Assembly: GCA_027491075.1 (NCBI GenBank)
Contig: JAIXWX010000025.1
Span: forward strand, 310,001 to 374,000
Reading direction: 5' to 3'
Source of the DNA: Flavobacteriales bacterium
GTDB lineage: Bacteria; Bacteroidota; Bacteroidia; Flavobacteriales_D; Sanyastnellaceae
Length of the DNA: 64,000 nt
Of this stretch, positions 1 through 64,000 are shown one piece after another. Position 1 is the stretch's first letter. Each line of letters begins with the position of its first letter. A program made the translations under genes and the position numbers. Under the pieces are notes generated by a model. It was given only the letters and a program-made list of their open reading frames with translations, was not told where the DNA came from and searched no databases.

Positions 1-164
1 ATAGTGCTGCCGCGTCTTCCTCTTTGGAGGAATACTTTTATGCAAGCGGGAAGATAAAAGTGGTGATCACCGTTGCCGCGATTGTCCTTATAGGACTATT
101 CGTCTACCTGCAGCGCTTGGACTCTCGCTTGAAGAAATTAGAAAAAAATAAGATAGAGAAATGA
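1..164 (+). CDS. ccmD: CcmD-like small membrane protein (5' truncated by window edge)
   Basis: The reading frame enters at base 3 without a start codon and ends at TGA 162-164, so only the C-terminal 53 residues are visible. They hold a short acidic/aromatic stretch (EEYFYASGK), one membrane helix (VVITVAAIVLIGLFVYL) and a charged lysine-rich tail, which is the build of CcmD. CcmD assists release of haem-loaded CcmE from the CcmABC complex in the inner membrane. The stop overlaps the ccmE start (ATGA), so the two are translationally coupled. Identification rests on size, topology and position; CcmD proteins have little sequence conservation. Confidence 0.7.
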   Translation, partial: SAAASSSLEEYFYASGKIKVVITVAAIVLIGLFVYLQRLDSRLKKLEKNKIEK

Positions 165-583
165 AGAAGATGAACATCGTTTTTCTGGTGTTGATTGCTG
201 TGGTATCAGCCATTCTCATCAGTGTGTATGTTGGAACTGTGCCAAGCACCACTTTCGGAGGGGCTAAGGAAAACACGGGAGAAGACGTGAGAATTACTGG
301 CGTATTGGACAAAACAATGCCAATTGAATATGATCCATTAGCCAATGCTAATCTCACCAAATTTCATGTTGTGGATTCAACGGGGCATTCTGAAAAAGTA
401 TTTCTTCATTATGAGAAAGGCAAGCCTGATGGACTCGAGTTTTCAGAGAAAATCACCTTGCTGGGGAAGTTTGAAGAAGACGGAGCATTTCATGCCAATG
501 ATATACAAATGAAGTGTCCAAGTAAGTACAATGATCAAAAGCATTCTCTAGAAACGGCGGATGTACAAAACAATCCTCAATAA
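161..583 (+). CDS. ccmE: Cytochrome c maturation haem chaperone CcmE, CxxxY variant
   Basis: The product is 140 residues, with an N-terminal membrane anchor (about residues 5-24) and a periplasmic OB-fold domain (GVLDKTMPIEYD, FHVVDSTG, ITLLGKFEEDGAFHANDIQMK). CcmE receives haem from CcmC and passes it to CcmF for attachment to apocytochrome c. In E. coli haem is held covalently by His130 in an HxxxY motif. Here the matching place reads C119-P-S-K-Y123, a CxxxY motif as known from archaeal and Desulfovibrio CcmE. The start overlaps the ccmD-like stop, and ccmF begins 3 bases after the ccmE stop. The family call is secure; use of Cys119 as haem ligand is inferred. Confidence 0.92.
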   Translation: MKKMNIVFLVLIAVVSAILISVYVGTVPSTTFGGAKENTGEDVRITGVLDKTMPIEYDPLANANLTKFHVVDSTGHSEKVFLHYEKGKPDGLEFSEKITLLGKFEEDGAFHANDIQMKCPSKYNDQKHSLETADVQNNPQ

Positions 584-586
584 AAA

Positions 587-3460
587 ATGAGCGAGATAGA
601 ATATTTGAATGAAAATGCATTGCCGGGCCAGCTCGGCAATTTGTTTGTAGTGTTGAGCTTTGTTTCTGCCCTGTTTGCTACGGTGGCCTATTTCATGTCC
701 ACTAAAAGCAATGGTATAAACGATATCTGGAAACGCCCTGCACGTTTTGCTTTCTACGTCCATGGAGTTTCTGTAATTGGAGTGATTGGTACCTTGCTGT
801 ACATGCTGTTCAATCACATGTATGAATACAAGTATGTGTGGGAACACTTGAACAACGAGATGCCCATGCAGTATGTGTTTAGCTGTATGTGGGAAGGACA
901 AGAGGGAAGTTTCTTGTTGTGGACTTTTTGGCATGTGATCCTTGGAGTATTGCTCATTCGATGGTCGAAGTCATGGGAGCCTTGGGTGATGACCATTGTA
1001 GCGTTAGTGGAAGTATTCCTTGCGTCGATGCTCCTAGGAGTTTATTTCGGTGACTTCCAGTTCGGAAGCAATCCATTTTTATTGAATCGCGAGGCCGCGG
1101 TCAATGTTGGTTTACCTTGGACACTCAAGGCAAATTACCTCGATTTACCGACCTTTCAAAATGGACGTGGACTAAATCCTCTTCTTCAGAATTACTGGAT
1201 GACAATTCACCCACCTACTCTTTTCCTTGGTTTCGCCTCGACGTTGATTCCTTTTGCTTATGCCATTGCTGGTTTGTGGAAAGGCGATCGCTCTGGTTGG
1301 ATAAAACCCGCCATTCCTTGGGCATTTTTTGGAGTGATGATTTTAGGTACTGGAATTTTGATGGGAGGTGCTTGGGCCTATGAAGCATTAGGCTTCGGTG
1401 GATTTTGGGCATGGGATCCGGTGGAGAATGCATCATTAGTCCCATGGCTCACCTTTGTGGCTTCTGCCCACTTGTTGGTGATTAATCAAAGAAAACAGAC
1501 TTCCGTTTTTTCAGCCTTGGTTCTTACCATGAGCACATTCATCCTTGTGCTGTATTCTACTTTTCTAACCCGTAGCGGAGTATTGGGTGATAGCAGTGTA
1601 CACAGTTTTGTAGACAGTGGAATATTGGCTCAACTTCTCGTTTACCTGCTTGTATTTACCGCATTGAGCACCTACTTGCTTTCAGCATCCAAGGCCATGA
1701 GATGGTTCTACGGCTTATTATCTCTGGCTTTATTTATAACAGCGGTGGTGAGCGTCATGAGCGCTGATGAGACGATCGCCAATGCAGAAGGAGCATTGCC
1801 AGGTGATGGAACCATTGTCCCTCAATTGACGCTGATCTTTGTTGTCGTCTCTTTAGTATATATGTATTTAAGCTACCGTAAGGAGTATCGCGTTTCGGTA
1901 GAACAAGAAGAAGCGCTTTGGTCAAGAGAATTTTGGATGTTCATTGGAGCGCTCGTCTTGACGCTTTCGGCCATTCACGTTACGGTTCAAACCAGTGTAA
2001 ACGTGGGCAATATTTTTCTAGCTCCATTTGAAAATGCCTTCGCAGCATTGCACAAGAGCACTGGATGGGAATTTGCTAAGCGTTTATCTGAACACAATTT
2101 TGCAGCGCCAGCGGAGAAAGAAAGATTCGATGCGTATCATAAAGTACAAATTCCATTGGCTTTTATATTGTTCTTGATCGTTGCGATTGGTCAATTCTTG
2201 AAATACAGAAAAACGGAGTTTAGTTATTTTATAAAAAAGATTTCATTGAGCTTGGTGCTTGCATTTTTGGTAACCATTACACTGGGTTTCTTTGTGAGTT
2301 TTGAGAGCAACTCAGGTCCTCTTTATGCATTGGTTTTCTCAACCTTTTTCGCACTCTTTGCAAATGTTGACTATGCATGGCGTATTTTAAAAGGAAAAAT
2401 GGATGTAATAGGTGCGAGCGTAGCACACATGGGATTTGCGCTATTGATTATCGGTGCAGTGATAAGCACATCGCAGTCATTCTTTATTTCAGAAAACAAG
2501 GTTGGAAATGTCAAGGAATTGAGCGAAGACTTTGACAATACAGAAGACATGTTGATCTACAAAGGAGACACCATGGTGATGGGCGATTACTTCGTTCATT
2601 TCAAAGATAAGTACAAGAGTGGCAATAGACTTTACTGCACGATAGATTACTTGAAGAAGCAACCCAAAGACTACAAACAGGGGGAATACGTAGTGGTACA
2701 AGGAGCGATTTTCCGTGCAACACGCGATCACGTTGCAGGGGACAATTTCGTGAAAGATTGGAGCGGCGATTCTCTTTGGGTGCAAGTCACTCCAGCCGAA
2801 GCCGATGCTCACGATACTCCAGATTGGACGCCAGGAACACCAGGAGAGAAGTTGTTTACCCTCGAACCCACTTTGTTGTTTGCGAAGGATCAAACCAGCA
2901 GAGAACCAAGTATCAAGCATTTCATAGGTAAAGATTTATACACCTATATCAAGTACACTGAAACGGAAATGAAATCCGATTCCGCGGGCTACCTTGATCC
3001 CAAGTCTGGAGTCATAGCATATAAAACACCCGTGCGACTTTCTGAAACGGTAACGTTTTCATTGGACACACTTGTCCGTGTAGACTCACTTCCAGAAGGT
3101 CTTCCAAAGAATGTGATTCTTAAAAAAGGCAATGCCATTCTCACGGATGGAGCTACCACCGAGACACTCGTGATTGCATCCGTAGCAATGGACAATGGAA
3201 CACCGCTTACATTCCCGGTAGAGAGCAAGAAATTCAAGATGCTCTTATCCATTAAAGAAGGAGCAGACGGAAAGCCTGAGTTGACTATGCAGCAGCACAG
3301 CAGCGCAGTGAAAGACATGTTGATCCTAAGCGCCGAAGTATTTCCACAAATAAATGTATTGTGGTTGGGATGTTTGATCATGGTGATTGGAACCACCATG
3401 GCTATTCGTCATCGCATTAAATTAGCAAAAAAATCAAACGCCGATGTCTCCGTTTCTTAA
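587..3460 (+). CDS. ccmF: Haem lyase subunit CcmF (long form)
   Basis: CcmF is the multi-spanning inner-membrane protein that takes haem from CcmE and joins it to the CXXCH cysteines of apocytochromes. The 957-residue product carries the tryptophan-rich WWD haem-handling segment at about residues 263-287 (WAYEALGFGGFWAWDPVENA) inside a set of about 14 membrane helices. A conserved TIHPPTLFLGF segment lies at about 206-216. Proteobacterial CcmF is about 650 residues; the excess lies mainly in a large soluble region at about residues 640-930, just before the last helix and presumably periplasmic. It follows ccmE directly and overlaps the next gene by 17 bases. No ccmG or ccmH follows. Confidence 0.95.
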   Translation: MSEIEYLNENALPGQLGNLFVVLSFVSALFATVAYFMSTKSNGINDIWKRPARFAFYVHGVSVIGVIGTLLYMLFNHMYEYKYVWEHLNNEMPMQYVFSCMWEGQEGSFLLWTFWHVILGVLLIRWSKSWEPWVMTIVALVEVFLASMLLGVYFGDFQFGSNPFLLNREAAVNVGLPWTLKANYLDLPTFQNGRGLNPLLQNYWMTIHPPTLFLGFASTLIPFAYAIAGLWKGDRSGWIKPAIPWAFFGVMILGTGILMGGAWAYEALGFGGFWAWDPVENASLVPWLTFVASAHLLVINQRKQTSVFSALVLTMSTFILVLYSTFLTRSGVLGDSSVHSFVDSGILAQLLVYLLVFTALSTYLLSASKAMRWFYGLLSLALFITAVVSVMSADETIANAEGALPGDGTIVPQLTLIFVVVSLVYMYLSYRKEYRVSVEQEEALWSREFWMFIGALVLTLSAIHVTVQTSVNVGNIFLAPFENAFAALHKSTGWEFAKRLSEHNFAAPAEKERFDAYHKVQIPLAFILFLIVAIGQFLKYRKTEFSYFIKKISLSLVLAFLVTITLGFFVSFESNSGPLYALVFSTFFALFANVDYAWRILKGKMDVIGASVAHMGFALLIIGAVISTSQSFFISENKVGNVKELSEDFDNTEDMLIYKGDTMVMGDYFVHFKDKYKSGNRLYCTIDYLKKQPKDYKQGEYVVVQGAIFRATRDHVAGDNFVKDWSGDSLWVQVTPAEADAHDTPDWTPGTPGEKLFTLEPTLLFAKDQTSREPSIKHFIGKDLYTYIKYTETEMKSDSAGYLDPKSGVIAYKTPVRLSETVTFSLDTLVRVDSLPEGLPKNVILKKGNAILTDGATTETLVIASVAMDNGTPLTFPVESKKFKMLLSIKEGADGKPELTMQQHSSAVKDMLILSAEVFPQINVLWLGCLIMVIGTTMAIRHRIKLAKKSNADVSVS

Positions 3461-3848
3461 AAGACTTTTAGCCATAATTTTTGGCGTATTGTCCGCTTTT
3501 GTGATTATCACCATTGTAGAAGGAGTGGGGTCCAATATATATCCCATCCCTGAAGGTTCAGATCCCAACTCCATGGAAGGGTTGAGAAAAATTATGGAGT
3601 CGCGTCCGGTAGGCGCATTTTTAATAGTCATACTTGGGCACTTATTGGGAGCATTGAGTGGTGGAGCGGTAGCGAAATTGATAGATAGATCCAATTTCAG
3701 AAACGCCTTGATTGTAGGAGGATTATTGATGGTTTTTGGATTATTAAATCTTGTTTCTCTGCCCCATCCATTGTGGTTTTGGCTTGATCTATTTATATAC
3801 ATGCCCGCAGCTTATTTAGGAGCCAAGCTCGTCAGCGGTAAGAGGTAA
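3444..3848 (+). CDS. Small four-helix membrane protein of unknown function
   Basis: A 134-residue hydrophobic protein with four predicted membrane helices (about residues 6-28, 52-72, 88-108 and 112-130) and a short polar loop containing IYPIPEGSDPN after helix 1. The gene starts inside the last codons of ccmF, so it is probably co-transcribed and translationally coupled. I do not recognise a named family and assign no function. It could be an accessory of the cytochrome maturation operon or simply its last passenger gene. Downstream lie the tandem repeats rather than a clear terminator. Confidence 0.75.
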   Translation: MSPFLKRLLAIIFGVLSAFVIITIVEGVGSNIYPIPEGSDPNSMEGLRKIMESRPVGAFLIVILGHLLGALSGGAVAKLIDRSNFRNALIVGGLLMVFGLLNLVSLPHPLWFWLDLFIYMPAAYLGAKLVSGKR

Positions 3849-3910
3849 TCTTCGAGCAGCTAAGAATGAGAACATGAAGACGATGAAACTAAAGCTTGTT
3901 GCATGGTTTT

Positions 3911-4064
3911 ATTCGCAAAACCTGATTCGCAAAACCTGATTCGCAAGACCTGATTCGCAAAACCTGATTCGCGAAACCTGATTCGCAAAACCTGATTCGC
4001 AAGACCTGATTCGCAAGACCTGATTCGCAAAACCTGATTCGCAAAACCTGATTCGCAATGACTG
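3911..4064. repeat. Tandem array of eleven 14-bp units
   Basis: Eleven consecutive copies of a 14-base unit, consensus ATTCGCAAAACCTG, without spacers. Variants carry A-to-G at unit position 8 (AAGACC, three copies) or position 7 (GCGAAACC, one copy), and the last unit is degenerate (CAATGACTG). A twelfth partial unit (ATTCGG) leads into the next array. The array sits between two convergent genes and is not coding: the minus-strand frame through it is only a periodic translation of the repeat. Confidence 0.97.
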
Positions 4065-4070
4065 ATTCGG

Positions 4071-4147
4071 AATTCCAAATTCCAAATTCTAAACTCTAAA
4101 TTCTAAACTCCAAATTCCAAATTCCAAATTCCAAATTCTAAATTCCC
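4071..4147. repeat. Tandem array of eleven 7-bp units
   Basis: Eleven consecutive heptamers, consensus AATTCCA, with T variants at position 6 and C variants at position 3. It directly follows the 14-bp array and ends just before the stop codon of the minus-strand transporter at 4154. The period is exactly half that of the neighbouring array, and both units contain an ATTC core. Heptamer arrays of this general kind occur between genes in Bacteroidota and cyanobacteria; their function is not established. Confidence 0.95.
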
Positions 4148-4153
4148 CTTCAT

Positions 4154-4987
4154 TCACTTCACTTTGGCATTTAGTACAACCCCCATCACGACTAGGAGCA
4201 TTCCGAGAAAACTAAGTAGATAGATTTCTTCTCCAAAAAAGAAGTAGCCGATGATGACGGCGAAAATGGCTCCGAAATAATTCCATGGGGCTATTTTACT
4301 GGCTACGTCGCTATGCAAGGCTAAGGTCATCAGATATTGAGCGGCATGAGCAAAAATGCCCATGAAAATGAGCCACAACCATTCTAATCCAACAGGGGTT
4401 ACAAAGTGATAAAAGCACCAAATACCGGTGATGGGTATCGCTACCATCGGGTTGTAGAGCACAATGGTCATGGCATGATCTGTTCCTTTGCTTTTTATAA
4501 TGCTATTGTATGCAAGGCCTGCAAAGAATGCAGAAGCAACTCCAATCATTAGCCAAAACCCAGAAACGCGACTGTCAAATCCTTTGATCATAGCTGCACC
4601 AATAAAGGAAACAGCGAAGAACAACCATCGGATGGGCTTGACTTTTTGTTGGTTGAGTTGAGTAGCAATCAAAACGGTGAATACTGGCGATAAGTATTGA
4701 ATCGTACTTGCACTAGCCAAAGGCATGTTCATCACGGTAGAAAAGAAAAGCATCAAGGCTATCAGCCCCATGAGCCCTCGCATAATGAGCCAAAACTTGT
4801 TGTTGCCCCAAAAACTGATACCATAGTATTTGATAAAAGAAGCCGCAAAAAGGAAAGAAATCACAGAACGAAAAAGGATCAATTCGTGAACCGGTATGTG
4901 CGCGTGGGATTTGGCAATAGCATTGACGACTGCAAAGCAGAACACCGATGCCACCATAAATAGGATACCCTTTCCTTCTGAACTCAA
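4154..4987 (-). CDS. EamA/DMT-family transporter
   Basis: A 277-residue integral membrane protein with about ten hydrophobic helices arranged as two EamA repeats, typical of the drug/metabolite transporter superfamily of inner-membrane exporters. The substrate cannot be read from sequence. The first codon is TTG (positions 4987-4985); an in-frame stop lies just upstream and the first ATG is codon 11, within helix 1, so the TTG start is preferred. It lies 34 bases behind the alpha/beta hydrolase on the same strand and may share its transcript. The 3' end abuts the heptamer array. Confidence 0.88.
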   Translation of the reverse strand: MSSEGKGILFMVASVFCFAVVNAIAKSHAHIPVHELILFRSVISFLFAASFIKYYGISFWGNNKFWLIMRGLMGLIALMLFFSTVMNMPLASASTIQYLSPVFTVLIATQLNQQKVKPIRWLFFAVSFIGAAMIKGFDSRVSGFWLMIGVASAFFAGLAYNSIIKSKGTDHAMTIVLYNPMVAIPITGIWCFYHFVTPVGLEWLWLIFMGIFAHAAQYLMTLALHSDVASKIAPWNYFGAIFAVIIGYFFFGEEIYLLSFLGMLLVVMGVVLNAKVK

Positions 4988-5021
4988 CGTGTTATTTTAT
5001 GAAAGTCTGAAAACCCACGGC

Positions 5022-6026
5022 TTATTTCCATAGTAAGACTTGGGTCAAAAATACATCAGATCGGTCCATAAAGACGTTATGAGAACATTGATCTAGATAC
5101 AGCAGGTGATCTGCGCCAATCAAACTTTTAAGAAACTCAATTTGTTTAGCGGAGTACAAGCCGTCTTCCTTTCCATACAGTCCATAAATACGCATGCCTT
5201 GGTTCAATAACAACCGGATGTCATTGGTTAAATCTAGTGTAGTGTATCCTTCATTCTTCCAAAATCCTTGAGGCGCATCGATCGTCATCTTTCCAGCAAA
5301 CTTGAATAGGGATGTATCTGCTTTGAAATTGGAATAAATGGACTTAGCCTCTTCGGTAGGCGTTGAAGCCGAGTAGAATTTGTTTTGTAGAGCATGACGA
5401 AAGCACATCGAGCTGTACTGAATACTGGAGGAGTCCATACTCTCTAACATTTTTAAAAACGCCAGATTGATAGTGTCTTTTTTTTCAATGTAGATGGTTT
5501 TGCAGCGTGAGATGATTTGCTTAAATGATTCTTGTAGCGAGACTGGAGCTCCGACATAGATGATAGAGGAGACACGGTTGGGGTAATTTTTTGCGAATGA
5601 GGTAGCAATAATTCCCCCAAAACTATGTCCAATCAAACAGGCTTTTTTGATCGAAAACGTATTGAGAATATGGACGAGATCGTCATTCGATTGATTAAAA
5701 CTAAATTCACTTTTATTGTCAGTACTGCGTCCTTCTCCGCGTCGATCGTACACGATCACAAACATGCCTAACTTGGAAAGCTTCATTGCGGTCGAGCTTT
5801 CGAAGTTGGCACTGTTGTACCCTGGTCCGCCATGTAAAAATATCACCGCGCTGTCTTTAGGATCACCAAACGTTTTTACATATAGATCTTGAGCTTCGCT
5901 TTCAAAAGAAAATGAATCATAGGAAATAGAACGCTCTAGAGCGGAATGATCCACGAAGATGTATTGAGAAAAAGAGGCGATCGCAAAAAGTGGCAACCAT
6001 AAAGTAAGCATATTTAACATGTTCAT
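5022..6026 (-). CDS. Exported or membrane-anchored alpha/beta-fold hydrolase
   Basis: A 334-residue protein with an N-terminal hydrophobic segment (LTLWLPLFAIASFSQ) that looks like a signal peptide or anchor. The alpha/beta-hydrolase core shows an HGGPGYNS oxyanion loop (about 65-72), the nucleophile elbow GHSFGG with Ser135, an acid in YGKEDGLYS and the terminal His in DQCSHNVFMD. The HGGPG signature resembles proline iminopeptidase (S33) relatives, but the substrate is unknown. It starts 38 bases after the glgB stop on the same strand, so it may be read through from the alpha-glucan operon, although nothing in it points to glucan metabolism. Confidence 0.85.
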   Translation of the reverse strand: MNMLNMLTLWLPLFAIASFSQYIFVDHSALERSISYDSFSFESEAQDLYVKTFGDPKDSAVIFLHGGPGYNSANFESSTAMKLSKLGMFVIVYDRRGEGRSTDNKSEFSFNQSNDDLVHILNTFSIKKACLIGHSFGGIIATSFAKNYPNRVSSIIYVGAPVSLQESFKQIISRCKTIYIEKKDTINLAFLKMLESMDSSSIQYSSMCFRHALQNKFYSASTPTEEAKSIYSNFKADTSLFKFAGKMTIDAPQGFWKNEGYTTLDLTNDIRLLLNQGMRIYGLYGKEDGLYSAKQIEFLKSLIGADHLLYLDQCSHNVFMDRSDVFLTQVLLWK

Positions 6027-6064
6027 ATAGATGGACCAGATGAGTGAGTTGTAACGTCGCTAAT

Positions 6065-7996
6065 CTACGCAAGAATAAACCCTCCTAGCGGAGGTAATGT
6101 AAATGATGCACTGTAAGGTTGATTTTGCCATGGTGTTTTTTCTATTGCTATGTTGCCGTTAATCATCCCGGATCCGCCAAAGGATGTGTCATCGGAATTG
6201 AGAATTTCTTTCCATGGTTTATTATAGGGTATACCAATTCGGTATTCGTGACGGGGAACGGGAGTTAAGTTGAACGCAACAATAACATGTTCTGTAGGAT
6301 GATTGCCTTTTCTCATCAGAATCATCACGCTATTGTGATGATCTGAATTATCAATCCACTCAAATCCAGCACCCTCAAAACTCTTTTCAAATAGTGCAGG
6401 ATAATGAGTATAGATGTGATTCAGTTTTTGAACAAAACGCTGAATTCCGCGGTGTGGTTCATATTCCAAGAGATGCCAGTCTAGACTCTGTTGATGATTC
6501 CATTCTTCCGTTTGTGCAAACTCGCATCCTTGAAACAACAATTTGGTTCCTGGATGTGCGTACATCCATAAATACAGCAAGCGGAGATTAGCAAAGCGTT
6601 GCCAATCATCTCCTGGCATTTTATAGACCAGTGATTTTTTTCCATGAACTACTTCGTCATGGGAAAGAGGTAACATAAAATTTTCCGTAAATGCGTATAC
6701 CAAAGAAAATGTCAATTCATTTTGATGATATTGGCGATAATAAGGATCGCGCTCGAAGTAGCGCAAGCTATCGTTCATCCAGCCCATCATCCATTTCATG
6801 CCGAAACCGAGTCCTCCGGCAAATGTAGGTCTCGACACACCGCCCCAAGAAGTGCTTTCTTCTGCAATAGTTTGTGCAAAAGGAAAGTTGCTATAAACGG
6901 TTTCATTCAATTCTTTGAGAAAATGTACATTCTCTAAATTCTCACGACCACCGTATTCATTGGGTACCCATTCGCCTTCTTTGCGGGAGTAGTCTAGGTA
7001 TAACATACTTGCCACGGCATCTACTCGTAGCCCATCGATGTGATACTTTTCCAACCAGAAAAGCGCATTGCTAATGAGTATAGAGCGCACTTCATTTCTT
7101 CCAAAATTGAAAATAAAAGACTTCCAATCAGGATGAAATCCTTTTCTAGGATCTGCGTGTTCGTACAAATGAGTTCCGTCAAATTTATATAGTCCGTGTG
7201 CATCACCTGGGAAATGAGCAGGTACCCAATCGATGATCACACCGATATTTTCTTGATGCAAGGCATCCACCAACCTCATGAATCCTTGAGGATCTCCGAA
7301 ACGAGCACTGGGAGCGAAGTATCCCGTTACCTGATATCCCCATGAGCCGTCAAAGGGGTGTTCCATTACTGGCATGAATTCAACATGTGTAAAGCCCATT
7401 TCTTTGACGTAGGGAACTAGCTGTGCAGCGATATCATCGTAGGATAAAAACTCCTCTGGATTATCAGGACTTCTCTTCCAACTTCCAAGGTGAATTTCAT
7501 AAACACTGAATGGCGCTCCTAATACATTGCGTTTTTCCTTTTCTTTTTGCCATTTTTTATCCTTCCACTTATAATCCAAATTCCAAGTAATGCTTCCCGT
7601 CTTTGGTCTTTTTTCTGCGAAGTGAGCAAAAGGATCCGCTTTTTCTAACATGCGCCCATCGGGTGCTTGAATCGCATATTTATATAGTTCTCCCTCAGCG
7701 ATTGAAGGAATAAATCCTTCCCATATTCCGCTGCTATCCCAACGAGGGTAGAGGAGGTGCTCGTTGTGATTCCAGTGATTGAAGTTTCCCACCACAGCAA
7801 CCGATTGAGCATTGGGAGCCCACACACCGAAGTACGTTCCCTTTTTTCGACCAATGGTCATGACATGCGCTCCGAAATGTTCGTATAAACGAAAATGTTT
7901 TCCAGCTTTAAAAAGCTCAATATCGAAGTCGCTGAACAAGCTGTGTGAAATCACTTTCGGTGTTTCCTTTTTTTGTGGAGTGCTCTTTTTAGCCAT
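6065..7996 (-). CDS. glgB: 1,4-alpha-glucan branching enzyme GlgB
   Basis: GlgB cuts alpha-1,4-glucan chains and re-attaches the fragment through alpha-1,6 bonds in the cytoplasm. The 643-residue protein has an N-terminal CBM48 domain (YFGVWAPNAQSVAVVGNFNHW, about 55-75), a GH13 barrel and a C-terminal beta domain. Catalytic signatures are clear: nucleophile Asp326 in DGLRVDAV, the acid/base glutamate in AEEST (379-380) and LSHDEVVHGK with Asp447. The lysine-rich start (MAKKSTPQKK) resembles that of glgE. It is the last glucan gene of the minus-strand cluster, 4 bases behind the maltokinase gene, and would branch the linear polymer that GlgE makes. Confidence 0.97.
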   Translation of the reverse strand: MAKKSTPQKKETPKVISHSLFSDFDIELFKAGKHFRLYEHFGAHVMTIGRKKGTYFGVWAPNAQSVAVVGNFNHWNHNEHLLYPRWDSSGIWEGFIPSIAEGELYKYAIQAPDGRMLEKADPFAHFAEKRPKTGSITWNLDYKWKDKKWQKEKEKRNVLGAPFSVYEIHLGSWKRSPDNPEEFLSYDDIAAQLVPYVKEMGFTHVEFMPVMEHPFDGSWGYQVTGYFAPSARFGDPQGFMRLVDALHQENIGVIIDWVPAHFPGDAHGLYKFDGTHLYEHADPRKGFHPDWKSFIFNFGRNEVRSILISNALFWLEKYHIDGLRVDAVASMLYLDYSRKEGEWVPNEYGGRENLENVHFLKELNETVYSNFPFAQTIAEESTSWGGVSRPTFAGGLGFGMKWMMGWMNDSLRYFERDPYYRQYHQNELTFSLVYAFTENFMLPLSHDEVVHGKKSLVYKMPGDDWQRFANLRLLYLWMYAHPGTKLLFQGCEFAQTEEWNHQQSLDWHLLEYEPHRGIQRFVQKLNHIYTHYPALFEKSFEGAGFEWIDNSDHHNSVMILMRKGNHPTEHVIVAFNLTPVPRHEYRIGIPYNKPWKEILNSDDTSFGGSGMINGNIAIEKTPWQNQPYSASFTLPPLGGFILA

Positions 7997-8000
7997 GATG

Positions 8001-9545
8001 TTACCCTTCGTATTTTTCTAATTCATTAATTACGTGAACGATTCCTTTCAGAGGAATTTTTAACCAATCCGGCCTGCCATTCAATTCATATCCGATCTCG
8101 TAAATGGCTTTCTCTAATAAATGCAATAAGAACAAGAAGTTGATCTCAGACTTAGATGCGTATAATGGATTGTCTTGTCCAATATGTTTATAATAGGTCG
8201 TCCAAAAAGTATCGCTGATCAAATAGTACCAGCGGTCTGCAGACTTTTGGAGTTTCACTCTATCCGCAGTTTTGGTTTCGGAACTAAAGAAAAGTTTCGC
8301 ACTAACAGCATAGTGAAAGGATCTAACAATTCCGGCTACATCTTTAATGGGAGAATGCTTGATTTTTCGGTCGTGTATGGAACTCTCAGGTTCGCCTTCA
8401 AAATCAATGATCACATAATCCCGATTGTAATAAAGTATTTGTCCTAAATGATAGTCTCCATGAATTCGTGTTCGAAGAGATTTTAAAGGTTTTTTCTTCA
8501 CTTGCTCGAAGAATTTCATGACGAGTCCTTTTTTTCTCTGAAGTTTTTCGGCCATTTCTCGAGCTTCTTCGTCAAGTTGATCTTTGCGCTGTTCTAACAA
8601 GTGTAATCTTCCCTCTAGCAAATGGCACAAGTGATCATAGAGCCAAGTGCGATAACTGGGTGTAAACTTTTCAATTTTAAAAAGCTTGTCCTTTGTGTTT
8701 ACGGATAGCGCTAAGTGCATTTCAGCAGTGCGCTTTGCCAAGAGCTCCACATTTTCAAAGACAAATTCATGAATAGAAAATTCACCTTCAATAAAAGCTC
8801 TGAGAAAGTCATTCAGTTCATCTCCAGTACTTACCCAACTGTCTTTATCTGCATTGACCTTGTTCATCATCAATGCGAACGTCACAGGAGGAGTTTTTTT
8901 TCTGCTCCACACCAGACTCCCTGAATATGCAGGAATATTTTCAAAGTGGCCTTCTTGAGTTAAAAACTTGAGCATTTCCACTTCTGGATTGGTTTCTAGA
9001 AACAACTTTCGGTAAATTTTCATGAAGTACCGCTCGTTGAAGAAAATGCTACTGTTGCTTTGATCCACCCCTGGATTTCGACTGGAGTGATATTTTTCTG
9101 AGGCCAATACTTTGGTGCCTCGGTCAAAATCCAACTGTCCGTTATTGGTGGCGATAGGTTTACCTTGAAGCGTGTATTCAAATAATGCGCGATGAAAGTG
9201 GGAATCGTAAACCGCATCGTGTATGAAATACTCACCTTCTTCATTTATATATTCTGCGATGCAGCCTTCTGATTTTTCTTGAGAAAGTGACAAAGGAAGA
9301 AGATAGTATTCCGTGGAATGATCAAAATAGGTTGTTTCAAAAATGAATAGGTAATAGAGACTACCATCGTAATGCAAAGGAAGACAGTGGTCGGTGTTCA
9401 AGGCTTTTAACTGATAAGCTTTTCCTCCAAACCAACGCATGTGATGGAGTTGAGGCTGCAGCGCTTCAAGCAGATTATTTCTAGCTGTCGAGTCATCCGC
9501 AAATTCTTCCCAGGCTTTGGTAGCATGAATGCGATGTATTGACAT
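8001..9545 (-). CDS. mak: Maltokinase (Pep2/Mak type)
   Basis: Maltokinase phosphorylates maltose with ATP to maltose-1-phosphate, the donor for GlgE. The 514-residue protein has the N-terminal cap of the family and a phosphotransferase C-lobe with the diagnostic HGDYHLGQ (His362, Asp364) and IDFEGEP (Asp381) motifs. In many bacteria this domain is fused to trehalose synthase (TreS); here it stands alone and no treS is in the window. It lies between glgE and glgB on one strand. The 54-base gap to glgE contains a run of nine C and a short hexamer repeat. Confidence 0.93.
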   Translation of the reverse strand: MSIHRIHATKAWEEFADDSTARNNLLEALQPQLHHMRWFGGKAYQLKALNTDHCLPLHYDGSLYYLFIFETTYFDHSTEYYLLPLSLSQEKSEGCIAEYINEEGEYFIHDAVYDSHFHRALFEYTLQGKPIATNNGQLDFDRGTKVLASEKYHSSRNPGVDQSNSSIFFNERYFMKIYRKLFLETNPEVEMLKFLTQEGHFENIPAYSGSLVWSRKKTPPVTFALMMNKVNADKDSWVSTGDELNDFLRAFIEGEFSIHEFVFENVELLAKRTAEMHLALSVNTKDKLFKIEKFTPSYRTWLYDHLCHLLEGRLHLLEQRKDQLDEEAREMAEKLQRKKGLVMKFFEQVKKKPLKSLRTRIHGDYHLGQILYYNRDYVIIDFEGEPESSIHDRKIKHSPIKDVAGIVRSFHYAVSAKLFFSSETKTADRVKLQKSADRWYYLISDTFWTTYYKHIGQDNPLYASKSEINFLFLLHLLEKAIYEIGYELNGRPDWLKIPLKGIVHVINELEKYEG

Positions 9546-9570
9546 GTTGTAATTGTTTTATAAGTTGTTC

Positions 9571-9600
9571 GCCCCCCCCCATTCCCGTTCCCGTTCCCAT
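9571..9600. repeat. C9 homopolymer and GTTCCC hexamer repeat between glgE and mak
   Basis: The gap between the glgE stop and the mak start contains nine consecutive C (9572-9580) followed by ATTCCC-GTTCCC-GTTCCC-ATT on the plus strand. On the transcribed strand this is a G-rich element (GGGAAC repeats then G9) shortly before the maltokinase start. Long G/C homopolymers are prone to slippage. It lies in non-coding sequence, so it could affect spacing or RNA structure but not reading frame. Confidence 0.9.
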
Positions 9601-11573
9601 TATACCCCTTCAATCCTAAAGAAGTGAAACGGTAGTCTATACGGATCCAATTCTACAAAATTGGTACTGCCCGTCCAGATGTATCGATCGTCAGTGATCA
9701 AATCGTGGACGACATAACTTTCGTGTTCATTCTTGCCAATTGAAATCAAAGGAATGGTGATGTTACCACTTTGTTTATTGTAAGCATCAAGGTTAACGAC
9801 ACACAGGATTTTGTTATCGCCATACACTTTAAGCCAAGCCATCATTTGATCATTGGCGATATCACACACTTGGTAATTATTTGTAAAGTGCATCGCTTGA
9901 TTCTCATTGCGTAATTTGTTGATCAATGAGATAACATGCATGAGTTTATTACGATGTTCCCAATCCCAGTGTCTTACTTCATATTTCTCACTGTCCAAGT
10001 ATTCTTCTTTTCCTGGTAGAGCGGCATGTACCATTAATTCATAGCTCGGGCCGAATATCCCATAATTGGAAGATAAAGTGGCTGCCATGAAGTAACGCAG
10101 GATGAATTGAGGTTCGTGTCCACTTTGGGTAATGTAGGGATTGATGTCGTGCGTATTTGGCCAAAAGTTTGGTCGGAAATATTCTCTCATCGGACCCTTG
10201 GTGAGTTCATCCATGTATTGCATGAGCTCGCTTTTAGAATTTCTCCAAGTGTAGTACGTATAGCTTTGATGAAATCCTTTCTTGGCAAGATTTTCCATGA
10301 TCCGCGGACGTGTAAAAGCTTCACTGAGAAACAATACATCGGGGTGTTCTTTTTCTATTTCGCTCAAACACCACTGCCAAAAAATAAAACTCTTTGTATG
10401 TGGATTGTCCACTCTGAAAATTTTTATTCCTTGAGAAATCCAGTAATCCAAAATGCTTTTTAACTCTAACCACATGTTCTGCCAATCCTCATTTTCATAA
10501 TCCAGAGGAAGTACATCTTGGTATTTTTTCGGAGGATTTTCTGCATATTGAACGGTACCATCGGGACGCCATTTAAACCACTGAGGATATTCTTTCACGT
10601 AAGGATGATCGGGAGAACACTGTATAGCAAAGTCCATCGCAACCTCCATTCCCATTGCTGCCGTTTTCTTAATAAAGTCTTTGAATTCTTTTAATGTTCC
10701 TAATTCTGGAAGAATGTCTTTATGACCGCCTTTTCCAAGACCTGTAGCGTAAGGACAGCCTGGTTCTGATGCACCAGCATTCAAAGTATTGTTCTTTCCC
10801 TTTTTAAATGCTTCGCCAATAGGATGAATAGGAGGGAAGTAGACTACGTCGAAACCCATCTCTTTTATTCTAGGCAATAATTCTTCGCAGTCTTTGAAGG
10901 TGCCGTGATTGCTGCCTGGCTTTGCTGCGCTTCTTGGAAAGAAAGAATACCATGCAGAGAATCCAGCTCTTTTGCGATGTGCAACTACTTCAAAAGTCTT
11001 ATCAAAAAAAGTCGGGAAGCGCTCTAATGGATATTTATTAAAAAGATCTTCTAGAATGATGCTCGCGGCATATTCGTAGGTTGGATCATCTATTTCTTTA
11101 ATTGCTTGAAGAAGTTCTTTTTTTGCTTTTGGATAGTCTGAAATTAGCTGATTCAGATAGTCTTTTGCAATAGCTACTTGCACAGCCAACTCTTTATGGT
11201 CTTGTTCTGCTTTTCTCTTTCTAAAAGCATGAATCCAAGTGTTGGGATGGTCGATGAATCCTTTTATTGAAAATTCGTAATATCCTGTATTTTCACAATG
11301 AAAAAAACCTTGGAAGCGATCGTTTCCTAGCGATTGCATATTGGTTTCATTCCACTTTCTCGCGCCTTTTTTTCTATGAAGCAAAACGGCTTTAACATGA
11401 TCGTGTCCGTCTGTGAAAACATCGGCTTCTACAATGACCCATTCATATTCGACTCTCTTGGCGGGGTATAATCCTTTTTCAACTTGAGGGGTTACATTTT
11501 CTATGATCACTCTATTTCTTCCAATGTTATCAAATGGTTTGACGATAGAGCTACTTGATTTTTTCTTAGCCAT
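9600..11573 (-). CDS. glgE: Alpha-1,4-glucan:maltose-1-phosphate maltosyltransferase GlgE
   Basis: GlgE (GH13_3) transfers maltosyl units from maltose-1-phosphate onto growing alpha-1,4-glucan. The protein has the family N-terminal domain (RVIIENVTPQVEKGLYPAKR), the GFSAWYSFFPRS segment, the VYFPPIHPIG strand, the DFAIQCSPDHPYV loop, nucleophile Asp389 in KIFRVDNPHTK and acid Glu418 in LFLSEAF. I start it at the ATG of MAKKKSSSS (657 residues), one base after the GH31 stop. An in-frame ATG at 11609 would add 12 residues overlapping the GH31 gene and is less likely. The gene order GH31, glgE, mak, glgB gives a near-complete GlgE pathway lacking treS. Confidence 0.95.
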   Translation of the reverse strand: MAKKKSSSSIVKPFDNIGRNRVIIENVTPQVEKGLYPAKRVEYEWVIVEADVFTDGHDHVKAVLLHRKKGARKWNETNMQSLGNDRFQGFFHCENTGYYEFSIKGFIDHPNTWIHAFRKRKAEQDHKELAVQVAIAKDYLNQLISDYPKAKKELLQAIKEIDDPTYEYAASIILEDLFNKYPLERFPTFFDKTFEVVAHRKRAGFSAWYSFFPRSAAKPGSNHGTFKDCEELLPRIKEMGFDVVYFPPIHPIGEAFKKGKNNTLNAGASEPGCPYATGLGKGGHKDILPELGTLKEFKDFIKKTAAMGMEVAMDFAIQCSPDHPYVKEYPQWFKWRPDGTVQYAENPPKKYQDVLPLDYENEDWQNMWLELKSILDYWISQGIKIFRVDNPHTKSFIFWQWCLSEIEKEHPDVLFLSEAFTRPRIMENLAKKGFHQSYTYYTWRNSKSELMQYMDELTKGPMREYFRPNFWPNTHDINPYITQSGHEPQFILRYFMAATLSSNYGIFGPSYELMVHAALPGKEEYLDSEKYEVRHWDWEHRNKLMHVISLINKLRNENQAMHFTNNYQVCDIANDQMMAWLKVYGDNKILCVVNLDAYNKQSGNITIPLISIGKNEHESYVVHDLITDDRYIWTGSTNFVELDPYRLPFHFFRIEGV

Positions 11574-11574
11574 A

Positions 11575-13968
11575 TTAGCGGATGATGATTTCATGAAAGT
11601 TTTTCTCAACCGTGAATTTTAACTTACCCATGGCAGAGTTGCGCTTGCCTATTCCGGATATTTTTCCATCGACCATGTATTCCTTCGCGCTGAAAGGTAT
11701 TCCGGTAATGATCAACTTGAATTTTTCAAGTGTATCACTATAATTACCGATGGTATTTTGTCGGATTTGGAAAGATGTTTTGTTCCCTTTTACTTCAAAG
11801 CGAATAATGCGGTAGTTGCTGTTTTTGTACCCCATGTTTTCACCGTCATCGAGGTACAAGAAACTTTCTTCTTTTCCTTCTTTAAAAAAGACATGGAGTG
11901 TGATTTCTTTTACTTTTTTCTCTCCCACATACTGCATTTGAGGCCAAGCAGGAATAATCGCTCCTTCTCTTATGAATAGCGGTATTTGTTGAATGGTCGC
12001 TCCAACGATTACCTCCTGTGATCCTTTGTAATACTGATCGTTCCAATTGTAATACCAACCTCCAGAAGGCAAGTAAACGCTCTTGGTTTTTTCTCCTGGA
12101 GCACTTACTGGAGCCAATAAAAGGTGATCGCCTAACATAAATTCTTCATTGCGCAAGTAGGTTTCTGGATTGTCCTGATCAACGAAAACCAGCGGGCGCA
12201 GCATGGGGGTTCCATAGCGGTAGTTCTGCCAGAAGGTGGTGTATAAATAGGGAAGAAGTCTGTAGCGCATTTGAATAAACTTCTTGCAAATACCCTCATA
12301 ATAGCTTCCAAAACTCCACGGCTCTTGATCGAATCCCGTATCATTCGACGCACTATGCGTGCGCATGAATGGATGAAAAGCGGCCATTTGTATCCACCGA
12401 GTATACAATTCGCCATCGGGTTCTCCTATGAATCCTCCAATATCGCTTCCTGCAAAAGAAACTCCACTGATGGCCAGTCGCTGACATTGTTGAGAGGCAA
12501 TCCATAAATGTTCCCATGTAGCGGTATTATCTCCCGTCCATACAGAACTCCATTTTTGAATTCCTGCATAGCAACTGCGTGTAATTACAAAGGGACGCTT
12601 GGGCATCATGAACTTTTTTAGCCCTTGCCAAGTGGCTTTAGCCATCATGTGTCCGTAAATATTGTGCGCTTTGCGGTGACTTACATTTTCACCGTCGTAG
12701 TTATGTCTAACGTCTTCAGGGAATGTTCCAATCTCGAATACCGCTGGTTCGTTCATGTCGTTCCAAACTCCAGCTACGCCATTTTCAATAAGCACACCGA
12801 ATAAATCACTCCACCAATCTCTTACTTTGGGATCGGTGAAATCGGGAAACACGCACTTACCTGGCCAGACATCTCCTTCCATGAGAGCGCCATCCTGTCG
12901 ACGGCAGAAGACTTCTTTTTTCAAACCATCTACATAAACAGGATATTCGGGATCCACTTTGATTCCTGGATCGATGATCACTACTGTCTTAAAGCCTTCA
13001 TCTTCTAGCTCTTTTGTGAGTTTAGCTGGCTCTGGAAAATATTCCTTAGAAAAAGTAAAGCATCTAAATCCTTCCATGTAGTCGATATCTAAATACATCA
13101 CGTCGCAAGGAATTCCTCTTTTACGAAATTCCATCGCCACCGATTTTACTTTGCTATCGGGAAAATAAGACCATCTGCACTGATGGTATCCCAACGCCCA
13201 CATTGGAGGAAGTTCAGGCTTACCGGTCAGATTCGCAAATTCTTCTGCTACTTCTAAAAGCTTGGGTCCGTAGATAAAGTAGTAACTCATTTCTCCACCG
13301 CGTGACCAAAAACTGCTCACGTCATCCCGCTCAAGCCCTAAATCAAATAAGGTTCTAAATGTATTATCGAAAAATATTCCATAGGCCTTGCCATGATGAA
13401 GACCGTAATAGAAGGGGATGTTCTTATACAATGGATCCGTTTCAGATCCATAGGCGTAGGCGTCGGTGCCGTAGTTTTCGAAACGCTTCCCTCTTATTTG
13501 CAATGCACCGGGCTTATCACCTAAACCATAGAAGACTTCATCTTGCTGAATTTTTTTGGAACAATAAACGATTTTTCCTCCTTTCCATAAGTAATGCTGC
13601 CAGTGAAACCCAGCTTCATCTTCATTGATGACTAGACCGGAGTGGTCTGTTATTCGTACGTTGAGATTGCTTTTATTTATAAAGCATTTGACCTGTTTGG
13701 TAATTATTCCTACATACTCGCCATCGTCAAAGGCACTCAACGAAATGAGACTGTCCTGCAAGTCGGCAGGAACGGCATAACTAAAGTCACGGTGAAAGGT
13801 TCCGTCAGCGGCATAGCGAAAACGAATGACTTTATCATTGACCACTCGCACTTCTAGTTTAGTTTCTGAAGAATAAAAAAAGAAGTAATTTCCTTTTTGC
13901 TCCCATCTCTTAACCTGATCGGGGTAATATTTTGCTGAGTATTTTTCGTTTCTTGCTGATACTTGCAT
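11575..13968 (-). CDS. Glycoside hydrolase family 31 alpha-glucosidase
   Basis: GH31 enzymes remove terminal alpha-linked glucose from oligosaccharides or related substrates. The catalytic block GVWNDMNEPAVF gives nucleophile Asp404 and WTGDNTATWEHL gives acid/base Asp480 (numbered from the start used here). An N-terminal GH31 domain and C-terminal beta domains (RPLVFVDQDNPETY and beyond) are present. I choose the ATG of MQVSARNEKY (797 residues): the 44 extra codons possible upstream look unlike the family and would run across a TAccTTTG promoter box at 13992-13999. No signal peptide is evident, so it is probably cytoplasmic. It is the first gene of the glucan operon and could trim malto-oligosaccharides; the true substrate is unknown. 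Confidence 0.93.
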   Translation of the reverse strand: MQVSARNEKYSAKYYPDQVKRWEQKGNYFFFYSSETKLEVRVVNDKVIRFRYAADGTFHRDFSYAVPADLQDSLISLSAFDDGEYVGIITKQVKCFINKSNLNVRITDHSGLVINEDEAGFHWQHYLWKGGKIVYCSKKIQQDEVFYGLGDKPGALQIRGKRFENYGTDAYAYGSETDPLYKNIPFYYGLHHGKAYGIFFDNTFRTLFDLGLERDDVSSFWSRGGEMSYYFIYGPKLLEVAEEFANLTGKPELPPMWALGYHQCRWSYFPDSKVKSVAMEFRKRGIPCDVMYLDIDYMEGFRCFTFSKEYFPEPAKLTKELEDEGFKTVVIIDPGIKVDPEYPVYVDGLKKEVFCRRQDGALMEGDVWPGKCVFPDFTDPKVRDWWSDLFGVLIENGVAGVWNDMNEPAVFEIGTFPEDVRHNYDGENVSHRKAHNIYGHMMAKATWQGLKKFMMPKRPFVITRSCYAGIQKWSSVWTGDNTATWEHLWIASQQCQRLAISGVSFAGSDIGGFIGEPDGELYTRWIQMAAFHPFMRTHSASNDTGFDQEPWSFGSYYEGICKKFIQMRYRLLPYLYTTFWQNYRYGTPMLRPLVFVDQDNPETYLRNEEFMLGDHLLLAPVSAPGEKTKSVYLPSGGWYYNWNDQYYKGSQEVIVGATIQQIPLFIREGAIIPAWPQMQYVGEKKVKEITLHVFFKEGKEESFLYLDDGENMGYKNSNYRIIRFEVKGNKTSFQIRQNTIGNYSDTLEKFKLIITGIPFSAKEYMVDGKISGIGKRNSAMGKLKFTVEKNFHEIIIR

Positions 13969-13991
13969 AGGATCGGTGTTGCTTAACTGCC

Positions 13992-13999
13992 CAAAGGTA
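13992..13999 (-). promoter_or_regulatory. Candidate -7 element for the GH31-glgE-mak-glgB operon
   Basis: On the minus strand this reads TACCTTTG, an exact match to the Bacteroidota -7 consensus TAnnTTTG, 23 bases before the ATG at 13968. No good TTG is seen at the usual 19-20 base distance upstream. The box also argues for the shorter GH31 start. Confidence 0.5.
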
Positions 14000-14145
14000 A
14001 GACCTGAAAAATCAGTATAAGTGTATTTTTTACACTTTCTTAGTGGAGATATTAACCTTTCTCCTCTAATAGCGAATTTAATGACTTCTTGTAGAAACAC
14101 ATAAATTCTCTATTTTCGTCATCTAACTACCAAAACCTTCTCATC

Positions 14146-14682
14146 ATGAAAATTGTAAAGTTTTTAGTAATGGGCTTTGTTGTCGTCATAGCGGTGTACG
14201 TTGTGATGTGTATTCTTGGCCCAAAGAGTTTCCAAACGGAAAAGTCTATTGTAGTGAATGCAAGTCCTCAAACGGTGTTTGCACTGACTTCTGATTTCAA
14301 TAAATGGTCGAAGTGGTCGCCGTGGCAACAAAAGGATGCACAAATGAAAAACATGATTAGCGGAAACCCGGGGGAAATAGGGCATAAGATGATTTGGGAG
14401 AGCGAGTCACAAGGCAGCGGAGAGCAAGAGATCGTGGAGGTAAAACTGGATGAAATGATCAAAACGAAGTTGTCATTCAAAGATTGGGACGAAGTAAGTT
14501 ATGCTTCTTTCTTTATCACTCCTCAGGGCGAATCGACGAAGGTAAGTTGGACGATGGAGGGAAGTGAGATACCTTTCATGATGCGTGGCATGATGGTAGC
14601 GTTTAACGCGATGGGAACATTGGAAGAGGATTATGAACAGGGGCTGTCATCCATCAAAAAGCTATCGGAGGAAGTTCGCTAA
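14146..14682 (+). CDS. SRPBCC-fold (polyketide cyclase/START-like) membrane-anchored protein
   Basis: A 178-residue protein with an N-terminal membrane helix (FLVMGFVVVIAVYVVMCILG) followed by a SRPBCC domain: IVVNASPQTVFALTSDFNKWSKWSPW, then GEIGHKMIWESE and VSWTMEGSEIPF. The fold binds hydrophobic ligands; family members in Bacteroidota are mostly uncharacterised, so no substrate is proposed. It is transcribed divergently from the GH31 operon and converges on dnaA, with a strong palindromic terminator between them. Confidence 0.8.
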   Translation: MKIVKFLVMGFVVVIAVYVVMCILGPKSFQTEKSIVVNASPQTVFALTSDFNKWSKWSPWQQKDAQMKNMISGNPGEIGHKMIWESESQGSGEQEIVEVKLDEMIKTKLSFKDWDEVSYASFFITPQGESTKVSWTMEGSEIPFMMRGMMVAFNAMGTLEEDYEQGLSSIKKLSEEVR

Positions 14683-14718
14683 GTCGGGTATGCGTTTTAA
14701 TCAGCTTTGATAAAAAAG

Positions 14719-14745
14719 AAAAAGGGGCCATGGCCCCTTTTTTTC
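14719..14745. terminator. Bidirectional terminator between SRPBCC gene and dnaA
   Basis: A perfect 20-base palindrome (AAAGGGGCCATGGCCCCTTT, 14721-14740) is flanked by A-runs on the left and T-runs on the right. It can therefore end transcription of the plus-strand SRPBCC gene and of the minus-strand dnaA. Confidence 0.93.
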
Positions 14746-14764
14746 TTATCTTCTTCTTCAAGGA

Positions 14765-16195
14765 TTAACTAATGCTCAGCTTTTTCTCCAAGTCCTCTAG
14801 GTACTTTCTAAAGTGCTTATCGGTTTCTTGAAGATTATTTACTGTTCTGCAAGCGTGAAGCACCGTCGCGTGGTCTTTGCCTCCGCAGTGCGCTCCAATA
14901 CTGGCCAAGCTGCTCTTCGTCATTTTCTTTGCGAAATACATCGCAATTTGACGCGCCTGAACAATTTCTCGCTTTCTGGTTTTGCTCTTCAATAATTCAA
15001 TCGGCAGGTCAAAATAGTCACATACCACTTTCTGGATGTAGTCAATGCTCACCTCACGTGCAGTATTCTTGACAAACTTGTCAATCATTTGCTTGGCAAG
15101 TTCCAAATTGATCGATTTCTTATTCAATGAAGACTGAGCGATCAAAGAGATCAACGCTCCTTCTAGCTCGCGAACGTTGGTTGTGATGCTGTATGCAAGG
15201 TATTCTACCACTTCGTCTGGAAGATCGATACCATCGCTGTACATCTTCTTTTTCAAGATTGCGATGCGCGTTTCTAATGAAGGAACTTGCAGGTCTGCAC
15301 TCAATCCCCACTTGAATCGAGACAGAAGACGTTGCTCCATGCCTTGCATTTCTACAGGAGGCTTGTCACTTGTCAAAATGATTTGCTTACCTGTTTGGTG
15401 CAAATGGTTGAATATATGGAAGAACACATCTTGTGTTTTTTCCTTTCCGCTGAAAAACTGCACATCATCGATGATCAACACGTCCATCATTTGATAGAAA
15501 TGTGAAAAATCATTCACTGTATTGTTTCTTACAGCATCAATGAACTGATGTGTAAACTTCTCTGAACTTACGTACAAGACTGTTTTCTCAGGGTACTTAT
15601 TCTTGATCTCTATACCAATAGCATGTGCTAAGTGGGTTTTTCCAAGACCAACACCTCCGTAAATCAGAAGTGGGTTAAATGCAGTTCCTCCTGGTTTGTT
15701 AGCGACAGCGTAGCCTGCGCTGCGAGCCAAACGATTGCAATCTCCCTCTATGAAATTTTCAAAACTATAATTGGGGTTCAAATTGCTGTCAACATTCAAT
15801 TTGCGCAATCCAGGAATAATAAATGGATTCTTGATGGGGGATTCACCCATGTCAAGTGGCATACTTACTGGCGCATTCTTTACAGCCTTGCGATTGCTCG
15901 TTGGAACCTTAATGGTGTATGGATTGCTATTATTATGATTGTTCTCCATAATAATAGAATACTCCAATCGACCATCCGTTCCCAATTCCTTGCGAATGAT
16001 TTTTTTCAAAAGAGTCACATAATGCTCCTCCAACCACTCATAAAAGAATTGCGATGGAACTTGTATAGTGAGAATGTTGTCTTCGAGCTTTACAGGTTTG
16101 ATAGGTTCGAACCAGGTTTTAAATCCTTGCGGACTAACATTGTCTTTTATTACTTCAAGGCAGCTTTGCCAAACCTGATTATGGTCCTTATTCAT
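14765..16195 (-). CDS. dnaA: Chromosomal replication initiator DnaA
   Basis: DnaA binds DnaA boxes, oligomerises with ATP and opens the origin. The protein shows domain I at the N terminus (VWQSCLEVIKDNVSPQGFKTWFEPI), the AAA+ Walker A GGVGLGKTHL, Walker B LIIDDVQF, the sensor/arginine region (EQRLLSRFKWG) and the C-terminal DnaA-box-binding signature GGKDHATVLHACRTV. I take the ATG at 16195 (MNKDHNQ, 476 residues); a GTG four codons upstream is possible but less likely. The gene is alone on its strand with its own 3' terminator and a 381-base upstream intergenic region. Confidence 0.98.
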   Translation of the reverse strand: MNKDHNQVWQSCLEVIKDNVSPQGFKTWFEPIKPVKLEDNILTIQVPSQFFYEWLEEHYVTLLKKIIRKELGTDGRLEYSIIMENNHNNSNPYTIKVPTSNRKAVKNAPVSMPLDMGESPIKNPFIIPGLRKLNVDSNLNPNYSFENFIEGDCNRLARSAGYAVANKPGGTAFNPLLIYGGVGLGKTHLAHAIGIEIKNKYPEKTVLYVSSEKFTHQFIDAVRNNTVNDFSHFYQMMDVLIIDDVQFFSGKEKTQDVFFHIFNHLHQTGKQIILTSDKPPVEMQGMEQRLLSRFKWGLSADLQVPSLETRIAILKKKMYSDGIDLPDEVVEYLAYSITTNVRELEGALISLIAQSSLNKKSINLELAKQMIDKFVKNTAREVSIDYIQKVVCDYFDLPIELLKSKTRKREIVQARQIAMYFAKKMTKSSLASIGAHCGGKDHATVLHACRTVNNLQETDKHFRKYLEDLEKKLSIS

Positions 16196-16576
16196 GCTTA
16201 ATTTCACGTATGGTTAATTCGGTAAAAAGAAATCTGGTAGGTTTAGAAAGGCTAAAGTAGTCTATCTGTCCTAATGCGTGACAAAAGAAGAACGAAAAAA
16301 GTGAAAAAAAAAAGGATTGGCCTATTGATTTTTCGAAAAGTTTGTTTAGAACAGTTTTTTGCACAAATCCCTTGACTGATGCAGTTTTTTGACAGGTCTT
16401 CGCACCCCGCTTGAACTGGTGTTTACTAAACTTTTATTTTCCATGTACTTAAGGAGAAAGTTCTCAAAAAATAAGAATGAGACAATCACTCTTTATTTAT
16501 TTAAGCGATCTCTTTTTTTTGAGAATTTCTGAAGATGAATTGTTGATTGCTATCAACAGGTGTTTTAATTTGTAGC
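16196..16576. other. dnaA upstream intergenic region with repeats and one DnaA-box-like site
   Basis: This divergent, AT-rich gap holds several ordered elements. The 10-mer CAGTTTTTTG occurs twice as a direct repeat exactly 30 bases apart (16352-16361 and 16382-16391). The first copy runs into TTTTGCACA, which fits the relaxed DnaA-box pattern TTWTNCACA. An inverted repeat (TTCTCAAAAAA at 16461-16471, TTTTTTGAGAA at 16515-16525) with a 43-base loop follows. An A-rich tract lies near 16294-16313. A cluster of DnaA boxes, as expected of a classical oriC, is not seen. Confidence 0.5.
16543..16572 (+). promoter_or_regulatory. Candidate promoter for the thioesterase gene
   Basis: TTG at 16543-16545, a 19-base spacer and TTAATTTG at 16565-16572 (one mismatch to TAnnTTTG) match the Bacteroidota promoter layout. 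Only four bases separate the box from the ATG at 16577, so transcription would begin at or next to the start codon. Confidence 0.5.
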
Positions 16577-16987
16577 ATGTTTATAACCGAAACGAAAATC
16601 CGAGTGCGCTACGCAGAAACGGATAGAATGGGATATGTCTATTACGGCAATTATGCCACCTATCTGGAAGTGGCTAGGGTAGAGGCCCTGAGAGAGTTGG
16701 GAGTAAGTTATCGTGAATTGGAGGATAACGGCATTTTACTGCCTGTTGCAGAGTTTGCAATCAAGTATTTCGTACCAGCTTATTACGATGACGAAATAGT
16801 CATTAAATCAAGCATCATAGAAATGCCAACGGTGAAAATAAAATTCTCTTATGAAATGTACAAAGGAGATGTACAACTGAATAAGGCCTCGACAGACTTG
16901 GTTTTCGTTGACAAAAACACAATGAGACCAACGCGTTGTCCAAATACAATTTTGGAGAAACTCAGCCCGTTTTTTAATCTAAAATGA
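16577..16987 (+). CDS. Hotdog-fold acyl-CoA thioesterase (YbgC/4HBT family)
   Basis: A 136-residue single-domain thioesterase. The family motif YAETDRMGYVYYGNYATYLEVAR near the N terminus includes the catalytic Asp of the 4HBT/YbgC group, followed by typical FAIKYFVPAYYDDEIVI and TDLVFVD strands. Such enzymes hydrolyse acyl-CoA in the cytoplasm; the chain length handled is unknown. The ATG at 16577 fits the family N terminus; a TTG ten codons earlier is rejected because it would run through the promoter box. The 3' end overlaps that of the convergent GIN-domain gene by 14 bases. Confidence 0.9.
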   Translation: MFITETKIRVRYAETDRMGYVYYGNYATYLEVARVEALRELGVSYRELEDNGILLPVAEFAIKYFVPAYYDDEIVIKSSIIEMPTVKIKFSYEMYKGDVQLNKASTDLVFVDKNTMRPTRCPNTILEKLSPFFNLK

Positions 16988-17708
16988 TATTGCCGTTTCC
17001 GTTTTGAAAAATATCTGTTTGACTGGGTTGACCATACACAGTAATATTTCCACTGAAATAGTTAATGGCAAATAGATATCCAGAACAATATCCAGTGATA
17101 TCATTGATACTACTATTGTTTATATACAGTTCCTGCGCTTGAAGCTCGGCGGCTTGAATGCTCCCTAAACCTTGATTGAATAACTCTCCTTTAATTACTT
17201 TTCCTCTCAAAATAATATCTGCTACTCCTGTTTGTGTATACGCGAATACACTGTCTCCAATTATATCCAAATCGATGGTGCCTGCTGCATGACGATTTTC
17301 AATTTTTAAATATGGAAATAACAAGGTTTGGGAACTGCGAATATCTCCTGTTCCGCGATTTTGAATTTCTCGAATCCAAGGGGCATGAATTCTAAGTTGC
17401 AGCTTTGGCTTGAATGATCTAACAAAATTGCACGTGTTCTTATTGGATATGTACAATACTCCATTCTCTACTGAGGTTTCTAATTTGGGTAGTACATTCT
17501 TGGGAGCTTCAATTTCCACAAAAAAAATAGAGTCTTGAATGATCTCAATTTGAAAGTTATCTTCTATCATTAGCTGATCGAATGATGCAAGCGATCTGCT
17601 TTCTTGGATTATCTCTCCTGCGGATTTGAAGCAATCTGGTGCATCCTCACTATTACAAGAAATCAAAAGCAGCGCGAAGCATAGCAGTAAACTAAAAATT
17701 TGCCTCAT
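16974..17708 (-). CDS. GIN-domain (DUF2807) lipoprotein
   Basis: A 244-residue protein with a lipoprotein signal peptide (lipobox LISC, Cys18) and a DUF2807 right-handed beta-helix-like domain from about residue 40 onward. It has the usual FDQLMIEDNFQIEII entry and repeated short beta motifs (GELFNQGLGSIQAAELQAQELYINN). The role of these abundant Bacteroidota envelope lipoproteins is unknown. Its ATG overlaps the stop of the PagL-like gene by 4 bases, so the pair is translationally coupled and may act together in the outer membrane. Confidence 0.85.
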   Translation of the reverse strand: MRQIFSLLLCFALLLISCNSEDAPDCFKSAGEIIQESRSLASFDQLMIEDNFQIEIIQDSIFFVEIEAPKNVLPKLETSVENGVLYISNKNTCNFVRSFKPKLQLRIHAPWIREIQNRGTGDIRSSQTLLFPYLKIENRHAAGTIDLDIIGDSVFAYTQTGVADIILRGKVIKGELFNQGLGSIQAAELQAQELYINNSSINDITGYCSGYLFAINYFSGNITVYGQPSQTDIFQNGNGNIILD

Positions 17709-18802
17709 CGCAGTACCCTCCCAATTCCGATTTCGAAGTGATCTGCTTTAGCGAAGTGGGTTTTTAATCCTGCCTGAAGAATCCAGTTTTTAGGTAGATA
17801 ATGCCTCAACATCACGCGTTGATAAAACAATCCATCAGCTTGCCAAATGTTCCATAGATAAAACCCCTGCTGAATATACAATACGGTGTTATCAAAACAA
17901 AGCCCATAAGACATAGTCAAGCCAAGTTGTATATTTTGTGACCATGTCACTTCTTCACCGAGATTTCGCTCGCGAAGTGCCCTCACTCCGTTGCTCCATA
18001 GGAGGTCTGTTCCTACTCCAAAGCGTGACTTAACACTGAATCTTCGCTCGTATAATGCAGACAAGGTATAACTTGAATATTTTCTACTTAGTGGTTGTGT
18101 TATCTCTTTTAATCCACCACCTAGTACCAAAGAAAGATTATTCTTTTTTGAAAAATCTGAAATCTCTTTTCTTTGGATAGAAATTTTTTTATTCCCATTT
18201 CTGCGAATGATCGTTGCGATAGAAATGTTGTTTGTTCCCAAATTGGGTAGCTTGAATGCGCCGTTGGAAAAGTGGGTGAGTCGAAATCCTAAACTCATGT
18301 TGAAAGCAGATGTGGTAAAGAGTCTAGTAAAGTATTCTAAGGAGATACATGCGTTGAGATGCGATCCAATGACTTGAGCTTGCGTGTTTTCATTCAAGTC
18401 CCATTTTTTGGTGTTGTAGCCAACCCCTATTCCCAAGCCTAAATGCTGTCTACTCTGGATCTTTGCATTTCTACCCAAGGGCAATCGCAATAAATAGGAA
18501 AGACCAATTTGGTGTCCAAGCTGACGGGCATTTCCTGTATAATTCCAATACAAGTCAAGTCCGTGCTCCGGGAAATTAAATGAATGGTGCCAGGTTTTTA
18601 TTCCTGTACCTCTTCTCATCCATTGAAGATTGACACCGCGAGAATGGCCAACGATGAGATGAGCCATTTCACTGCGGTGGGGAATGATAAAGCCAAAATG
18701 AGGTTGGATACTGAAACTTCTCAACGAAGTAATAGCGGAGTCTGTCTGACCCAATAGTGTTACAGCCCAAAAGCAGAAAAGAAATGTAACTAAAGTTCGC
18801 AC
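17705..18802 (-). CDS. PagL-like outer-membrane lipid A deacylase (acyloxyacyl hydrolase)
   Basis: A 365-residue protein with a signal peptide ending near GQTDS and many amphipathic beta strands. The key motif is THFSNGAFKLPNLGTNN, with His177-x-Ser179-Asn180 matching the catalytic HxSN block of PagL-type 3-O-deacylases, which remove an acyl chain from lipid A in the outer membrane. It is about twice the length of Pseudomonas PagL because of added beta-strand regions, as in other Bacteroidota homologues. The start codon is GTG; a TAAGTTTG box ends four bases before it, which supports this start. Confidence 0.75.
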   Translation of the reverse strand: MRTLVTFLFCFWAVTLLGQTDSAITSLRSFSIQPHFGFIIPHRSEMAHLIVGHSRGVNLQWMRRGTGIKTWHHSFNFPEHGLDLYWNYTGNARQLGHQIGLSYLLRLPLGRNAKIQSRQHLGLGIGVGYNTKKWDLNENTQAQVIGSHLNACISLEYFTRLFTTSAFNMSLGFRLTHFSNGAFKLPNLGTNNISIATIIRRNGNKKISIQRKEISDFSKKNNLSLVLGGGLKEITQPLSRKYSSYTLSALYERRFSVKSRFGVGTDLLWSNGVRALRERNLGEEVTWSQNIQLGLTMSYGLCFDNTVLYIQQGFYLWNIWQADGLFYQRVMLRHYLPKNWILQAGLKTHFAKADHFEIGIGRVLR

Positions 18803-18806
18803 TGTT

Positions 18807-18814
18807 CAAACTTA
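18807..18814 (-). promoter_or_regulatory. -7 element abutting the PagL-like gene start
   Basis: The minus strand reads TAAGTTTG, an exact TAnnTTTG match, and just four bases (AACA) separate it from the GTG start at 18802. A transcript from here would be leaderless or nearly so. Confidence 0.55.
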
Positions 18815-18837
18815 GTAAATCAGTCGCTAGGATGAAG

Positions 18838-18845
18838 TATATTTG
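18838..18845 (+). promoter_or_regulatory. -7 element of the sugar dehydrogenase gene
   Basis: TATATTTG, an exact TAnnTTTG match, lies 16 bases before the ATG at 18862. No TTG is found at the ideal distance. Confidence 0.5.
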
Positions 18846-18861
18846 ATTAAAATCTAAACAA

Positions 18862-20391
18862 ATGAGAATACTGTTGCTCTGCATCCTCGTTGCATGGACT
18901 TGCTCTATGTTCGCTCAAAATGTAACACCTCCCTCTATTTCGGTTCAGCCATTTTATTCAGGATTGTCAGGACCAGTGGGGTTATATCATTGCAATGATC
19001 ATCGTCTTTTTATCTTAGAAAAAAATGCAGGAGAAATTGAGATTATCGATACAACGGGCGCCTACATCGGTACCTTTCTCAATATCGTTTCTCTCATTAG
19101 TACAGGAAGTGAGAGAGGACTTCTTGGAATGGCGTTCCATCCAAATTATGCTCAAAATGGTTTTTTTTATGTGAATTATACAAATACTTCGGGTCACACA
19201 GTGATCGCGCGGTATCAAGTGAGTTCATCCAATCCCAATTTGGCAAATAGCGGCAGCGCTCAAATTGTGATGACGATCAATCAGCCTTTTGGCAACCATA
19301 ATGGTGGACACATGGCCTTCGGGCCGGATGGCTTCTTGTACATTGGTATGGGTGATGGAGGCAGTTCGGGAGACCCTGGCAACCGTGCTCAAAACATGAA
19401 TGATCTATTGGGAAAGATGTTGCGGATCGATGTGAATTCTGGCAGCACATATAGTGTGCCTCCTTCTAATCCATTTGTAGGGCAAAGTGGTATCCAGCCT
19501 GAAATATGGGCCTCTGGTTTGAGAAATCCATGGAAGTTTTGTTTCGACAGAGCAAACGGTGACTTATGGATTGCTGATGTAGGGCAAAACGCGAAAGAAG
19601 AAGTTAACAAGCGGCCGGGAAGTTCTACTGGAGGAGAAAATTATGGGTGGAGATGTTATGAAGGAAACTCAACTTTCAATACTGCTGGTTGCGCCCCAGC
19701 AGGGACAATGGTTTTTCCAATTGCAGATTATGGTCATAGCGCTCCATTTAGTTTCTGTTCTATAACAGGAGGATCGGTGTATAGAGGGAGCAATTATCCC
19801 GCTTTACAAGGAATCTACTTCTTTACGGATTATTGTGCGGGTGTATTATACGGAATCTCAGGAAATGATATTGCCGGTTATACTACCACCAACTATGGAA
19901 GCGCCGGTGCGGCTGTAGTTGCCATCCAAGAAGATGCTGCTGGTGAATTGTACATCGTTAGACAAGGGGGGACTATTGCTAAGATTAAAGATGCATGCGG
20001 AATATTTGAACCAGTTATTTCACCTAATGGCAATGGTGGTTTACAGTCCACCTCAGCGAATCAATATTGGTGGTTCAATGAAGATGGTGCTATCAGCGGA
20101 GCAAACAATCAATCTTTCACTCCCAGTACTTCAGGTACCTATTATGTCAATGCTTCGAATGGATTGTGTACAAGAAGCTCGAATGTGTTGGATTGGCTCG
20201 TGCTTGGCGGAATACCTGGATGCACGTATGCAGCGGCAACCAACTACGATCCAAATGCTACATTGGACAATGGTTCTTGTTTGTTTGGTACACAAGCAGG
20301 TTGCCCTGGAGATATGGATGGAAACGGCTTGATTTCAGTTAACGACTTATTATTATTCATGAATGTTTTTGGAACATTCTGTAATGAATAA
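18862..20391 (+). CDS. Secreted glucose/sorbosone dehydrogenase-like protein with dockerin-like tail
   Basis: A 509-residue protein with a signal peptide (MRILLLCILVAWTCSMFAQ) and a GSDH/Asd-type six-bladed beta-propeller at about residues 30-375 (LLGMAFHPNY, FGNHNGGHMAFGPDGFLYIGMGDGG, PEIWASGLRNPWKF, WIADVGQN). This is the fold of PQQ-dependent soluble sugar dehydrogenases. After an Ig-like stretch come a cysteine-bearing CTYAAATNYDPNA motif and a dockerin/EF-hand-like segment (GDMDGNGLISVNDLLLFMN) at the extreme C terminus. That calcium-loop tail is common in Flavobacteriales secreted proteins. No type IX C-terminal domain is visible. The true substrate is unknown. Confidence 0.88.
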   Translation: MRILLLCILVAWTCSMFAQNVTPPSISVQPFYSGLSGPVGLYHCNDHRLFILEKNAGEIEIIDTTGAYIGTFLNIVSLISTGSERGLLGMAFHPNYAQNGFFYVNYTNTSGHTVIARYQVSSSNPNLANSGSAQIVMTINQPFGNHNGGHMAFGPDGFLYIGMGDGGSSGDPGNRAQNMNDLLGKMLRIDVNSGSTYSVPPSNPFVGQSGIQPEIWASGLRNPWKFCFDRANGDLWIADVGQNAKEEVNKRPGSSTGGENYGWRCYEGNSTFNTAGCAPAGTMVFPIADYGHSAPFSFCSITGGSVYRGSNYPALQGIYFFTDYCAGVLYGISGNDIAGYTTTNYGSAGAAVVAIQEDAAGELYIVRQGGTIAKIKDACGIFEPVISPNGNGGLQSTSANQYWWFNEDGAISGANNQSFTPSTSGTYYVNASNGLCTRSSNVLDWLVLGGIPGCTYAAATNYDPNATLDNGSCLFGTQAGCPGDMDGNGLISVNDLLLFMNVFGTFCNE

Positions 20392-21513
20392 TCAGAGCTT
20401 TCTCAATACTTCAATAATAGAATCAAGGCTTGCTTCTTTAGAGTATTTCTCAAAGAAGCGAGCCTTTGCTTTTTGACCTTTGTTTTTTGCTTTTTCTGGA
20501 TAATGATATACTTCTAACAACGCATCCGAAAGTCCTTTGCTATCATCTGGTTCGAACAGCCAGCCGAGGTTTCCGTTTTCTAAAATCTCAGGAGTACCGC
20601 TGCTATTGGTGCCAACAATGGGAAGTCCAAAACTCATTGCCTCTATGGTAACCGTTCCAAATGTCTCTCCCTTACTGGCAAGAATAAAGCAATCCAACGC
20701 TGCATAAAACAGCGATACTTCTTTATGATAGGGTCGAAAATGAACGCGGGAGTCTAAATTCAGAGATCTCACTTTCTTTTTCAAGTCGTGCTCATACTGA
20801 TTGCCTTCATTTTTAGTGGACTCTCCCAAGATCAACAAATGAATAGATTCTTCCTTTATCTGTTGTATGGCATTAATGGCGATGTGCTGTCCTTTCAAAG
20901 GATCTATTCTTCCAATAATTCCGCATAAGAAAGCACTTTCATCAATTCCCAATGCTGCTCTTGCTTCCGATTTATTTTTTGGAACACTTGGTCGAGACTG
21001 TATGTCAGATCCCAAGGGTATTACATGAATTCTGTCTGAAGGAAAATGAGTGCGATGTAGTACTTGTTCTTTAAGGAAAGGGAGTGTGGCGATCCAAGCG
21101 TCGATTGCCCTGAAACGGAAAGTATGCAAAGGATCTTTTTTATCGACACCAAGTTGCATCGCTTGCAAATAGATGAGTTTTAATGAAGGAGACAGAAACT
21201 TAACAGAGGCGAGTAGCGACATGTCTCTTGTATCCCTGAACAAAAGGTGATGAACGGAAAGCCTTTTCAAAATACCTCTGACTCGAAAAGCATTGATAAA
21301 ATCGAAGTATTTTCCATTGCGACGAACAAAAGAAACATTCACCGTCGATTCCTTTAAATGTTGGTGTATTGGTGAATCTTCGACACACAAAAAATGAACA
21401 TCAAAGTTTTTTTCGCTGAGCCACTGGGCGTAACGAACGGCGTTCATCTCTAATCCTCCCCAACTCAGTGAAGAGCAGTAGAATGCTAATCGTTGATTAG
21501 TCCTCGTAGACAT
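20392..21513 (-). CDS. Glycosyltransferase family 4 protein
   Basis: A GT4 (GT-B fold) retaining glycosyltransferase of 373 residues. The N-terminal acceptor domain begins with LAFYCSSLSWGGLEMNAVRYA, and the C-terminal donor domain contains GIIGRIDPLKGQHIAI and the SKGETFGTVTIEAMSFGLPIVGT motif with the E-x7-E pair. Such enzymes build envelope polysaccharide or glycolipid. I start it at MSTRTNQRL, which overlaps the preceding TPR gene by 17 bases; an ATG at 21546 would add 11 residues inside that gene. The 3' end meets the convergent dehydrogenase gene with no gap. Confidence 0.9.
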   Translation of the reverse strand: MSTRTNQRLAFYCSSLSWGGLEMNAVRYAQWLSEKNFDVHFLCVEDSPIHQHLKESTVNVSFVRRNGKYFDFINAFRVRGILKRLSVHHLLFRDTRDMSLLASVKFLSPSLKLIYLQAMQLGVDKKDPLHTFRFRAIDAWIATLPFLKEQVLHRTHFPSDRIHVIPLGSDIQSRPSVPKNKSEARAALGIDESAFLCGIIGRIDPLKGQHIAINAIQQIKEESIHLLILGESTKNEGNQYEHDLKKKVRSLNLDSRVHFRPYHKEVSLFYAALDCFILASKGETFGTVTIEAMSFGLPIVGTNSSGTPEILENGNLGWLFEPDDSKGLSDALLEVYHYPEKAKNKGQKAKARFFEKYSKEASLDSIIEVLRKL

Positions 21514-21823
21514 CCAATAACATGAGGGCCTCGGAAAGTTCGCCAAGGGTTTTCATATCACTCTGTTTCTTGGCAACATCTTTTCCTGCAAGATATATTT
21601 CAATTGCTTCTTGATTCTTGCCTTTCTCTTCGAGATACTTTCCGAGTTGATAATAACTCGCAAGGTAGGCGGGGTCATTTTTTATAATAGACTTCAGGAT
21701 TTTAATTGCTTGAACAATGTCTCCATTTTTATGGTGCTCCAAGGCTGCAGCATAATGTAGAAAGCTATCCTTGGGATTGGTTTCCAACATTGTTTCTATC
21801 ATCTTAAGTCTATCTTGTACCAT
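21497..21823 (-). CDS. Small tetratricopeptide-repeat protein
   Basis: A 108-residue protein made of about three TPR helix pairs (SFLHYAAALEHHKNGDIVQAIKIL, ASYYQLGKYLEEKGKNQEAIEIY) with no signal peptide, so probably a cytoplasmic adaptor. It overlaps the glycosyltransferase gene and should be co-translated with it. Its partner is unknown. An exact TAACTTTG box lies at 21849-21856. Confidence 0.85.
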   Translation of the reverse strand: MVQDRLKMIETMLETNPKDSFLHYAAALEHHKNGDIVQAIKILKSIIKNDPAYLASYYQLGKYLEEKGKNQEAIEIYLAGKDVAKKQSDMKTLGELSEALMLLDVYED

Positions 21824-21848
21824 TGCAGAACAATTAAATTTCTGTTCT

Positions 21849-21856
21849 CAAAGTTA
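21849..21856 (-). promoter_or_regulatory. -7 element of the TPR-glycosyltransferase operon
   Basis: The minus strand reads TAACTTTG (exact TAnnTTTG), 25 bases before the ATG at 21823. No TTG at ideal spacing was seen. Confidence 0.45.
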
Positions 21857-21882
21857 GATTATCCAAAGGGGGATTAGGAGGT

Positions 21883-21913
21883 GTTTAAAAAATAAGAACT
21901 CTATTTTTTAAAC
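21883..21913. terminator. AT-rich inverted repeat after the M48 protease gene
   Basis: Perfect 12-base arms (GTTTAAAAAATA and TATTTTTTAAAC) separated by 7 bases lie between the M48 stop (21929) and the next gene's promoter. It is GC-poor but perfectly symmetric, so it is probably a weak terminator; a protein-binding operator is the alternative. Confidence 0.6.
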
Positions 21914-21928
21914 ATTTGAATTAACCAT

Positions 21929-22738
21929 TTAATTCGTTGTTGGCTTGTAGTATTTCAAGGCCTCAGGCATAAACTCTTTTAAGGTAGTCACTCGAGTCTC
22001 GTCACTTGGGTGAGTGCTAAGAATTTCTGGAGGAGCTTGCCCTCCCTGTTGCGACATTCTTGTCCAGAATCCTATTGCAGCTTGCGGATCGTACCCAGCC
22101 ATAGCCATGAATACCAAACCTAATTTGTCCGCTTCTGATTCGTGATTTCTGCTGTATGCGAGCATACCAAGTGTGCCACCAAGGCCATAAGACTGTAGGA
22201 AAAGATCGCGTGCGAGACCAGGTTGGTTTCCTAAAACAGCACCAAGGGTAGCACCACCTGCCTCAAGTAAAAGACCTTGACTCATGCGCTCATTGCCGTG
22301 TCGAGCAACGGCATGTGCGATTTCGTGTCCCATCACCACTGCAAGGCTCGTTTCGTCCTGAGCAACGGGAATTATACCAGTATAGACCACTACTTTTCCG
22401 CCAGGCATGCACCATGCATTCACACTTGGATCTTCAACCACATTGAACTGCCAGGTGAAGCCATCCATTCTTTTTGTTTGGTGATTGTCTGTAAGAAACT
22501 TTTCTGCTGCTGCTCTTATTCTTGCGCCGATTCTCTTAACCATCTGTGTGCGATTATCCGAATCAGGGAGAACATAGTGTTGCGCAAGAAATTCATCGTA
22601 GGCTTGGGTGCTCATTCCTATGAGCTCGGTCTCAGCAATAAGATTGACTTGTCTTCTGTTGGTGATGGGAACTTTAGTACAAGAAACGAGATAGGCGAAA
22701 CCAAGTAAGACAACAAGAACAACGAGTGTTTTTTTCAT
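21929..22738 (-). CDS. M48-family zinc metalloprotease lipoprotein
   Basis: A 269-residue peptidase with a lipoprotein signal (LVSC, Cys20) and the M48 catalytic site HEIAH (His138, Glu139, His142), with the third zinc ligand in NHESEADKLG. The family (LoiP/BepA/YcaL-like) degrades misfolded envelope proteins in the periplasm. The ATG of MKKTLVVL is chosen because it starts a proper signal peptide; upstream codons run into clpS. It follows clpS by 26 bases on the same strand, an operon of a cytoplasmic protease adaptor and an envelope protease. Confidence 0.92.
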   Translation of the reverse strand: MKKTLVVLVVLLGFAYLVSCTKVPITNRRQVNLIAETELIGMSTQAYDEFLAQHYVLPDSDNRTQMVKRIGARIRAAAEKFLTDNHQTKRMDGFTWQFNVVEDPSVNAWCMPGGKVVVYTGIIPVAQDETSLAVVMGHEIAHAVARHGNERMSQGLLLEAGGATLGAVLGNQPGLARDLFLQSYGLGGTLGMLAYSRNHESEADKLGLVFMAMAGYDPQAAIGFWTRMSQQGGQAPPEILSTHPSDETRVTTLKEFMPEALKYYKPTTN

Positions 22739-22764
22739 AGAAAGTAAGTAGTGTGTGGTAAATT

Positions 22765-23052
22765 TTATTGTATTTCTGCGGTTAATCCTCGATCCAGAAG
22801 TGCGGTGCACATCGGTTCTAGCTTAACGTACTCTCCATTCTTTACTTCACATTTGCCTTTATAATGCACTAGAAGCGTGCATTGTTCGGCTTGCATTGGA
22901 TCATGACCACACACAGAAATAAGAGATTCAATAACGAAATCGAAGGTGTTTACCTCATCATTAAACAACACCAACTTGGATGTTTCGGCTACTACAACTT
23001 CTTCAAGCAGCAACTCTTCGGTTTCGGTAGAAGAAAATCTAAAAGGATTCAT
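22765..23052 (-). CDS. clpS: ATP-dependent Clp protease adaptor ClpS
   Basis: ClpS docks N-degron substrates onto ClpA/ClpC-ClpP. The 95-residue protein has a flexible acidic N-terminal extension (ETEELLLEEVVV) and the adaptor core KLVLFNDEVNTFDFVIESLISV, with the Asn-Asp pair that contacts the N-terminal residue, then AEQCTLLVHYKGKCEVKNG. The ATG of MNPFRFSS is preferred over codons further up because a TATTTTTG promoter box ends four bases before it. Confidence 0.92.
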   Translation of the reverse strand: MNPFRFSSTETEELLLEEVVVAETSKLVLFNDEVNTFDFVIESLISVCGHDPMQAEQCTLLVHYKGKCEVKNGEYVKLEPMCTALLDRGLTAEIQ

Positions 23053-23429
23053 GTGGCAAAAATATATAAATAAACCGGGAATGACCAAACGAAACCTGTA
23101 TAAAACATTGAAAATTGTCCAATTACCGTCAACAATGGAGACGCAATCGAAAACCTCGAAATCATCAATTGGAGGTTTTTAAGTGCTTGGTTCTTAGTTA
23201 AAACGGTTGATTCGCGTTTCATTCCCGTTTTTTGTCCAGTCATGCCCTTTATCCTTCCGAATGCATACCTAGACCCACCGTGCCAAAAATTAGCCGATGG
23301 AGTAAAAAAGCGCAAAAATGCACTTTTAGGGGTACAGAAGTACAATTAATGGTATAAGTGGTATTGTGGAATTGGTATGAAACTATCTTCTTTGTCTTCA
23401 GTTTTAATAGAGTAAAACACGAGCAACGT
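23053..23429. other. 377-base divergent intergenic region with a terminator-like hairpin
   Basis: This gap between clpS (minus) and the LytTR regulator (plus) holds the clpS promoter (23057-23064, with a TTG reading on the minus strand at 23086-23088). It also holds a hairpin, AAAACCTC at 23150-23157 and GAGGTTTT at 23172-23179, followed by T and A. A hairpin with a terminator shape between divergent genes may end an unannotated short transcript. Reading frames here are short, unlike known proteins, and I do not call them. No clear promoter is seen for the LytTR gene. Confidence 0.5.
23057..23064 (-). promoter_or_regulatory. -7 element abutting the clpS start
   Basis: The minus strand reads TATTTTTG (exact TAnnTTTG), with a TTG 21 bases further upstream and only four bases (CCAC) before the clpS ATG. 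Transcription would start at or very near the ATG. Confidence 0.6.
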
Positions 23430-24149
23430 ATGTCAAAGATTTTAATTGTAGAGGATGATATGGTGGTTAGATCAACCATCGAGATTATAGCGAAGGACAT
23501 GGGGTATGAAGTTGTTGGGTGTGCAGATAATGCCGTAGACGCCTTGGTTCTTTTTATGGTGAAGAGTCCACAAGTAGTGATTTGTGATATCAGTATCAAC
23601 GGCACTACCAATGGAATTGAGCTGGCCAAAAAAATGCACGAGATAAGAAGAGTACCTGTCATTTTTCTAACAGCATACAGTAATGAAGAGTACTTTAATC
23701 AAGCAAAATTAGCCACCCCTCTAGCATTTATTAGTAAGCCAATAGATAGAAAGACATTCGAGAGATCTGTTGCACTAGCTATGGAGCATGCTCGTGATGT
23801 GGTTGGCTTTACCACTGAAATCGCTCCTGTTGAACAGTGCCTCTACACCCGAGTGGGCAATAGGCTTAAGAAACTCTATATAAAGGATATTGAATTCGTA
23901 GAAGTGGATGGAAAATACAGCGCGCTCAGTGTAGGTCAGAGAATGATCAACTGTAAGATATCCTTGAAGGACCTTCTTGATAAGTTACCCCGTGATAAGT
24001 TTGTTCAAGTAAATAGAAATTTCGTAATCAATATGGACATGATCGAAGACATCGATATGGCCAACTTTAATGTGAAAATGCCCACAAAGGATATTCCGAT
24101 CAGCCGCACCTTCAAGGATCAATTGATGGACAGGATAAAATTAATATAG
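23430..24149 (+). CDS. LytTR-family response regulator
   Basis: A 239-residue two-domain regulator. The receiver domain (residues 1-120) has the acidic pair in LIVEDD, phospho-acceptor Asp53 in VVICDIS, a Thr switch in VIFLTAYS and the conserved Lys in FISKPID. The C-terminal LytTR DNA-binding domain runs from about 145 (LYIKDIEFVEVDGKYSAL) to VQVNRNFVINMDMI and PISRTFKDQLM. It would bind direct repeats in target promoters when phosphorylated. No histidine kinase is adjacent. The ATG of MSKILIVEDD is the natural start. A strong terminator follows. Confidence 0.93.
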   Translation: MSKILIVEDDMVVRSTIEIIAKDMGYEVVGCADNAVDALVLFMVKSPQVVICDISINGTTNGIELAKKMHEIRRVPVIFLTAYSNEEYFNQAKLATPLAFISKPIDRKTFERSVALAMEHARDVVGFTTEIAPVEQCLYTRVGNRLKKLYIKDIEFVEVDGKYSALSVGQRMINCKISLKDLLDKLPRDKFVQVNRNFVINMDMIEDIDMANFNVKMPTKDIPISRTFKDQLMDRIKLI

Positions 24150-24190
24150 TTAAATTGTTCTATAGTTGTTTTGGTTTTTGATTACTTAAG

Positions 24191-24222
24191 AAAAAGTCCG
24201 GTCGTTAGACCGGACTTTTTTT
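24191..24222 (+). terminator. Intrinsic terminator after the LytTR regulator
   Basis: A perfect 13-base stem (AAAAAGTCCGGTC, loop GTTA, GACCGGACTTTTT) with T-run follows the response regulator. The flanking A/T runs would also let it act on the minus strand. Confidence 0.95.
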
Positions 24223-24331
24223 GTTTGATCAAAGGTGAATTTTATGAGTTTCGCAGAGATACTAATTTCAAAGGTATCTAGCTACTAAGTGGTAGCTCTC
24301 TTTGATAAAATTTTATTCCCGCTGGCCATAC

Positions 24332-26632
24332 TCACTGCCTGCTGCGTTGCATGGGATTCGGTTCGGATGGATATTGACCTTGCTTGAAAAGTTCGAATCT
24401 GCTTGGTACCAAACGCGCGGGCCAATAATTGTTACTTACGTCTACATCCGCTGTTTCCAATAATGGGTCTAAGGAGATAGAAACAACCTCTTTTTCCATT
24501 GCAAAAACTTTAGTAACAGTTGGCTCAGACATTTTCCAAATCTCAGCTGGAATGTGAACGGTGCGCTTGGCTCCATCCACAAACTCGAATTCAAATATGA
24601 CGGGCATGATGAGTCCTCCATTATTTTTTACTGTTATTTCGTAATAGTAGTTCTTCTCATTTAGCAGCTTTTTTTCTTCATCATTTAGTTTGGTGAGATA
24701 ATTCTGATAGTCCTTCACATCTAAAGGTGTCACTTTGTAAGGGTCATACGTGTTGTAAAAGTCATTGGCTTTTGCGTCAATTTCAACAACCGTTTTGTTG
24801 CCCTCTTGTTGATCCCTCATCAATGATATATCCGGGGCTTGGTTGGATTTAAGTTCTTTCTCGAAGGCTTTTTCCAGCTCAGGATTTTTAGTGTTTAATC
24901 GATACAACTTTACGGTTTCTAGACTCATGTCACAGTGGTCGGTTCCATAAAACCAACCGCGCCAAAACCAGTCTAGATCAACGCCGCTCGCATCTTCCAT
25001 GGTTCTGAAAAAATCATCTGGGGTTGGATGTTTGAATGCCCATCGTCGAGCATATTCTTTGAAAGCATAATCAAATAGTTCTCTTCCCATTATGGTTTCA
25101 CGAAGGATGTTCAACGCAGTGGCTGGCTTGCCGTATGCGTTGTTTCCGAATTGATAAATACTCTCTGAGTTGGTCATGATAGGAGACATCTTTGTTTTAT
25201 CTCCTTTCATATAATCCACGATATTCCTTGCTGGACCTCGGCGTGTGGGATAGTTGCGATCGAACTCCTTTTCGGCCATGTATTGCATGAAAGTGTTTAA
25301 ACCCTCGTCCATCCAAGTCCATTGACGCTCGTCGCTGTTGATGATCATTGGAAAGAAATTGTGTCCAACCTCATGAATGATAACCGATATCATCCCGTAC
25401 TTCGTATTCTCTGAGTAAGTGCCATCGGGTTCTGGACGACCTCCGTTAAAACATATCATGGGGTACTCCATCCCAATCCATTTAGCATGTACAGAAATTG
25501 CCACAGGGTAGGGATAGTCAATAGTGTATTTGGAATACACCTTTAAAGTATGTGTCACCGCTCTTGTGCTGTATTGTTCCCAGAGCGGATTTCCTTCTTT
25601 TGGATAAAACGACATGGCAAGTGGTTTCTTCCCATTAATATCCACCGCTTGTGCATCCCAGATAAATTTTCTTGAGGTGGCAAATCCAAAATCACGAACG
25701 TTTTCTGCTTTAAAGACCCATGTCTTTTCTGTTTTACTCTTGTTTTTTTCTCTTTCAATAGCTTCTTCTTGTGTACAAATCACAACTGGAGATGAAGCGT
25801 TTTTGGCTTTTTCGTAGCGCTCGAGCTGTGCTGACGTCAATACGTCTTTCGGATTTTGAAGAACACCAGTGGATGCAACAATGTGATCGGAAGGAACCGT
25901 TAGTGATACCTGATAGTTCCCGAAATTTAAAGTGAATTCACCAGCACCTAGAAATTGCTTGTGCTGCCAACCTGCATAATCCGTGTATACTACCATGCGG
26001 GGATAAAACTGTGCTATGGTGTACAGGTAGTTTTTATCTTCTTCAAAATATTCATACCCGCTTCTGCCTCCTAAGCGCATTCTATCGTTGATGTTATACC
26101 ACCACTTGATTTTAAAGATAAACTTGCTCCCGGGGGCTAGGGGTGATGCAAGGTCAATGCGCATCATAGTTTTGTTGACGGTATATTTCAAGTCTTTTCC
26201 TGCGGCATCTTTTACCTCTTCGAGCTTAAATCCGCCGTCAAACCAAGGCTCAAAATCAACAATATCATTGAGCGTCATTTTATCAGAAATCTTAGACTGT
26301 TCAATGGCATAACTGTCACTATTCTTGGCCATGTTGTTTTGATCCAACTGAAGCCATAAATAATACAATACGTCTGGAGAGTTATTGTAATACGTAATTA
26401 CTTCTTCACCGTAAATTCGTTGTGTTTCATCGTCCAAACGAATTTTCATGTTGTAGTCGGCGCGCTGTTGCCAATAGTCTTTTCCTGGAGCTCCGCTCGC
26501 GGTTCGCTGATCATTGGGTGTGGCAAGCTCTGGACCCAATTGTTTGAATTTATCTTCCCATTTTTTTTCTTGAGAAAAAATAATAGTGGAGCACATTATA
26601 AAGAAAGTGCAGAAAAGAGTAATTTTTTTCAT
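24332..26632 (-). CDS. M1-family zinc aminopeptidase, exported
   Basis: A 766-residue metallopeptidase with a signal peptide (KKITLFCTFFIMCSTIIFSQ). The M1 active site is HEVGH (His420, Glu421, His424) with the third ligand Glu443 in WMDEGLNTF, exactly the HExxH-x18-E spacing. A GMEYP segment occupies the place of the substrate-binding GxMEN motif. It is likely periplasmic and trims peptides from N termini. The ATG at 26632 is used; the GTG two codons earlier would overlap the promoter spacing. An exact TATATTTG box ends five bases before this ATG. Confidence 0.92.
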   Translation of the reverse strand: MKKITLFCTFFIMCSTIIFSQEKKWEDKFKQLGPELATPNDQRTASGAPGKDYWQQRADYNMKIRLDDETQRIYGEEVITYYNNSPDVLYYLWLQLDQNNMAKNSDSYAIEQSKISDKMTLNDIVDFEPWFDGGFKLEEVKDAAGKDLKYTVNKTMMRIDLASPLAPGSKFIFKIKWWYNINDRMRLGGRSGYEYFEEDKNYLYTIAQFYPRMVVYTDYAGWQHKQFLGAGEFTLNFGNYQVSLTVPSDHIVASTGVLQNPKDVLTSAQLERYEKAKNASSPVVICTQEEAIEREKNKSKTEKTWVFKAENVRDFGFATSRKFIWDAQAVDINGKKPLAMSFYPKEGNPLWEQYSTRAVTHTLKVYSKYTIDYPYPVAISVHAKWIGMEYPMICFNGGRPEPDGTYSENTKYGMISVIIHEVGHNFFPMIINSDERQWTWMDEGLNTFMQYMAEKEFDRNYPTRRGPARNIVDYMKGDKTKMSPIMTNSESIYQFGNNAYGKPATALNILRETIMGRELFDYAFKEYARRWAFKHPTPDDFFRTMEDASGVDLDWFWRGWFYGTDHCDMSLETVKLYRLNTKNPELEKAFEKELKSNQAPDISLMRDQQEGNKTVVEIDAKANDFYNTYDPYKVTPLDVKDYQNYLTKLNDEEKKLLNEKNYYYEITVKNNGGLIMPVIFEFEFVDGAKRTVHIPAEIWKMSEPTVTKVFAMEKEVVSISLDPLLETADVDVSNNYWPARLVPSRFELFKQGQYPSEPNPMQRSRQ

Positions 26633-26637
26633 GGACA

Positions 26638-26645
26638 CAAATATA
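26638..26645 (-). promoter_or_regulatory. -7 element abutting the M1 peptidase start
   Basis: The minus strand reads TATATTTG (exact TAnnTTTG) followed by five bases (TGTCC) and the ATG at 26632. No TTG at 19-21 bases is evident. A near-leaderless transcript is implied. Confidence 0.55.
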
Positions 26646-26652
26646 ATAGACC

Positions 26653-27525
26653 TTAGAATTGAAGGAGTATAGCTAGTGCTGCAACAGATAACACTATGCC
26701 GAGATAGTTTATGGTGCTTAGTTTTTCTCTAAACAAAACCACCGCAGCAATAGCTCCAACGATGACGACGCTTAAGTTATTCAATGGGAGCACGATGGAC
26801 TTGGGCCAAATATTCAAGTTATAGGTTTTTATTAAAAAATAAATGGAACCATAATTCACAACTCCTAGAAGAATACCAGCACCAATATTTTTCATTTGAG
26901 GTTTGTATTCTTTTTTAATGGCGTGTATCATAAGAATGGTTAAGCCTGTGATTGCAGCTGTAAGAAATGGTAAGCACCCGAAGAGTGACATTTCATCATT
27001 GTTGGTAGGGTAGGAGGAAAAGAATGCAATGCTAAAATCGATGACGGTTCCCCCAATAAGTATAATCAAAGGCCAGGCAAGGTCTTTCCATCGGATGCTT
27101 TCTCCTGTATTCTTGATGCTTGCGAATACGACCCCTCCCATAGCGAGCATAATGGCAATTCCTTTTGTAATATTCATCCCCTCATTAGGGTCGAATATAG
27201 CGAACAATACAACTGCAAGTGCAAGAGACATCTTGGATGCAATGGTTGCAACGCTTACTCCAACGCGCTGTGCGGTGATTGCCATGATGTAGAAGATGGT
27301 TATAAAAAGCACTCCCAGTGAAAACCCAACGACACTCCACAGTGGAAAGGTAAAAGCGGTGGCGAGGGTTTGAGACTTTTCATCTATCATGAAGAATCCA
27401 ATGGAGAAGGCAACCAGGTAATTCGCAACTATTGCCTCGAAGATTTTTATACCCACACGATCAAACCACTTGAACAATAAATAGATGGCTGTATTAGTGA
27501 GCACACTAAGAATAAGAAAGGTCAT
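26653..27525 (-). CDS. EamA/DMT-family transporter
   Basis: A 290-residue membrane protein of ten helices in two EamA repeats (FEAIVANYLVAFSIGFF; SVVIVGAIAAVVLFREKLSTINYLGIVLSV). The substrate is not readable. Its ATG overlaps the ribD stop (ATGA), so it is made with RibD; a riboflavin-related cargo is conceivable but only from position. It is a different protein from the EamA transporter at 4154-4987. Confidence 0.88.
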   Translation of the reverse strand: MTFLILSVLTNTAIYLLFKWFDRVGIKIFEAIVANYLVAFSIGFFMIDEKSQTLATAFTFPLWSVVGFSLGVLFITIFYIMAITAQRVGVSVATIASKMSLALAVVLFAIFDPNEGMNITKGIAIMLAMGGVVFASIKNTGESIRWKDLAWPLIILIGGTVIDFSIAFFSSYPTNNDEMSLFGCLPFLTAAITGLTILMIHAIKKEYKPQMKNIGAGILLGVVNYGSIYFLIKTYNLNIWPKSIVLPLNNLSVVIVGAIAAVVLFREKLSTINYLGIVLSVAALAILLQF

Positions 27526-28571
27526 AATGGATTATAATAAATTTCTAGTCGATCGCCGTCTACTTGGGTCACTTCGACAGGTGATAAAGTAAGATCGGGA
27601 GAAGGCATCCCGGTGAGTATGTGCTTTTGTCCCGTCAACAATCGCACTTCATCCCAAACGCCCGAAGCTATAAATTGACTTAAGGTATAACGACCGCCTT
27701 CAACAAGAACAGAACGCACTCCTTTTTGATGAAGCGATTCCAGAATGACTCCTACAGAATCCTTCTGAAGAGGCAGGTACTCTCGGAACTTGTTGGGAGT
27801 AGATTTTTCTTGATATTGTACGTCGGTAAAAACAACCACTTTTGTATCAACTTGAAAGACTTTATGAGATTCATCGAGCTCTCCTTTAGGATCAATAACT
27901 ACTCGTAGTGGGTTTTTTCCAGAATAGTAGCGAGTGTTCAGTTGTGGATCATCCACTATAATGGTATTGTATCCCACAAGTATTGCATCTTCCTCTGAAC
28001 GCCATTTGTGTACCAATCTTCGGGTGTGGAGACCTGTTATCGGGAAGGATCCCTTTTCTCCTGTAAGTCGTTGAATGTCCATGAAACCATCAAGACTCTT
28101 TGCCCATTTAAGAATGACGTATGGTCTTTGCTTTTCTATGGAAGTAAAAAATCTTCTATTGAGGGTTCGCCCTTCTTGTTCAAGCACTCCCGTGATGACT
28201 TCGACGCCTGCTTTCTCCATGAGCGCTGTACCTTTTCCATTGACTTGTTCAAAGGGATCACGATTACAAACCACTACGCGCTTTATCTTTTCCTCAATTA
28301 TTCGTAAAGCACAAGGCGGAGTTTTTCCGAAGTGCGCACAAGGTTCGAGGGTAACATAAAGAGTGGAGTGGGTCAGCAGTGCTCTATTTTTTACCGATTC
28401 AATGGCATTGATTTCTGCATGAGGCGCACCGGCCTTATAATGAAAACCTTCACCAATGATGGTTCCCTCATATACAATCACGCACCCGACAAGGGGATTT
28501 GGCGACACTGTTCCCTGTCCCTTAGCCGCCAGTTCCAAGGCGCGCCGCATAAAATTTTCGTCGTTCACCAC
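27522..28571 (-). CDS. ribD: Bifunctional riboflavin biosynthesis deaminase/reductase RibD
   Basis: RibD deaminates the pyrimidine intermediate formed from GTP and then reduces its ribosyl chain in riboflavin synthesis. The N-terminal deaminase has the zinc site HAEINAIE (His51, Glu53) with Cys78 in EPCAHFGKTPPC and Cys87. The C-terminal reductase begins near YVILKWAKSLDG and continues through RRLVHKWRSEEDAILVG. The 349-residue length fits. The start is GTG (an in-frame stop lies just upstream). Other rib genes are not in the window. It is coupled to the downstream EamA transporter gene. Confidence 0.96.
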   Translation of the reverse strand: MVNDENFMRRALELAAKGQGTVSPNPLVGCVIVYEGTIIGEGFHYKAGAPHAEINAIESVKNRALLTHSTLYVTLEPCAHFGKTPPCALRIIEEKIKRVVVCNRDPFEQVNGKGTALMEKAGVEVITGVLEQEGRTLNRRFFTSIEKQRPYVILKWAKSLDGFMDIQRLTGEKGSFPITGLHTRRLVHKWRSEEDAILVGYNTIIVDDPQLNTRYYSGKNPLRVVIDPKGELDESHKVFQVDTKVVVFTDVQYQEKSTPNKFREYLPLQKDSVGVILESLHQKGVRSVLVEGGRYTLSQFIASGVWDEVRLLTGQKHILTGMPSPDLTLSPVEVTQVDGDRLEIYYNPL

Positions 28572-28628
28572 GAGGCGAAGTTAATTCATCCTGTGCTTTT
28601 ACCGCTTGTCATTTTTTAGTACTTTGTA

Positions 28629-28660
28629 TTGCTTAGTACCAAACAATATATATATCTTTG
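28629..28660 (+). promoter_or_regulatory. Promoter of the small peptide-padR-PspC operon
   Basis: TTG at 28629-28631 and TATCTTTG at 28653-28660 (exact TAnnTTTG) are 21 bases apart. The likely transcript has a leader of about 50 bases before the small reading frame at 28714. Confidence 0.55.
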
Positions 28661-28713
28661 TCATGTTTAATTCATGGTTAAGCCCTTAAGAAGAACAAAA
28701 CCCCAATTTGAAA

Positions 28714-28899
28714 ATGGTTAAGATGTTGAAAATAAAACGAATAATATTAACGGGAGCCTTATGTCTCAGCTTAAGTGGACATGCGGTCAAGATGTCGAAT
28801 TCACTTTCTATAAATGTGGATGATAAGAAGCGTGAGACGATGCCACCAAGTTGGGAAAGTGCTTTACCAATGTTTCAAATCATGAATTTATCATTTTAA
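28714..28899 (+). CDS. Small exported peptide of unknown function
   Basis: A 61-residue frame with a lysine-rich N terminus and a hydrophobic segment (IILTGALCLSLSGHA) like a signal peptide, then a short polar tail ending in MFQIMNLSF. It begins about 50 bases after the promoter and ends 4 bases before padR, so it would be the operon's first cistron. No homologue is recognised. It could instead be a leader peptide for padR translation. Confidence 0.5.
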   Translation: MVKMLKIKRIILTGALCLSLSGHAVKMSNSLSINVDDKKRETMPPSWESALPMFQIMNLSF

Positions 28900-28903
28900 A
28901 GCG

Positions 28904-29242
28904 ATGGATATAGAAAATGCGAAAGCGCAAATGCGAAAGGGAGTGCTGGAGTTCTGTATTCTTTCCATACTCCAGAGAGGAGAAGCCTATCCTTCAGATA
29001 TTATGGGGGAGTTAAAAAAGGCAAAGCTCATTGTAGTAGAAGGAACGTTGTATCCACTACTTACGCGATTAAAGAATGATGGACTCCTCAATTATAGATG
29101 GGAGGAAAGCACTCAAGGTCCGCCGCGGAAATATTATCGGCTCACCGAAACGGGAGCGATTTTTTTAGGAGAACTTCAAAAAACATGGAACGAATTAGCA
29201 CACGCTGTACAACAAACTACTAAATCAACCAATCATGAATAA
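28904..29242 (+). CDS. PadR-family transcriptional regulator
   Basis: A 112-residue winged-helix repressor: KGVLEFCILSILQRGEAYPSDIMGEL (helices 1-2), then VEGTLYPLLTRLKNDGLLNYRWEES (recognition helix and wing) and PPRKYYRLTETGA. PadR proteins bind inverted repeats at their own promoter and often control neighbouring membrane-stress genes. It overlaps the PspC gene by 8 bases, and PadR/PspC pairs are common in Bacteroidota, so it probably represses this operon. Confidence 0.93.
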   Translation: MDIENAKAQMRKGVLEFCILSILQRGEAYPSDIMGELKKAKLIVVEGTLYPLLTRLKNDGLLNYRWEESTQGPPRKYYRLTETGAIFLGELQKTWNELAHAVQQTTKSTNHE

Positions 29243-30731
29243 GACCATTTCCATCAATTTGGGAGGAAGCATATTTAACATAGAAGAAGATGCCTACCTC
29301 GTGTTGAAAAGCTATTTGGATAGAATCAAGAGCAATTTTGCATCAGACGCTTCAGTGGAAGAGATCATGTCGGATATCGAAGGAAGGATTGCAGAACTTT
29401 TTTCTTCCAAGCTTCAAGCTCCCAAGATTGTCATTGATAAGAAAGACGTTGAAGAGATTATGATCGTAATGGGACGTCCAGAAGATTTTGCACCGGAGAA
29501 TTCGGAGCAAAGTCAGTCACAACAAACCGGTAGTAATTCAAATGAAGGTGCACCAAAACATGATCGCCGTCGAATCTATAGAGACACGGACGACGCTTAT
29601 GTCGGTGGTGTTTGCAGCGGCTTGAGTTATTATCTGGGGTGGGATCCGATTATTTTACGAATTGGATTTGTACTACTGGTTATTTTTGGAGGTTCGGGAA
29701 TTCCCGCATATATCATTCTCTGGGCAGTCATACCTGCGGCATCAAATACAGCTGAAAAGCTGCGTATGCGTGGTGAACCAGTTACCATTGACAACATCAG
29801 TAAGTTTGTAAATGAAGAGGCGAAAAATGCGAGCGAGCGAGTACGTGGATTTGAGGAGCGCATGAAGTCGAAGATGCAAAACAGACCAAACGCACTGGGA
29901 AGGGTCTTTAGACGCATATTTGGGGCGCTTTTCGTAATGTTTGCTTTGTTCTTATTGATTGCATTTGTCACCGGAAGCGTTTTTACCTTCAACGCTGGAC
30001 CTGCTAGTAATCTTACCATGATCGATGAATTAGTTTTTCAAAACGACGGAAATTTGTGGTGGTTAATTATAGGCGGTCACTTAGTAGTACTAATGCCAAT
30101 TTTTGCAATTCTTTATATCGGATTTAGATTATTGGTAGAAAACTCCAAAAGAGTAAAAGGCCTGCCTTGGATTTTTCTGACCCTTTTTATTATAGGTATA
30201 TTGATTACCGTGGTTGGTAGTGCTACTTTGATCAGAGAATTTAGTCGAGATAATGAAGTGATGCAAACATTCACTATTGACAGTATTGCTGACAGCACAT
30301 TCGCTATCGAGGTAAAGAATGACACCGTATTTTTGGGAAGATCAACAGACGATGAACGCTATCCATTTGATTGGCACAGCAAGATTGGTGATAAAAACTA
30401 CTATGGAAATGATATTTACTTTTCCATAGAGACTATCTCCACATTGGATACTCCTAAATTAGTTATTGAGCGAAGAGCTTCAGGAAAAACGCTATCCGAA
30501 GCTGGAGAACGAGCAGAGAGAATAGACTATGCCTATAGCTTAAATGGCAATAAGCTCACCCTCGATCCATATTTCACAACCCCATCGAATGAACCCTATA
30601 GAAACCAATCGGTAAAGATATTGCTCTACTTACCGAGCGGTACAAGGATAGAAATGAATGACAACATGCACTTAATCAGCGACTATTGGAGTGAAAAGGG
30701 CAATGCAACAGTTTTGGAAAATGAATACTAA
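29235..30731 (+). CDS. PspC-domain membrane protein
   Basis: A 498-residue protein. Residues 1-80 form a small domain (INLGGSIFNIEEDAYLVLKSYLDRI) typical of these Bacteroidota PspC proteins. The PspC domain follows at about 115-175 (RIYRDTDDAYVGGVCSGLSYYLGWDP, then a membrane helix), with three more hydrophobic helices to about residue 335 and a C-terminal periplasmic beta domain. PspC is an inner-membrane sensor of envelope stress. The stop codon shares bases with that of the convergent arginase-family gene. Confidence 0.9.
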   Translation: MNKTISINLGGSIFNIEEDAYLVLKSYLDRIKSNFASDASVEEIMSDIEGRIAELFSSKLQAPKIVIDKKDVEEIMIVMGRPEDFAPENSEQSQSQQTGSNSNEGAPKHDRRRIYRDTDDAYVGGVCSGLSYYLGWDPIILRIGFVLLVIFGGSGIPAYIILWAVIPAASNTAEKLRMRGEPVTIDNISKFVNEEAKNASERVRGFEERMKSKMQNRPNALGRVFRRIFGALFVMFALFLLIAFVTGSVFTFNAGPASNLTMIDELVFQNDGNLWWLIIGGHLVVLMPIFAILYIGFRLLVENSKRVKGLPWIFLTLFIIGILITVVGSATLIREFSRDNEVMQTFTIDSIADSTFAIEVKNDTVFLGRSTDDERYPFDWHSKIGDKNYYGNDIYFSIETISTLDTPKLVIERRASGKTLSEAGERAERIDYAYSLNGNKLTLDPYFTTPSNEPYRNQSVKILLYLPSGTRIEMNDNMHLISDYWSEKGNATVLENEY

Positions 30732-31699
30732 TTGACCATCTCTACTTGACGTGCCACTTTTTGAAGTACTTCAAAAACAGTTTCGGCCATTACGTTTTCA
30801 CTGTCCAAAGTGGGGTTCACTTCTGTAAATTCTAAACAGCAGATCTTCTCATTTTGAAGAAGCTCTAGGATAAGGTCTGCTGCTTCTCTTTCGTTGATCC
30901 CGCCTTTTACTGGAGTTCCTGTTCCTCTTGAAATGGAAGGGTCTAAACTATCGACGTCAAAGCTGATATAAATTTTATCACAACCGCTTAAGTATTTCAG
31001 CAATTCTCTGGTCAGTTTAGTAACTCCCGTTTTACGAAGCTCATTGGTAGAAACAACCTTTACTTTGTTTTTTTTGATAAGGGTAGCCTCTTGATCTTCA
31101 AAGTCGCGCAAAGTCACATAGATAAGATCTCTGTATTCGATTTTCGGTGAAATATCACCGATTGTTTTTAGCATTTCCCATAGCTCGATGGTCTCATAAT
31201 CGAGATCATTGCTCTTTTCTTCAATGTTATCTTCAGCGAGAGCTGTAGCCAATGGCATTCCATGAATGTTGCCACTTGGTGAAGTATAAGGGGAGTGGAG
31301 ATCGGCATGGGCATCAATCCAAATTACGCCTAGTCGACTTTCGGGATATGCCATTTTTATCCCCGCAATGGTGCCCCCAGCGTTACTGTGATCGCCTGAC
31401 AACACAAGAGGAAAGCGACCATCTCTAATAGAATCTCTTACTGCGGCTCCAATGCGTTCATACATTTTTAAAACACTGCGGATGTGCTTTGCGTATCTAC
31501 TTCCTGAATTCCCGTAAAGCGCCTGATTGTCATTGGGAATGACAATACTTTTGTATTTCTTAAAAAACTGCGATCGAAAGTCCAAAGCTGCAATTTTAAT
31601 GGCTTCGATACCTAAGCTTGCTCCTCTTGTACCCGCGCCTACTTCGCTGGGAACTTCAATCAATCGAATATTCTTTGTTTTTTTCGTTGCGACTGCCAT
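30728..31699 (-). CDS. Arginase/agmatinase/formiminoglutamase-family enzyme
   Basis: A 323-residue ureohydrolase. Manganese-binding motifs are present in order: GDHSNAGG, WIDAHADLH and SFDVDSLDPS, with EFTEVNP near the end. Family members hydrolyse arginine, agmatine or N-formimidoylglutamate; the long form with SGDHSNAGG resembles Bacteroidota formimidoylglutamase/arginase annotations, and the exact substrate is uncertain. It is probably cytoplasmic. It lies 4 bases behind the beta-barrel gene on the same strand. Confidence 0.9.
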   Translation of the reverse strand: MAVATKKTKNIRLIEVPSEVGAGTRGASLGIEAIKIAALDFRSQFFKKYKSIVIPNDNQALYGNSGSRYAKHIRSVLKMYERIGAAVRDSIRDGRFPLVLSGDHSNAGGTIAGIKMAYPESRLGVIWIDAHADLHSPYTSPSGNIHGMPLATALAEDNIEEKSNDLDYETIELWEMLKTIGDISPKIEYRDLIYVTLRDFEDQEATLIKKNKVKVVSTNELRKTGVTKLTRELLKYLSGCDKIYISFDVDSLDPSISRGTGTPVKGGINEREAADLILELLQNEKICCLEFTEVNPTLDSENVMAETVFEVLQKVARQVEMVN

Positions 31700-31703
31700 G
31701 TCC

Positions 31704-32471
31704 TTATTGTCCTAAGTTTATTTCAATTCCAAAGCTAAATCTTGGAAGATCAGGTAATTCACGATTATTGTTAATTCCTTCATTAGCCCTAAATGCATCA
31801 GTAAGCCGATATCTGGCTACCAGTGAAAGATAGTTCAATCCGATTCTTGCTGTCAATTGAGCATCCCACGGATTTACATATTGTAGCCTCCTTACATAGG
31901 TGTCAATTTGCTTGGCACCTGCTGCTACTTTTGGATCCACTTTTTGTTCTAAGAGCATTCTTCTCCCAGTGATCCAATTTACTTGTCCACCTAGGTCTAG
32001 ATAAAATCCAGGCTTGTTATTGGGTTTGTTGAATATGACGCGGAAGAAACCTTCCAATCCGAATTTTGAAAATTGGAAACGTTGCGTGTTTATTTGGTTG
32101 CCAGCAAAAAGCAATTGGGAAGAGTCATTTCTCAGTAAATAATTATCTCTTGTATAACTGATGGCTATTCCCCATCCTAGATGGTCATTGATTCTGTATT
32201 TGGTTCGAGAAGACAAAGAAATACTATAGGAGAAATCATCGGGAGAAATCTGCAGTGAGTCGCTCTGTCCTAGCGTCTGGATATAGTTGAGGCCAATATT
32301 GAAGGTGTCGTATTTTTTCTGTTCATTCGGACCTAGTTCATCGTCTGAGAGTTTAAAGCCGGACCATTTTTCTGAAACTTCATCTTCTGAGATTATCAAA
32401 GAGTCTGACTGACTATATGCACTCAATGCGAATGCGATGAAGGAAAATAACAATACAGTATTTTTTCTCAT
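31704..32471 (-). CDS. Exported beta-rich (outer-membrane barrel-like) protein
   Basis: A 255-residue protein with a signal peptide (MRKNTVLLFSFIAFALSAYSQ), an acidic linker (ISEDEVSEKW) and alternating amphipathic strands ending in RFSFGIEINLGQ, which suggests a small outer-membrane barrel. No named family is recognised. The start is at the signal-peptide ATG; upstream codons would run through the promoter. A close-to-consensus promoter (TTG-N19-TATCTTTA) precedes it. Confidence 0.75.
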   Translation of the reverse strand: MRKNTVLLFSFIAFALSAYSQSDSLIISEDEVSEKWSGFKLSDDELGPNEQKKYDTFNIGLNYIQTLGQSDSLQISPDDFSYSISLSSRTKYRINDHLGWGIAISYTRDNYLLRNDSSQLLFAGNQINTQRFQFSKFGLEGFFRVIFNKPNNKPGFYLDLGGQVNWITGRRMLLEQKVDPKVAAGAKQIDTYVRRLQYVNPWDAQLTARIGLNYLSLVARYRLTDAFRANEGINNNRELPDLPRFSFGIEINLGQ

Positions 32472-32486
32472 AAGAACAATTTGGGG

Positions 32487-32516
32487 TAAAGATAGCGGTT
32501 CGGAATATCTTTGCAA
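32487..32516 (-). promoter_or_regulatory. Promoter of the beta-barrel/arginase-family operon
   Basis: On the minus strand TTG (32516-32514), a 19-base spacer and TATCTTTA (32494-32487, one mismatch) match the Bacteroidota layout, 15 bases before the ATG at 32471. It overlaps the oppositely directed element at 32506-32513. Confidence 0.6.
32506..32513 (+). promoter_or_regulatory. -7 element of the DsbA-like gene
   Basis: TATCTTTG is an exact TAnnTTTG match. It ends 2 bases before the ATG at 32516 and 8 bases before the ATG at 32522, favouring the second start. It lies inside the spacer of the divergent promoter. Confidence 0.5.
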
Positions 32517-32521
32517 TGCTT

Positions 32522-33190
32522 ATGTTAAATCCTTTTCCTCGCGTATTCTATATTTATGACGCCTTGTGTGGCTGGTGTTATGGCTTTAAAGCGAATATTC
32601 TTCGTCTTGAACAAGCGTATTCCTCCAAACTGGCCTTCGAAGTGCTCAGTGGCAATATGGTGCCTCAAGAAAGAGCTGAACATATTGGAGTGATGGCATC
32701 GTACATTGCCTCTGCCTACAAAAGGGTTGAGGAAATGACGGGTTGTGAATTTGGTCCGCTTTATTTGGAACATATTTTTAATCCAGAAAAAAGCGATTGG
32801 AAACTTCATTCTGAAACAGCAGGGATCGCTCTTTCCGCCTATAAAAGACTAGAAAAGGGAAAAGAATTGGAGTTCGCAGCAGACATTCAAAATCTGCTAA
32901 TGAGGGATGGTGTAGATATCACGAATACCGAGGCGTATAGAAGTCTTTGTCCCAAATATGGTATCGAAGAAAAAGCATTCATGGAGATGCTAAAGGAAGA
33001 AGAGTCACGCGATCTCGCCCATGCAGAATATGCAATGGTTAAACAACTTGGGATTACCGGTTTCCCTTGTGTCTTGGTTCAGGTAGATGAGCGCAAACTG
33101 TACATGATAGCTAAGGGCTATACCTCCTATGACGAATTAAAAATGCGATTGGATAAGGTACTAGAAGATTATCGAATAGCAAACAACTAG
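32522..33190 (+). CDS. DsbA-family thioredoxin-fold oxidoreductase
   Basis: A 222-residue protein with the DsbA-like fold. The active-site motif is CGWC in FYIYDALCGWCYGFKANI, followed by the helical insertion and a cis-Pro loop GITGFPCVLVQ. No signal peptide is present, so it is probably a cytoplasmic FrnE/DsbA-like disulfide reductase or isomerase. Two ATG codons are available (32516 and 32522); I use the second because the promoter box crowds the first. Confidence 0.85.
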   Translation: MLNPFPRVFYIYDALCGWCYGFKANILRLEQAYSSKLAFEVLSGNMVPQERAEHIGVMASYIASAYKRVEEMTGCEFGPLYLEHIFNPEKSDWKLHSETAGIALSAYKRLEKGKELEFAADIQNLLMRDGVDITNTEAYRSLCPKYGIEEKAFMEMLKEEESRDLAHAEYAMVKQLGITGFPCVLVQVDERKLYMIAKGYTSYDELKMRLDKVLEDYRIANN

Positions 33191-33195
33191 CATTT

Positions 33196-33900
33196 TTAAG
33201 AGGTGGTTTTCTTGGTGGTTTTCATTTGAAGAATGTCAACCAAAAGTGAGAAGGCCATGGCAAAATAGATGTACCCTTTCGGAATCTCGTAATGCAGACC
33301 TTCTGCCAAGAGCGAAATACCAATTATCATCAAAAAGCAAAGTGCCAAAACTTTGAATGACGGGTGTTTGCTAATGAATGAACTAATGGGCTTCGATGCA
33401 AAAAGCATAATAACAACACTAACTATAACGGCGGTGTACATAATCCACAATTGATCTACTAGTCCAACAGCGGTAATTATGGAGTCAATAGAAAAAACCA
33501 GGTCAAGCATTATAATTTCTGTAAGCATTTTACGAAACGTGGCTTTCGCTGCAGGCTTTGCGGTTGCATCGTCTTTGGCCGCTTCTGTTTTATGGTAAAT
33601 TTCTTTTGTACTCTTGTAAATCAAGAAGATACCTCCAATGATCAGGATCAACCCCTTGCCTGTGATATCTGTTTGTAGCACAGTGAACAGAGTTTTATCG
33701 AGCTGAATGATCCAAGATATCGCCGCTAGCAATGCCAATCTAAATCCCATGGCCAGTCCTATTCCCCAAAATCTCAGTTTGTCACGCTGTTCTGCTGGAA
33801 GCTTATCGGCAAGGATGGATATGAAAATGATATTATCAATCCCAAGTACAATTTCCAATGCAATCAATGAAAATAAAGGAATGATTATCTCTTGTAGCAT
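33196..33900 (-). CDS. TerC-family integral membrane protein
   Basis: A 234-residue protein of seven membrane helices with the two TerC acidic signatures, ALEIVLGIDNIIFISIL near the N terminus and MLDLVFSIDSIITAVGL in the middle. TerC proteins are linked to tellurium resistance and to manganese export to the cell exterior; the conserved Asp residues are thought to bind metal. No other ter genes are present. It converges on the DsbA-like gene with 5 bases between stops. Confidence 0.92.
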   Translation of the reverse strand: MLQEIIIPLFSLIALEIVLGIDNIIFISILADKLPAEQRDKLRFWGIGLAMGFRLALLAAISWIIQLDKTLFTVLQTDITGKGLILIIGGIFLIYKSTKEIYHKTEAAKDDATAKPAAKATFRKMLTEIIMLDLVFSIDSIITAVGLVDQLWIMYTAVIVSVVIMLFASKPISSFISKHPSFKVLALCFLMIIGISLLAEGLHYEIPKGYIYFAMAFSLLVDILQMKTTKKTTS

Positions 33901-34036
33901 AGCTCTTTTCTTTTGTGCAAAAGAACAATAAAAAAAGTATCAAAAGATAAGTCCACCATAGATTGTTGAGATGTTGAATCAAAGGCACAGTTTTAGTTCG
34001 GTCCAGATTATATCTTAGCGAGTTTATCGTGTTTTA

Positions 34037-37000
34037 ATGAAAAGGTTTTTGCGCATAGTAAGAAATTCCCTGATTATCCTATTCCTGCTGGGAATAGGGG
34101 GGTATTTTGCTCTGCAACAACCTGTAATTCAAACATGGTTAACTCGCCGCCTCACGAACTATCTCAGTGAGGAATTAGGAACTCGGGTGAGTATTGGAAA
34201 AGTAGAGGTGGATTTGTGGGCCAGGCTTGTTCTTTCAGAGGTCTACATTGAAGACTTGCAAAAGGATACACTTGCTTTTATTCCAAAACTGGCCATAAGA
34301 AGTTATAACGTGAACCGCTATAGCGGCGATGTTTCTATCGGCGATGCCACCTTGTATGAACCGTACATCTGTATACGTAGGTATGCTTCAGATAGTCTTT
34401 TGAATATCAAGTTCATCACCGACTATATCAATTCATTCTCTAATCCGGAGGATTCAAGTACTTCTATATTTGATATAGGACACTTGTGTTTAGAAAATGC
34501 AAGAGTTACTTACGTGAATGATCTGAGACCGTTGAAACAAGTTTACGGTATTGACTGGAATCATTTATATCTGAGTGGCGTGACCCTTGACTTATCGGAT
34601 TTGCATTCGCAAGGAGATACACTCACAGCAAAAATTCATCAAATTTCTGCTACAGAGAGTAAAGGGTTTCAAGTAAAAGATTTCCGTGCTCAACTGGAAA
34701 TGCAACCAGGATCAATCGGTTTTTCAAAAGCGGATATCATCACCAACGACTCGGAGATTGTGGGCGATTTGTCATTTCTTTATGATGACTTTGATGATTT
34801 CGATTTCTTTGAAACCAAAGTAAGAATGAACCATGCTCTTAGGAATACCAGGGTTCAAATGTCGGATTTGGCATACTTCGTTTCCGATCTAGAAGGCTGG
34901 AATAAGAAATTGTCTATTTCAGGAAAAGTTAAAGGCAAAGTATCTGATCTCAAGGGAAGAGATATTGAGATCGATATCGATAGAAATACGCGATTCAAAG
35001 GAGACTTTGATTTGGATGGACTTCCTAACATGGAAGAAACTTTTATTAACTTGGATATTCATGAACTCACGACGACCCAAGAAGATTTGCATAGAATTCA
35101 ATTGCCTCCATTCGACTCTTTAAATTTTCTTTCAACTCCATCAAATTTCGCGGAGCTGGGAAAAGTAGATTTCTCAGGAACCTTCACGGGATTCGTGAAT
35201 GACTTTGTTGCATTCGGACGAGTCAATACGCAGATTGGAAGTGTTGAAACAGACATCGCCTTTCGGGAGGATAGTATGTCAAAAAATTATCTCTATCAAG
35301 GTTCATTAAAGACGTTTGCTTTCGATCTTGGTAAATATTACAACGATAAAAATCTAGGGACACTCACTAGCGACCTAACACTTGAAGGCAAGGGACTCAC
35401 TTTGGATAAATTGGATGTGAGTTTTAATGGAGGCGTGCAGCAAGTTTACCTTAACGGATACAATTATACCAACTTGCGAACAGATGGTACGTTTCGAAAA
35501 AAGTATTTTGAGGGAGACTTCAGTATTTATGACCCCAATGCCGAGATGGATTTTTCTGGTACCATAGATTTTTCTTTAGAAAAACCAGAATTGGATTTTA
35601 TTGCCGATATCCATCATTTGGATTTAAAAAGAGTAAACGTATTGACGCAATATGATTACTCGTCAATGAGCGGACAAATTGCAGTACAAAGCTCGGGGCT
35701 GGATTTTGCTAATTTTGAAGGAGCCGTTCAAGTGATGGATTTGACCTATTGCGCGAAGTCTAAAGATTATCACGTCGACTATTTGGAGTTAACGGCTCAT
35801 AGAACCGATGTTCTCACCATTACCCTCGACAGCGATATTGCTAACGCTCAATTGACTGGCAAAATTGATTTGCCAGAAATAGTCCCCAGTTTTCAAGAAA
35901 TTATTTCTGAAGTCATTCCGTCGTTTCAGCCTCCGGTGCGCAGTCATCGAGAGCAACAATTTACGATGAACTTAAATATTTTGGACTTCACTCAAATCAG
36001 CGAAATTTTTATTCCAGATTTGAAAATTGCACCCAACACGGCAGTAGTTTTAGAGGTCAATGAGCCACTCTCTTTCTTCGAAATCATTCTCACTGGTGAC
36101 TATGTTCAGTATGGAAGTCATAAGGCATCCAATCTGACCATTGATGCTCGCAGACCCGACTCTTCTCTTTACTTTACTATTACGGCGGATAAACTGAACA
36201 TTGGAGAGTCATTGAGCTTCGATGATTTTGCTATCGACGCCCGAAACGAGAAGGATGTTGTTTATAGCGCTATTGCTTGGGGAAATCAGGCCAGTGAGCA
36301 CAAAGGCGATGTGAATGGCATGCTCACGGTTAGGGGGTATCAAAACTTTGATTTTCTTATTGATAGAAGCTTCGTAAATATCAAAGACCAACGCTGGGAC
36401 TTTGGCAAAGGTGGCCTGATAAAAATGGACAGTACTGAAATAGTGGTCAATGGATTCAATGTTTACAATGGGATTCAGAAGATCGAATTGAACGGAGGTA
36501 TTTCTGAAAATCCTCGGGAATCACTGGGAATTTCTATTAACGCATTTGATTTGAGCAATATCAATCCTTTTACTGGTGGTGATCCAGATTTTTATGGAAT
36601 AGTCAGCGGCACTGCTGGGATTCGAGATTTCTACAACAATCTCATATTCACTAGCGACCTCACGTTGCTTGACTTTAAACTCAATGATTATTCTGTAGGG
36701 GATCTGTGTATAGAAACGGGTTGGGAGAATGCATTAAGAAGGCTTCGAATCGACGGAGAATTAGAAAAAGGAAAAGACAAACCTCTTTCATTCGCAGGTT
36801 ATTATCGCATGGATGACAAGAGGAGTCCTATAGATATGGTAGCCACGATTAATCAGCTAGATCTCGCATTTATCAATGAGTTTATAGGTGAAGATGTGCT
36901 GAGCATAGAAGGTCTTGCCAGTGGGACCATCGCAATAACAGGGACTCCAGAGGCACCACTCATGGAAGGAACTGCATTCTTAAAAGATGCTGCTATTTTT

Positions 37001-38437
37001 ATTGACTATCTGAATACGAAGTATTATTTGGAAGAAGAATTGGGAATACTTCCTGATATGTTCACTTTTGATCATATACGCATTCGTGATCAAGAAGGCA
37101 ATCCTGGATTTCTTACTGGGCAGATACTGCATAACGTCTTCAGTGACTGGAACTTTGACGTTATCATTGATATGGAGACCCCCATGCTCGCTATGGATAC
37201 CAATGAGGATTTGAATTCATTGTACTATGGTAAGGCGTATACAACAGGGTATGTGAGTATCTCAGGATTTGATGATCAATTAGAATTTGATATCAATTTA
37301 AAAACTGCTCCAGGTACAAAAATGGCAATGCCAATGGGCTCTACAGAGGATCTCACCTTTGATAGTTTTATTCGATTTGTAAAGAGTGACACATTGGATG
37401 TGGAGACACCTTTGGACCTGAGTGGCATCAAGTTGAAGTTTGATTTGGACATCACGCCTGACGCCTTATTTGAAATTATTTTCGACCAAGCAGTTGGAGA
37501 CGTAATGAGTGGTTATGGAAAAGGCCACATCAACATGGAGATCAATAACCTCTCGACTTTCAATATGTATGGAGTGATAGAGTTGATGCAGGGTAAGTAT
37601 TTGTTTACTTTAAAAAACCTCGTCAATAAAGAGTTCTCCGTACGTCCTGGTGGAACACTTACTTGGTATGGGGATCCATTTGCTGCGGATATGAATCTGA
37701 AAGCAGTCTATAAAGTCAGCGCGTCATTATCTGATGTACTTCCCGATGCGACCAGTGAAAGCGGTCAACGGGTACCTGTGGACTTGGTCATGAACCTCAC
37801 GGGTAAAATGTTCAATCCCTTAGTCACCTTTGATATTGAACTACCAACCGTAGATGAGGTAACAAAGTCGCGCGTGCAAAGTGCTATTAGTACCGATCAA
37901 GAACGAAATAGGCAGGCGTTTTCTCTGCTGGTGCTTCGCAGATTTGTGAGTCCTCCAAATATCAATAGAGAAGGTTCTCTGGGTCGAGCGTTTGGAGAGA
38001 ATGGAACAGAATTACTTTCTTCACAGATTTCGAATTGGTTAAGTCAAATAAGTGATGACTTCAACCTAGGATTTAACTACCGACCAGGAGATGAAATTAG
38101 CAATGACGAGATCGCGTTGGCGTTGAGCACCCAACTGTTCAATGATCGACTTTTAGTGAGCGGAAACTTGGGGGTTAGTCGGGGGAATTCCCTCAATCAA
38201 AATCCTTCTAACCTCATTGGCGACGTTCGTTTAGAATACTTCATCACCCCAGAAGGAAAGATAAGGTTAGTGGTTTACAATGAAAGCAATGACTTCAGAA
38301 TGGTAACCACTCAGCAATCGATCTATACCCAAGGAGTCGGAATATTATACCAGGAAGAATTTGACTCTATGGAAGAATTTTTGTGCGGTTTCCGCAACCT
38401 GTTTATCAAATCGGAGGATCGCTCCGAATGTGAATAG
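34037..38437 (+). CDS. tamB: TamB/DUF490-family envelope assembly and lipid-transport protein
   Basis: A 1466-residue AsmA/TamB-like protein. An N-terminal membrane anchor (LIILFLLGIGGYFALQQP) is followed by a very long run of beta strands forming a hydrophobic groove. The C-terminal DUF490/TamB domain includes GYGKGHINMEINNLSTFNMYG, then LTWYGDPFAADMNLKAVYKV and QAFSLLVLRRFV. In Proteobacteria TamB works with TamA in outer-membrane biogenesis and in moving phospholipid between membranes. No tamA lies beside it; it is monocistronic and converges on an SRPBCC gene. Confidence 0.93.
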   Translation: MKRFLRIVRNSLIILFLLGIGGYFALQQPVIQTWLTRRLTNYLSEELGTRVSIGKVEVDLWARLVLSEVYIEDLQKDTLAFIPKLAIRSYNVNRYSGDVSIGDATLYEPYICIRRYASDSLLNIKFITDYINSFSNPEDSSTSIFDIGHLCLENARVTYVNDLRPLKQVYGIDWNHLYLSGVTLDLSDLHSQGDTLTAKIHQISATESKGFQVKDFRAQLEMQPGSIGFSKADIITNDSEIVGDLSFLYDDFDDFDFFETKVRMNHALRNTRVQMSDLAYFVSDLEGWNKKLSISGKVKGKVSDLKGRDIEIDIDRNTRFKGDFDLDGLPNMEETFINLDIHELTTTQEDLHRIQLPPFDSLNFLSTPSNFAELGKVDFSGTFTGFVNDFVAFGRVNTQIGSVETDIAFREDSMSKNYLYQGSLKTFAFDLGKYYNDKNLGTLTSDLTLEGKGLTLDKLDVSFNGGVQQVYLNGYNYTNLRTDGTFRKKYFEGDFSIYDPNAEMDFSGTIDFSLEKPELDFIADIHHLDLKRVNVLTQYDYSSMSGQIAVQSSGLDFANFEGAVQVMDLTYCAKSKDYHVDYLELTAHRTDVLTITLDSDIANAQLTGKIDLPEIVPSFQEIISEVIPSFQPPVRSHREQQFTMNLNILDFTQISEIFIPDLKIAPNTAVVLEVNEPLSFFEIILTGDYVQYGSHKASNLTIDARRPDSSLYFTITADKLNIGESLSFDDFAIDARNEKDVVYSAIAWGNQASEHKGDVNGMLTVRGYQNFDFLIDRSFVNIKDQRWDFGKGGLIKMDSTEIVVNGFNVYNGIQKIELNGGISENPRESLGISINAFDLSNINPFTGGDPDFYGIVSGTAGIRDFYNNLIFTSDLTLLDFKLNDYSVGDLCIETGWENALRRLRIDGELEKGKDKPLSFAGYYRMDDKRSPIDMVATINQLDLAFINEFIGEDVLSIEGLASGTIAITGTPEAPLMEGTAFLKDAAIFIDYLNTKYYLEEELGILPDMFTFDHIRIRDQEGNPGFLTGQILHNVFSDWNFDVIIDMETPMLAMDTNEDLNSLYYGKAYTTGYVSISGFDDQLEFDINLKTAPGTKMAMPMGSTEDLTFDSFIRFVKSDTLDVETPLDLSGIKLKFDLDITPDALFEIIFDQAVGDVMSGYGKGHINMEINNLSTFNMYGVIELMQGKYLFTLKNLVNKEFSVRPGGTLTWYGDPFAADMNLKAVYKVSASLSDVLPDATSESGQRVPVDLVMNLTGKMFNPLVTFDIELPTVDEVTKSRVQSAISTDQERNRQAFSLLVLRRFVSPPNINREGSLGRAFGENGTELLSSQISNWLSQISDDFNLGFNYRPGDEISNDEIALALSTQLFNDRLLVSGNLGVSRGNSLNQNPSNLIGDVRLEYFITPEGKIRLVVYNESNDFRMVTTQQSIYTQGVGILYQEEFDSMEEFLCGFRNLFIKSEDRSECE

Positions 38438-38438
38438 C

Positions 38439-38837
38439 TTATTTTTCCAGATATTCTTTAAGGGGTTCCCAGTAAATGCGCTTCCAGCCTTCTGTCAGCC
38501 ATCCGCTGTGTTCTTCTGGTACACCAAGGTGATTAAAATTAATCATGGTTGTACCGTCATGCTCTTCGAGTTCAATATGTACGGTAGAAAAAAATCCTTT
38601 CGTAAAACTCTTGTGACTCCATGCCTGCACGAGGGTTTTGTTTTTTGCTAAGTATAGATTATATCCAAAGCTTTCACCATCGGTAACCTCGAAGTGTCCC
38701 CCTACAGTGTTTTCTATTTTGGCACTCATGCCTGTGAATTCGGCATGCTGTTTTTCGTTGATCAACGCTTCATAGACCTTTTGAATTGGAGCTTTGATTT
38801 CTATGATTTGAAAAATATTATCCGTTTTGAGTTTCAT
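38439..38837 (-). CDS. AHSA1/SRPBCC-domain protein
   Basis: A 132-residue single SRPBCC (Aha1-C-like) domain: IEIKAPIQKVYEALINEKQHAEFTG at the start, then GGHFEVTDGESFGYNL, and the closing strand and helix HSGWLTEGWKRIYWEPLKEYL. It is a cytoplasmic protein of unknown ligand. Its stop lies one base from that of tamB. It is distinct from the membrane-anchored SRPBCC protein at 14146. Confidence 0.88.
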   Translation of the reverse strand: MKLKTDNIFQIIEIKAPIQKVYEALINEKQHAEFTGMSAKIENTVGGHFEVTDGESFGYNLYLAKNKTLVQAWSHKSFTKGFFSTVHIELEEHDGTTMINFNHLGVPEEHSGWLTEGWKRIYWEPLKEYLEK

Positions 38838-38963
38838 GGCGTTGTTTTCGTTTTAAAACGTTCACACTTATTTCTTTGCAGGGCGACGAAAATAAGTAAA
38901 TCCACTGTGAATTTTCGTAAAAATTAATTCACAAAGTTGCTTACTTGACTGATATTAAAATGA

Positions 38964-40481
38964 TTAAGAGTAATGTTGGCGAATGGTCTGATGCAGTTTG
39001 CGGGTATATTCATCGCGGAGCCATTCAAGATAATTTTCTGTGCTTTTCGCGATACAATAGCTGTAATGCTTCACTCGACTTTTGATGTCCGGCTCTAATA
39101 TTTTTGCAAGTTCGAGAGCATCATATACATCCGTGGCGTTCTCGAAAATGATTAAGGAATGTTGGGTGATGGATTTTGCTAGCACATCTTTGGCCTTGCC
39201 TCCCATTCTCATCACATGCACGTATTCCTCTTTAATATCAAAGTCAATCACCGGTGAATTCATAAACCGTGCTCTAACTTCCTCCGGCATTTCGTACTTC
39301 ATTTCCCGCTCCATCACCTCATCACTTGTAATGCTTTCTATGTAGGCATTGGGGTGAGCAAAAATATCTTGCCAATCAATATACTGTTCCCACAAACCGA
39401 AGCGACGAGCATTGTTTCCTAGGTCAATTACGTTGAATGTAGTTTTACCGGGAATGACGCGCGATCCGCGGCCAATCATCTGATGATACAACGTCAAGGA
39501 TTTAGTAGCTCTGTTAAGCACAATGGTTTGAACAGTAGGTTCGTCAAACCCTGTGGTAAGAATACTAACCGATGATAAAATTGCATTGGGTTTTGTTCTA
39601 AACCATTCCAATATATCTCGCCTTTCTGATTCACTATGGGTGTTGTCCAAATGTCTGCATTCATACCCTGCCTCTGCAAACAAAGCCTGAACCTGTTTGG
39701 AAGTATGGATACCATTATTAAAAATCAATGTCTTGGTACCCATGGCTTTTTGTTCGTAAGCATATAGAAGTTTTTCTTGCATGAAAAAATTTCCATAGAG
39801 CTTTTCCGAACTACTTACAGTATAATCACCATTAATTCCAATCTTTAGAGAATGCAAACTCACATCGTAGCTATACGTAGTGGCTTTGCTAAGAAACCCC
39901 TTATCGATAAGGCTTTGGATGCTCTCACCAACAATAAGCTCGTGATAGTTCTCATTAAGAGGTAAGTTCACATTGCTAGAAAGTGGTGTAGCTGTAACTC
40001 CTAAGATCACGTTGTTTTCAAACCACTTGAAGAGTTTTCTAAAGCTATTGTAGTGAGCTTCGTCAACGATGACGAGCCCGACTTTTTCTAATTCAATTTT
40101 TTCGTCGCGAAGTCGGTTGTTCAGGGTTTCAACCATGGCCACGAAACAGTCGTATTCTTCCTGATCTGGAAGCTCTTTGACCTTGCTAACGATGATTTTA
40201 TTTTTGACACCAAATTCATCCAGCATGCGGCTCGTTTGACCAAGCAATTCGACACGATGGGTGAGGATGAGCACCTTTTTACCAGTTTCTCTAATGTAGC
40301 GCTTTGCAATTTCTGAGAAAATAACTGTTTTGCCCCCACCAGTTGGAAGTTGAAAGCACAGATTATACTTCTCAGGGTACTTTCTTAAACGCTCAAAGAT
40401 TTTCTCCAGCGCTTCATTCTGATAATCGTAGAGCTTCTTGCCTTCTTTAATCTCCAGCAGCTCTATGGGTTCAAGCGTCAT
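38964..40481 (-). CDS. SF2 DEAD/DEAH-box helicase (ResIII/SSL2-like)
   Basis: A 505-residue ATP-dependent helicase. Motif I is LPTGGGKT (45-52), motif II is IVDEAHYNS (Asp140-Glu-Ala-His143), motif III is VTATPL (162-167), and motifs V/VI are ILTTGFDEPTV and QMIGRGSRV. The organisation resembles the ResIII/XPB-like group. A C-terminal helical region of about 100 residues is not recognised. No methyltransferase, nuclease or other defence gene is next to it, so a restriction role is not supported; DNA repair or RNA/DNA remodelling is more likely. Confidence 0.9.
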   Translation of the reverse strand: MTLEPIELLEIKEGKKLYDYQNEALEKIFERLRKYPEKYNLCFQLPTGGGKTVIFSEIAKRYIRETGKKVLILTHRVELLGQTSRMLDEFGVKNKIIVSKVKELPDQEEYDCFVAMVETLNNRLRDEKIELEKVGLVIVDEAHYNSFRKLFKWFENNVILGVTATPLSSNVNLPLNENYHELIVGESIQSLIDKGFLSKATTYSYDVSLHSLKIGINGDYTVSSSEKLYGNFFMQEKLLYAYEQKAMGTKTLIFNNGIHTSKQVQALFAEAGYECRHLDNTHSESERRDILEWFRTKPNAILSSVSILTTGFDEPTVQTIVLNRATKSLTLYHQMIGRGSRVIPGKTTFNVIDLGNNARRFGLWEQYIDWQDIFAHPNAYIESITSDEVMEREMKYEMPEEVRARFMNSPVIDFDIKEEYVHVMRMGGKAKDVLAKSITQHSLIIFENATDVYDALELAKILEPDIKSRVKHYSYCIAKSTENYLEWLRDEYTRKLHQTIRQHYS

Positions 40482-40503
40482 ATTGGGATGGCGTAAAAAC
40501 GTG

Positions 40504-40511
40504 CAAAGATA
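40504..40511 (-). promoter_or_regulatory. -7 element of the helicase gene
   Basis: The minus strand reads TATCTTTG (exact TAnnTTTG), 22 bases before the ATG at 40481. No TTG at ideal spacing is visible. Confidence 0.45.
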
Positions 40512-40655
40512 GCCCCTAAACTCACGTTTTCCTTTTTCATTGTGTTAAGGATTATCAACACCATGTTGAATAACTCATTCACCTGGCCGGATTTTTACGT
40601 TGGTCCATTTGTACTTTCGGCCTGAAAGTTGCCTTCGCGCAAGCAATAAATCAAA

Positions 40656-42608
40656 ATGAAAAAAACACTTTTGCTTTTGTTGTCGGTATTGACAATGACT
40701 ATGGTTGCAGTAGCTCAACCAAAACCTACCTATACCACTAAGAATAAGAAGTCCATCAAGAGATACGAAGAAGCATTAGCGGCTTACGACGTTAGAGATC
40801 TGGCACTTGCGAAGAAAATTCTAATTGAAGTCACTGAAGAAGACACGCAGTTTATTGAGTCGTTTTATATGTTAGCTCAAGTATATGATGACTTGGGAGA
40901 AACTGCAAATGCAATTGTTCCTTTACAAAAAGCACTTGCTATCAATGAGAAGTACTATCCCGAAGGTTGGTTGATGCTCGCGGAATGTTATTTCGCGAAA
41001 GGTCAATACAACGAGGCAGAAATTGCAGTATCGAAGTATATGCCCTTTCCCCATGCTACTGCTGATCTGGAGAAAAGAGCACAAGTGATTCTTTCATCTT
41101 GCATTTTTGCGAAGAAAGCCGTTCAATCGCCAGTCAATTTTTCTCCGGTCAATTTGGGAGCGGGTGTCAATACAGAAATGGACGAGTATTATCCATGCAT
41201 CACCGCTGATGAGTCAACCCTCTTATTTACTCGATTGGTTAGAAATGAATCAGCTTACAGGGGTATTCATGAAGACTTTTTTATTTCTTCAAAAAAGGAC
41301 AATGAATGGAAGCAAGCCTCACCCGTTATGGAAATCAATACTATTCAGAACGAAGGAGCACCGAGCTTGAGCGCGGATGGGCAAACACTCATATTCACCG
41401 CATGCGAATTGGGCGATGGATCTTTTGGTGGAAGCCGCCAAGGGGTGGGAAGCTGTGATTTGTTTTATACCATGAAGTCGGGCAACGGTTGGATGCCTGC
41501 TAAGAATCTTGGAAACGCAATCAACTCAGGAAGCTGGGAAAGCCAACCTAGTTTTTCAGCGGATGGGAGAACCTTATTCTTCGTGCGGGGTAGGCGCACG
41601 GCGCAAGGTATTAGAGAACAAGACGTGTATTACAGCTACATCATGGACGATGGTAAATGGGCTCCTGCTAAAAAGGTGCCTGGTAAAGTCAATACAATGT
41701 TTGAGGAAGAAAGCGTAATGATTCACCCCGATGGAAATACACTCTACTTTGCAAGCAACGGACATCCTGGAATGGGAGGATTGGATATATTCATGAGTAG
41801 ACTGCTTCCCTCTGGAGAATGGGATACTCCTGTGAATTTAGGTTATCCGATCAATACTTTCGAGGACGAAAACTCATTACAAGTTTCTGCTAAAGGCAAA
41901 CTGGCTCTTTTTGCTTCAAAAAGAAGTGGTGGATTTGGTGGATTGGATTTGTACTCCTTTGAACTACCAGAGTTTGCTCAGCCAAATATGGTAACGTATG
42001 TAGCAGGTTTAGTGAGTGATAAACTCAGCTTTAAAAAATTGGGTGCCAAATTAGAATTGATTGATTTGGCTTCGGGAAAAAGAATCATAGAAACTTACAG
42101 CAACAATGTGAGCGGAGATTTTCTCGTATGTATTCCCAGTGGCAAGGACTATGCATTGAATGTGAGTAAAGAGGGATATTTATTTTACAGCGAGAATTTT
42201 TCTCTTAAGAATTATAAAAGCGCGCAGCCATATTATTTAAATGTTTTGCTTCAGAAACTAAAAGTAGGCGCTAATGTGGTGTTAAACAACGTCTTCTTTG
42301 CGAGCAATAGTTATGAATTATTGTCAGAATCAAAGGTGGAGTTGGATAAACTCGTTGGTTTATTGACTGCCAATCCGTCCTTGAGAATAGAAATTGGGGG
42401 ACACACAGATGATGTTGGAAAGGATGAGGACAATCAAATTCTTTCCGAGCGCAGGGCCGAAGCAGTGAGAAGCTTTTTGATAAAGAGCGGAATTTTAGAA
42501 GGTAGAATTACCTTTAAAGGATATGGTGAAACCAATCCTATTGTTCCAAACGACACAGACAGCAACAGATCTAAGAACAGAAGAACCGAGTTTAAGATTA
42601 TAGAGTAA
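40656..42608 (+). CDS. PorE-like TPR / PD40 propeller / OmpA-domain envelope protein
   Basis: A 650-residue exported protein with four modules: signal peptide (LLLLLSVLTMTMVAVAQ); TPR helices at about 30-150 (YEEALAAYDVRDLALAKKIL); a PD40/WD40-like propeller at about 165-430 (DEYYPCITADESTLLFTRL, EGAPSLSADGQTLIFTA, SWESQPSFSADGRTLFFV); a CarboxypepD-regulatory-like domain at about 445-530; and an OmpA-C domain at about 545-650 (IEIGGHTDDVG, LSERRAEAVRSFL, NRRTEF). The order matches PorE of the type IX secretion machine, which binds peptidoglycan. Unlike PorE I see no lipobox cysteine. It precedes an SGNH hydrolase gene by one base. Confidence 0.88.
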   Translation: MKKTLLLLLSVLTMTMVAVAQPKPTYTTKNKKSIKRYEEALAAYDVRDLALAKKILIEVTEEDTQFIESFYMLAQVYDDLGETANAIVPLQKALAINEKYYPEGWLMLAECYFAKGQYNEAEIAVSKYMPFPHATADLEKRAQVILSSCIFAKKAVQSPVNFSPVNLGAGVNTEMDEYYPCITADESTLLFTRLVRNESAYRGIHEDFFISSKKDNEWKQASPVMEINTIQNEGAPSLSADGQTLIFTACELGDGSFGGSRQGVGSCDLFYTMKSGNGWMPAKNLGNAINSGSWESQPSFSADGRTLFFVRGRRTAQGIREQDVYYSYIMDDGKWAPAKKVPGKVNTMFEEESVMIHPDGNTLYFASNGHPGMGGLDIFMSRLLPSGEWDTPVNLGYPINTFEDENSLQVSAKGKLALFASKRSGGFGGLDLYSFELPEFAQPNMVTYVAGLVSDKLSFKKLGAKLELIDLASGKRIIETYSNNVSGDFLVCIPSGKDYALNVSKEGYLFYSENFSLKNYKSAQPYYLNVLLQKLKVGANVVLNNVFFASNSYELLSESKVELDKLVGLLTANPSLRIEIGGHTDDVGKDEDNQILSERRAEAVRSFLIKSGILEGRITFKGYGETNPIVPNDTDSNRSKNRRTEFKIIE

Positions 42609-42609
42609 A

Positions 42610-44037
42610 ATGATGAAGCCCTTTCAAACGCTTTTAGTGCTATTGATAGTGGCCGTGTTGTGCGTTGCCATCATGCTATTTTTTCCGAAATCAGGTATTA
42701 GGATTTCTGATTCTATTACGCTGAAGTTTAAGTCTTGGAGCGATTTAACCGATACAATCTCTTCGAAACCGGTGATGGAAAACGTAGAAACGTTTCTTGC
42801 TGCTCAAGACAGTGTGATGGATACGCTGCAAGTAAATCGGCAACAGAGCATAACATCCCTACAATTTGCAGATGGAAATAGTGCATCCCTTTTTCCTTTT
42901 TTCGAATCCTTGGAAAGAGCGGCACAAGGAGAACGAATTCATGTTTTGCATTATGGAGATTCTCAAATAGAAAGCGATCGAATGACATCCTTGCTTCGAT
43001 CAAAGTGGCAAGAAATGTTTGGTGGTTCAGGACCAGGACTCATCACTCCTGTCCCGATTACAGCAAGCGCTGCCATTTCTCAAAGTTGTAGCCCCAATTT
43101 TAAAAGGTATACAGCATACGGTTTTGATGATGGGAAGATCAATCACAATCAGTTCGGTGTTATGGCCTCTTTTGGTCGATTTACAAGTCCTTTGGAAGCT
43201 TCTCAAATCAATCCATCGGATACAGCAGTGGGTTGGTTGGAGTTTAGACCTTCAGGAATGTCATCCGCCTCTTGCCGGAAGTTTTCGAAAGCTACCATGT
43301 GGTTTGGTCATCATAAATTTCCAGTAGAAGTAGAGCTATGGTTAAGCGATTCACTATTGGACAAATCCGTGTTTCAACCAACGCAAGAGGTAATAGAAAG
43401 GACATGGAGATTCGGAGGGCTTGCATCTAAGGTGAGGTGGGTGTTTAAAGGTCCAGATAGTCCGGACATTCAAGCGATATCCTTCGAGGGAGCCTCGGGT
43501 GTACTTGTAGACAACATCGCCTTAAGGGGGAGCAGTGGAACGATATTTAAGAAAATCAATGCGTCTGAGTTAGGTCAACAAATGACATCCCTTAATGCAA
43601 CACTTATTCTTTTACAATTTGGAGGAAATTCAGCACCCTATACTTCTAGTGTGACGCAGGCAAATGATTATGGAAGTTTTTTTCAATCTCAAATTCAACA
43701 ATTAAAGAGACTTAATCCTAAAGCATCATTTATAGTAATAGGTCCTAGCGATATGAGCACTTCCGTGGATGGCGTCTATCAAACTTGGCCTTATCTGGAA
43801 GCCATTCGGGATGCTATGAAAAAAGCTGCTTTTAATGAAGGGTGTGCCTTTTGGGATATGTACAGTGTTATGGGTGGCAGAAACTCCATGATTAGTTGGG
43901 TGGCAAATAATCCTCCCTACGCTGGGCCCGATTATACACACTTTACTCCTTTAGGCGCTCGCCGCGTTGCAGAGCTTCTCTTCAAAAGTATTCAAAAGGA
44001 ATACGACGCTTGGAAAACAGCAAAATCATCTTTGTAA
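42610..44037 (+). CDS. Membrane-anchored SGNH/GDSL-like hydrolase
   Basis: A 475-residue protein with an N-terminal membrane helix (TLLVLLIVAVLCVAIMLFF) and an SGNH hydrolase domain. Block I is HYGDSQIESDRMT, a mid block is LLQFGGNSAPYT, and the catalytic Asp-x-x-His is DYTHFTPLGARRVAELL near the C terminus. Such proteins are often carbohydrate or peptidoglycan O-acetylesterases at the cell surface; no substrate is shown here. It begins one base after the PorE-like gene stop and is surely co-transcribed with it. Confidence 0.85.
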   Translation: MMKPFQTLLVLLIVAVLCVAIMLFFPKSGIRISDSITLKFKSWSDLTDTISSKPVMENVETFLAAQDSVMDTLQVNRQQSITSLQFADGNSASLFPFFESLERAAQGERIHVLHYGDSQIESDRMTSLLRSKWQEMFGGSGPGLITPVPITASAAISQSCSPNFKRYTAYGFDDGKINHNQFGVMASFGRFTSPLEASQINPSDTAVGWLEFRPSGMSSASCRKFSKATMWFGHHKFPVEVELWLSDSLLDKSVFQPTQEVIERTWRFGGLASKVRWVFKGPDSPDIQAISFEGASGVLVDNIALRGSSGTIFKKINASELGQQMTSLNATLILLQFGGNSAPYTSSVTQANDYGSFFQSQIQQLKRLNPKASFIVIGPSDMSTSVDGVYQTWPYLEAIRDAMKKAAFNEGCAFWDMYSVMGGRNSMISWVANNPPYAGPDYTHFTPLGARRVAELLFKSIQKEYDAWKTAKSSL

Positions 44038-44082
44038 ATACATTACAAAAGCCCAATTCTTCTTTGAACAAAATAAAGAAGA

Positions 44083-44433
44083 ATGAAACGCAAACTACAG
44101 GAATTGCCCTCCTATGGCAGGGCATCGCAAGAGCTGATGAACATGTTGTATGACCACGGCTTCCGACAAGTTGGTTATCCAGTAGAAGAGGGGCGGTGGT
44201 TGGCCTCCAAGTACAGATCTGGTGAAATTCATTATTTCATGAAAAACGGGGAATGCCGCATTACTTTCTTGAAAGATGGTAGAATTCATGTACTCAATGG
44301 TCCGGATAACCGGTGGCAGTTACACGAATATGTTTCCGAGCGCCAATGGCAAGAACTGATCTATTTCTGCTCATTGTCGATGGAAAGTCAGAATTTAAGA
44401 AGAGACGTTAAGAAAGCAGGACATGGTATATAA
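44083..44433 (+). CDS. Small protein of unknown function
   Basis: A 116-residue soluble, basic protein without signal peptide or recognised domain. It contains MLYDHGFRQVGYPVEEGRW, then SKYRSGEIHYFMKNGECRITFLKDGRIHVL, a beta-hairpin-like stretch, and a helical C terminus. The coding frame is clean and 45 bases behind the SGNH gene. I cannot assign a function. Confidence 0.65.
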   Translation: MKRKLQELPSYGRASQELMNMLYDHGFRQVGYPVEEGRWLASKYRSGEIHYFMKNGECRITFLKDGRIHVLNGPDNRWQLHEYVSERQWQELIYFCSLSMESQNLRRDVKKAGHGI

Positions 44434-44457
44434 GGCTCCTTGATTGTTAAAAACTTG

Positions 44458-44647
44458 TTGATAAGTACGCGAAATGCCTATATTTGCGCTGAAAACAATT
44501 AAATAACAGTGAACAAGAATCATAAGATTTCATCGCTTGATGCTTGTAGCAGTGAGGGCATTATTTGTTGCGAGTTGCGAGTTTAAGGTACTACGTAACC
44601 TTCTATGAGCAGCTCCCGTACAAAGTGCGAACTTCAAACCCTATTTG
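44458..44647 (+). promoter_or_regulatory. Promoter and long leader of the giant adhesin gene
   Basis: TTG (44458-44460), an 18-base spacer and TATATTTG (44479-44486) form a good Bacteroidota promoter. Transcription from it would give an untranslated leader of about 155 bases before the ATG at 44648. The leader contains a tandem TTGCGAG pair but no recognised riboswitch. This is much longer than other leaders in the window. Confidence 0.6.
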
Positions 44648-47600
44648 ATGAAGCCCTTGAACTTCTACACGACATCAAAGGTGTTTTTTACGCTGACCAT
44701 TTCTTTGTGGTTTGCTGAAAACGCTTTCACTCAATGTACAGTCAATGCTGGAGCAGACATCACCGTTTGTGCCAACAGTCAAGTGACGCTGGGAGGTGCT
44801 CCAACCGCCTCCGGCGGAACAGGTCCATATACATATGACTGGACCAATCTTTCAGGAACACAAGATATAGCTAACCCGACAGTAACAGTGAGTTCTACCA
44901 TAACTTACACCGTTGTCATCACGGACGCCAACGGTTGCAGTGCTTCTGATCAAATGGTCATCACGGTAACACCCCTTCCAGTTGCGAATGCTGGCAATGA
45001 TTTAGATCCTTGCGTAAATACCTCGAACATCACCTTGGCTTCAGGTGGAACTTGGAGCGGAGCGCCGTCGAATATGTTGAACGGAAATATTTTTTCTCCA
45101 AATACAGTTGGAACTTACAATCTCGTGTATAACGTTACTGCAAACGGATGTTCTAACACTGATAACTTACAAATCATGGTAAGACCGCGTCCGACGGTTT
45201 ACGCGGGTTTGGACGCTACTATATGTCCTGGCGGATGTCATCAATTGAATGCTACTGCTTCAAGTACGAATGGTCCAATAACACTCTACACTTGGAGTGG
45301 TGGTCCCTTAAATAACTCGCTTTCTCAAAGCCCTATCGCCTGTCCAACAGGCGCTGGAGCCACGTATAGTGTTACCGTTGTCGACAGTGAAGGTTGCAAC
45401 GCTCAAGATCAAGTTAGCGTATCATTTCAAGCTCCCGTTCCTGTCAATGCAGGTTCGGATATGACCGTTTGTAATAATCCTACACCAATAACGCTTTCAG
45501 GACAAACTCCTGCCGGTGGTACTTGGTCTGGTACTGGGGTTACGCCTAGCGGTCAGTTTACGTCACCTGGTTTGGGATCATATACATTGACCTACACTGT
45601 TTCTAGCGGAATCGGTTGTACTTTTTCAGATACAAGGGTAATAACAGTAGTTGGATCACAAGTGATTGATGGTGGTGCGGATCGCACTGCTTGCGTGGGT
45701 ACTGCTCCTTTTCAATTGATGCCCACTACAACTGGTGGTAGCTGGTCTGGATCAAGCTATGTTAGTCCTGCAGGAGTTTTCACTCCTTCCGTAATCGGCT
45801 CATACAATCTTACCTACTCGGTAGATAATGGAACATGCATCAGTACCGACCAAGTTGTGGTCAATGTATTTAGTCTTCCCAATGTGAGTGCTGGTCCTGA
45901 TAAAGTAATGTGCGCAGGAGCTTCAGTTTTACTCAACGGCTCAGCTAGCGGAGGGTTGAGTCCTTATACCATCAATTGGTCCAATACCTCCAGCTTATCT
46001 GCATCGAATAGCTTAACACCGACTGCCAATCCTGCTGCTACAACCACATACGTTCTTACAGTTACCGATAGCCGACAGTGCAGCGCATCTGACATGACGA
46101 TTGTGACGGTTAGCTCGTTACCAGTTGTAAATGCTGGTCCAGACTTAACATTGTGCGATCAATCTCCAGCAACAATGCTAACTGGACAAGACCCCGCAGG
46201 TGGAACTTGGTCTGGCTCATGCGTTACAGCAAATGGACAATTTACTCCATGTGGAGTAGGAACCTATACTTTGGCTTACACCGTAACGAACGCTTCGGGT
46301 TGTGTTGCATCAGATACGAGAGTGGTAACAGTCACTTCCTCTCCAATTGCAAACGCTGGAGTGGATCAATCCATTTGTCGAAATGAAGGAACCATCGTGC
46401 TTGGTGCAAACTCCAATACCCCTGGAATATGGAGCGGAACCGGTATTACTGACCCGAATACAGGGTTGTTCAATCCTATCATGGCAGGCGCAGGTACACA
46501 CACCATCACATTATCAGTTGGAAGTGGTGTATGTCTCGTAACAGATCAGGTGTCTATTCAAGTGAAATCAGAACCGAACGTTACAGCAGGTCCAGATCAA
46601 ATGGCATGTTATTTAACTGGCCCCTTGGATTTGGTAGGAGCGTCTCCAGCCGGAGGTGAATGGGAAGGTCCAGGTATTGACGATGATGACGACGATTATT
46701 TTGATTCTTCAATTGGAGTTGGCGCTTATGATGTTAGCTACAGATATACTGATCAAGTGTCAGCTTGTGCTGACACCGCTTATAAAAGTGTTGTAATTAA
46801 TAGTGTTCCTGTTTCTTCATTTACAGCCCCGAGCACTGTTTGTTTGAATACTCCATTTGTGCCGGGCAATTCAAGCACGGGAGCTGCCACGTTTCAATGG
46901 AATTTCGGTAATGGCGGCAACATAAATGGTACGGCACCTTCCAATACATACACTATTGAAAATAACTTTAATATTCGACTAGTTGCCATTAGTGTGGCCG
47001 GTTGTAGAGATACGAGTTATCAAGCCATTTCTGCTATAGGAGCCCCAACAGTGCAAATTACCTCTGATGTCAACGAGGGTTGCGCACCTCTTGGAGTTCA
47101 TTTTGCATCTGCAGTTACAGGTCAGGATCTTACATATTCATGGAACATGGACGACGGTACCACTTCGGCCAGCTCGAGCATGAGTTATCATGAGTTTGTA
47201 GAGAACAATACAGATAACATTTATGCACCACAATTGACTGTAAGCAACGCTTGTGGTTCTGCATCTTCAGGCTTACTAATTGAGGTTAATCCCAGACCAG
47301 AAGCGGCATTTGTGACGAACATTTTATCTACTTCGTGCACGCCTGTGACGGTTGAGTTCGATAATACATCCATGGGTGATTTTACTTCATGCTCATGGAA
47401 TTTCGACAATGGAAATGCAGCAAATGTGGATGAACCAGGTTCAATGGTATTCACAACAGGAAACAGTCCTTCTGTTTTTGATGTCGAATTGACTGTGCAG
47501 AATGCGTGTGGAACTGATACATTCATTCAGTCCATTACCGTAGAGCCAAATCATGTTCATGCCAACTTGAGTACAAACGTCCAACACGGTTGCACCCCAC

Positions 47601-49303
47601 TTAACTTGAATGTCTCGAATGCTGGCAGCGGTGCCACCATGATTCAATACGAGTTCGAAGATGGAGTAGTAGCGATGGGATCCTCTGCTGGTCATACGTA
47701 TTCTAATCCAGGAGTATACACTTTGTATCAGTATGCAACCGATGGTTGTGGTTTTGATACCGCTTTCGTTTCTATTGAAGTGTTTGAAACTCCTCAAGTT
47801 TCATTTATAACCAGTGCCGATGAAGTCTGTCAGAATGGTTCTGTTGAGTTTACTTCTACTTCTATTGGGGCAGAAAGTCTTTCATGGTCTTTAGGAGATG
47901 GCACTTCAGCTACATCCATAAATGTAGATAAGTCCTATTACATTGCGGGGACCTACAATGTTCAGCTTGTTGGAACTTCGGGTATTTGTTCATCCACTGC
48001 AGAGTTGGCTTTGACAGTACATAGTAATCCTGTTGCCCAGTTTCAATTAGCAGAAATAACTTCCTGCGCACCTTTCGAAATTTGTCCAATAAACAGCAGT
48101 ATTGGAGGTAATTCGTTCGAATGGGAATTTGGAGACGGAAGCACTTCTTCGGATCAATTTGCTTGTCATGAGTTTCAGAACGACGGAGAGTTATCGGTTG
48201 AAAGAAACATCGTATTAACGGTTACAAATGTATTTGGATGTGCTGATTCAGTGCAAGATCATGTTTGGATATTGCCGATTCCACCAGCAACATTTGAACT
48301 TCCTATGGAAACCTCTTGTGATTTTCCAGTACTATTGACTCCATTACTTATTGATAATACCTCTATGTCTTATCAATGGACTTTAAATGGCATAAACGCC
48401 AGTTCACAGCCAGTTCCAAGTTTTCAACTTGCCGCTCCCGGTGTTTTCGAGTTGGAAATGGAAGTGACGAATCAGTTTGGTTGCGTGAACACAGCACAAA
48501 GAAATTTTGAAATTTTCCCAGAGGTAGTTGCATCATTTGATGCGGAGAATCCAACAGGTTGTTTATCGCACACGGTGGATTTTGAAAACACTAGTTCGAA
48601 TGCTGTTTCTTACCAATGGCACTATGGAGATGGGCAATCAAACAATGAATTCTCTCCTTCTCACCTATATGACACGCAAGGGGTATTCAATGTAAAACTC
48701 ATTGCTACCAGTATTCATGGCTGTCAAGATTCTATTGTGAAATATGGATTTGTAGAAACGTACGAGTTACCCGAGGCTAGCTTTACGATGTCTTCGCCCG
48801 AGGTATCGATATTCAATCCAGAAGTTGAGTTTACCAATACTACCGAAGACGCAATGAGTTTTGAGTGGCGCCTAGGTGACGGTGTAATTACTGAGGAGGA
48901 AAACCCAGTTCACGAATACAATAATCCTGGAAGATGGCCCGTGACCTTAATAGTGACCAATATGTTTGGTTGTAAAGACATGGTGGTACGAGAGGTAACA
49001 GTTACCAATGATTTTCAAGTGTACATACCGAATTCTTTCACTCCGAATAACGATGGCAGAAATGACTTTTTCCAACCCGTGATGGAAGGATTGGAGTTTG
49101 TTACACGCTATGACTTTAAAGTCTTTAACCGTTGGGGAGAGGTTGTATTTGCAACAGAAGATCCAAGCGATGCTTGGGAGGGCGACGCGAAAGGAGCCGA
49201 TTTCTATTCTGAAAGTGATACCTACAAGTTTCGATTGGTAATCCAATTGGAGCAAAGTTCAGAGACCAAAGTATATGAAGGTTTGGTTACGATGATTAAA
49301 TAA
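44648..49303 (+). CDS. Giant Ig-like/PKD surface protein with type IX (gliding-motility) C-terminal domain
   Basis: A 1551-residue secreted protein. A signal peptide (ending near AENAFTQ) is followed by about nine Ig-like repeats of 80-90 residues, each opening with an NAGxDxxxC-type motif (VNAGADITVC, VNAGSDMTVC, VSAGPDKVMC). About nine PKD modules come next (FQWNFGNGG, YQWHYGDGQSN, FEWRLGDGV). The C-terminal domain (VYIPNSFTPNNDGRNDFF, FNRWGEVVF, WEGDAKG) is the type B sorting signal for T9SS secretion and cell-surface attachment. It is probably an adhesin. One Ig repeat carries six Asp in a row (near 46680-46698). No SprF partner is adjacent. Confidence 0.93.
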   Translation: MKPLNFYTTSKVFFTLTISLWFAENAFTQCTVNAGADITVCANSQVTLGGAPTASGGTGPYTYDWTNLSGTQDIANPTVTVSSTITYTVVITDANGCSASDQMVITVTPLPVANAGNDLDPCVNTSNITLASGGTWSGAPSNMLNGNIFSPNTVGTYNLVYNVTANGCSNTDNLQIMVRPRPTVYAGLDATICPGGCHQLNATASSTNGPITLYTWSGGPLNNSLSQSPIACPTGAGATYSVTVVDSEGCNAQDQVSVSFQAPVPVNAGSDMTVCNNPTPITLSGQTPAGGTWSGTGVTPSGQFTSPGLGSYTLTYTVSSGIGCTFSDTRVITVVGSQVIDGGADRTACVGTAPFQLMPTTTGGSWSGSSYVSPAGVFTPSVIGSYNLTYSVDNGTCISTDQVVVNVFSLPNVSAGPDKVMCAGASVLLNGSASGGLSPYTINWSNTSSLSASNSLTPTANPAATTTYVLTVTDSRQCSASDMTIVTVSSLPVVNAGPDLTLCDQSPATMLTGQDPAGGTWSGSCVTANGQFTPCGVGTYTLAYTVTNASGCVASDTRVVTVTSSPIANAGVDQSICRNEGTIVLGANSNTPGIWSGTGITDPNTGLFNPIMAGAGTHTITLSVGSGVCLVTDQVSIQVKSEPNVTAGPDQMACYLTGPLDLVGASPAGGEWEGPGIDDDDDDYFDSSIGVGAYDVSYRYTDQVSACADTAYKSVVINSVPVSSFTAPSTVCLNTPFVPGNSSTGAATFQWNFGNGGNINGTAPSNTYTIENNFNIRLVAISVAGCRDTSYQAISAIGAPTVQITSDVNEGCAPLGVHFASAVTGQDLTYSWNMDDGTTSASSSMSYHEFVENNTDNIYAPQLTVSNACGSASSGLLIEVNPRPEAAFVTNILSTSCTPVTVEFDNTSMGDFTSCSWNFDNGNAANVDEPGSMVFTTGNSPSVFDVELTVQNACGTDTFIQSITVEPNHVHANLSTNVQHGCTPLNLNVSNAGSGATMIQYEFEDGVVAMGSSAGHTYSNPGVYTLYQYATDGCGFDTAFVSIEVFETPQVSFITSADEVCQNGSVEFTSTSIGAESLSWSLGDGTSATSINVDKSYYIAGTYNVQLVGTSGICSSTAELALTVHSNPVAQFQLAEITSCAPFEICPINSSIGGNSFEWEFGDGSTSSDQFACHEFQNDGELSVERNIVLTVTNVFGCADSVQDHVWILPIPPATFELPMETSCDFPVLLTPLLIDNTSMSYQWTLNGINASSQPVPSFQLAAPGVFELEMEVTNQFGCVNTAQRNFEIFPEVVASFDAENPTGCLSHTVDFENTSSNAVSYQWHYGDGQSNNEFSPSHLYDTQGVFNVKLIATSIHGCQDSIVKYGFVETYELPEASFTMSSPEVSIFNPEVEFTNTTEDAMSFEWRLGDGVITEEENPVHEYNNPGRWPVTLIVTNMFGCKDMVVREVTVTNDFQVYIPNSFTPNNDGRNDFFQPVMEGLEFVTRYDFKVFNRWGEVVFATEDPSDAWEGDAKGADFYSESDTYKFRLVIQLEQSSETKVYEGLVTMIK

Positions 49304-49339
49304 GCTCAGTTTTCGCGCCTGAGTTCCAATATAAAAGAC

Positions 49340-49347
49340 TACTTTTG
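49340..49347 (+). promoter_or_regulatory. -7 element of typA
   Basis: TACTTTTG is an exact TAnnTTTG match 44 bases before the typA ATG. It lies directly upstream of the hairpin at 49348-49388. No TTG at the ideal distance is seen. Confidence 0.5.
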
Positions 49348-49388
49348 CACTCGTTTTTCGAAACTCATCGGAAAACGAGTGTTTTTTT
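49348..49388 (+). terminator. Terminator-shaped hairpin immediately before typA
   Basis: CACTCGTTTT (49348-49357) pairs with AAAACGAGTG (49372-49381); two further pairs extend the stem, leaving a 10-base loop, followed by seven T (49382-49388). The typA ATG is only 3 bases after the T-run. It may end the adhesin transcript, but because it lies between a promoter box and the start codon it could also act as an attenuator in the typA leader. Confidence 0.8.
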
Positions 49389-49391
49389 ATA

Positions 49392-51206
49392 ATGGAAAAA
49401 ATCAGAAATATTGCGATCATCGCACACGTTGACCACGGTAAGACTACCCTGGTAGACAAAATGCTCCACACGGCGAAGCTATTCAAGGAGCACGAGGAAA
49501 CAGGAGATCTTATTCTTGACAACAACGATCTGGAAAGAGAGCGCGGAATTACCATTCTTGCGAAGAACGTTTCTATCAATTACAAAGGATACAAGATCAA
49601 CATCATCGATACACCAGGTCACAGTGACTTTGGTGGAGAAGTAGAGCGGGTTCTCAATATGGCAGAAGGAGCACTCTTGCTAGTGGATGCTTTTGAGGGA
49701 CCAATGCCGCAAACACGTTTTGTTTTGCAGAAAGCAATTCAAATGGGACTTAAGCCTATTGTTGTTATCAATAAGGTTGATAAAGAGAACTGCACGCCTG
49801 ATGAAGTACATGAGGCAGTATTCGATCTGATGTTCTCTCTTGGAGCTACAGAAGATCAATTGGATTTCCCAACGGTGTATGGCGCAGCTAAGCTTGGATG
49901 GATGAGCAATGACTGGAGAGTAAAAACGGACACCATTGAGCCACTTTTGGATATGGTAATTGAGCATATTCCAGCACCTATTTCAAGGGAGGGAATTCCT
50001 CAGATGCTCGTTACTTCTTTGGACTACAGCCCGTACACGGGTCGTATGGCTATTGGTAAGTTACATCGTGGGGAGCTTCGTCCAAATCAACCGGTTTCGC
50101 TTGTGAAAAGAGACGGAAGCTTAATGAAGGGTAGAATCAAGGAATTGTACGTATTTGAAGGTCTTGGAAAAAGAAAAGTAGAGACTGTTAAATCAGGAGA
50201 TATCTGTGCAATCAATGGAATGGAGGAATTTGAAATTGGAGATACGTTCTCTGATTTTGAGAATCCTGAAGCACTTCCATCCATCGCCGTGGATGAACCA
50301 ACGATGAGCATGTTGTTTACCATCAACGACTCTCCATTCTTTGGACGTGAAGGGAAGTTTGTTACCAGTAGGCATATCAAAGATCGCTTGGAGAAAGAGT
50401 TGGAGAAGAATCTTGCTTTGCGACTACAAGAAACAGATAAGGCTGATCGATTCATGGTTTTTGGTAGAGGCGTGCTGCATTTGAGCGTGCTTATTGAAAC
50501 CATGCGCAGAGAAGGATACGAGTTACAAATTGGGCAGCCCCGTGTTTTGATAAAGTACATCGATGGTCAAAAGCATGAGCCGGTTGAAGAATTGACCGTG
50601 GATTTGCCATCGGATATGACGGGCGTAGCCATTGAGGCGGTTACAAGAAGAAAGGGTGAAATGAAAAACATGGAACCCAAAGGAGATCGTACCGTGCTGG
50701 AGTTTGAGATTCCTTCTCGAGGCATCATTGGTCTTCGAAACTATATGTTGACTGCCACGCAAGGCGAGGCGATCATGTCGCACCGCTTTAAGGAATATCA
50801 GCCAATGAGAGGAGAAATCCCTGGAAGAAATAACGGTTCTTTGATCAGCATGGAAAACGGTGTAGCTGTAGCTTATTCCATAAGCAATCTTCAAGATAGA
50901 GGAAGATTTTTTGTTGAGGCGAATGAAGAGGTATACGAAGGGCAGGTAATAGGTGAACACACAAGAGACAATGATCTTGTTGTAAATGTTACAAAAACAA
51001 AACAGTTGACCAATATGCGTGCGAGCGGTTCTGACGAGAAAACGAGAATGGCTCCGCCAATCAAATTTTCTTTAGAAGAAGCTCTCGAATACATTCAAGC
51101 CGATGAGTATGTGGAAGTAACTCCAAAGAGTATTCGTTTGAGAAAGATTTACCGCAACGAGAACGATAGAAAGCGTTTTGCCAAGGAATTTACACAAGCG
51201 GATTAA
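49392..51206 (+). CDS. typA: Ribosome-binding GTPase TypA/BipA
   Basis: A 604-residue translational GTPase with domain order G, II, III, V and C-terminal domain, as in BipA. GTP-binding motifs are G1 [11 protein letters not shown]2 ERERGITI, G3 [12 protein letters not shown] and G4 NKVDKENC. The C-terminal region shows the BipA-typical RVLIKYIDG and [18 protein letters not shown] segments. BipA assists 50S subunit assembly, mainly at low temperature or under stress. It has its own promoter box and a hairpin in the leader, and is followed by a stem-loop at 51236. Confidence 0.98.
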
Positions 51207-51235
51207 TAACTCTTACGAAAGGGAAAGATGGATAG

Positions 51236-51264
51236 GGGCGGCGTCAATATATTTGATGCCGCCC
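51236..51264 (+). terminator. Terminator-like stem-loop after typA
   Basis: GGGCGGC (51236-51242) pairs with GCCGCCC (51258-51264), and five inner pairs extend the stem. The tail is TTAACGTTTTGTTTTG rather than a pure T-run, so efficiency is uncertain. Confidence 0.7.
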
Positions 51265-51302
51265 TTAACGTTTTGTTTTGGCTTGATCTCTGAAGTGTGA
51301 TT

Positions 51303-51310
51303 TACCTTTG
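51303..51310 (+). promoter_or_regulatory. -7 element of the S41 protease operon
   Basis: TACCTTTG is an exact TAnnTTTG match, 26 bases before the ATG at 51337, and sits directly after the typA terminator. The nearest TTG triplets give spacers of 17 or 22 bases. Confidence 0.5.
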
Positions 51311-51336
51311 AAACATCTGTTAATTTAAATTATAGT

Positions 51337-52980
51337 ATGAAGAGAATTTTTTTGTTGTTGACATTTGCACTCATCTCTCCTTATATTTTTTCTCAAATAA
51401 AGCGGCCAGAAGCCACTACAGATAAGTTCGCAATGTTGCTGAACTATGTCGAAAACCTCTACGTTGATAGCGTCAATTCTGCGGAATTGACTGAGAAGGC
51501 AATCGTTGCTTTATTGGAACAATTGGACCCTCATTCTTCGTATTTCACTGCGGAGGAAATGCAAGAAAGCAATGAGCCTTTGCAAGGGAGTTTTAGCGGC
51601 ATAGGCATCACGTTTAACATCCTTAAGGACACCATCTATGTTTTAGAACCTATTAGTGGTGGCCCTTCGGAAAAACTCGGAATTCGCGCAGGTGATAAGA
51701 TTATTGAGGTAAATGGTGAAACAGTAGCCGGCATAGGCATAAAAAATACCGGTGTGGCCTCTCGGCTGAAAGGTCCTAAAGGCACCAAGGTGAAAGTAGG
51801 CATTCAGAGAAAAGGTGTTCAGGGGCTAATTCCATATGAAATCACTAGAGACAATATTCCAATTTACTCTGTGGATGCTGCCTATATGGTTTCACCCGGG
51901 GTTGGGTACATCAAGATTGCCCGCTTCGCCAAGACCACTATGGAGGAACTGAAGAAGGCGCTCGTGGATTTAAAAGCCAAAGGAATGGAGAGCCTAGTTT
52001 TAGATCTTCAAGGCAATGGAGGCGGCTACCTGAATACAGCAGTAGAAATGGCAGATGAGTTTCTATCGGGGGATAAATTGTTGGTTTATACCGAAGGCAA
52101 GGCGTTCCAAAGAAAGGATGATCGTGCGAATCCTAAGGTGGAAGGACTCTTTGAGAAAGGAAAATTAGTTATTCTCATCGATGAGTCAACTGCTTCTGCA
52201 AGCGAGATTGTAAGCGGAGCCGTACAAGATTGGGACAGAGGACTCATCATCGGCCGCCGTTCTTTTGGAAAAGGACTTGTACAGCGCCAGATGAATTTTA
52301 CAGATGGTAGTAGTATTAGATTAACTGTTCAAAGATATTATACCCCTTCTGGGCGATGCATTCAGAAACCCTACGATGATGGTCTTGAGGTATATTTAAA
52401 GGATAAAGAGGAGCGTTATAAAAAAGGAGAGTACTTTTCACTGGATAGCTTAAATCTTCCAGATTCATTGAAGTACTTTACAAACATTAAAAAACGTCCG
52501 GTATTTGGGGGTGGGGGAATTCTTCCTGACATCTTTGTTCCTCTCGATACTACTGAGAACAGCGATTACTTTAGTGATTTAATTAGAACAGGAGTGAACA
52601 ATGAGTGGGCGTTGACCTTTTCAGATAAAAATAGAGACCAATTGTTGGCGCAATATCCAGAGGTTGATAAATTTGTGGCAGAATGGAACATCCCTGAAAG
52701 TGCTATAAAAGAACTTCAGGAGATGGCGGAGAAAGAGAAGGTAACTTTCAATGCAGAACAATGGAAAATCTCAGAGCACGCCATTCTCATTAGATCTAAA
52801 GCCTTGATTGCAAGAAATTTATATAACAATGAGGCCTTTTATAAGGTGATAAATAACCTTAATCCCTCGTTAAAAAAGGCCTTGGATGTCATAAATGATG
52901 GCACCTTTGAAAGCATGAATTTAGCCCATGACGAAATGGGAGTGAAAAAGAATAATAATAAATCTAAAACCAAAAAATAG
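51337..52980 (+). CDS. S41-family carboxy-terminal processing protease
   Basis: A 547-residue periplasmic protease with a signal peptide (FLLLTFALISPYIFSQ), a PDZ domain at about 75-165 (GSFSGIGITFNI, YVLEPISGGPSEKLGIRAGDKI) and the S41 catalytic core. The Ser-Lys dyad is Ser287 in STASASEI and Lys312 in SFGKG, 25 residues apart as in CtpA/Prc. It cleaves proteins near their C termini in the envelope. It is followed by the DUF1573 gene 7 bases later, a common Bacteroidota arrangement. Confidence 0.95.
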   Translation: MKRIFLLLTFALISPYIFSQIKRPEATTDKFAMLLNYVENLYVDSVNSAELTEKAIVALLEQLDPHSSYFTAEEMQESNEPLQGSFSGIGITFNILKDTIYVLEPISGGPSEKLGIRAGDKIIEVNGETVAGIGIKNTGVASRLKGPKGTKVKVGIQRKGVQGLIPYEITRDNIPIYSVDAAYMVSPGVGYIKIARFAKTTMEELKKALVDLKAKGMESLVLDLQGNGGGYLNTAVEMADEFLSGDKLLVYTEGKAFQRKDDRANPKVEGLFEKGKLVILIDESTASASEIVSGAVQDWDRGLIIGRRSFGKGLVQRQMNFTDGSSIRLTVQRYYTPSGRCIQKPYDDGLEVYLKDKEERYKKGEYFSLDSLNLPDSLKYFTNIKKRPVFGGGGILPDIFVPLDTTENSDYFSDLIRTGVNNEWALTFSDKNRDQLLAQYPEVDKFVAEWNIPESAIKELQEMAEKEKVTFNAEQWKISEHAILIRSKALIARNLYNNEAFYKVINNLNPSLKKALDVINDGTFESMNLAHDEMGVKKNNNKSKTKK

Positions 52981-52987
52981 AAGAAGC

Positions 52988-53524
52988 ATGACAAACGGAG
53001 TTAAAATCGGATTACTCGTGGTAATTGCAGGTGTATTAGGTTTGATTGCCTTTAAAATGACCAGCGAAAGCTCAGACGAAATTTCTACTCGTCAAGTGGA
53101 AAGCCCAACAGCGACAATGGCTCAACAGAAAGGCGCAAATCCTACGGAGGCAGGTCAAGGGGAAGCATCAAAAGCTAGAGCGAAGACGAGCATCCAATTT
53201 GAAAAGATGGAGCACGATTATGGCACAATTAAGCAAGGAGAATCGCCTGAAACAATTTTCAAGTTTACCAATACAGGAAACGAGCCTTTGATTATTGAAA
53301 CAGCAAAAGGTTCTTGCGGATGTACCGTTCCTGAATGGCCAAAAGATCCCATTGCACCAGGTGGAAAAGGGGAAATCAAAGTTCAGTTTAACTCTGCTGG
53401 AAAAAGCGGCGACCAGTCTAAGAGTGTTACTCTCACAGCGAATACTGATCCTTTGAATACTGTGTTGACTATCAAAGCAAAAGTAGATGTTCCTGCTGAT
53501 GCTGAGAAAGGAAGCAAAAAGTAA
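52988..53524 (+). CDS. DUF1573-domain exported protein
   Basis: A 178-residue protein with an N-terminal anchor or signal (IGLLVVIAGVLGLIAF), a low-complexity linker rich in Ala, Gln and Glu (about 30-70) and a DUF1573 Ig-like domain: FEKMEHDYGTIKQGESPETIFKFTNTGNEPLII, the conserved GSCGCTVPEWP pair of cysteines, and GEIKVQFNSAGKSG. The role of DUF1573 is unknown. It shares an operon with the S41 protease and is followed by a strong terminator. Confidence 0.92.
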   Translation: MTNGVKIGLLVVIAGVLGLIAFKMTSESSDEISTRQVESPTATMAQQKGANPTEAGQGEASKARAKTSIQFEKMEHDYGTIKQGESPETIFKFTNTGNEPLIIETAKGSCGCTVPEWPKDPIAPGGKGEIKVQFNSAGKSGDQSKSVTLTANTDPLNTVLTIKAKVDVPADAEKGSKK

Positions 53525-53540
53525 AAGACCAATATGATAG

Positions 53541-53576
53541 AAAGCCGTCTCACCATGGGTGAGACGGCTTTTTTGT
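53541..53576 (+). terminator. Intrinsic terminator after the DUF1573 gene
   Basis: A perfect 14-base stem (AAAGCCGTCTCACC, loop ATG, GGTGAGACGGCTTT) is followed by a T-run. It ends the S41-DUF1573 operon. Confidence 0.95.
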
Positions 53577-53592
53577 TTTATACATTTACCCC

Positions 53593-54741
53593 ATGCAAGA
53601 TCAGTACATCCTTCTTACCGGTGGCAAAAACAATGCAGGTGATTTTTTGATAAAGTACAAGGCGAAAAGATTGTTTCATCTTCATCGACCCGATAGAAAA
53701 ATCCTGGATTGGGATGGTTGGAAACCCTTGACCGATGAGCAAGTGGAGGTCGTCAATAACAGTAGAGCACTCATTCTAACGGGCGGACCATCGATGCAAA
53801 GCAATATGTATCCCGGTGTGTATCCATTGGTTCAGGATCTAGATAGAATTAAAGTGCCCATCCTAACCATGGGAGTGGGGTATAAAGAAGAATCTGGTCT
53901 GTGGCAAAACACAGGAGCATATGTTTTTTCTGAAGGATCAAATGCGTTGCTTCGAAAAATCAACTCCTCGGGACTAGCCAGTAGTGTCCGAGACTATCAC
54001 ACTTTGAATGTCTTACTCAGCAAGAAATTGACTTCGTTTACCATGACGGGTTGTCCCGCACTATATGAGCCCGATCAAATAGGAACTTCCATTCATAAGC
54101 CAGATTCTTATCAGACGATTGCTTTTTCTCTAGGGGTATCTTATTTAAAAAGCAAAGGAATGTTTTATCAAATGAAATCGTTGTTAGAACTACTAAGAAA
54201 GCGCTATACCTCTTCGAAACTTACCGTTTATTTTCATCATAAAATTAGTCCTGATCAGCCACTTCAAAATGAATGGATCAACTGGCTCAATGAGCGAAAC
54301 ATTCCATTTGAAGATATATCAGGCTCGGAAGAAAGAATGGTGGAGGTGTACGGCTCCTGTGATATTCATGTGGGATACAGAGTCCATGCACATGTTCATG
54401 CGAGCAGCATGGGGCGGCCGAGTATTCTTATCAATGAAGATAGCCGAGGCAAAGGTTTTTACACTGTAATGGGAGGAATGATATTGGATGGATATTTAGT
54501 GTTGCCACGTTTCAATCGGCCTGATGCGTCATTGATGTATAAATCTATGGGCGCAGTGAAGAAATTGTATAGTTTATTGAATATAGAATCGGGATTGGAG
54601 TCTTATTCAGGTATTCCAGAAGATGTTTTGCAACAAATGGAATACGAGCGTGCCAACGATTTTCCTCGAACACGTATGGTACGCTCCAACATAGATGTAC
54701 ACTATGAGGAGATGAAGCGCTTTCTTAAATCACTTCCATAA
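53593..54741 (+). CDS. Polysaccharide pyruvyl transferase-family protein
   Basis: A 382-residue protein of the PssK/CsaB (PF04230) group. It opens with YILLTGGKNNAGDFLIKYKA, has a central ILTGGPSMQSNMYP glycine-rich loop, and carries the conserved DIHVGYRVHAHVHASSMGRPSILI segment toward the C terminus. Such enzymes add pyruvate ketals to surface polysaccharides using phosphoenolpyruvate; the acceptor is unknown. It is cytoplasmic and starts just after a terminator. Confidence 0.88.
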   Translation: MQDQYILLTGGKNNAGDFLIKYKAKRLFHLHRPDRKILDWDGWKPLTDEQVEVVNNSRALILTGGPSMQSNMYPGVYPLVQDLDRIKVPILTMGVGYKEESGLWQNTGAYVFSEGSNALLRKINSSGLASSVRDYHTLNVLLSKKLTSFTMTGCPALYEPDQIGTSIHKPDSYQTIAFSLGVSYLKSKGMFYQMKSLLELLRKRYTSSKLTVYFHHKISPDQPLQNEWINWLNERNIPFEDISGSEERMVEVYGSCDIHVGYRVHAHVHASSMGRPSILINEDSRGKGFYTVMGGMILDGYLVLPRFNRPDASLMYKSMGAVKKLYSLLNIESGLESYSGIPEDVLQQMEYERANDFPRTRMVRSNIDVHYEEMKRFLKSLP

Positions 54742-54750
54742 AGGAATCAT

Positions 54751-54768
54751 TATATTTGGTCTACCAAA
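54751..54768 (+). promoter_or_regulatory. -7 element with overlapping inverted repeat
   Basis: TATATTTG (54751-54758, exact TAnnTTTG) overlaps a perfect inverted repeat, TTTGGT-CT-ACCAAA (54755-54768). The gene start is at 54782. The palindrome covers the expected transcription start, so it could be an operator. Confidence 0.5.
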
Positions 54769-54781
54769 CCAAATACTTCTT

Positions 54782-56242
54782 ATGCGCTATCTTTTGTCTC
54801 TTTCATTTGTGGTGTGCATTCTTCAACAATTGCGTTCACAGAATGAGTTCTCTTCATTCAATCTTACGGGTCACGGTCAGGTAACTACTTGGAGTACCGA
54901 TTACCAAAGTGTGGGTATCAACCCTGCCAACTTGGACATACCTTCACGGCATGAGGGAAAGCGATATGCCGTCGGCTTTGGAGAGTTTGGTGTATCTGTA
55001 TTTAGCGGTGCACTTTCAAAGGATGAGGTGCGCAAGAATATCAGGCGCGATGATTTTCAAGATTTGACTTTGGAGCAGAAACTTTTTTATGCGAACGAGT
55101 TTAGCACCAATGCAAACAGCGCTGATTTGGATGTTTTAGGAGTAGGTTACAGCATGCGCACCAACAAGCTCGGTTCATTTGGTTTTGCGATGAGAGATCG
55201 AGCGGATTTCTACAGTCAATTTAGTCCGAAGCTTTCTGAACTCTTATGGATGGGGTATAATTCTTCTTACTTCACCGATTGGATTTTAAGCACGGGCGAT
55301 ACTATTCCTTTCAATCCTTCTATTTCCCCAGACAGTCTCGCCTTGGTTATTAAGGGAATCAATGACTTGAATGCTTCTTCATTGAGTGAAATACTCACCG
55401 GAAGTACGCTCCGATTTAGTTGGGTTCGAGAGTTTAATTTATCCTACGGGAAAATGCTTTATTCCAATGAAAATCTTAGAGTTTTCGGAGGGGTTGGTGC
55501 CAAGTATCTGGTCGGTCAAGGTTATATGCAGATTTCAACCGAAGGAGGCAATGTGAGTTCCTTCAGTGCGCTCTCTCCTTTGTTTTCGATAGATTATTCA
55601 CAAATTTCCCAAGGAAACCCATCATCGCTTCCAGATGATGCTCCGTCATTAACTCCAGTTGGACGAGGCTGGGGATTCGATTTTGGAGCAACAGTTATCA
55701 TTAAAGACAAACTAATGATCAGTGCGGCACTCAATGATGTTGGTTCAATGACATGGGATGGAAATGTGTATTCTCTCCAAGATATTGACTTTGTTGAATC
55801 CATCTCGCAAGGAATTGGAAGTCTCGATTTATTGGATCAAGTGGAAACATTGAATGGAAATGATGGATTGGTCAATTGGCAAGGACAGGAGAAATTGACA
55901 GTAGCTTTACCCGCAATGTACAGAGCTGGGATTTCTTATCAATTTCATGAGAAAATACGCGCAGGAGTGGATATAATGAATTCTTTGAATAATCAGGTAG
56001 GCTCATTGGAGAAGGCCTTTATCTCGGTTGGAACGGAAATTCGTCCCGTTAGTTGGCTGATTCTTTCCGCGGGTTATGCCACGGGAGGAAATTATGAATC
56101 CAAAGTACCCGCTGGAATAACTTTTTGTATTCGTGATGGTGGATATGAGTTGGGCGTAGCTTCACGCGATATGATCACATTTTTTACTAGGAATCAACCA
56201 ACTCTTTCTATGGCATTTGGTTTTTTGCGATTTAGATTCTAG
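54782..56242 (+). CDS. DUF5723-like outer-membrane protein
   Basis: A 486-residue exported protein with a signal peptide (MRYLLSLSFVVCILQQLRSQ). It has a GHGQVTTWSTDYQSVGINPANL opening typical of Bacteroidota FadL/PorV-like barrels of the DUF5723 group, and alternating beta strands to the C-terminal FGFLRFRF, which ends in an aromatic residue as outer-membrane barrels do. The function is unknown; related barrels carry hydrophobic compounds or act in type IX export. Confidence 0.8.
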   Translation: MRYLLSLSFVVCILQQLRSQNEFSSFNLTGHGQVTTWSTDYQSVGINPANLDIPSRHEGKRYAVGFGEFGVSVFSGALSKDEVRKNIRRDDFQDLTLEQKLFYANEFSTNANSADLDVLGVGYSMRTNKLGSFGFAMRDRADFYSQFSPKLSELLWMGYNSSYFTDWILSTGDTIPFNPSISPDSLALVIKGINDLNASSLSEILTGSTLRFSWVREFNLSYGKMLYSNENLRVFGGVGAKYLVGQGYMQISTEGGNVSSFSALSPLFSIDYSQISQGNPSSLPDDAPSLTPVGRGWGFDFGATVIIKDKLMISAALNDVGSMTWDGNVYSLQDIDFVESISQGIGSLDLLDQVETLNGNDGLVNWQGQEKLTVALPAMYRAGISYQFHEKIRAGVDIMNSLNNQVGSLEKAFISVGTEIRPVSWLILSAGYATGGNYESKVPAGITFCIRDGGYELGVASRDMITFFTRNQPTLSMAFGFLRFRF

Positions 56243-56318
56243 GCTTAACCTTTTTTGTATAACAAGAAGTCAATATTTTAGGACATTCGTCGATAACTAA
56301 TCTTTTAAAATCATCACT

Positions 56319-56534
56319 ATGTTTTCATCAAAAAATATTACCCTTCGCGTACTTACTTTTCTAGTCCTTGCAATTACAATACTTGCTTTGCTGGGGATTT
56401 GGGATATCATCGAGTGGTCGTACGTTCAGAAGTATTTTTGGAAAAGTATCCAGTCTTTGGTTGTAATTCTAATCAGTGCCGTTGCTATTTATCTCGTTCA
56501 GCAAATGTTTCAGAAAGACCCGAATCGAAGCTGA
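56319..56534 (+). CDS. Small two-helix membrane protein
   Basis: A 71-residue protein with two membrane helices (VLTFLVLAITILALLGIWDII; SIQSLVVILISAVAIYLVQQMF) and a short polar tail. No family is recognised. It precedes the MsrA gene by 32 bases on the same strand and may be co-transcribed with it. Confidence 0.6.
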   Translation: MFSSKNITLRVLTFLVLAITILALLGIWDIIEWSYVQKYFWKSIQSLVVILISAVAIYLVQQMFQKDPNRS

Positions 56535-56566
56535 GAACAAATAGTAGCAATTGGGGTTTTTTACCT

Positions 56567-57214
56567 ATGAAATTTATTTTAGTAAACTTTTTTCTTGCTG
56601 CGTTTTTAATGGCGTGTGCAGAAAATAAACCTAATACCTCCCAAACATTTGGGAATGAGAAAAATATGAGTACAGATAGTCTAGAAGTCATAACCCTTGG
56701 AGCGGGTTGTTTTTGGTGTGTTGAAGCCGTTTTTGAAAGCATAGATGGAGTTGCTAAAGCGGAGAGTGGTTATAGTGGTGGTACAGTGAAGAATCCTTCA
56801 TACAAAGAAGTGTGTTCAGGTTCTACTGGACATGCAGAAGTGGTTCAGGTATACTTTGATCCTAAAAAAGTGGAATTGTCGAAGATTTTAGAAGTCTTTT
56901 TTGCGACTCATGATCCAACTACTTTGAACCGTCAAGGAGCGGACATTGGAACGCAATACAGAAGTGCGATCTTCTATCACAACGATTCTCAAAAAGAACA
57001 AGCAGATTTAGCTAAAAAAGCCGCACAAGAGAGCGGAGAATGGAGCGGTGCCATTGTGACGGAGATTACGGCGTTTTCACAGTTTTATCCTGCGGAAGAC
57101 TACCATCAAGGCTACTTTGAATTGAACGGCGAGCAGCCTTACTGCAGAGCCGTTATTTCTCCTAAAATGGATAAATTCAAAAAACGCTACGCCGAGTTAT
57201 TGAAGAAAAAATAA
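56567..57214 (+). CDS. msrA: Lipoprotein peptide-methionine (S)-S-oxide reductase MsrA
   Basis: MsrA repairs methionine-S-sulfoxide in oxidised proteins. The 215-residue protein has the catalytic GCFWC motif (Cys48, Cys51) and family segments GYSGGTVKNPSYKEVCSGSTGHAE, FFATHDPTTLNRQGADIGTQYRS and FYPAEDYHQGYFE. The N terminus is a lipoprotein signal with lipobox LMAC (Cys17), so the enzyme works in the periplasm or on the outer membrane. The ATG at 56567 is chosen because it starts that signal; the longer frame overlaps the upstream gene. MsrB is not in the window. Confidence 0.95.
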   Translation: MKFILVNFFLAAFLMACAENKPNTSQTFGNEKNMSTDSLEVITLGAGCFWCVEAVFESIDGVAKAESGYSGGTVKNPSYKEVCSGSTGHAEVVQVYFDPKKVELSKILEVFFATHDPTTLNRQGADIGTQYRSAIFYHNDSQKEQADLAKKAAQESGEWSGAIVTEITAFSQFYPAEDYHQGYFELNGEQPYCRAVISPKMDKFKKRYAELLKKK

Positions 57215-57238
57215 GTGATTAGATAAAATTCTCTAGAG

Positions 57239-57265
57239 ACACCCTCCATTTCGGGGGTGTTTTTG
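57239..57265 (+). terminator. Intrinsic terminator after msrA
   Basis: ACACCC (57239-57244) pairs with GGGTGT (57255-57260) followed by TTTTG. The short stem separates msrA from the next operon. Confidence 0.8.
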
Positions 57266-57288
57266 TTTTCAGGTACGTGAACTCTGGT

Positions 57289-57296
57289 TATATTTG
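57289..57296 (+). promoter_or_regulatory. -7 element abutting the second giant surface protein gene
   Basis: TATATTTG (exact TAnnTTTG) is followed by six bases (AGAATT) and the ATG at 57303. The nearest TTG gives an over-long 23-base spacer. A near-leaderless mRNA is implied. Confidence 0.55.
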
Positions 57297-57302
57297 AGAA
57301 TT

Positions 57303-60300
57303 ATGAAACCGAAGTTTCCTCGGATTGTACTTTTGTTGTTCTTACTTATCCCTGAAGTGATCTGGGGACAAGGTGCAATTGCGTATATTGAAAATAAAGG
57401 GCAATGGCCAAGTGAAGTAGATTTTTCATGCAACCTTTTTGGAGGAAAAGCTTTCATAGAAAAGCAGGGAATTACGTATCATTTTTTTGATTTATCTTCT
57501 ATCCAAACCGCCCATTCTGGAATTGTTCCAAGGGAAGATGATGTTTGCACCAAAGGTCATGTAGTAAAACAGCGCTTTCATAAAGCGAATGATCATTCGG
57601 TAGCATTTGGTTCGTCTTTACAGAAAACGTATTACAATTTTTTTCTCCATAAAAATGCAGAGATTGCAAGCACCCGTTGTCGAGTGTTTTCATCTGCCAC
57701 TCAAAAGGATGTTTATCCTGGAATTGACTTAATCCATTACGCGGATGAGTTCAACGCAAAATACGATTGGATAGTGAGTCCAGGAGCGGATCCATTTAAG
57801 ATTCAGTGGAGTTATGAGTTTGCAGATTCAGTAAGGTTGGAGAATGGGCGAATTTTACTTTTCACCTCATTGGGAATATTGTACGAACAGAAACCTTTGT
57901 GCTATCAGATAGTGGATGGGCAAAAGACCATTGTTAGATGTGACTATTCCCTACAAGATGGGATTTTCTCATTTGATTTTCCAAATGGATTTTACCAATC
58001 CATAGAATTGGTCATTGATCCTGTTTTGATATTTTCTACTTATAGCGGTAGTTTTACCGATAACTTTGGAATGACCGCTACGTATGACAGCGAAGGTAAT
58101 TTATACAGCGGCAGCACTGCGTTTGGTCAGAATTATCCAATTAGTGTAGGTGCGTATCAAACCACTTGGGCGGGTGGAGATGGTGGTGGTTTGCCTGGTA
58201 CCGATATCGCCATTTCTAAGTATGCTGCGAATGGTTCAGAGATGTTGTGGAGCTCCTTTTTAGGAGGAGCTAATGATGAGGTACCTCATAGTCTTATTTG
58301 CAATGATCAGGATGAAGTTCTGTTGCTCGGAACCACCAGTTCTCCAGCTTTCCCAGTAACTAACAGTGCATTTGATACCTCGTTCAATGATGGAAATCCC
58401 TTTGCTCCAGATGGCACAGGTACGGATTATGTCAATGGCAGCGATATAGTTGTCGCTCGGTTTTCAATCAATGGTGATCAGTTATTGGCTTCTACCTTTA
58501 TTGGTGGAAGTGGCAATGACGGGGTCAATACCGTACCAAGTTTGAAGTTCAATTATGCAGATGAGTTTAGAGGCGAAATAGATTTAGATGAAGCAGGAAA
58601 TGTGCTTATTGCATCAAGCACGAATTCGAATAATTTTCCAATCGTCAATGGTGCTATTTCTGTTGCACCAGCGGGGATGAATGCCTGTTATATCAAGTTG
58701 AACGAAGATCTCAGCGATATACTTTATAGCACTTATCTGGGAAGCAATGGTGACGATGTTGGCAATAGCGTTTGTATAGGTCCCAACAATACTGTTTATC
58801 TCTGCGGGGGAACAACAGGAGCTAACTTTAATTCAACAGCATCTGGATATCAGCCAAATTATGCGGGTGGCACCGCGGATGGCTGGATTCTTAGATTGAG
58901 TGAAGCTAACGGAATTGAAAGCGCTTCTTATTTTGGTTCTGCAACGTATGATCAATTGTACTTTGTGGAAATGGATGATCAAAATCAAGTGCATGTTTTT
59001 GGTCAAACGATGGCGCCAAACTCAACAATGGTCATCAATGCGTTGTGGAGTGAACCAAACAGCGGAATGTTGGTGGCAAAGTTCAATGCCGATCTCAATG
59101 AGGTAATATGGTCAACTGTTTTTGGAACAGGGGAGGGTAAACCCAATTTGTCACCGGCTGCATTTACAGTGGATATATGCGGAAAAATTTATTTAAGCGG
59201 ATGGGGGGGAAACACAAATACTGCTTTCAATCCGAATACGGACACGACCACCGGAATGACCGTTACCTCTGATGCGCAACAGTCCACGACCGATGGTGGC
59301 GATTTTTATCTTTTGGTCATGGAAGAAGATGCCTCTGCAATTACATACGCCACTTTTTTCGGAGGAAATATCAGTCAGGAGCACGTCGATGGGGGTACAA
59401 GCAGATTTGATAGAAAGGGAATCATCTATCAAAGCGTCTGTGCCGGTTGCGGAAGCAATGATGACTTTCCAATTTTCCCGCCTGGAGCTGTAGTGAGTGC
59501 CACCAATAACTCCGGAAACTGTAATAATGCGGTGTTCAAATTTGATTTTCAAGAACCACTCACCATTGCGGATTTTTCTGTTCCTCCGGTTGTTTGTGTA
59601 AATCAACCTATACAGGTGGATAATACTAGCACACTCGGGCAAACATTTGAATGGGACTTTGGAGGGCTTTTTTCTTCATCATTGTTTGAGCCTGTTTACA
59701 CGTTCTCAAATCCTGGCAATTATATTATTGAGCTTGTTGTAAACAATCCTTTAACTTGTAATCAAACGGATACATTAAGAAGGAATATCGAAGTTGTTTT
59801 ACCTGTAGTTAGTTTTCTTCCCGATGTTGTAGCCTGCAATGGAGCAACAGTTGAACTAGGTCCAGAGAGTACCACTGGAGCAATTTCTTTCCAATGGTCA
59901 CCATCTTCTTTTCTATCCAATGGAAATGACCCTAATCCCATTTTTATTCCCGGAACGAGCACCGACTATGTTTTGCTAGTCTCTCGCCTAGGGTGTGTAG
60001 ATACGTTGTTTCAATCCGTGGAAGTGGTAGATATAGAAGTCGAGGCTGGTGAAGATCTAGTGCTTTGTGAACCTGGAAATGTTCTGGTTTCTGCTACATC
60101 TTCATTGGAAAATACGTTCTTCGTTTGGAGTTTAGAGCCCGATTTGAATCCCGTTATTTCGTCTGGATTGGAATTGAATCAGCTTAATTTTGATTTGTTT
60201 TCTCCAACAACAATTTACGTCGGGGCAACTGCGCAGGGCTGCACTGCTGTTGATACTGTTGAACTTCAACTGGTGTCCTTTCAGACCATTATCGATGGCG

Positions 60301-61040
60301 ACTTTACCGCTTGTATTGGTGATACCGTTCCTTTGTCTGTGGTGAATCCGAATAGCTCATTTGTTTACACATGGAGTCCTGAGTCACTTATAATTTCAGG
60401 GCAGGGAAGTAGTAGTGTGGAAGCAGTAGTCAATTCCACTACCGTTTTTACTGTAACTTCTGAAACGCCTCAAGGGTGTAGTGCGGAGGATGAAGTAGTA
60501 GTACAAGTTAGTCTTTTGGGACAAGAAGGGATAGAAGCAAGTGCGGACCCCGCAATTATCGTGGCAGGCCAGTCTAGTCAATTGCTAGCCCTGCCAGAAG
60601 GATATAGCTATTTCTGGAGCCCATCGCTCTATTTGAATGCAACCAATATTGAGAATCCAGTGGCTACACCGGCTCAAACCACCGAGTATTTCGTTACTGT
60701 ATTTGATGGTGAATGTATCCTACGGGATAGTGTTGTAGTCCAGATCGTTGATTTCGTATGCGGCCCTCCAAGCATTTATGTGCCCAATGCGTTCACACCG
60801 AATTTGGATAATCGCAACGAGAAGTTGTTCGTTCGTGCCCTGAACATAGAGGAATTGAAATTTGAAATATTCAATAGATGGGGAGAAAAAGTATTTGAAA
60901 CCAATTCGCTTTTTGAAGGATGGGATGGCTACTACAAAGAAAAGCCTGTGGATCCTGCCGTTTTTGTTTATTATCTAGAAGCGGTATGTCCTGGAGGACA
61001 AACCTATTTTGAGAAAGGAAACATCACCGTGATCCGATGA
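57303..61040 (+). CDS. Giant SBBP-propeller/PKD surface protein with type IX C-terminal domain
   Basis: A 1245-residue secreted protein. After the signal peptide (VLLLFLLIPEVIWGQ) comes a domain beginning YIENKGQWPSEVDFSC, typical of large Bacteroidota surface proteins. SBBP-like propeller repeats follow (LWSSFLGGANDEVPHSL, LYSTYLGSNGDDVGNSV, ASTFIGGSGNDGVN), then a PKD domain (FEWDFGGLF) and Ig-like modules. The C terminus IYVPNAFTPNLDNRNE, IFNRWGEKVFE, WDGYYKEKP is a type B T9SS sorting domain. Its stop overlaps the start of the PorP/SprF gene, its likely dedicated export partner. The ATG at 57303 is used; a TTG three codons earlier lies in the promoter box. Confidence 0.93.
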   Translation: MKPKFPRIVLLLFLLIPEVIWGQGAIAYIENKGQWPSEVDFSCNLFGGKAFIEKQGITYHFFDLSSIQTAHSGIVPREDDVCTKGHVVKQRFHKANDHSVAFGSSLQKTYYNFFLHKNAEIASTRCRVFSSATQKDVYPGIDLIHYADEFNAKYDWIVSPGADPFKIQWSYEFADSVRLENGRILLFTSLGILYEQKPLCYQIVDGQKTIVRCDYSLQDGIFSFDFPNGFYQSIELVIDPVLIFSTYSGSFTDNFGMTATYDSEGNLYSGSTAFGQNYPISVGAYQTTWAGGDGGGLPGTDIAISKYAANGSEMLWSSFLGGANDEVPHSLICNDQDEVLLLGTTSSPAFPVTNSAFDTSFNDGNPFAPDGTGTDYVNGSDIVVARFSINGDQLLASTFIGGSGNDGVNTVPSLKFNYADEFRGEIDLDEAGNVLIASSTNSNNFPIVNGAISVAPAGMNACYIKLNEDLSDILYSTYLGSNGDDVGNSVCIGPNNTVYLCGGTTGANFNSTASGYQPNYAGGTADGWILRLSEANGIESASYFGSATYDQLYFVEMDDQNQVHVFGQTMAPNSTMVINALWSEPNSGMLVAKFNADLNEVIWSTVFGTGEGKPNLSPAAFTVDICGKIYLSGWGGNTNTAFNPNTDTTTGMTVTSDAQQSTTDGGDFYLLVMEEDASAITYATFFGGNISQEHVDGGTSRFDRKGIIYQSVCAGCGSNDDFPIFPPGAVVSATNNSGNCNNAVFKFDFQEPLTIADFSVPPVVCVNQPIQVDNTSTLGQTFEWDFGGLFSSSLFEPVYTFSNPGNYIIELVVNNPLTCNQTDTLRRNIEVVLPVVSFLPDVVACNGATVELGPESTTGAISFQWSPSSFLSNGNDPNPIFIPGTSTDYVLLVSRLGCVDTLFQSVEVVDIEVEAGEDLVLCEPGNVLVSATSSLENTFFVWSLEPDLNPVISSGLELNQLNFDLFSPTTIYVGATAQGCTAVDTVELQLVSFQTIIDGDFTACIGDTVPLSVVNPNSSFVYTWSPESLIISGQGSSSVEAVVNSTTVFTVTSETPQGCSAEDEVVVQVSLLGQEGIEASADPAIIVAGQSSQLLALPEGYSYFWSPSLYLNATNIENPVATPAQTTEYFVTVFDGECILRDSVVVQIVDFVCGPPSIYVPNAFTPNLDNRNEKLFVRALNIEELKFEIFNRWGEKVFETNSLFEGWDGYYKEKPVDPAVFVYYLEAVCPGGQTYFEKGNITVIR

Positions 61041-62041
61041 AGAAACTGCTTGTTGCTATATCCCTTTTAGCGGTGAATCTACTCGGATTTACACAAGACA
61101 TCCATTTCAGTCAGTTTTGGCAGAGTCCATTTAACATGAACCCCGCCTTAGCAGGTGATTTCGATGGTGCTTATCGGTTTATTGGAAATCAAAGAACGCA
61201 ATGGCGAAGTGTAACTCAGCCTTATGTAACGTTTGGCTTATCGGCGGATGTTGCACAATGGTCAAAGTATCAACTGGGGGGTGTGTTGTCCATTTACACA
61301 GACAAGTCAGGTGACTCGGGTCTTTCATTAACCATGATTAATGCTGGGGCATCTAAGAAACTGATGGATCAGAAAGAACAAGGACTAGAAGTTGTTGGAG
61401 GTTTAATGCTTGGCTTAACCAACATGACTATTGACTATTCAGCTCTTCAATTCGATCAGCAATGGAACGGATATTTTTTTGATCCACGAACGTCCACTGG
61501 AGAAAGTTTTGATCGCGACTCAAGACGTTACCTCAATGCACACGCAGGTCTTTTGGTATCGAAAACGATTTCACCGACCAAGAGATGGAGGGCGGGCTTG
61601 GCACTGATGAACATGAGTTCACCCAGACAGAGTTTTTTTGATGAGCGTTTTGTGCGATTGAATCCGAGAATTAATTTTCATGGGAGTTATTTTCAGCAAA
61701 TAGATGAACAATGGGGGGTAGAACCGTTGTTTCTCATCATGCGTCAAATGACGTTCACTGAATTCAACTTAGGAGGAAGAGCGCACTATGTGATTGATGA
61801 CTCACCCTATTTGCCCATTTCCGTATACGGAGGATTGTTCGCTCGTGCTAAGGACGCGGGAAACATGTTACTGGGGGCAAGGGTTGGCGATTGGGATGTA
61901 GGGTTGAGCTATGATTTTAACTTGAGTGATTTGAGAATAGCAAGCAACGCAAGAGGCGGTTTTGAAGTAGGTGTGATTTATGTTATCCCTGCAACTCCCA
62001 AGGTGGATTTCATAAAAAAAGTTTGTCCGGATTATAATTAG
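61037..62041 (+). CDS. PorP/SprF-family type IX secretion membrane protein
   Basis: A 334-residue outer-membrane protein with a signal peptide (LLVAISLLAVNLLGFTQ), the family opening DIHFSQFWQSPFNMNPALAGDFDGAYR, GNQRTQWRSV, and beta strands to the end (GFEVGVIYVIP). In Flavobacterium SprF is needed to secrete SprB, and type B sorting domains need a cognate SprF-like protein. The ATGA overlap with the preceding CTD-protein gene makes the pair a convincing substrate-partner unit. Confidence 0.95.
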   Translation: MKKLLVAISLLAVNLLGFTQDIHFSQFWQSPFNMNPALAGDFDGAYRFIGNQRTQWRSVTQPYVTFGLSADVAQWSKYQLGGVLSIYTDKSGDSGLSLTMINAGASKKLMDQKEQGLEVVGGLMLGLTNMTIDYSALQFDQQWNGYFFDPRTSTGESFDRDSRRYLNAHAGLLVSKTISPTKRWRAGLALMNMSSPRQSFFDERFVRLNPRINFHGSYFQQIDEQWGVEPLFLIMRQMTFTEFNLGGRAHYVIDDSPYLPISVYGGLFARAKDAGNMLLGARVGDWDVGLSYDFNLSDLRIASNARGGFEVGVIYVIPATPKVDFIKKVCPDYN

Positions 62042-62051
62042 TTGTGCGGTT

Positions 62052-62059
62052 TATATTTG
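62052..62059 (+). promoter_or_regulatory. -7 element abutting the small membrane protein gene
   Basis: TATATTTG (exact TAnnTTTG) is followed by CTGTG and the ATG at 62065. No TTG at suitable spacing was seen; the gene may also be read through from the SprF operon. Confidence 0.45.
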
Positions 62060-62064
62060 CTGTG

Positions 62065-62394
62065 ATGAAATCAAAATTTGGAACCATTCAATTGGTTATT
62101 CTTGGTCTAGTTATTTACAATATTTTTTATTGGGCGGGTAAGTTTTTAATAGCTTATTTTCCATCATTTGTAGCCTCCTTTTATCTGGAGATAAAGAGTC
62201 ATTGGGGTCTATTGATTTTTCTTGAGCTACTTGCTGTGGCTAGTATTTTTGTTGACTTTATTGCCAATTATGATCATTTCACCAAAAGAGAAAAAACAGG
62301 AAGAATAGTGGTTAGTGCGCTGCTAGTAGCTGCTTTTGTTGGGCGTTTTCTTTTGGGGGTGATCGATTTGTATATGGGCGGAAGTATTCGCTAG
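62065..62394 (+). CDS. Small integral membrane protein of unknown function
   Basis: A 109-residue protein with three predicted helices (LVILGLVIYNIFYWAGKF; WGLLIFLELLAVASIFVDF; VVSALLVAAFVGRFLLGVI). No family is recognised. I use the ATG at 62065; a GTG at 62044 is in frame but crosses the promoter box. The stop codon shares the CTAG palindrome with the convergent meaB stop. Confidence 0.65.
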   Translation: MKSKFGTIQLVILGLVIYNIFYWAGKFLIAYFPSFVASFYLEIKSHWGLLIFLELLAVASIFVDFIANYDHFTKREKTGRIVVSALLVAAFVGRFLLGVIDLYMGGSIR

Positions 62395-63458
62395 ATAGAA
62401 TACTCTTTTAACAGCATGTCCGCAGCCTCGAATGGAGATATTTTATTGCTCTCAACCATGGCAGTGTATTTTTTTAATGCTTCAGCGACGTGTTGCTTGG
62501 AGAAGAATTGCTCTACCAGGAGATCTTTTAAAGTTTGGTTCATCCACTCGATGTTCTGTCGATTTCTTTGGGATATTTTGAATCCTCTGGCCGATTGCCA
62601 ATTTTCAAAATCTTGAATGATTTTCCATGCTCTATCTATTCCCTCACCAGTGAGCGCGGAGCATAGATCGACTGGAGGAATCCAAGCGCTTTCCTTCGGA
62701 GGATAGAAATGTAGCGCTGACTGATATTCCGCCTTGGCTCTGGTTGCAGCGTTTTTATTTTCACCGTCCGCTTTGGTGATGAGCAAGGCATCGCACATTT
62801 CCATGATCCCACGTTTAATGCCTTGAAGTTGATCGCCCGCTCCTGCAAGCATAAGTAACAGAAAGAAGTCCGTCATTTGATGAACCGCCACTTCTGACTG
62901 TCCGACACCAACGGTTTCCACGATAATAAAGTCAAACCCAGAAGCTTCACAGAGGAATATAGTTTCATGTGTTTTACGAGCAACCCCTCCCAGAGAAGAA
63001 GCACTTGGGGAAGGCCTTATAAAGGCAGAATCCGACATGGAAAGTGTTTCCATTCTGGTTTTATCCCCAAGAATACTTCCCTTAGAGATGGGGCTCGAGG
63101 GATCAATAGCCAAAATAGCCGGCTTTTTGTTTTCCTCGATAGCCTTCATTCCTAAAGCCTCTATGAAAGTACTCTTACCGACCCCAGGCACCCCGGTAAT
63201 TCCTATTCTGATAGAATTTCCCGAAAAGGGGATACATTTTCGAAGTATCTCTGCAGCGAGACTTTGGTGTTCCGGTGCATTGCTTTCTACGAGGGTAATG
63301 GCTTGACCTAGAATAGCCCTATTCGAACGGAGGATTCCCTCCACATAATAGTCGGATGGTTGCAGATGATTCTTTCTGCGCAGTTTATTGATGGCCGCCT
63401 TTTCTGCTTCGTTTTTTCCCTGCTCCATTTGGCTACGAATTAAACGAAAATTAATCAT
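62391..63458 (-). CDS. meaB: Methylmalonyl-CoA mutase-associated GTPase MeaB
   Basis: MeaB is a G3E-type P-loop GTPase that loads and protects adenosylcobalamin-dependent methylmalonyl-CoA mutase. The 355-residue protein has Walker A GVPGVGKSTF, AILAIDPSSPISKGSILGDKTRM (the switch region), the VETVGVGQSE motif and the base-specificity region around LLITKADG. A C-terminal helical dimerisation arm completes it. The mutase genes themselves are not in the window. Its product implies a cobalamin-dependent propionate/succinate route elsewhere in the genome. Confidence 0.96.
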   Translation of the reverse strand: MINFRLIRSQMEQGKNEAEKAAINKLRRKNHLQPSDYYVEGILRSNRAILGQAITLVESNAPEHQSLAAEILRKCIPFSGNSIRIGITGVPGVGKSTFIEALGMKAIEENKKPAILAIDPSSPISKGSILGDKTRMETLSMSDSAFIRPSPSASSLGGVARKTHETIFLCEASGFDFIIVETVGVGQSEVAVHQMTDFFLLLMLAGAGDQLQGIKRGIMEMCDALLITKADGENKNAATRAKAEYQSALHFYPPKESAWIPPVDLCSALTGEGIDRAWKIIQDFENWQSARGFKISQRNRQNIEWMNQTLKDLLVEQFFSKQHVAEALKKYTAMVESNKISPFEAADMLLKEYSI

Positions 63459-63491
63459 TCATTTTCATAGATGCCTTTACTTTGTTGCGTT

Positions 63492-64000
63492 ATGGATATG
63501 ATAGTCTTGATTTTATTGGCATTGGGAGGCGCTTTCTTGAGCTTTTTCTCTGGTTTTGGATTGGGAACGCTTTTGCTTCCTGGGTTCCTACTGTTCTTTG
63601 AGCCACCTCTTGCCATCGCGGCAACAGCCATAGTCCATATGGCAAATAATCTATTCAAGTTATTTCTAGTGGGTAAATATGCGGACTGGAGTATTATAAA
63701 AGCATTCGGATTCACTAGTGTTGTTGGCGCCCTTTTAGGGGCTGGAGTTTTATCCATTATTACCACGCCCGTGGTGGTTATGACTTACTACGTTGGCGAC
63801 TCGCAGATGGTGGTGACTTTATTGAATTTCTTGGTTGGAGTTACAATCATGGTTTTTGCGGGTCTTGAGTTGTCACTAGAGAAACGGCCTTTTAGCTGGT
63901 CCAAGAAATCACTTGTATTCGGAGGATTGATATCCGGATTTTTTGGCGGTATGACTGGGCATCAAGGCGCGCTTCGCAGCGCTTTTCTAATGAAAGCTGG
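63492..64000 (+). CDS. TauE/SafE-family permease (3' truncated by window edge)
   Basis: The frame stays open to the last base, giving at least 169 residues. The N terminus FFSGFGLGTLLLPGFLLFFEPPLAIAATAIVHMANNLFK matches the TauE/SafE (sulfite exporter-like) repeat, and the second repeat begins with GGLISGFFGGMTGHQGALRSAF. Members export small organic or sulfur anions; the substrate is unknown. The start is probably the ATG at 63492 (another ATG at 63471 is in frame). It is divergent from meaB. Confidence 0.85.
   Translation, partial: MDMIVLILLALGGAFLSFFSGFGLGTLLLPGFLLFFEPPLAIAATAIVHMANNLFKLFLVGKYADWSIIKAFGFTSVVGALLGAGVLSIITTPVVVMTYYVGDSQMVVTLLNFLVGVTIMVFAGLELSLEKRPFSWSKKSLVFGGLISGFFGGMTGHQGALRSAFLMKA

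What the first reader, a model, noticed from the sequence alone, without database searches (positions are those of the whole stretch)
3911..4147. Two abutting tandem arrays, 11 x 14 bp and 11 x 7 bp
A 14-bp array with eleven units passes through one degenerate unit directly into a 7-bp array with eleven units. The periods are exactly 2:1, and both units have an ATTC core. The whole block fills the gap between two convergent genes. This suggests a common origin by slippage, or a multi-site binding platform phased at 7/14 bp.
Basis: seen in the sequence. Interest (0 to 1): 0.5.

Follow-up and report, generated by a model that had tools for sequence, protein, structure and literature searches.

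The report
Solo heptamer array of S23p element
Two back-to-back tandem repeats between two bacterial genes belong to a scattered family of 7-base repeats, and repeats of the same kind flank, in mirror image, a small gene of unknown function (S23p) that looks like part of a tiny mobile element, which gives a puzzling class of bacterial repeats a testable origin.

Summary
The arrays are real: eleven 14-bp units (3911-4064), one transition unit, about eleven 7-bp units (4071-4146). They lie in a 305-bp gap that measures only 8 and 4 bp in two relatives, so the block is an insertion. Both units are dispersed in this genome, at five sites in the order [ATTCGCAA-N6]n then [AAYTCYA]n.

Unexpected link: in this genome inverted AAYTCYA arrays flank a gene of Pfam PF05635 (S23p, "23S rRNA intervening sequence protein"). 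Of 40 S23p genes in 9 genomes, 25 have a 6-9 bp array within 300 bp; so have all 16 plasmid S23p loci examined. Inverted flank similarity is significant for 39 of 50 S23p genes against 4 of 105 control ORFs. The 13 most similar S23p pairs carry units differing by at most one base. On Nostoc plasmids the S23p-plus-arrays segment is present or absent at matching junctions, and ORF-less copies exist.

I conclude that the window carries a solo, ORF-less array of an S23p element family, grown by 7-bp slippage. The element's structure is well supported; S23p as mobiliser and the window's descent from such an element are inferred.

The parts
3911..4064 (+). 14-bp array, 11 units ATTCGCAA-N6 (N6 mostly AACCTG, three GACCTG, last TGACTG)
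   Evidence: TRF and sequence; same unit at C25:409799-409911 and C15:4485-4574
4065..4071 (+). transition unit ATTCGGA, keeps the 7-bp phase
   Evidence: sequence
4071..4146 (+). 7-bp array, about 11 units AAYTCYA
   Evidence: TRF; same unit flanks the S23p gene at C17:95093-95407 of this genome
3849..3910 (.). 62-bp non-repetitive left part of the gap, origin unknown
   Evidence: no similar stretch in the other loci held (best local score 13.5 against 62)
3444..3848 (+). left convergent gene, 134 aa, no Pfam match
   Evidence: ORF, Pfam
4154..4987 (-). right convergent gene, EamA-family transporter
   Evidence: ORF, Pfam PF00892 E 2e-22

Best explanation
The block is a solo (ORF-less, one-sided) copy of the array ends of a small mobile element. 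The complete element is an S23p gene (PF05635, about 115-140 codons) closely flanked by 7-bp (in some clades 8-bp) tandem arrays, mostly inverted to each other; it sits at short gene junctions next to stop codons. SHOWN: the arrays, their dispersal, the array-free matching junction in two relatives, inverted arrays around S23p genes, covariation of unit and S23p, presence or absence of S23p-plus-arrays on plasmids, ORF-less inverted copies. INFERRED: that S23p recognises its cognate heptamer and moves the element and ORF-less copies in trans; that the window block came from such a copy; that its copy number then changed by slippage in 7-bp steps; that the 14-mer is a fixed dimer of two heptamer types (ATTCGCA and ATGACTR-like).
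For: Dispersed family, same order at five sites. Matching junction without array in L109 (8 bp) and L110 (4 bp). In this genome AAYTCYA arrays lie, inverted, on both sides of the S23p gene at C17:95093; arrays around the second S23p gene (C19:84136) contain TGACTAA (8 times in the left array), as do the edge units of 14-mer arrays (ATTCGCAATGACTA). 25 of 40 S23p genes have an array within 300 bp, and with arrays on both sides the inverted match is better in 8 of 11. 16 of 16 plasmid S23p loci have nearby arrays, 13 on both sides. Inverted-flank test: 39 of 50 S23p genes, 2 of 47 window ORFs, 2 of 58 neighbouring ORFs. Unit and protein covary: 13 of 13 closest pairs within one base, 4 of 2000 permutations as extreme. 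Filled, empty and ORF-less states at Nostoc plasmid junctions. One S23p clade with one unit in three unrelated gene contexts. In G002 an S23p element sits directly after fba, where G000 and G001 have arrays only.
Against: The window block is one-sided: no inverted partner (score 6) and no S23p gene beside it. 15 of 40 S23p genes have no array within 300 bp and 11 of 50 fail the inverted test. Three of 11 two-sided loci are not better inverted than direct (two of G194 direct, G000 C19 a tie). The ATTCGCAA core itself was not found at an S23p gene of this genome. Unit order is not shared between arrays (45 pairs, lowest p 0.07), so copying of whole blocks is not seen. S23p has no known catalytic activity (recalled). 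The 13 closest pairs are not independent, and one is the same site in two species.
Confidence: 0.6

Rival explanations
1. Ordinary long simple sequence repeats. Heptamers expand by polymerase slippage, spread by ectopic copying, and survive at gene 3' ends because little is harmed there; S23p genes merely share the same tolerated gaps.
For: Heptamers are the commonest class of long bacterial repeats and slippage at 7 nt was proposed for them (Mrazek 2007 as cited in PMC4679880, section 3). Arrays without an S23p gene are many. 6 of 13 array sites of G000 lie in convergent gaps, none in a divergent one, by rough ORF calls.
Against: Sharing gaps does not predict inverted arrays on the two sides of one gene (39 of 50 against 4 of 105), units that follow the S23p protein, or joint presence and absence of gene and arrays.
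Confidence: 0.25
2. A functional 3' element, such as a Rho loading site, terminator, insulator or RNA-binding platform between convergent genes, phased at 7/14 nt.
For: The + strand heptamers contain no G and hold a TC every 7 nt; the + strand RNA is unstructured (98 of 100 shuffles fold at least as well). No terminator-like site was found within 3849-4153. G000 arrays lie next to stop codons.
Against: In tandem gaps of G000 the gene that ends at the array reads the other, C-poor strand in 6 of 7. Units change between congeners at the same site, and some arrays lie in divergent gaps in other genomes. The two relatives do without any array here.
Confidence: 0.1
3. S23p genes are passengers that insert into heptamer arrays already present, so arrays are the target and not part of the element.
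For: Arrays without S23p genes are common; at fba two congeners have arrays only and one has S23p.
Against: Insertion into one array would leave direct, not inverted, flanks. The empty plasmid junctions L260, L262 and L263 hold no array. One S23p clade keeps its unit at unrelated sites.
Confidence: 0.05

Closest known systems
23S rRNA intervening sequence (IVS) with S23p ORF, Coxiella burnetii (PMC4990558, passages read)
   Same: S23p ORF between inverted repeats; tandem heptamers (GACAGAT) just upstream of the ORF, their number differing between strains; called a selfish element
   Different: Lies inside 23S rRNA and is cut out by RNase III; ours lie between genes, have arrays on both sides in many cases, ORF-less copies, and units that differ by S23p clade
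TAACTGA heptamer repeats of Beggiatoaceae, cyanobacteria and Bacteroidetes (PMC4679880)
   Same: Intergenic 7-bp direct repeats, patchy distribution over the same phyla, long arrays with other heptamers in Bacteroidetes, contigs ending in repeats, relatives without them
   Different: Read there as translational regulators; the terms S23, four helix and intervening do not occur in that text. Whether those arrays flank S23p genes was not tested
GGGAATC / GGGGA(T/C)T heptamers of Xanthomonas and Nostoc (PMC4692102)
   Same: 7-bp intergenic arrays, often within 50 bp of a stop codon or overlapping it
   Different: Studied as G-quadruplexes; most units found here are not G-runs. Xanthomonas has the S23p-type protein XCC0516 (PDB 2gsc) but its flanks were not tested
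REP / REPIN and RAYT transposases (PMC3116915, passages read)
   Same: Works like: a gene flanked by its cognate repeats, with many ORF-less copies elsewhere in the genome
   Different: RAYT is a Y1 transposase and REPs are short palindromes; S23p is unrelated and the repeats are tandem heptamers

Membership tests
Heptamer long simple sequence repeats (LSSR) | Tandem units of 5-11 nt, longer than chance | tested here: met
   7-bp array 88% self-match against at most 57% in 2000 shuffles; the 14-bp array exceeds the unit limit unless read as heptamer dimers
Heptamer long simple sequence repeats (LSSR) | Copy number varies between strains | not testable with these tools
   No second strain of this species held; S23p plasmid relatives differ by 7 bp
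S23p / IVS element | Contains an S23p (PF05635) ORF | tested here: not met
   No such ORF in the window gap; the window block is therefore at most an ORF-less relative
S23p / IVS element | Ends are inverted repeats | tested here: not met
   Window block is one-sided, inverted score 6; complete S23p loci pass in 39 of 50
S23p / IVS element | Same repeat unit as an S23p element of the same genome | tested here: met
   AAYTCYA arrays on both sides of the S23p gene at C17:95093
S23p / IVS element | Lies within 23S rRNA | tested here: not met
   The window block lies between protein genes
REP/RAYT system | Y1 (RAYT) transposase beside the repeats | tested here: not met
   The gene between the arrays is PF05635
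MITE | Terminal inverted repeats and target site duplication | tested here: inconclusive
   ORF-less inverted copies seen on Nostoc plasmids; no clear duplication, because target and array ends look alike
CRISPR array | Repeats separated by different spacers | tested here: not met
   N6 is nearly constant within each array

The most novel reading that the evidence does not exclude
S23p (PF05635) proteins are a previously unrecognised class of sequence-specific mobilising protein. Each clade recognises its own heptamer, moves a 0.4-kb element bounded by inverted heptamer arrays, and spreads ORF-less copies in trans. Much of the scattered heptamer satellite DNA of Bacteroidota and cyanobacteria, and perhaps of Xanthomonas and Beggiatoaceae, would be the debris of such elements, and the rRNA IVS the special case that landed in 23S rRNA.
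Probability: 0.45. Interest if true: 0.9.

Novelty: new variant of a known kind. Interest (0 to 1): 0.7.

Why it matters
Two old puzzles may be one: why 7-bp tandem repeats are so common and so patchy in bacteria, and what the widespread S23p / four-helix-bundle genes do. If such arrays are the ends of S23p elements, they have a source, a cognate protein to test, and a reason for lying at gene ends. My searches found no paper that links S23p genes with heptamer arrays in general. These cover open-licence PMC papers only, several listings were cut to the best 10-15, and one search was swamped by unrelated papers (1,566), so the claim is weak. The nearest is the Coxiella IVS paper, which reports heptamers in that one case.

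Tried and rejected
Chance: excluded by shuffles. CRISPR: no spacers. Coding repeat: 7 and 14 are not multiples of 3, and heptamers with T at position 6 give TAA (+ strand) and TAG (- strand). RNA structure: + strand folds worse than shuffles (z 1.76), - strand z -1.69, 3 of 100 shuffles as good; Rfam on 3400-4600 gave one match far below its cut-off, taken as chance. Rho loading site: argued against by strand in tandem gaps. A fixed orientation to the neighbouring gene: suggested in G000 (6 of 7 tandem gaps by rough ORF calls) but not upheld by 14 loci of other genomes, some in divergent gaps; dropped. Copying of whole array blocks between sites: 45 pairs, lowest p 0.07. Viral carriage: the patterns matched 1 and 12 viral stretches, not read further; three S23p queries found no relative in viral contigs, one query none in phages.

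Full report
OBSERVATION. The window holds eleven 14-bp units at 3911-4064, a 7-bp transition unit, and about eleven 7-bp units at 4071-4146, all in one 7-bp phase. Shuffles never approach this periodicity. The gap between the convergent genes is 305 bp; its first 62 bp are not repetitive.

SITE. The neighbours are a 134-aa protein without a Pfam match and an EamA transporter. In two Flavobacteriales MAG records (76% and 78% identical EamA) the same genes converge, but the stop codons are 8 bp (L109) and 4 bp (L110) apart. From identity and position these are probably the congeners G002 and G001. The block is thus most simply an insertion of about 0.3 kb in this lineage. Other family members with an EamA homologue (59 of 101 genomes) were not examined at this junction.

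FAMILY. Both units are dispersed in the genome. The 14-bp type is ATTCGCAA-N6, with N6 nearly constant within an array and different between arrays (AACCTG, TTTTTA, GGGGGA; one 15-bp form with AGGACGG). The 7-bp type is AAYTCYA: in 144 units of ten arrays position 4 is always T, position 5 is C in 139, and positions 3 and 6 vary between C and T (82 T and 61 C; 79 T and 60 C) without association (Fisher p 0.30). The order 14-mer then 7-mer is clear at five sites of G000 (window, C25:408554, C15 end, C17:68001, C32 end), with a degenerate sixth at C2:16894. Four contig ends (C25, C15, C10, C32) lie inside arrays. C25 and C15 probably adjoin: patatin and cutC, which end these contigs, are neighbours in G001. 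Five of 200 genomes searched (own counted) hold the 14-bp pattern: own, G001, and G110, G158 and G194, where it is mainly (ATTCGCA)n. Five of 100 hold four AAYTCYA-like units with one mismatch allowed: own, G001, G002, G044 and G079, the last no better than its reversed control.

TURNOVER. At the 3' end of fba all three congeners have heptamers, but different ones; at patatin and cutC G000 and G001 both have arrays with different units (G002 gave no cutC match). A fourth site, downstream of the pirin gene (C17:68001), was not followed to a verdict: in G001 (L175) the same two genes converge with only a short non-array gap, and in G002 the two genes lie on separate contigs that carry other heptamers. 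G002 has its own heptamer GAGAATY (20 hits; none in G000 or G001; among 60 genomes only G067 also has it, 2 hits). Two ORFs of G000, patatin and cutC, end inside arrays.

THE S23p LINK. One ORF between two inverted AAYTCYA arrays in G000 matched PF05635, 23S_rRNA_IVP. I searched PF05635 in ten genomes, chosen partly because they hold arrays: 40 matches in 9 of 10 (39 over the cut-off), none in the 14 control genomes. Within 300 bp, 25 of 40 have a 6-9 bp array (left 19, right 17, both 11). The rate is 1.58 array-bearing flank sides per kb near the gene and 0.13 arrays per kb (11 in 86.7 kb) further out. In the 11 two-sided cases the inverted match of the units is better in 8, the direct one in 2 (both G194), one is a tie (G000 C19).

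PLASMIDS. tblastn found S23p genes on 7 and 18 plasmid records, 20 distinct. I fetched 16 of the 20, leaving out three further Riemerella records and a second Calothrix brevissima plasmid. All 16 have 7- or 8-bp repeats near the gene, 13 on both sides by the scan, 3 on the 3' side only. The inverted-flank test aligns the 5' flank with the reverse complement of the 3' flank (200 nt plus 45 nt into the ORF) and compares with 200 shuffles at p of 0.005 or less: 25 of 34 flavobacterial and 14 of 16 plasmid S23p genes pass, 2 of 47 window ORFs and 2 of 58 neighbouring ORFs pass. Six of the 40 flavobacterial genes were left out (L205, L220, L228 with stops; L218, L231 cut by contig ends; L233 weak); L212 and L226, each with one stop, were kept. 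The shuffles keep base composition only, so tandem arrays of low complexity make the test lenient; the ORF controls meet this only in part.

COVARIATION. For 40 loci with arrays (25 flavobacterial, 15 plasmid; loci without arrays and L250 left out) unit distance falls with protein similarity. All 13 pairs with a relative score of 0.69 or more differ by at most one base; the mean is 1.97 for 37 pairs above 0.45 and 3.60 for 621 pairs at or below 0.3; 4 of 2000 permutations are as extreme (Mantel rho -0.19). The pairs overlap, several are paralogues of one genome, L255/L256 is one site in two species, and in a few pairs the opposite strand fits as well. Two pairs at 0.63-0.64 have units of different length.

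PRESENCE AND ABSENCE. On Nostoc plasmids one junction is empty in L262 and L263 and holds a 420-bp S23p segment in L258 and L264 (and an interrupted one in L265). The TraM junction has 42 bp in L260 (L267 is also without S23p), 250 bp of ORF-less inverted repeats in L259, and 479 or 486 bp with S23p in L255 and L256. A third junction is empty in L262 and L263 and filled in L249. In a cas6-cas4 gap Anabaena 90 has S23p and Dolichospermum has not, but the latter gap holds other sequence, so this case is weaker. ORF-less inverted copies occur in L266 and L258; one lies inside the S23p ORF of L265. One S23p clade with TCAGGAG-type units lies in three unrelated gene contexts.

WHAT IT MOST LIKELY IS. 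The window block is a solo array of this element family that then grew by slippage. Recognition of heptamers by S23p is inferred from covariation alone. The only PDB sequence match of the G000 protein is XCC0516 of Xanthomonas campestris (2gsc, E 1.2e-4); Xanthomonas is also the genus with GGGAATC heptamers near stop codons (PMC4692102). That S23p resembles the Avd protein of diversity-generating retroelements is recalled, not tested.

LITERATURE SEEN. PMC4679880: outline with abstract, sections 3 and 10, passages. PMC4692102: passages, sections 13 and 15. PMC4990558, PMC6749651, PMC3542288, PMC3116915: passages only. All others: search listings. Elhai 2008 on small dispersed repeats and Mazel 1990 on cyanobacterial STRR are recalled, not read.

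LIMITS. Gene calls around arrays are rough ORF calls. The array list of G000 is incomplete, since one search listed 100 of 125 matches. No functional test was possible.

Noticed in passing
L245 1486-1842; L246 1483-1851; L251 1513-1872: S23p genes with heptamer or octamer flanks sit inside CRISPR-Cas gene clusters of cyanobacterial plasmids (between cas10/cmr2 and cmr3; between cas6 and cas4).
   Followed up: partly
L209 (G000 C17:94933-95625) and window 4071-4146: AAYTCYA units vary almost only between C and T at positions 3 and 6, in near-equal shares; GAGAATY of G002 also has one C/T position. Unexplained.
   Followed up: partly
L265 988-1625 (Nostoc plasmid pNPM1): An ORF-less inverted heptamer element lies inside the S23p ORF of another element: nesting.
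   Followed up: no
L055 5774-5791; L056 4365-4389; L177 about 1233-1250: ORFs of patatin, CutC and a Vut_1-like transporter end inside heptamer arrays, which supply the stop codon.
   Followed up: partly
L057 943-1290 (G000 C17:62943-63290): A G-rich (ATTCGCAAGGGGGA)n array is followed by a short inverted ATTCGCAA pair, a possible ORF-less inverted element.
   Followed up: no
L195, L206, L210, L212, L244, L245: Some S23p clades have 8-bp in place of 7-bp units, shared between related proteins (L206/L212, L195/L210).
   Followed up: partly
L180 1940 region (G001 fba): The fba frame of G001 holds one in-frame TAG, perhaps an assembly error.
   Followed up: no
L198 / L187 (G002 C84:40471-41100): The 3' end of fba is a reused site: an S23p element in G002, arrays alone in G000 and G001.
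   Followed up: partly
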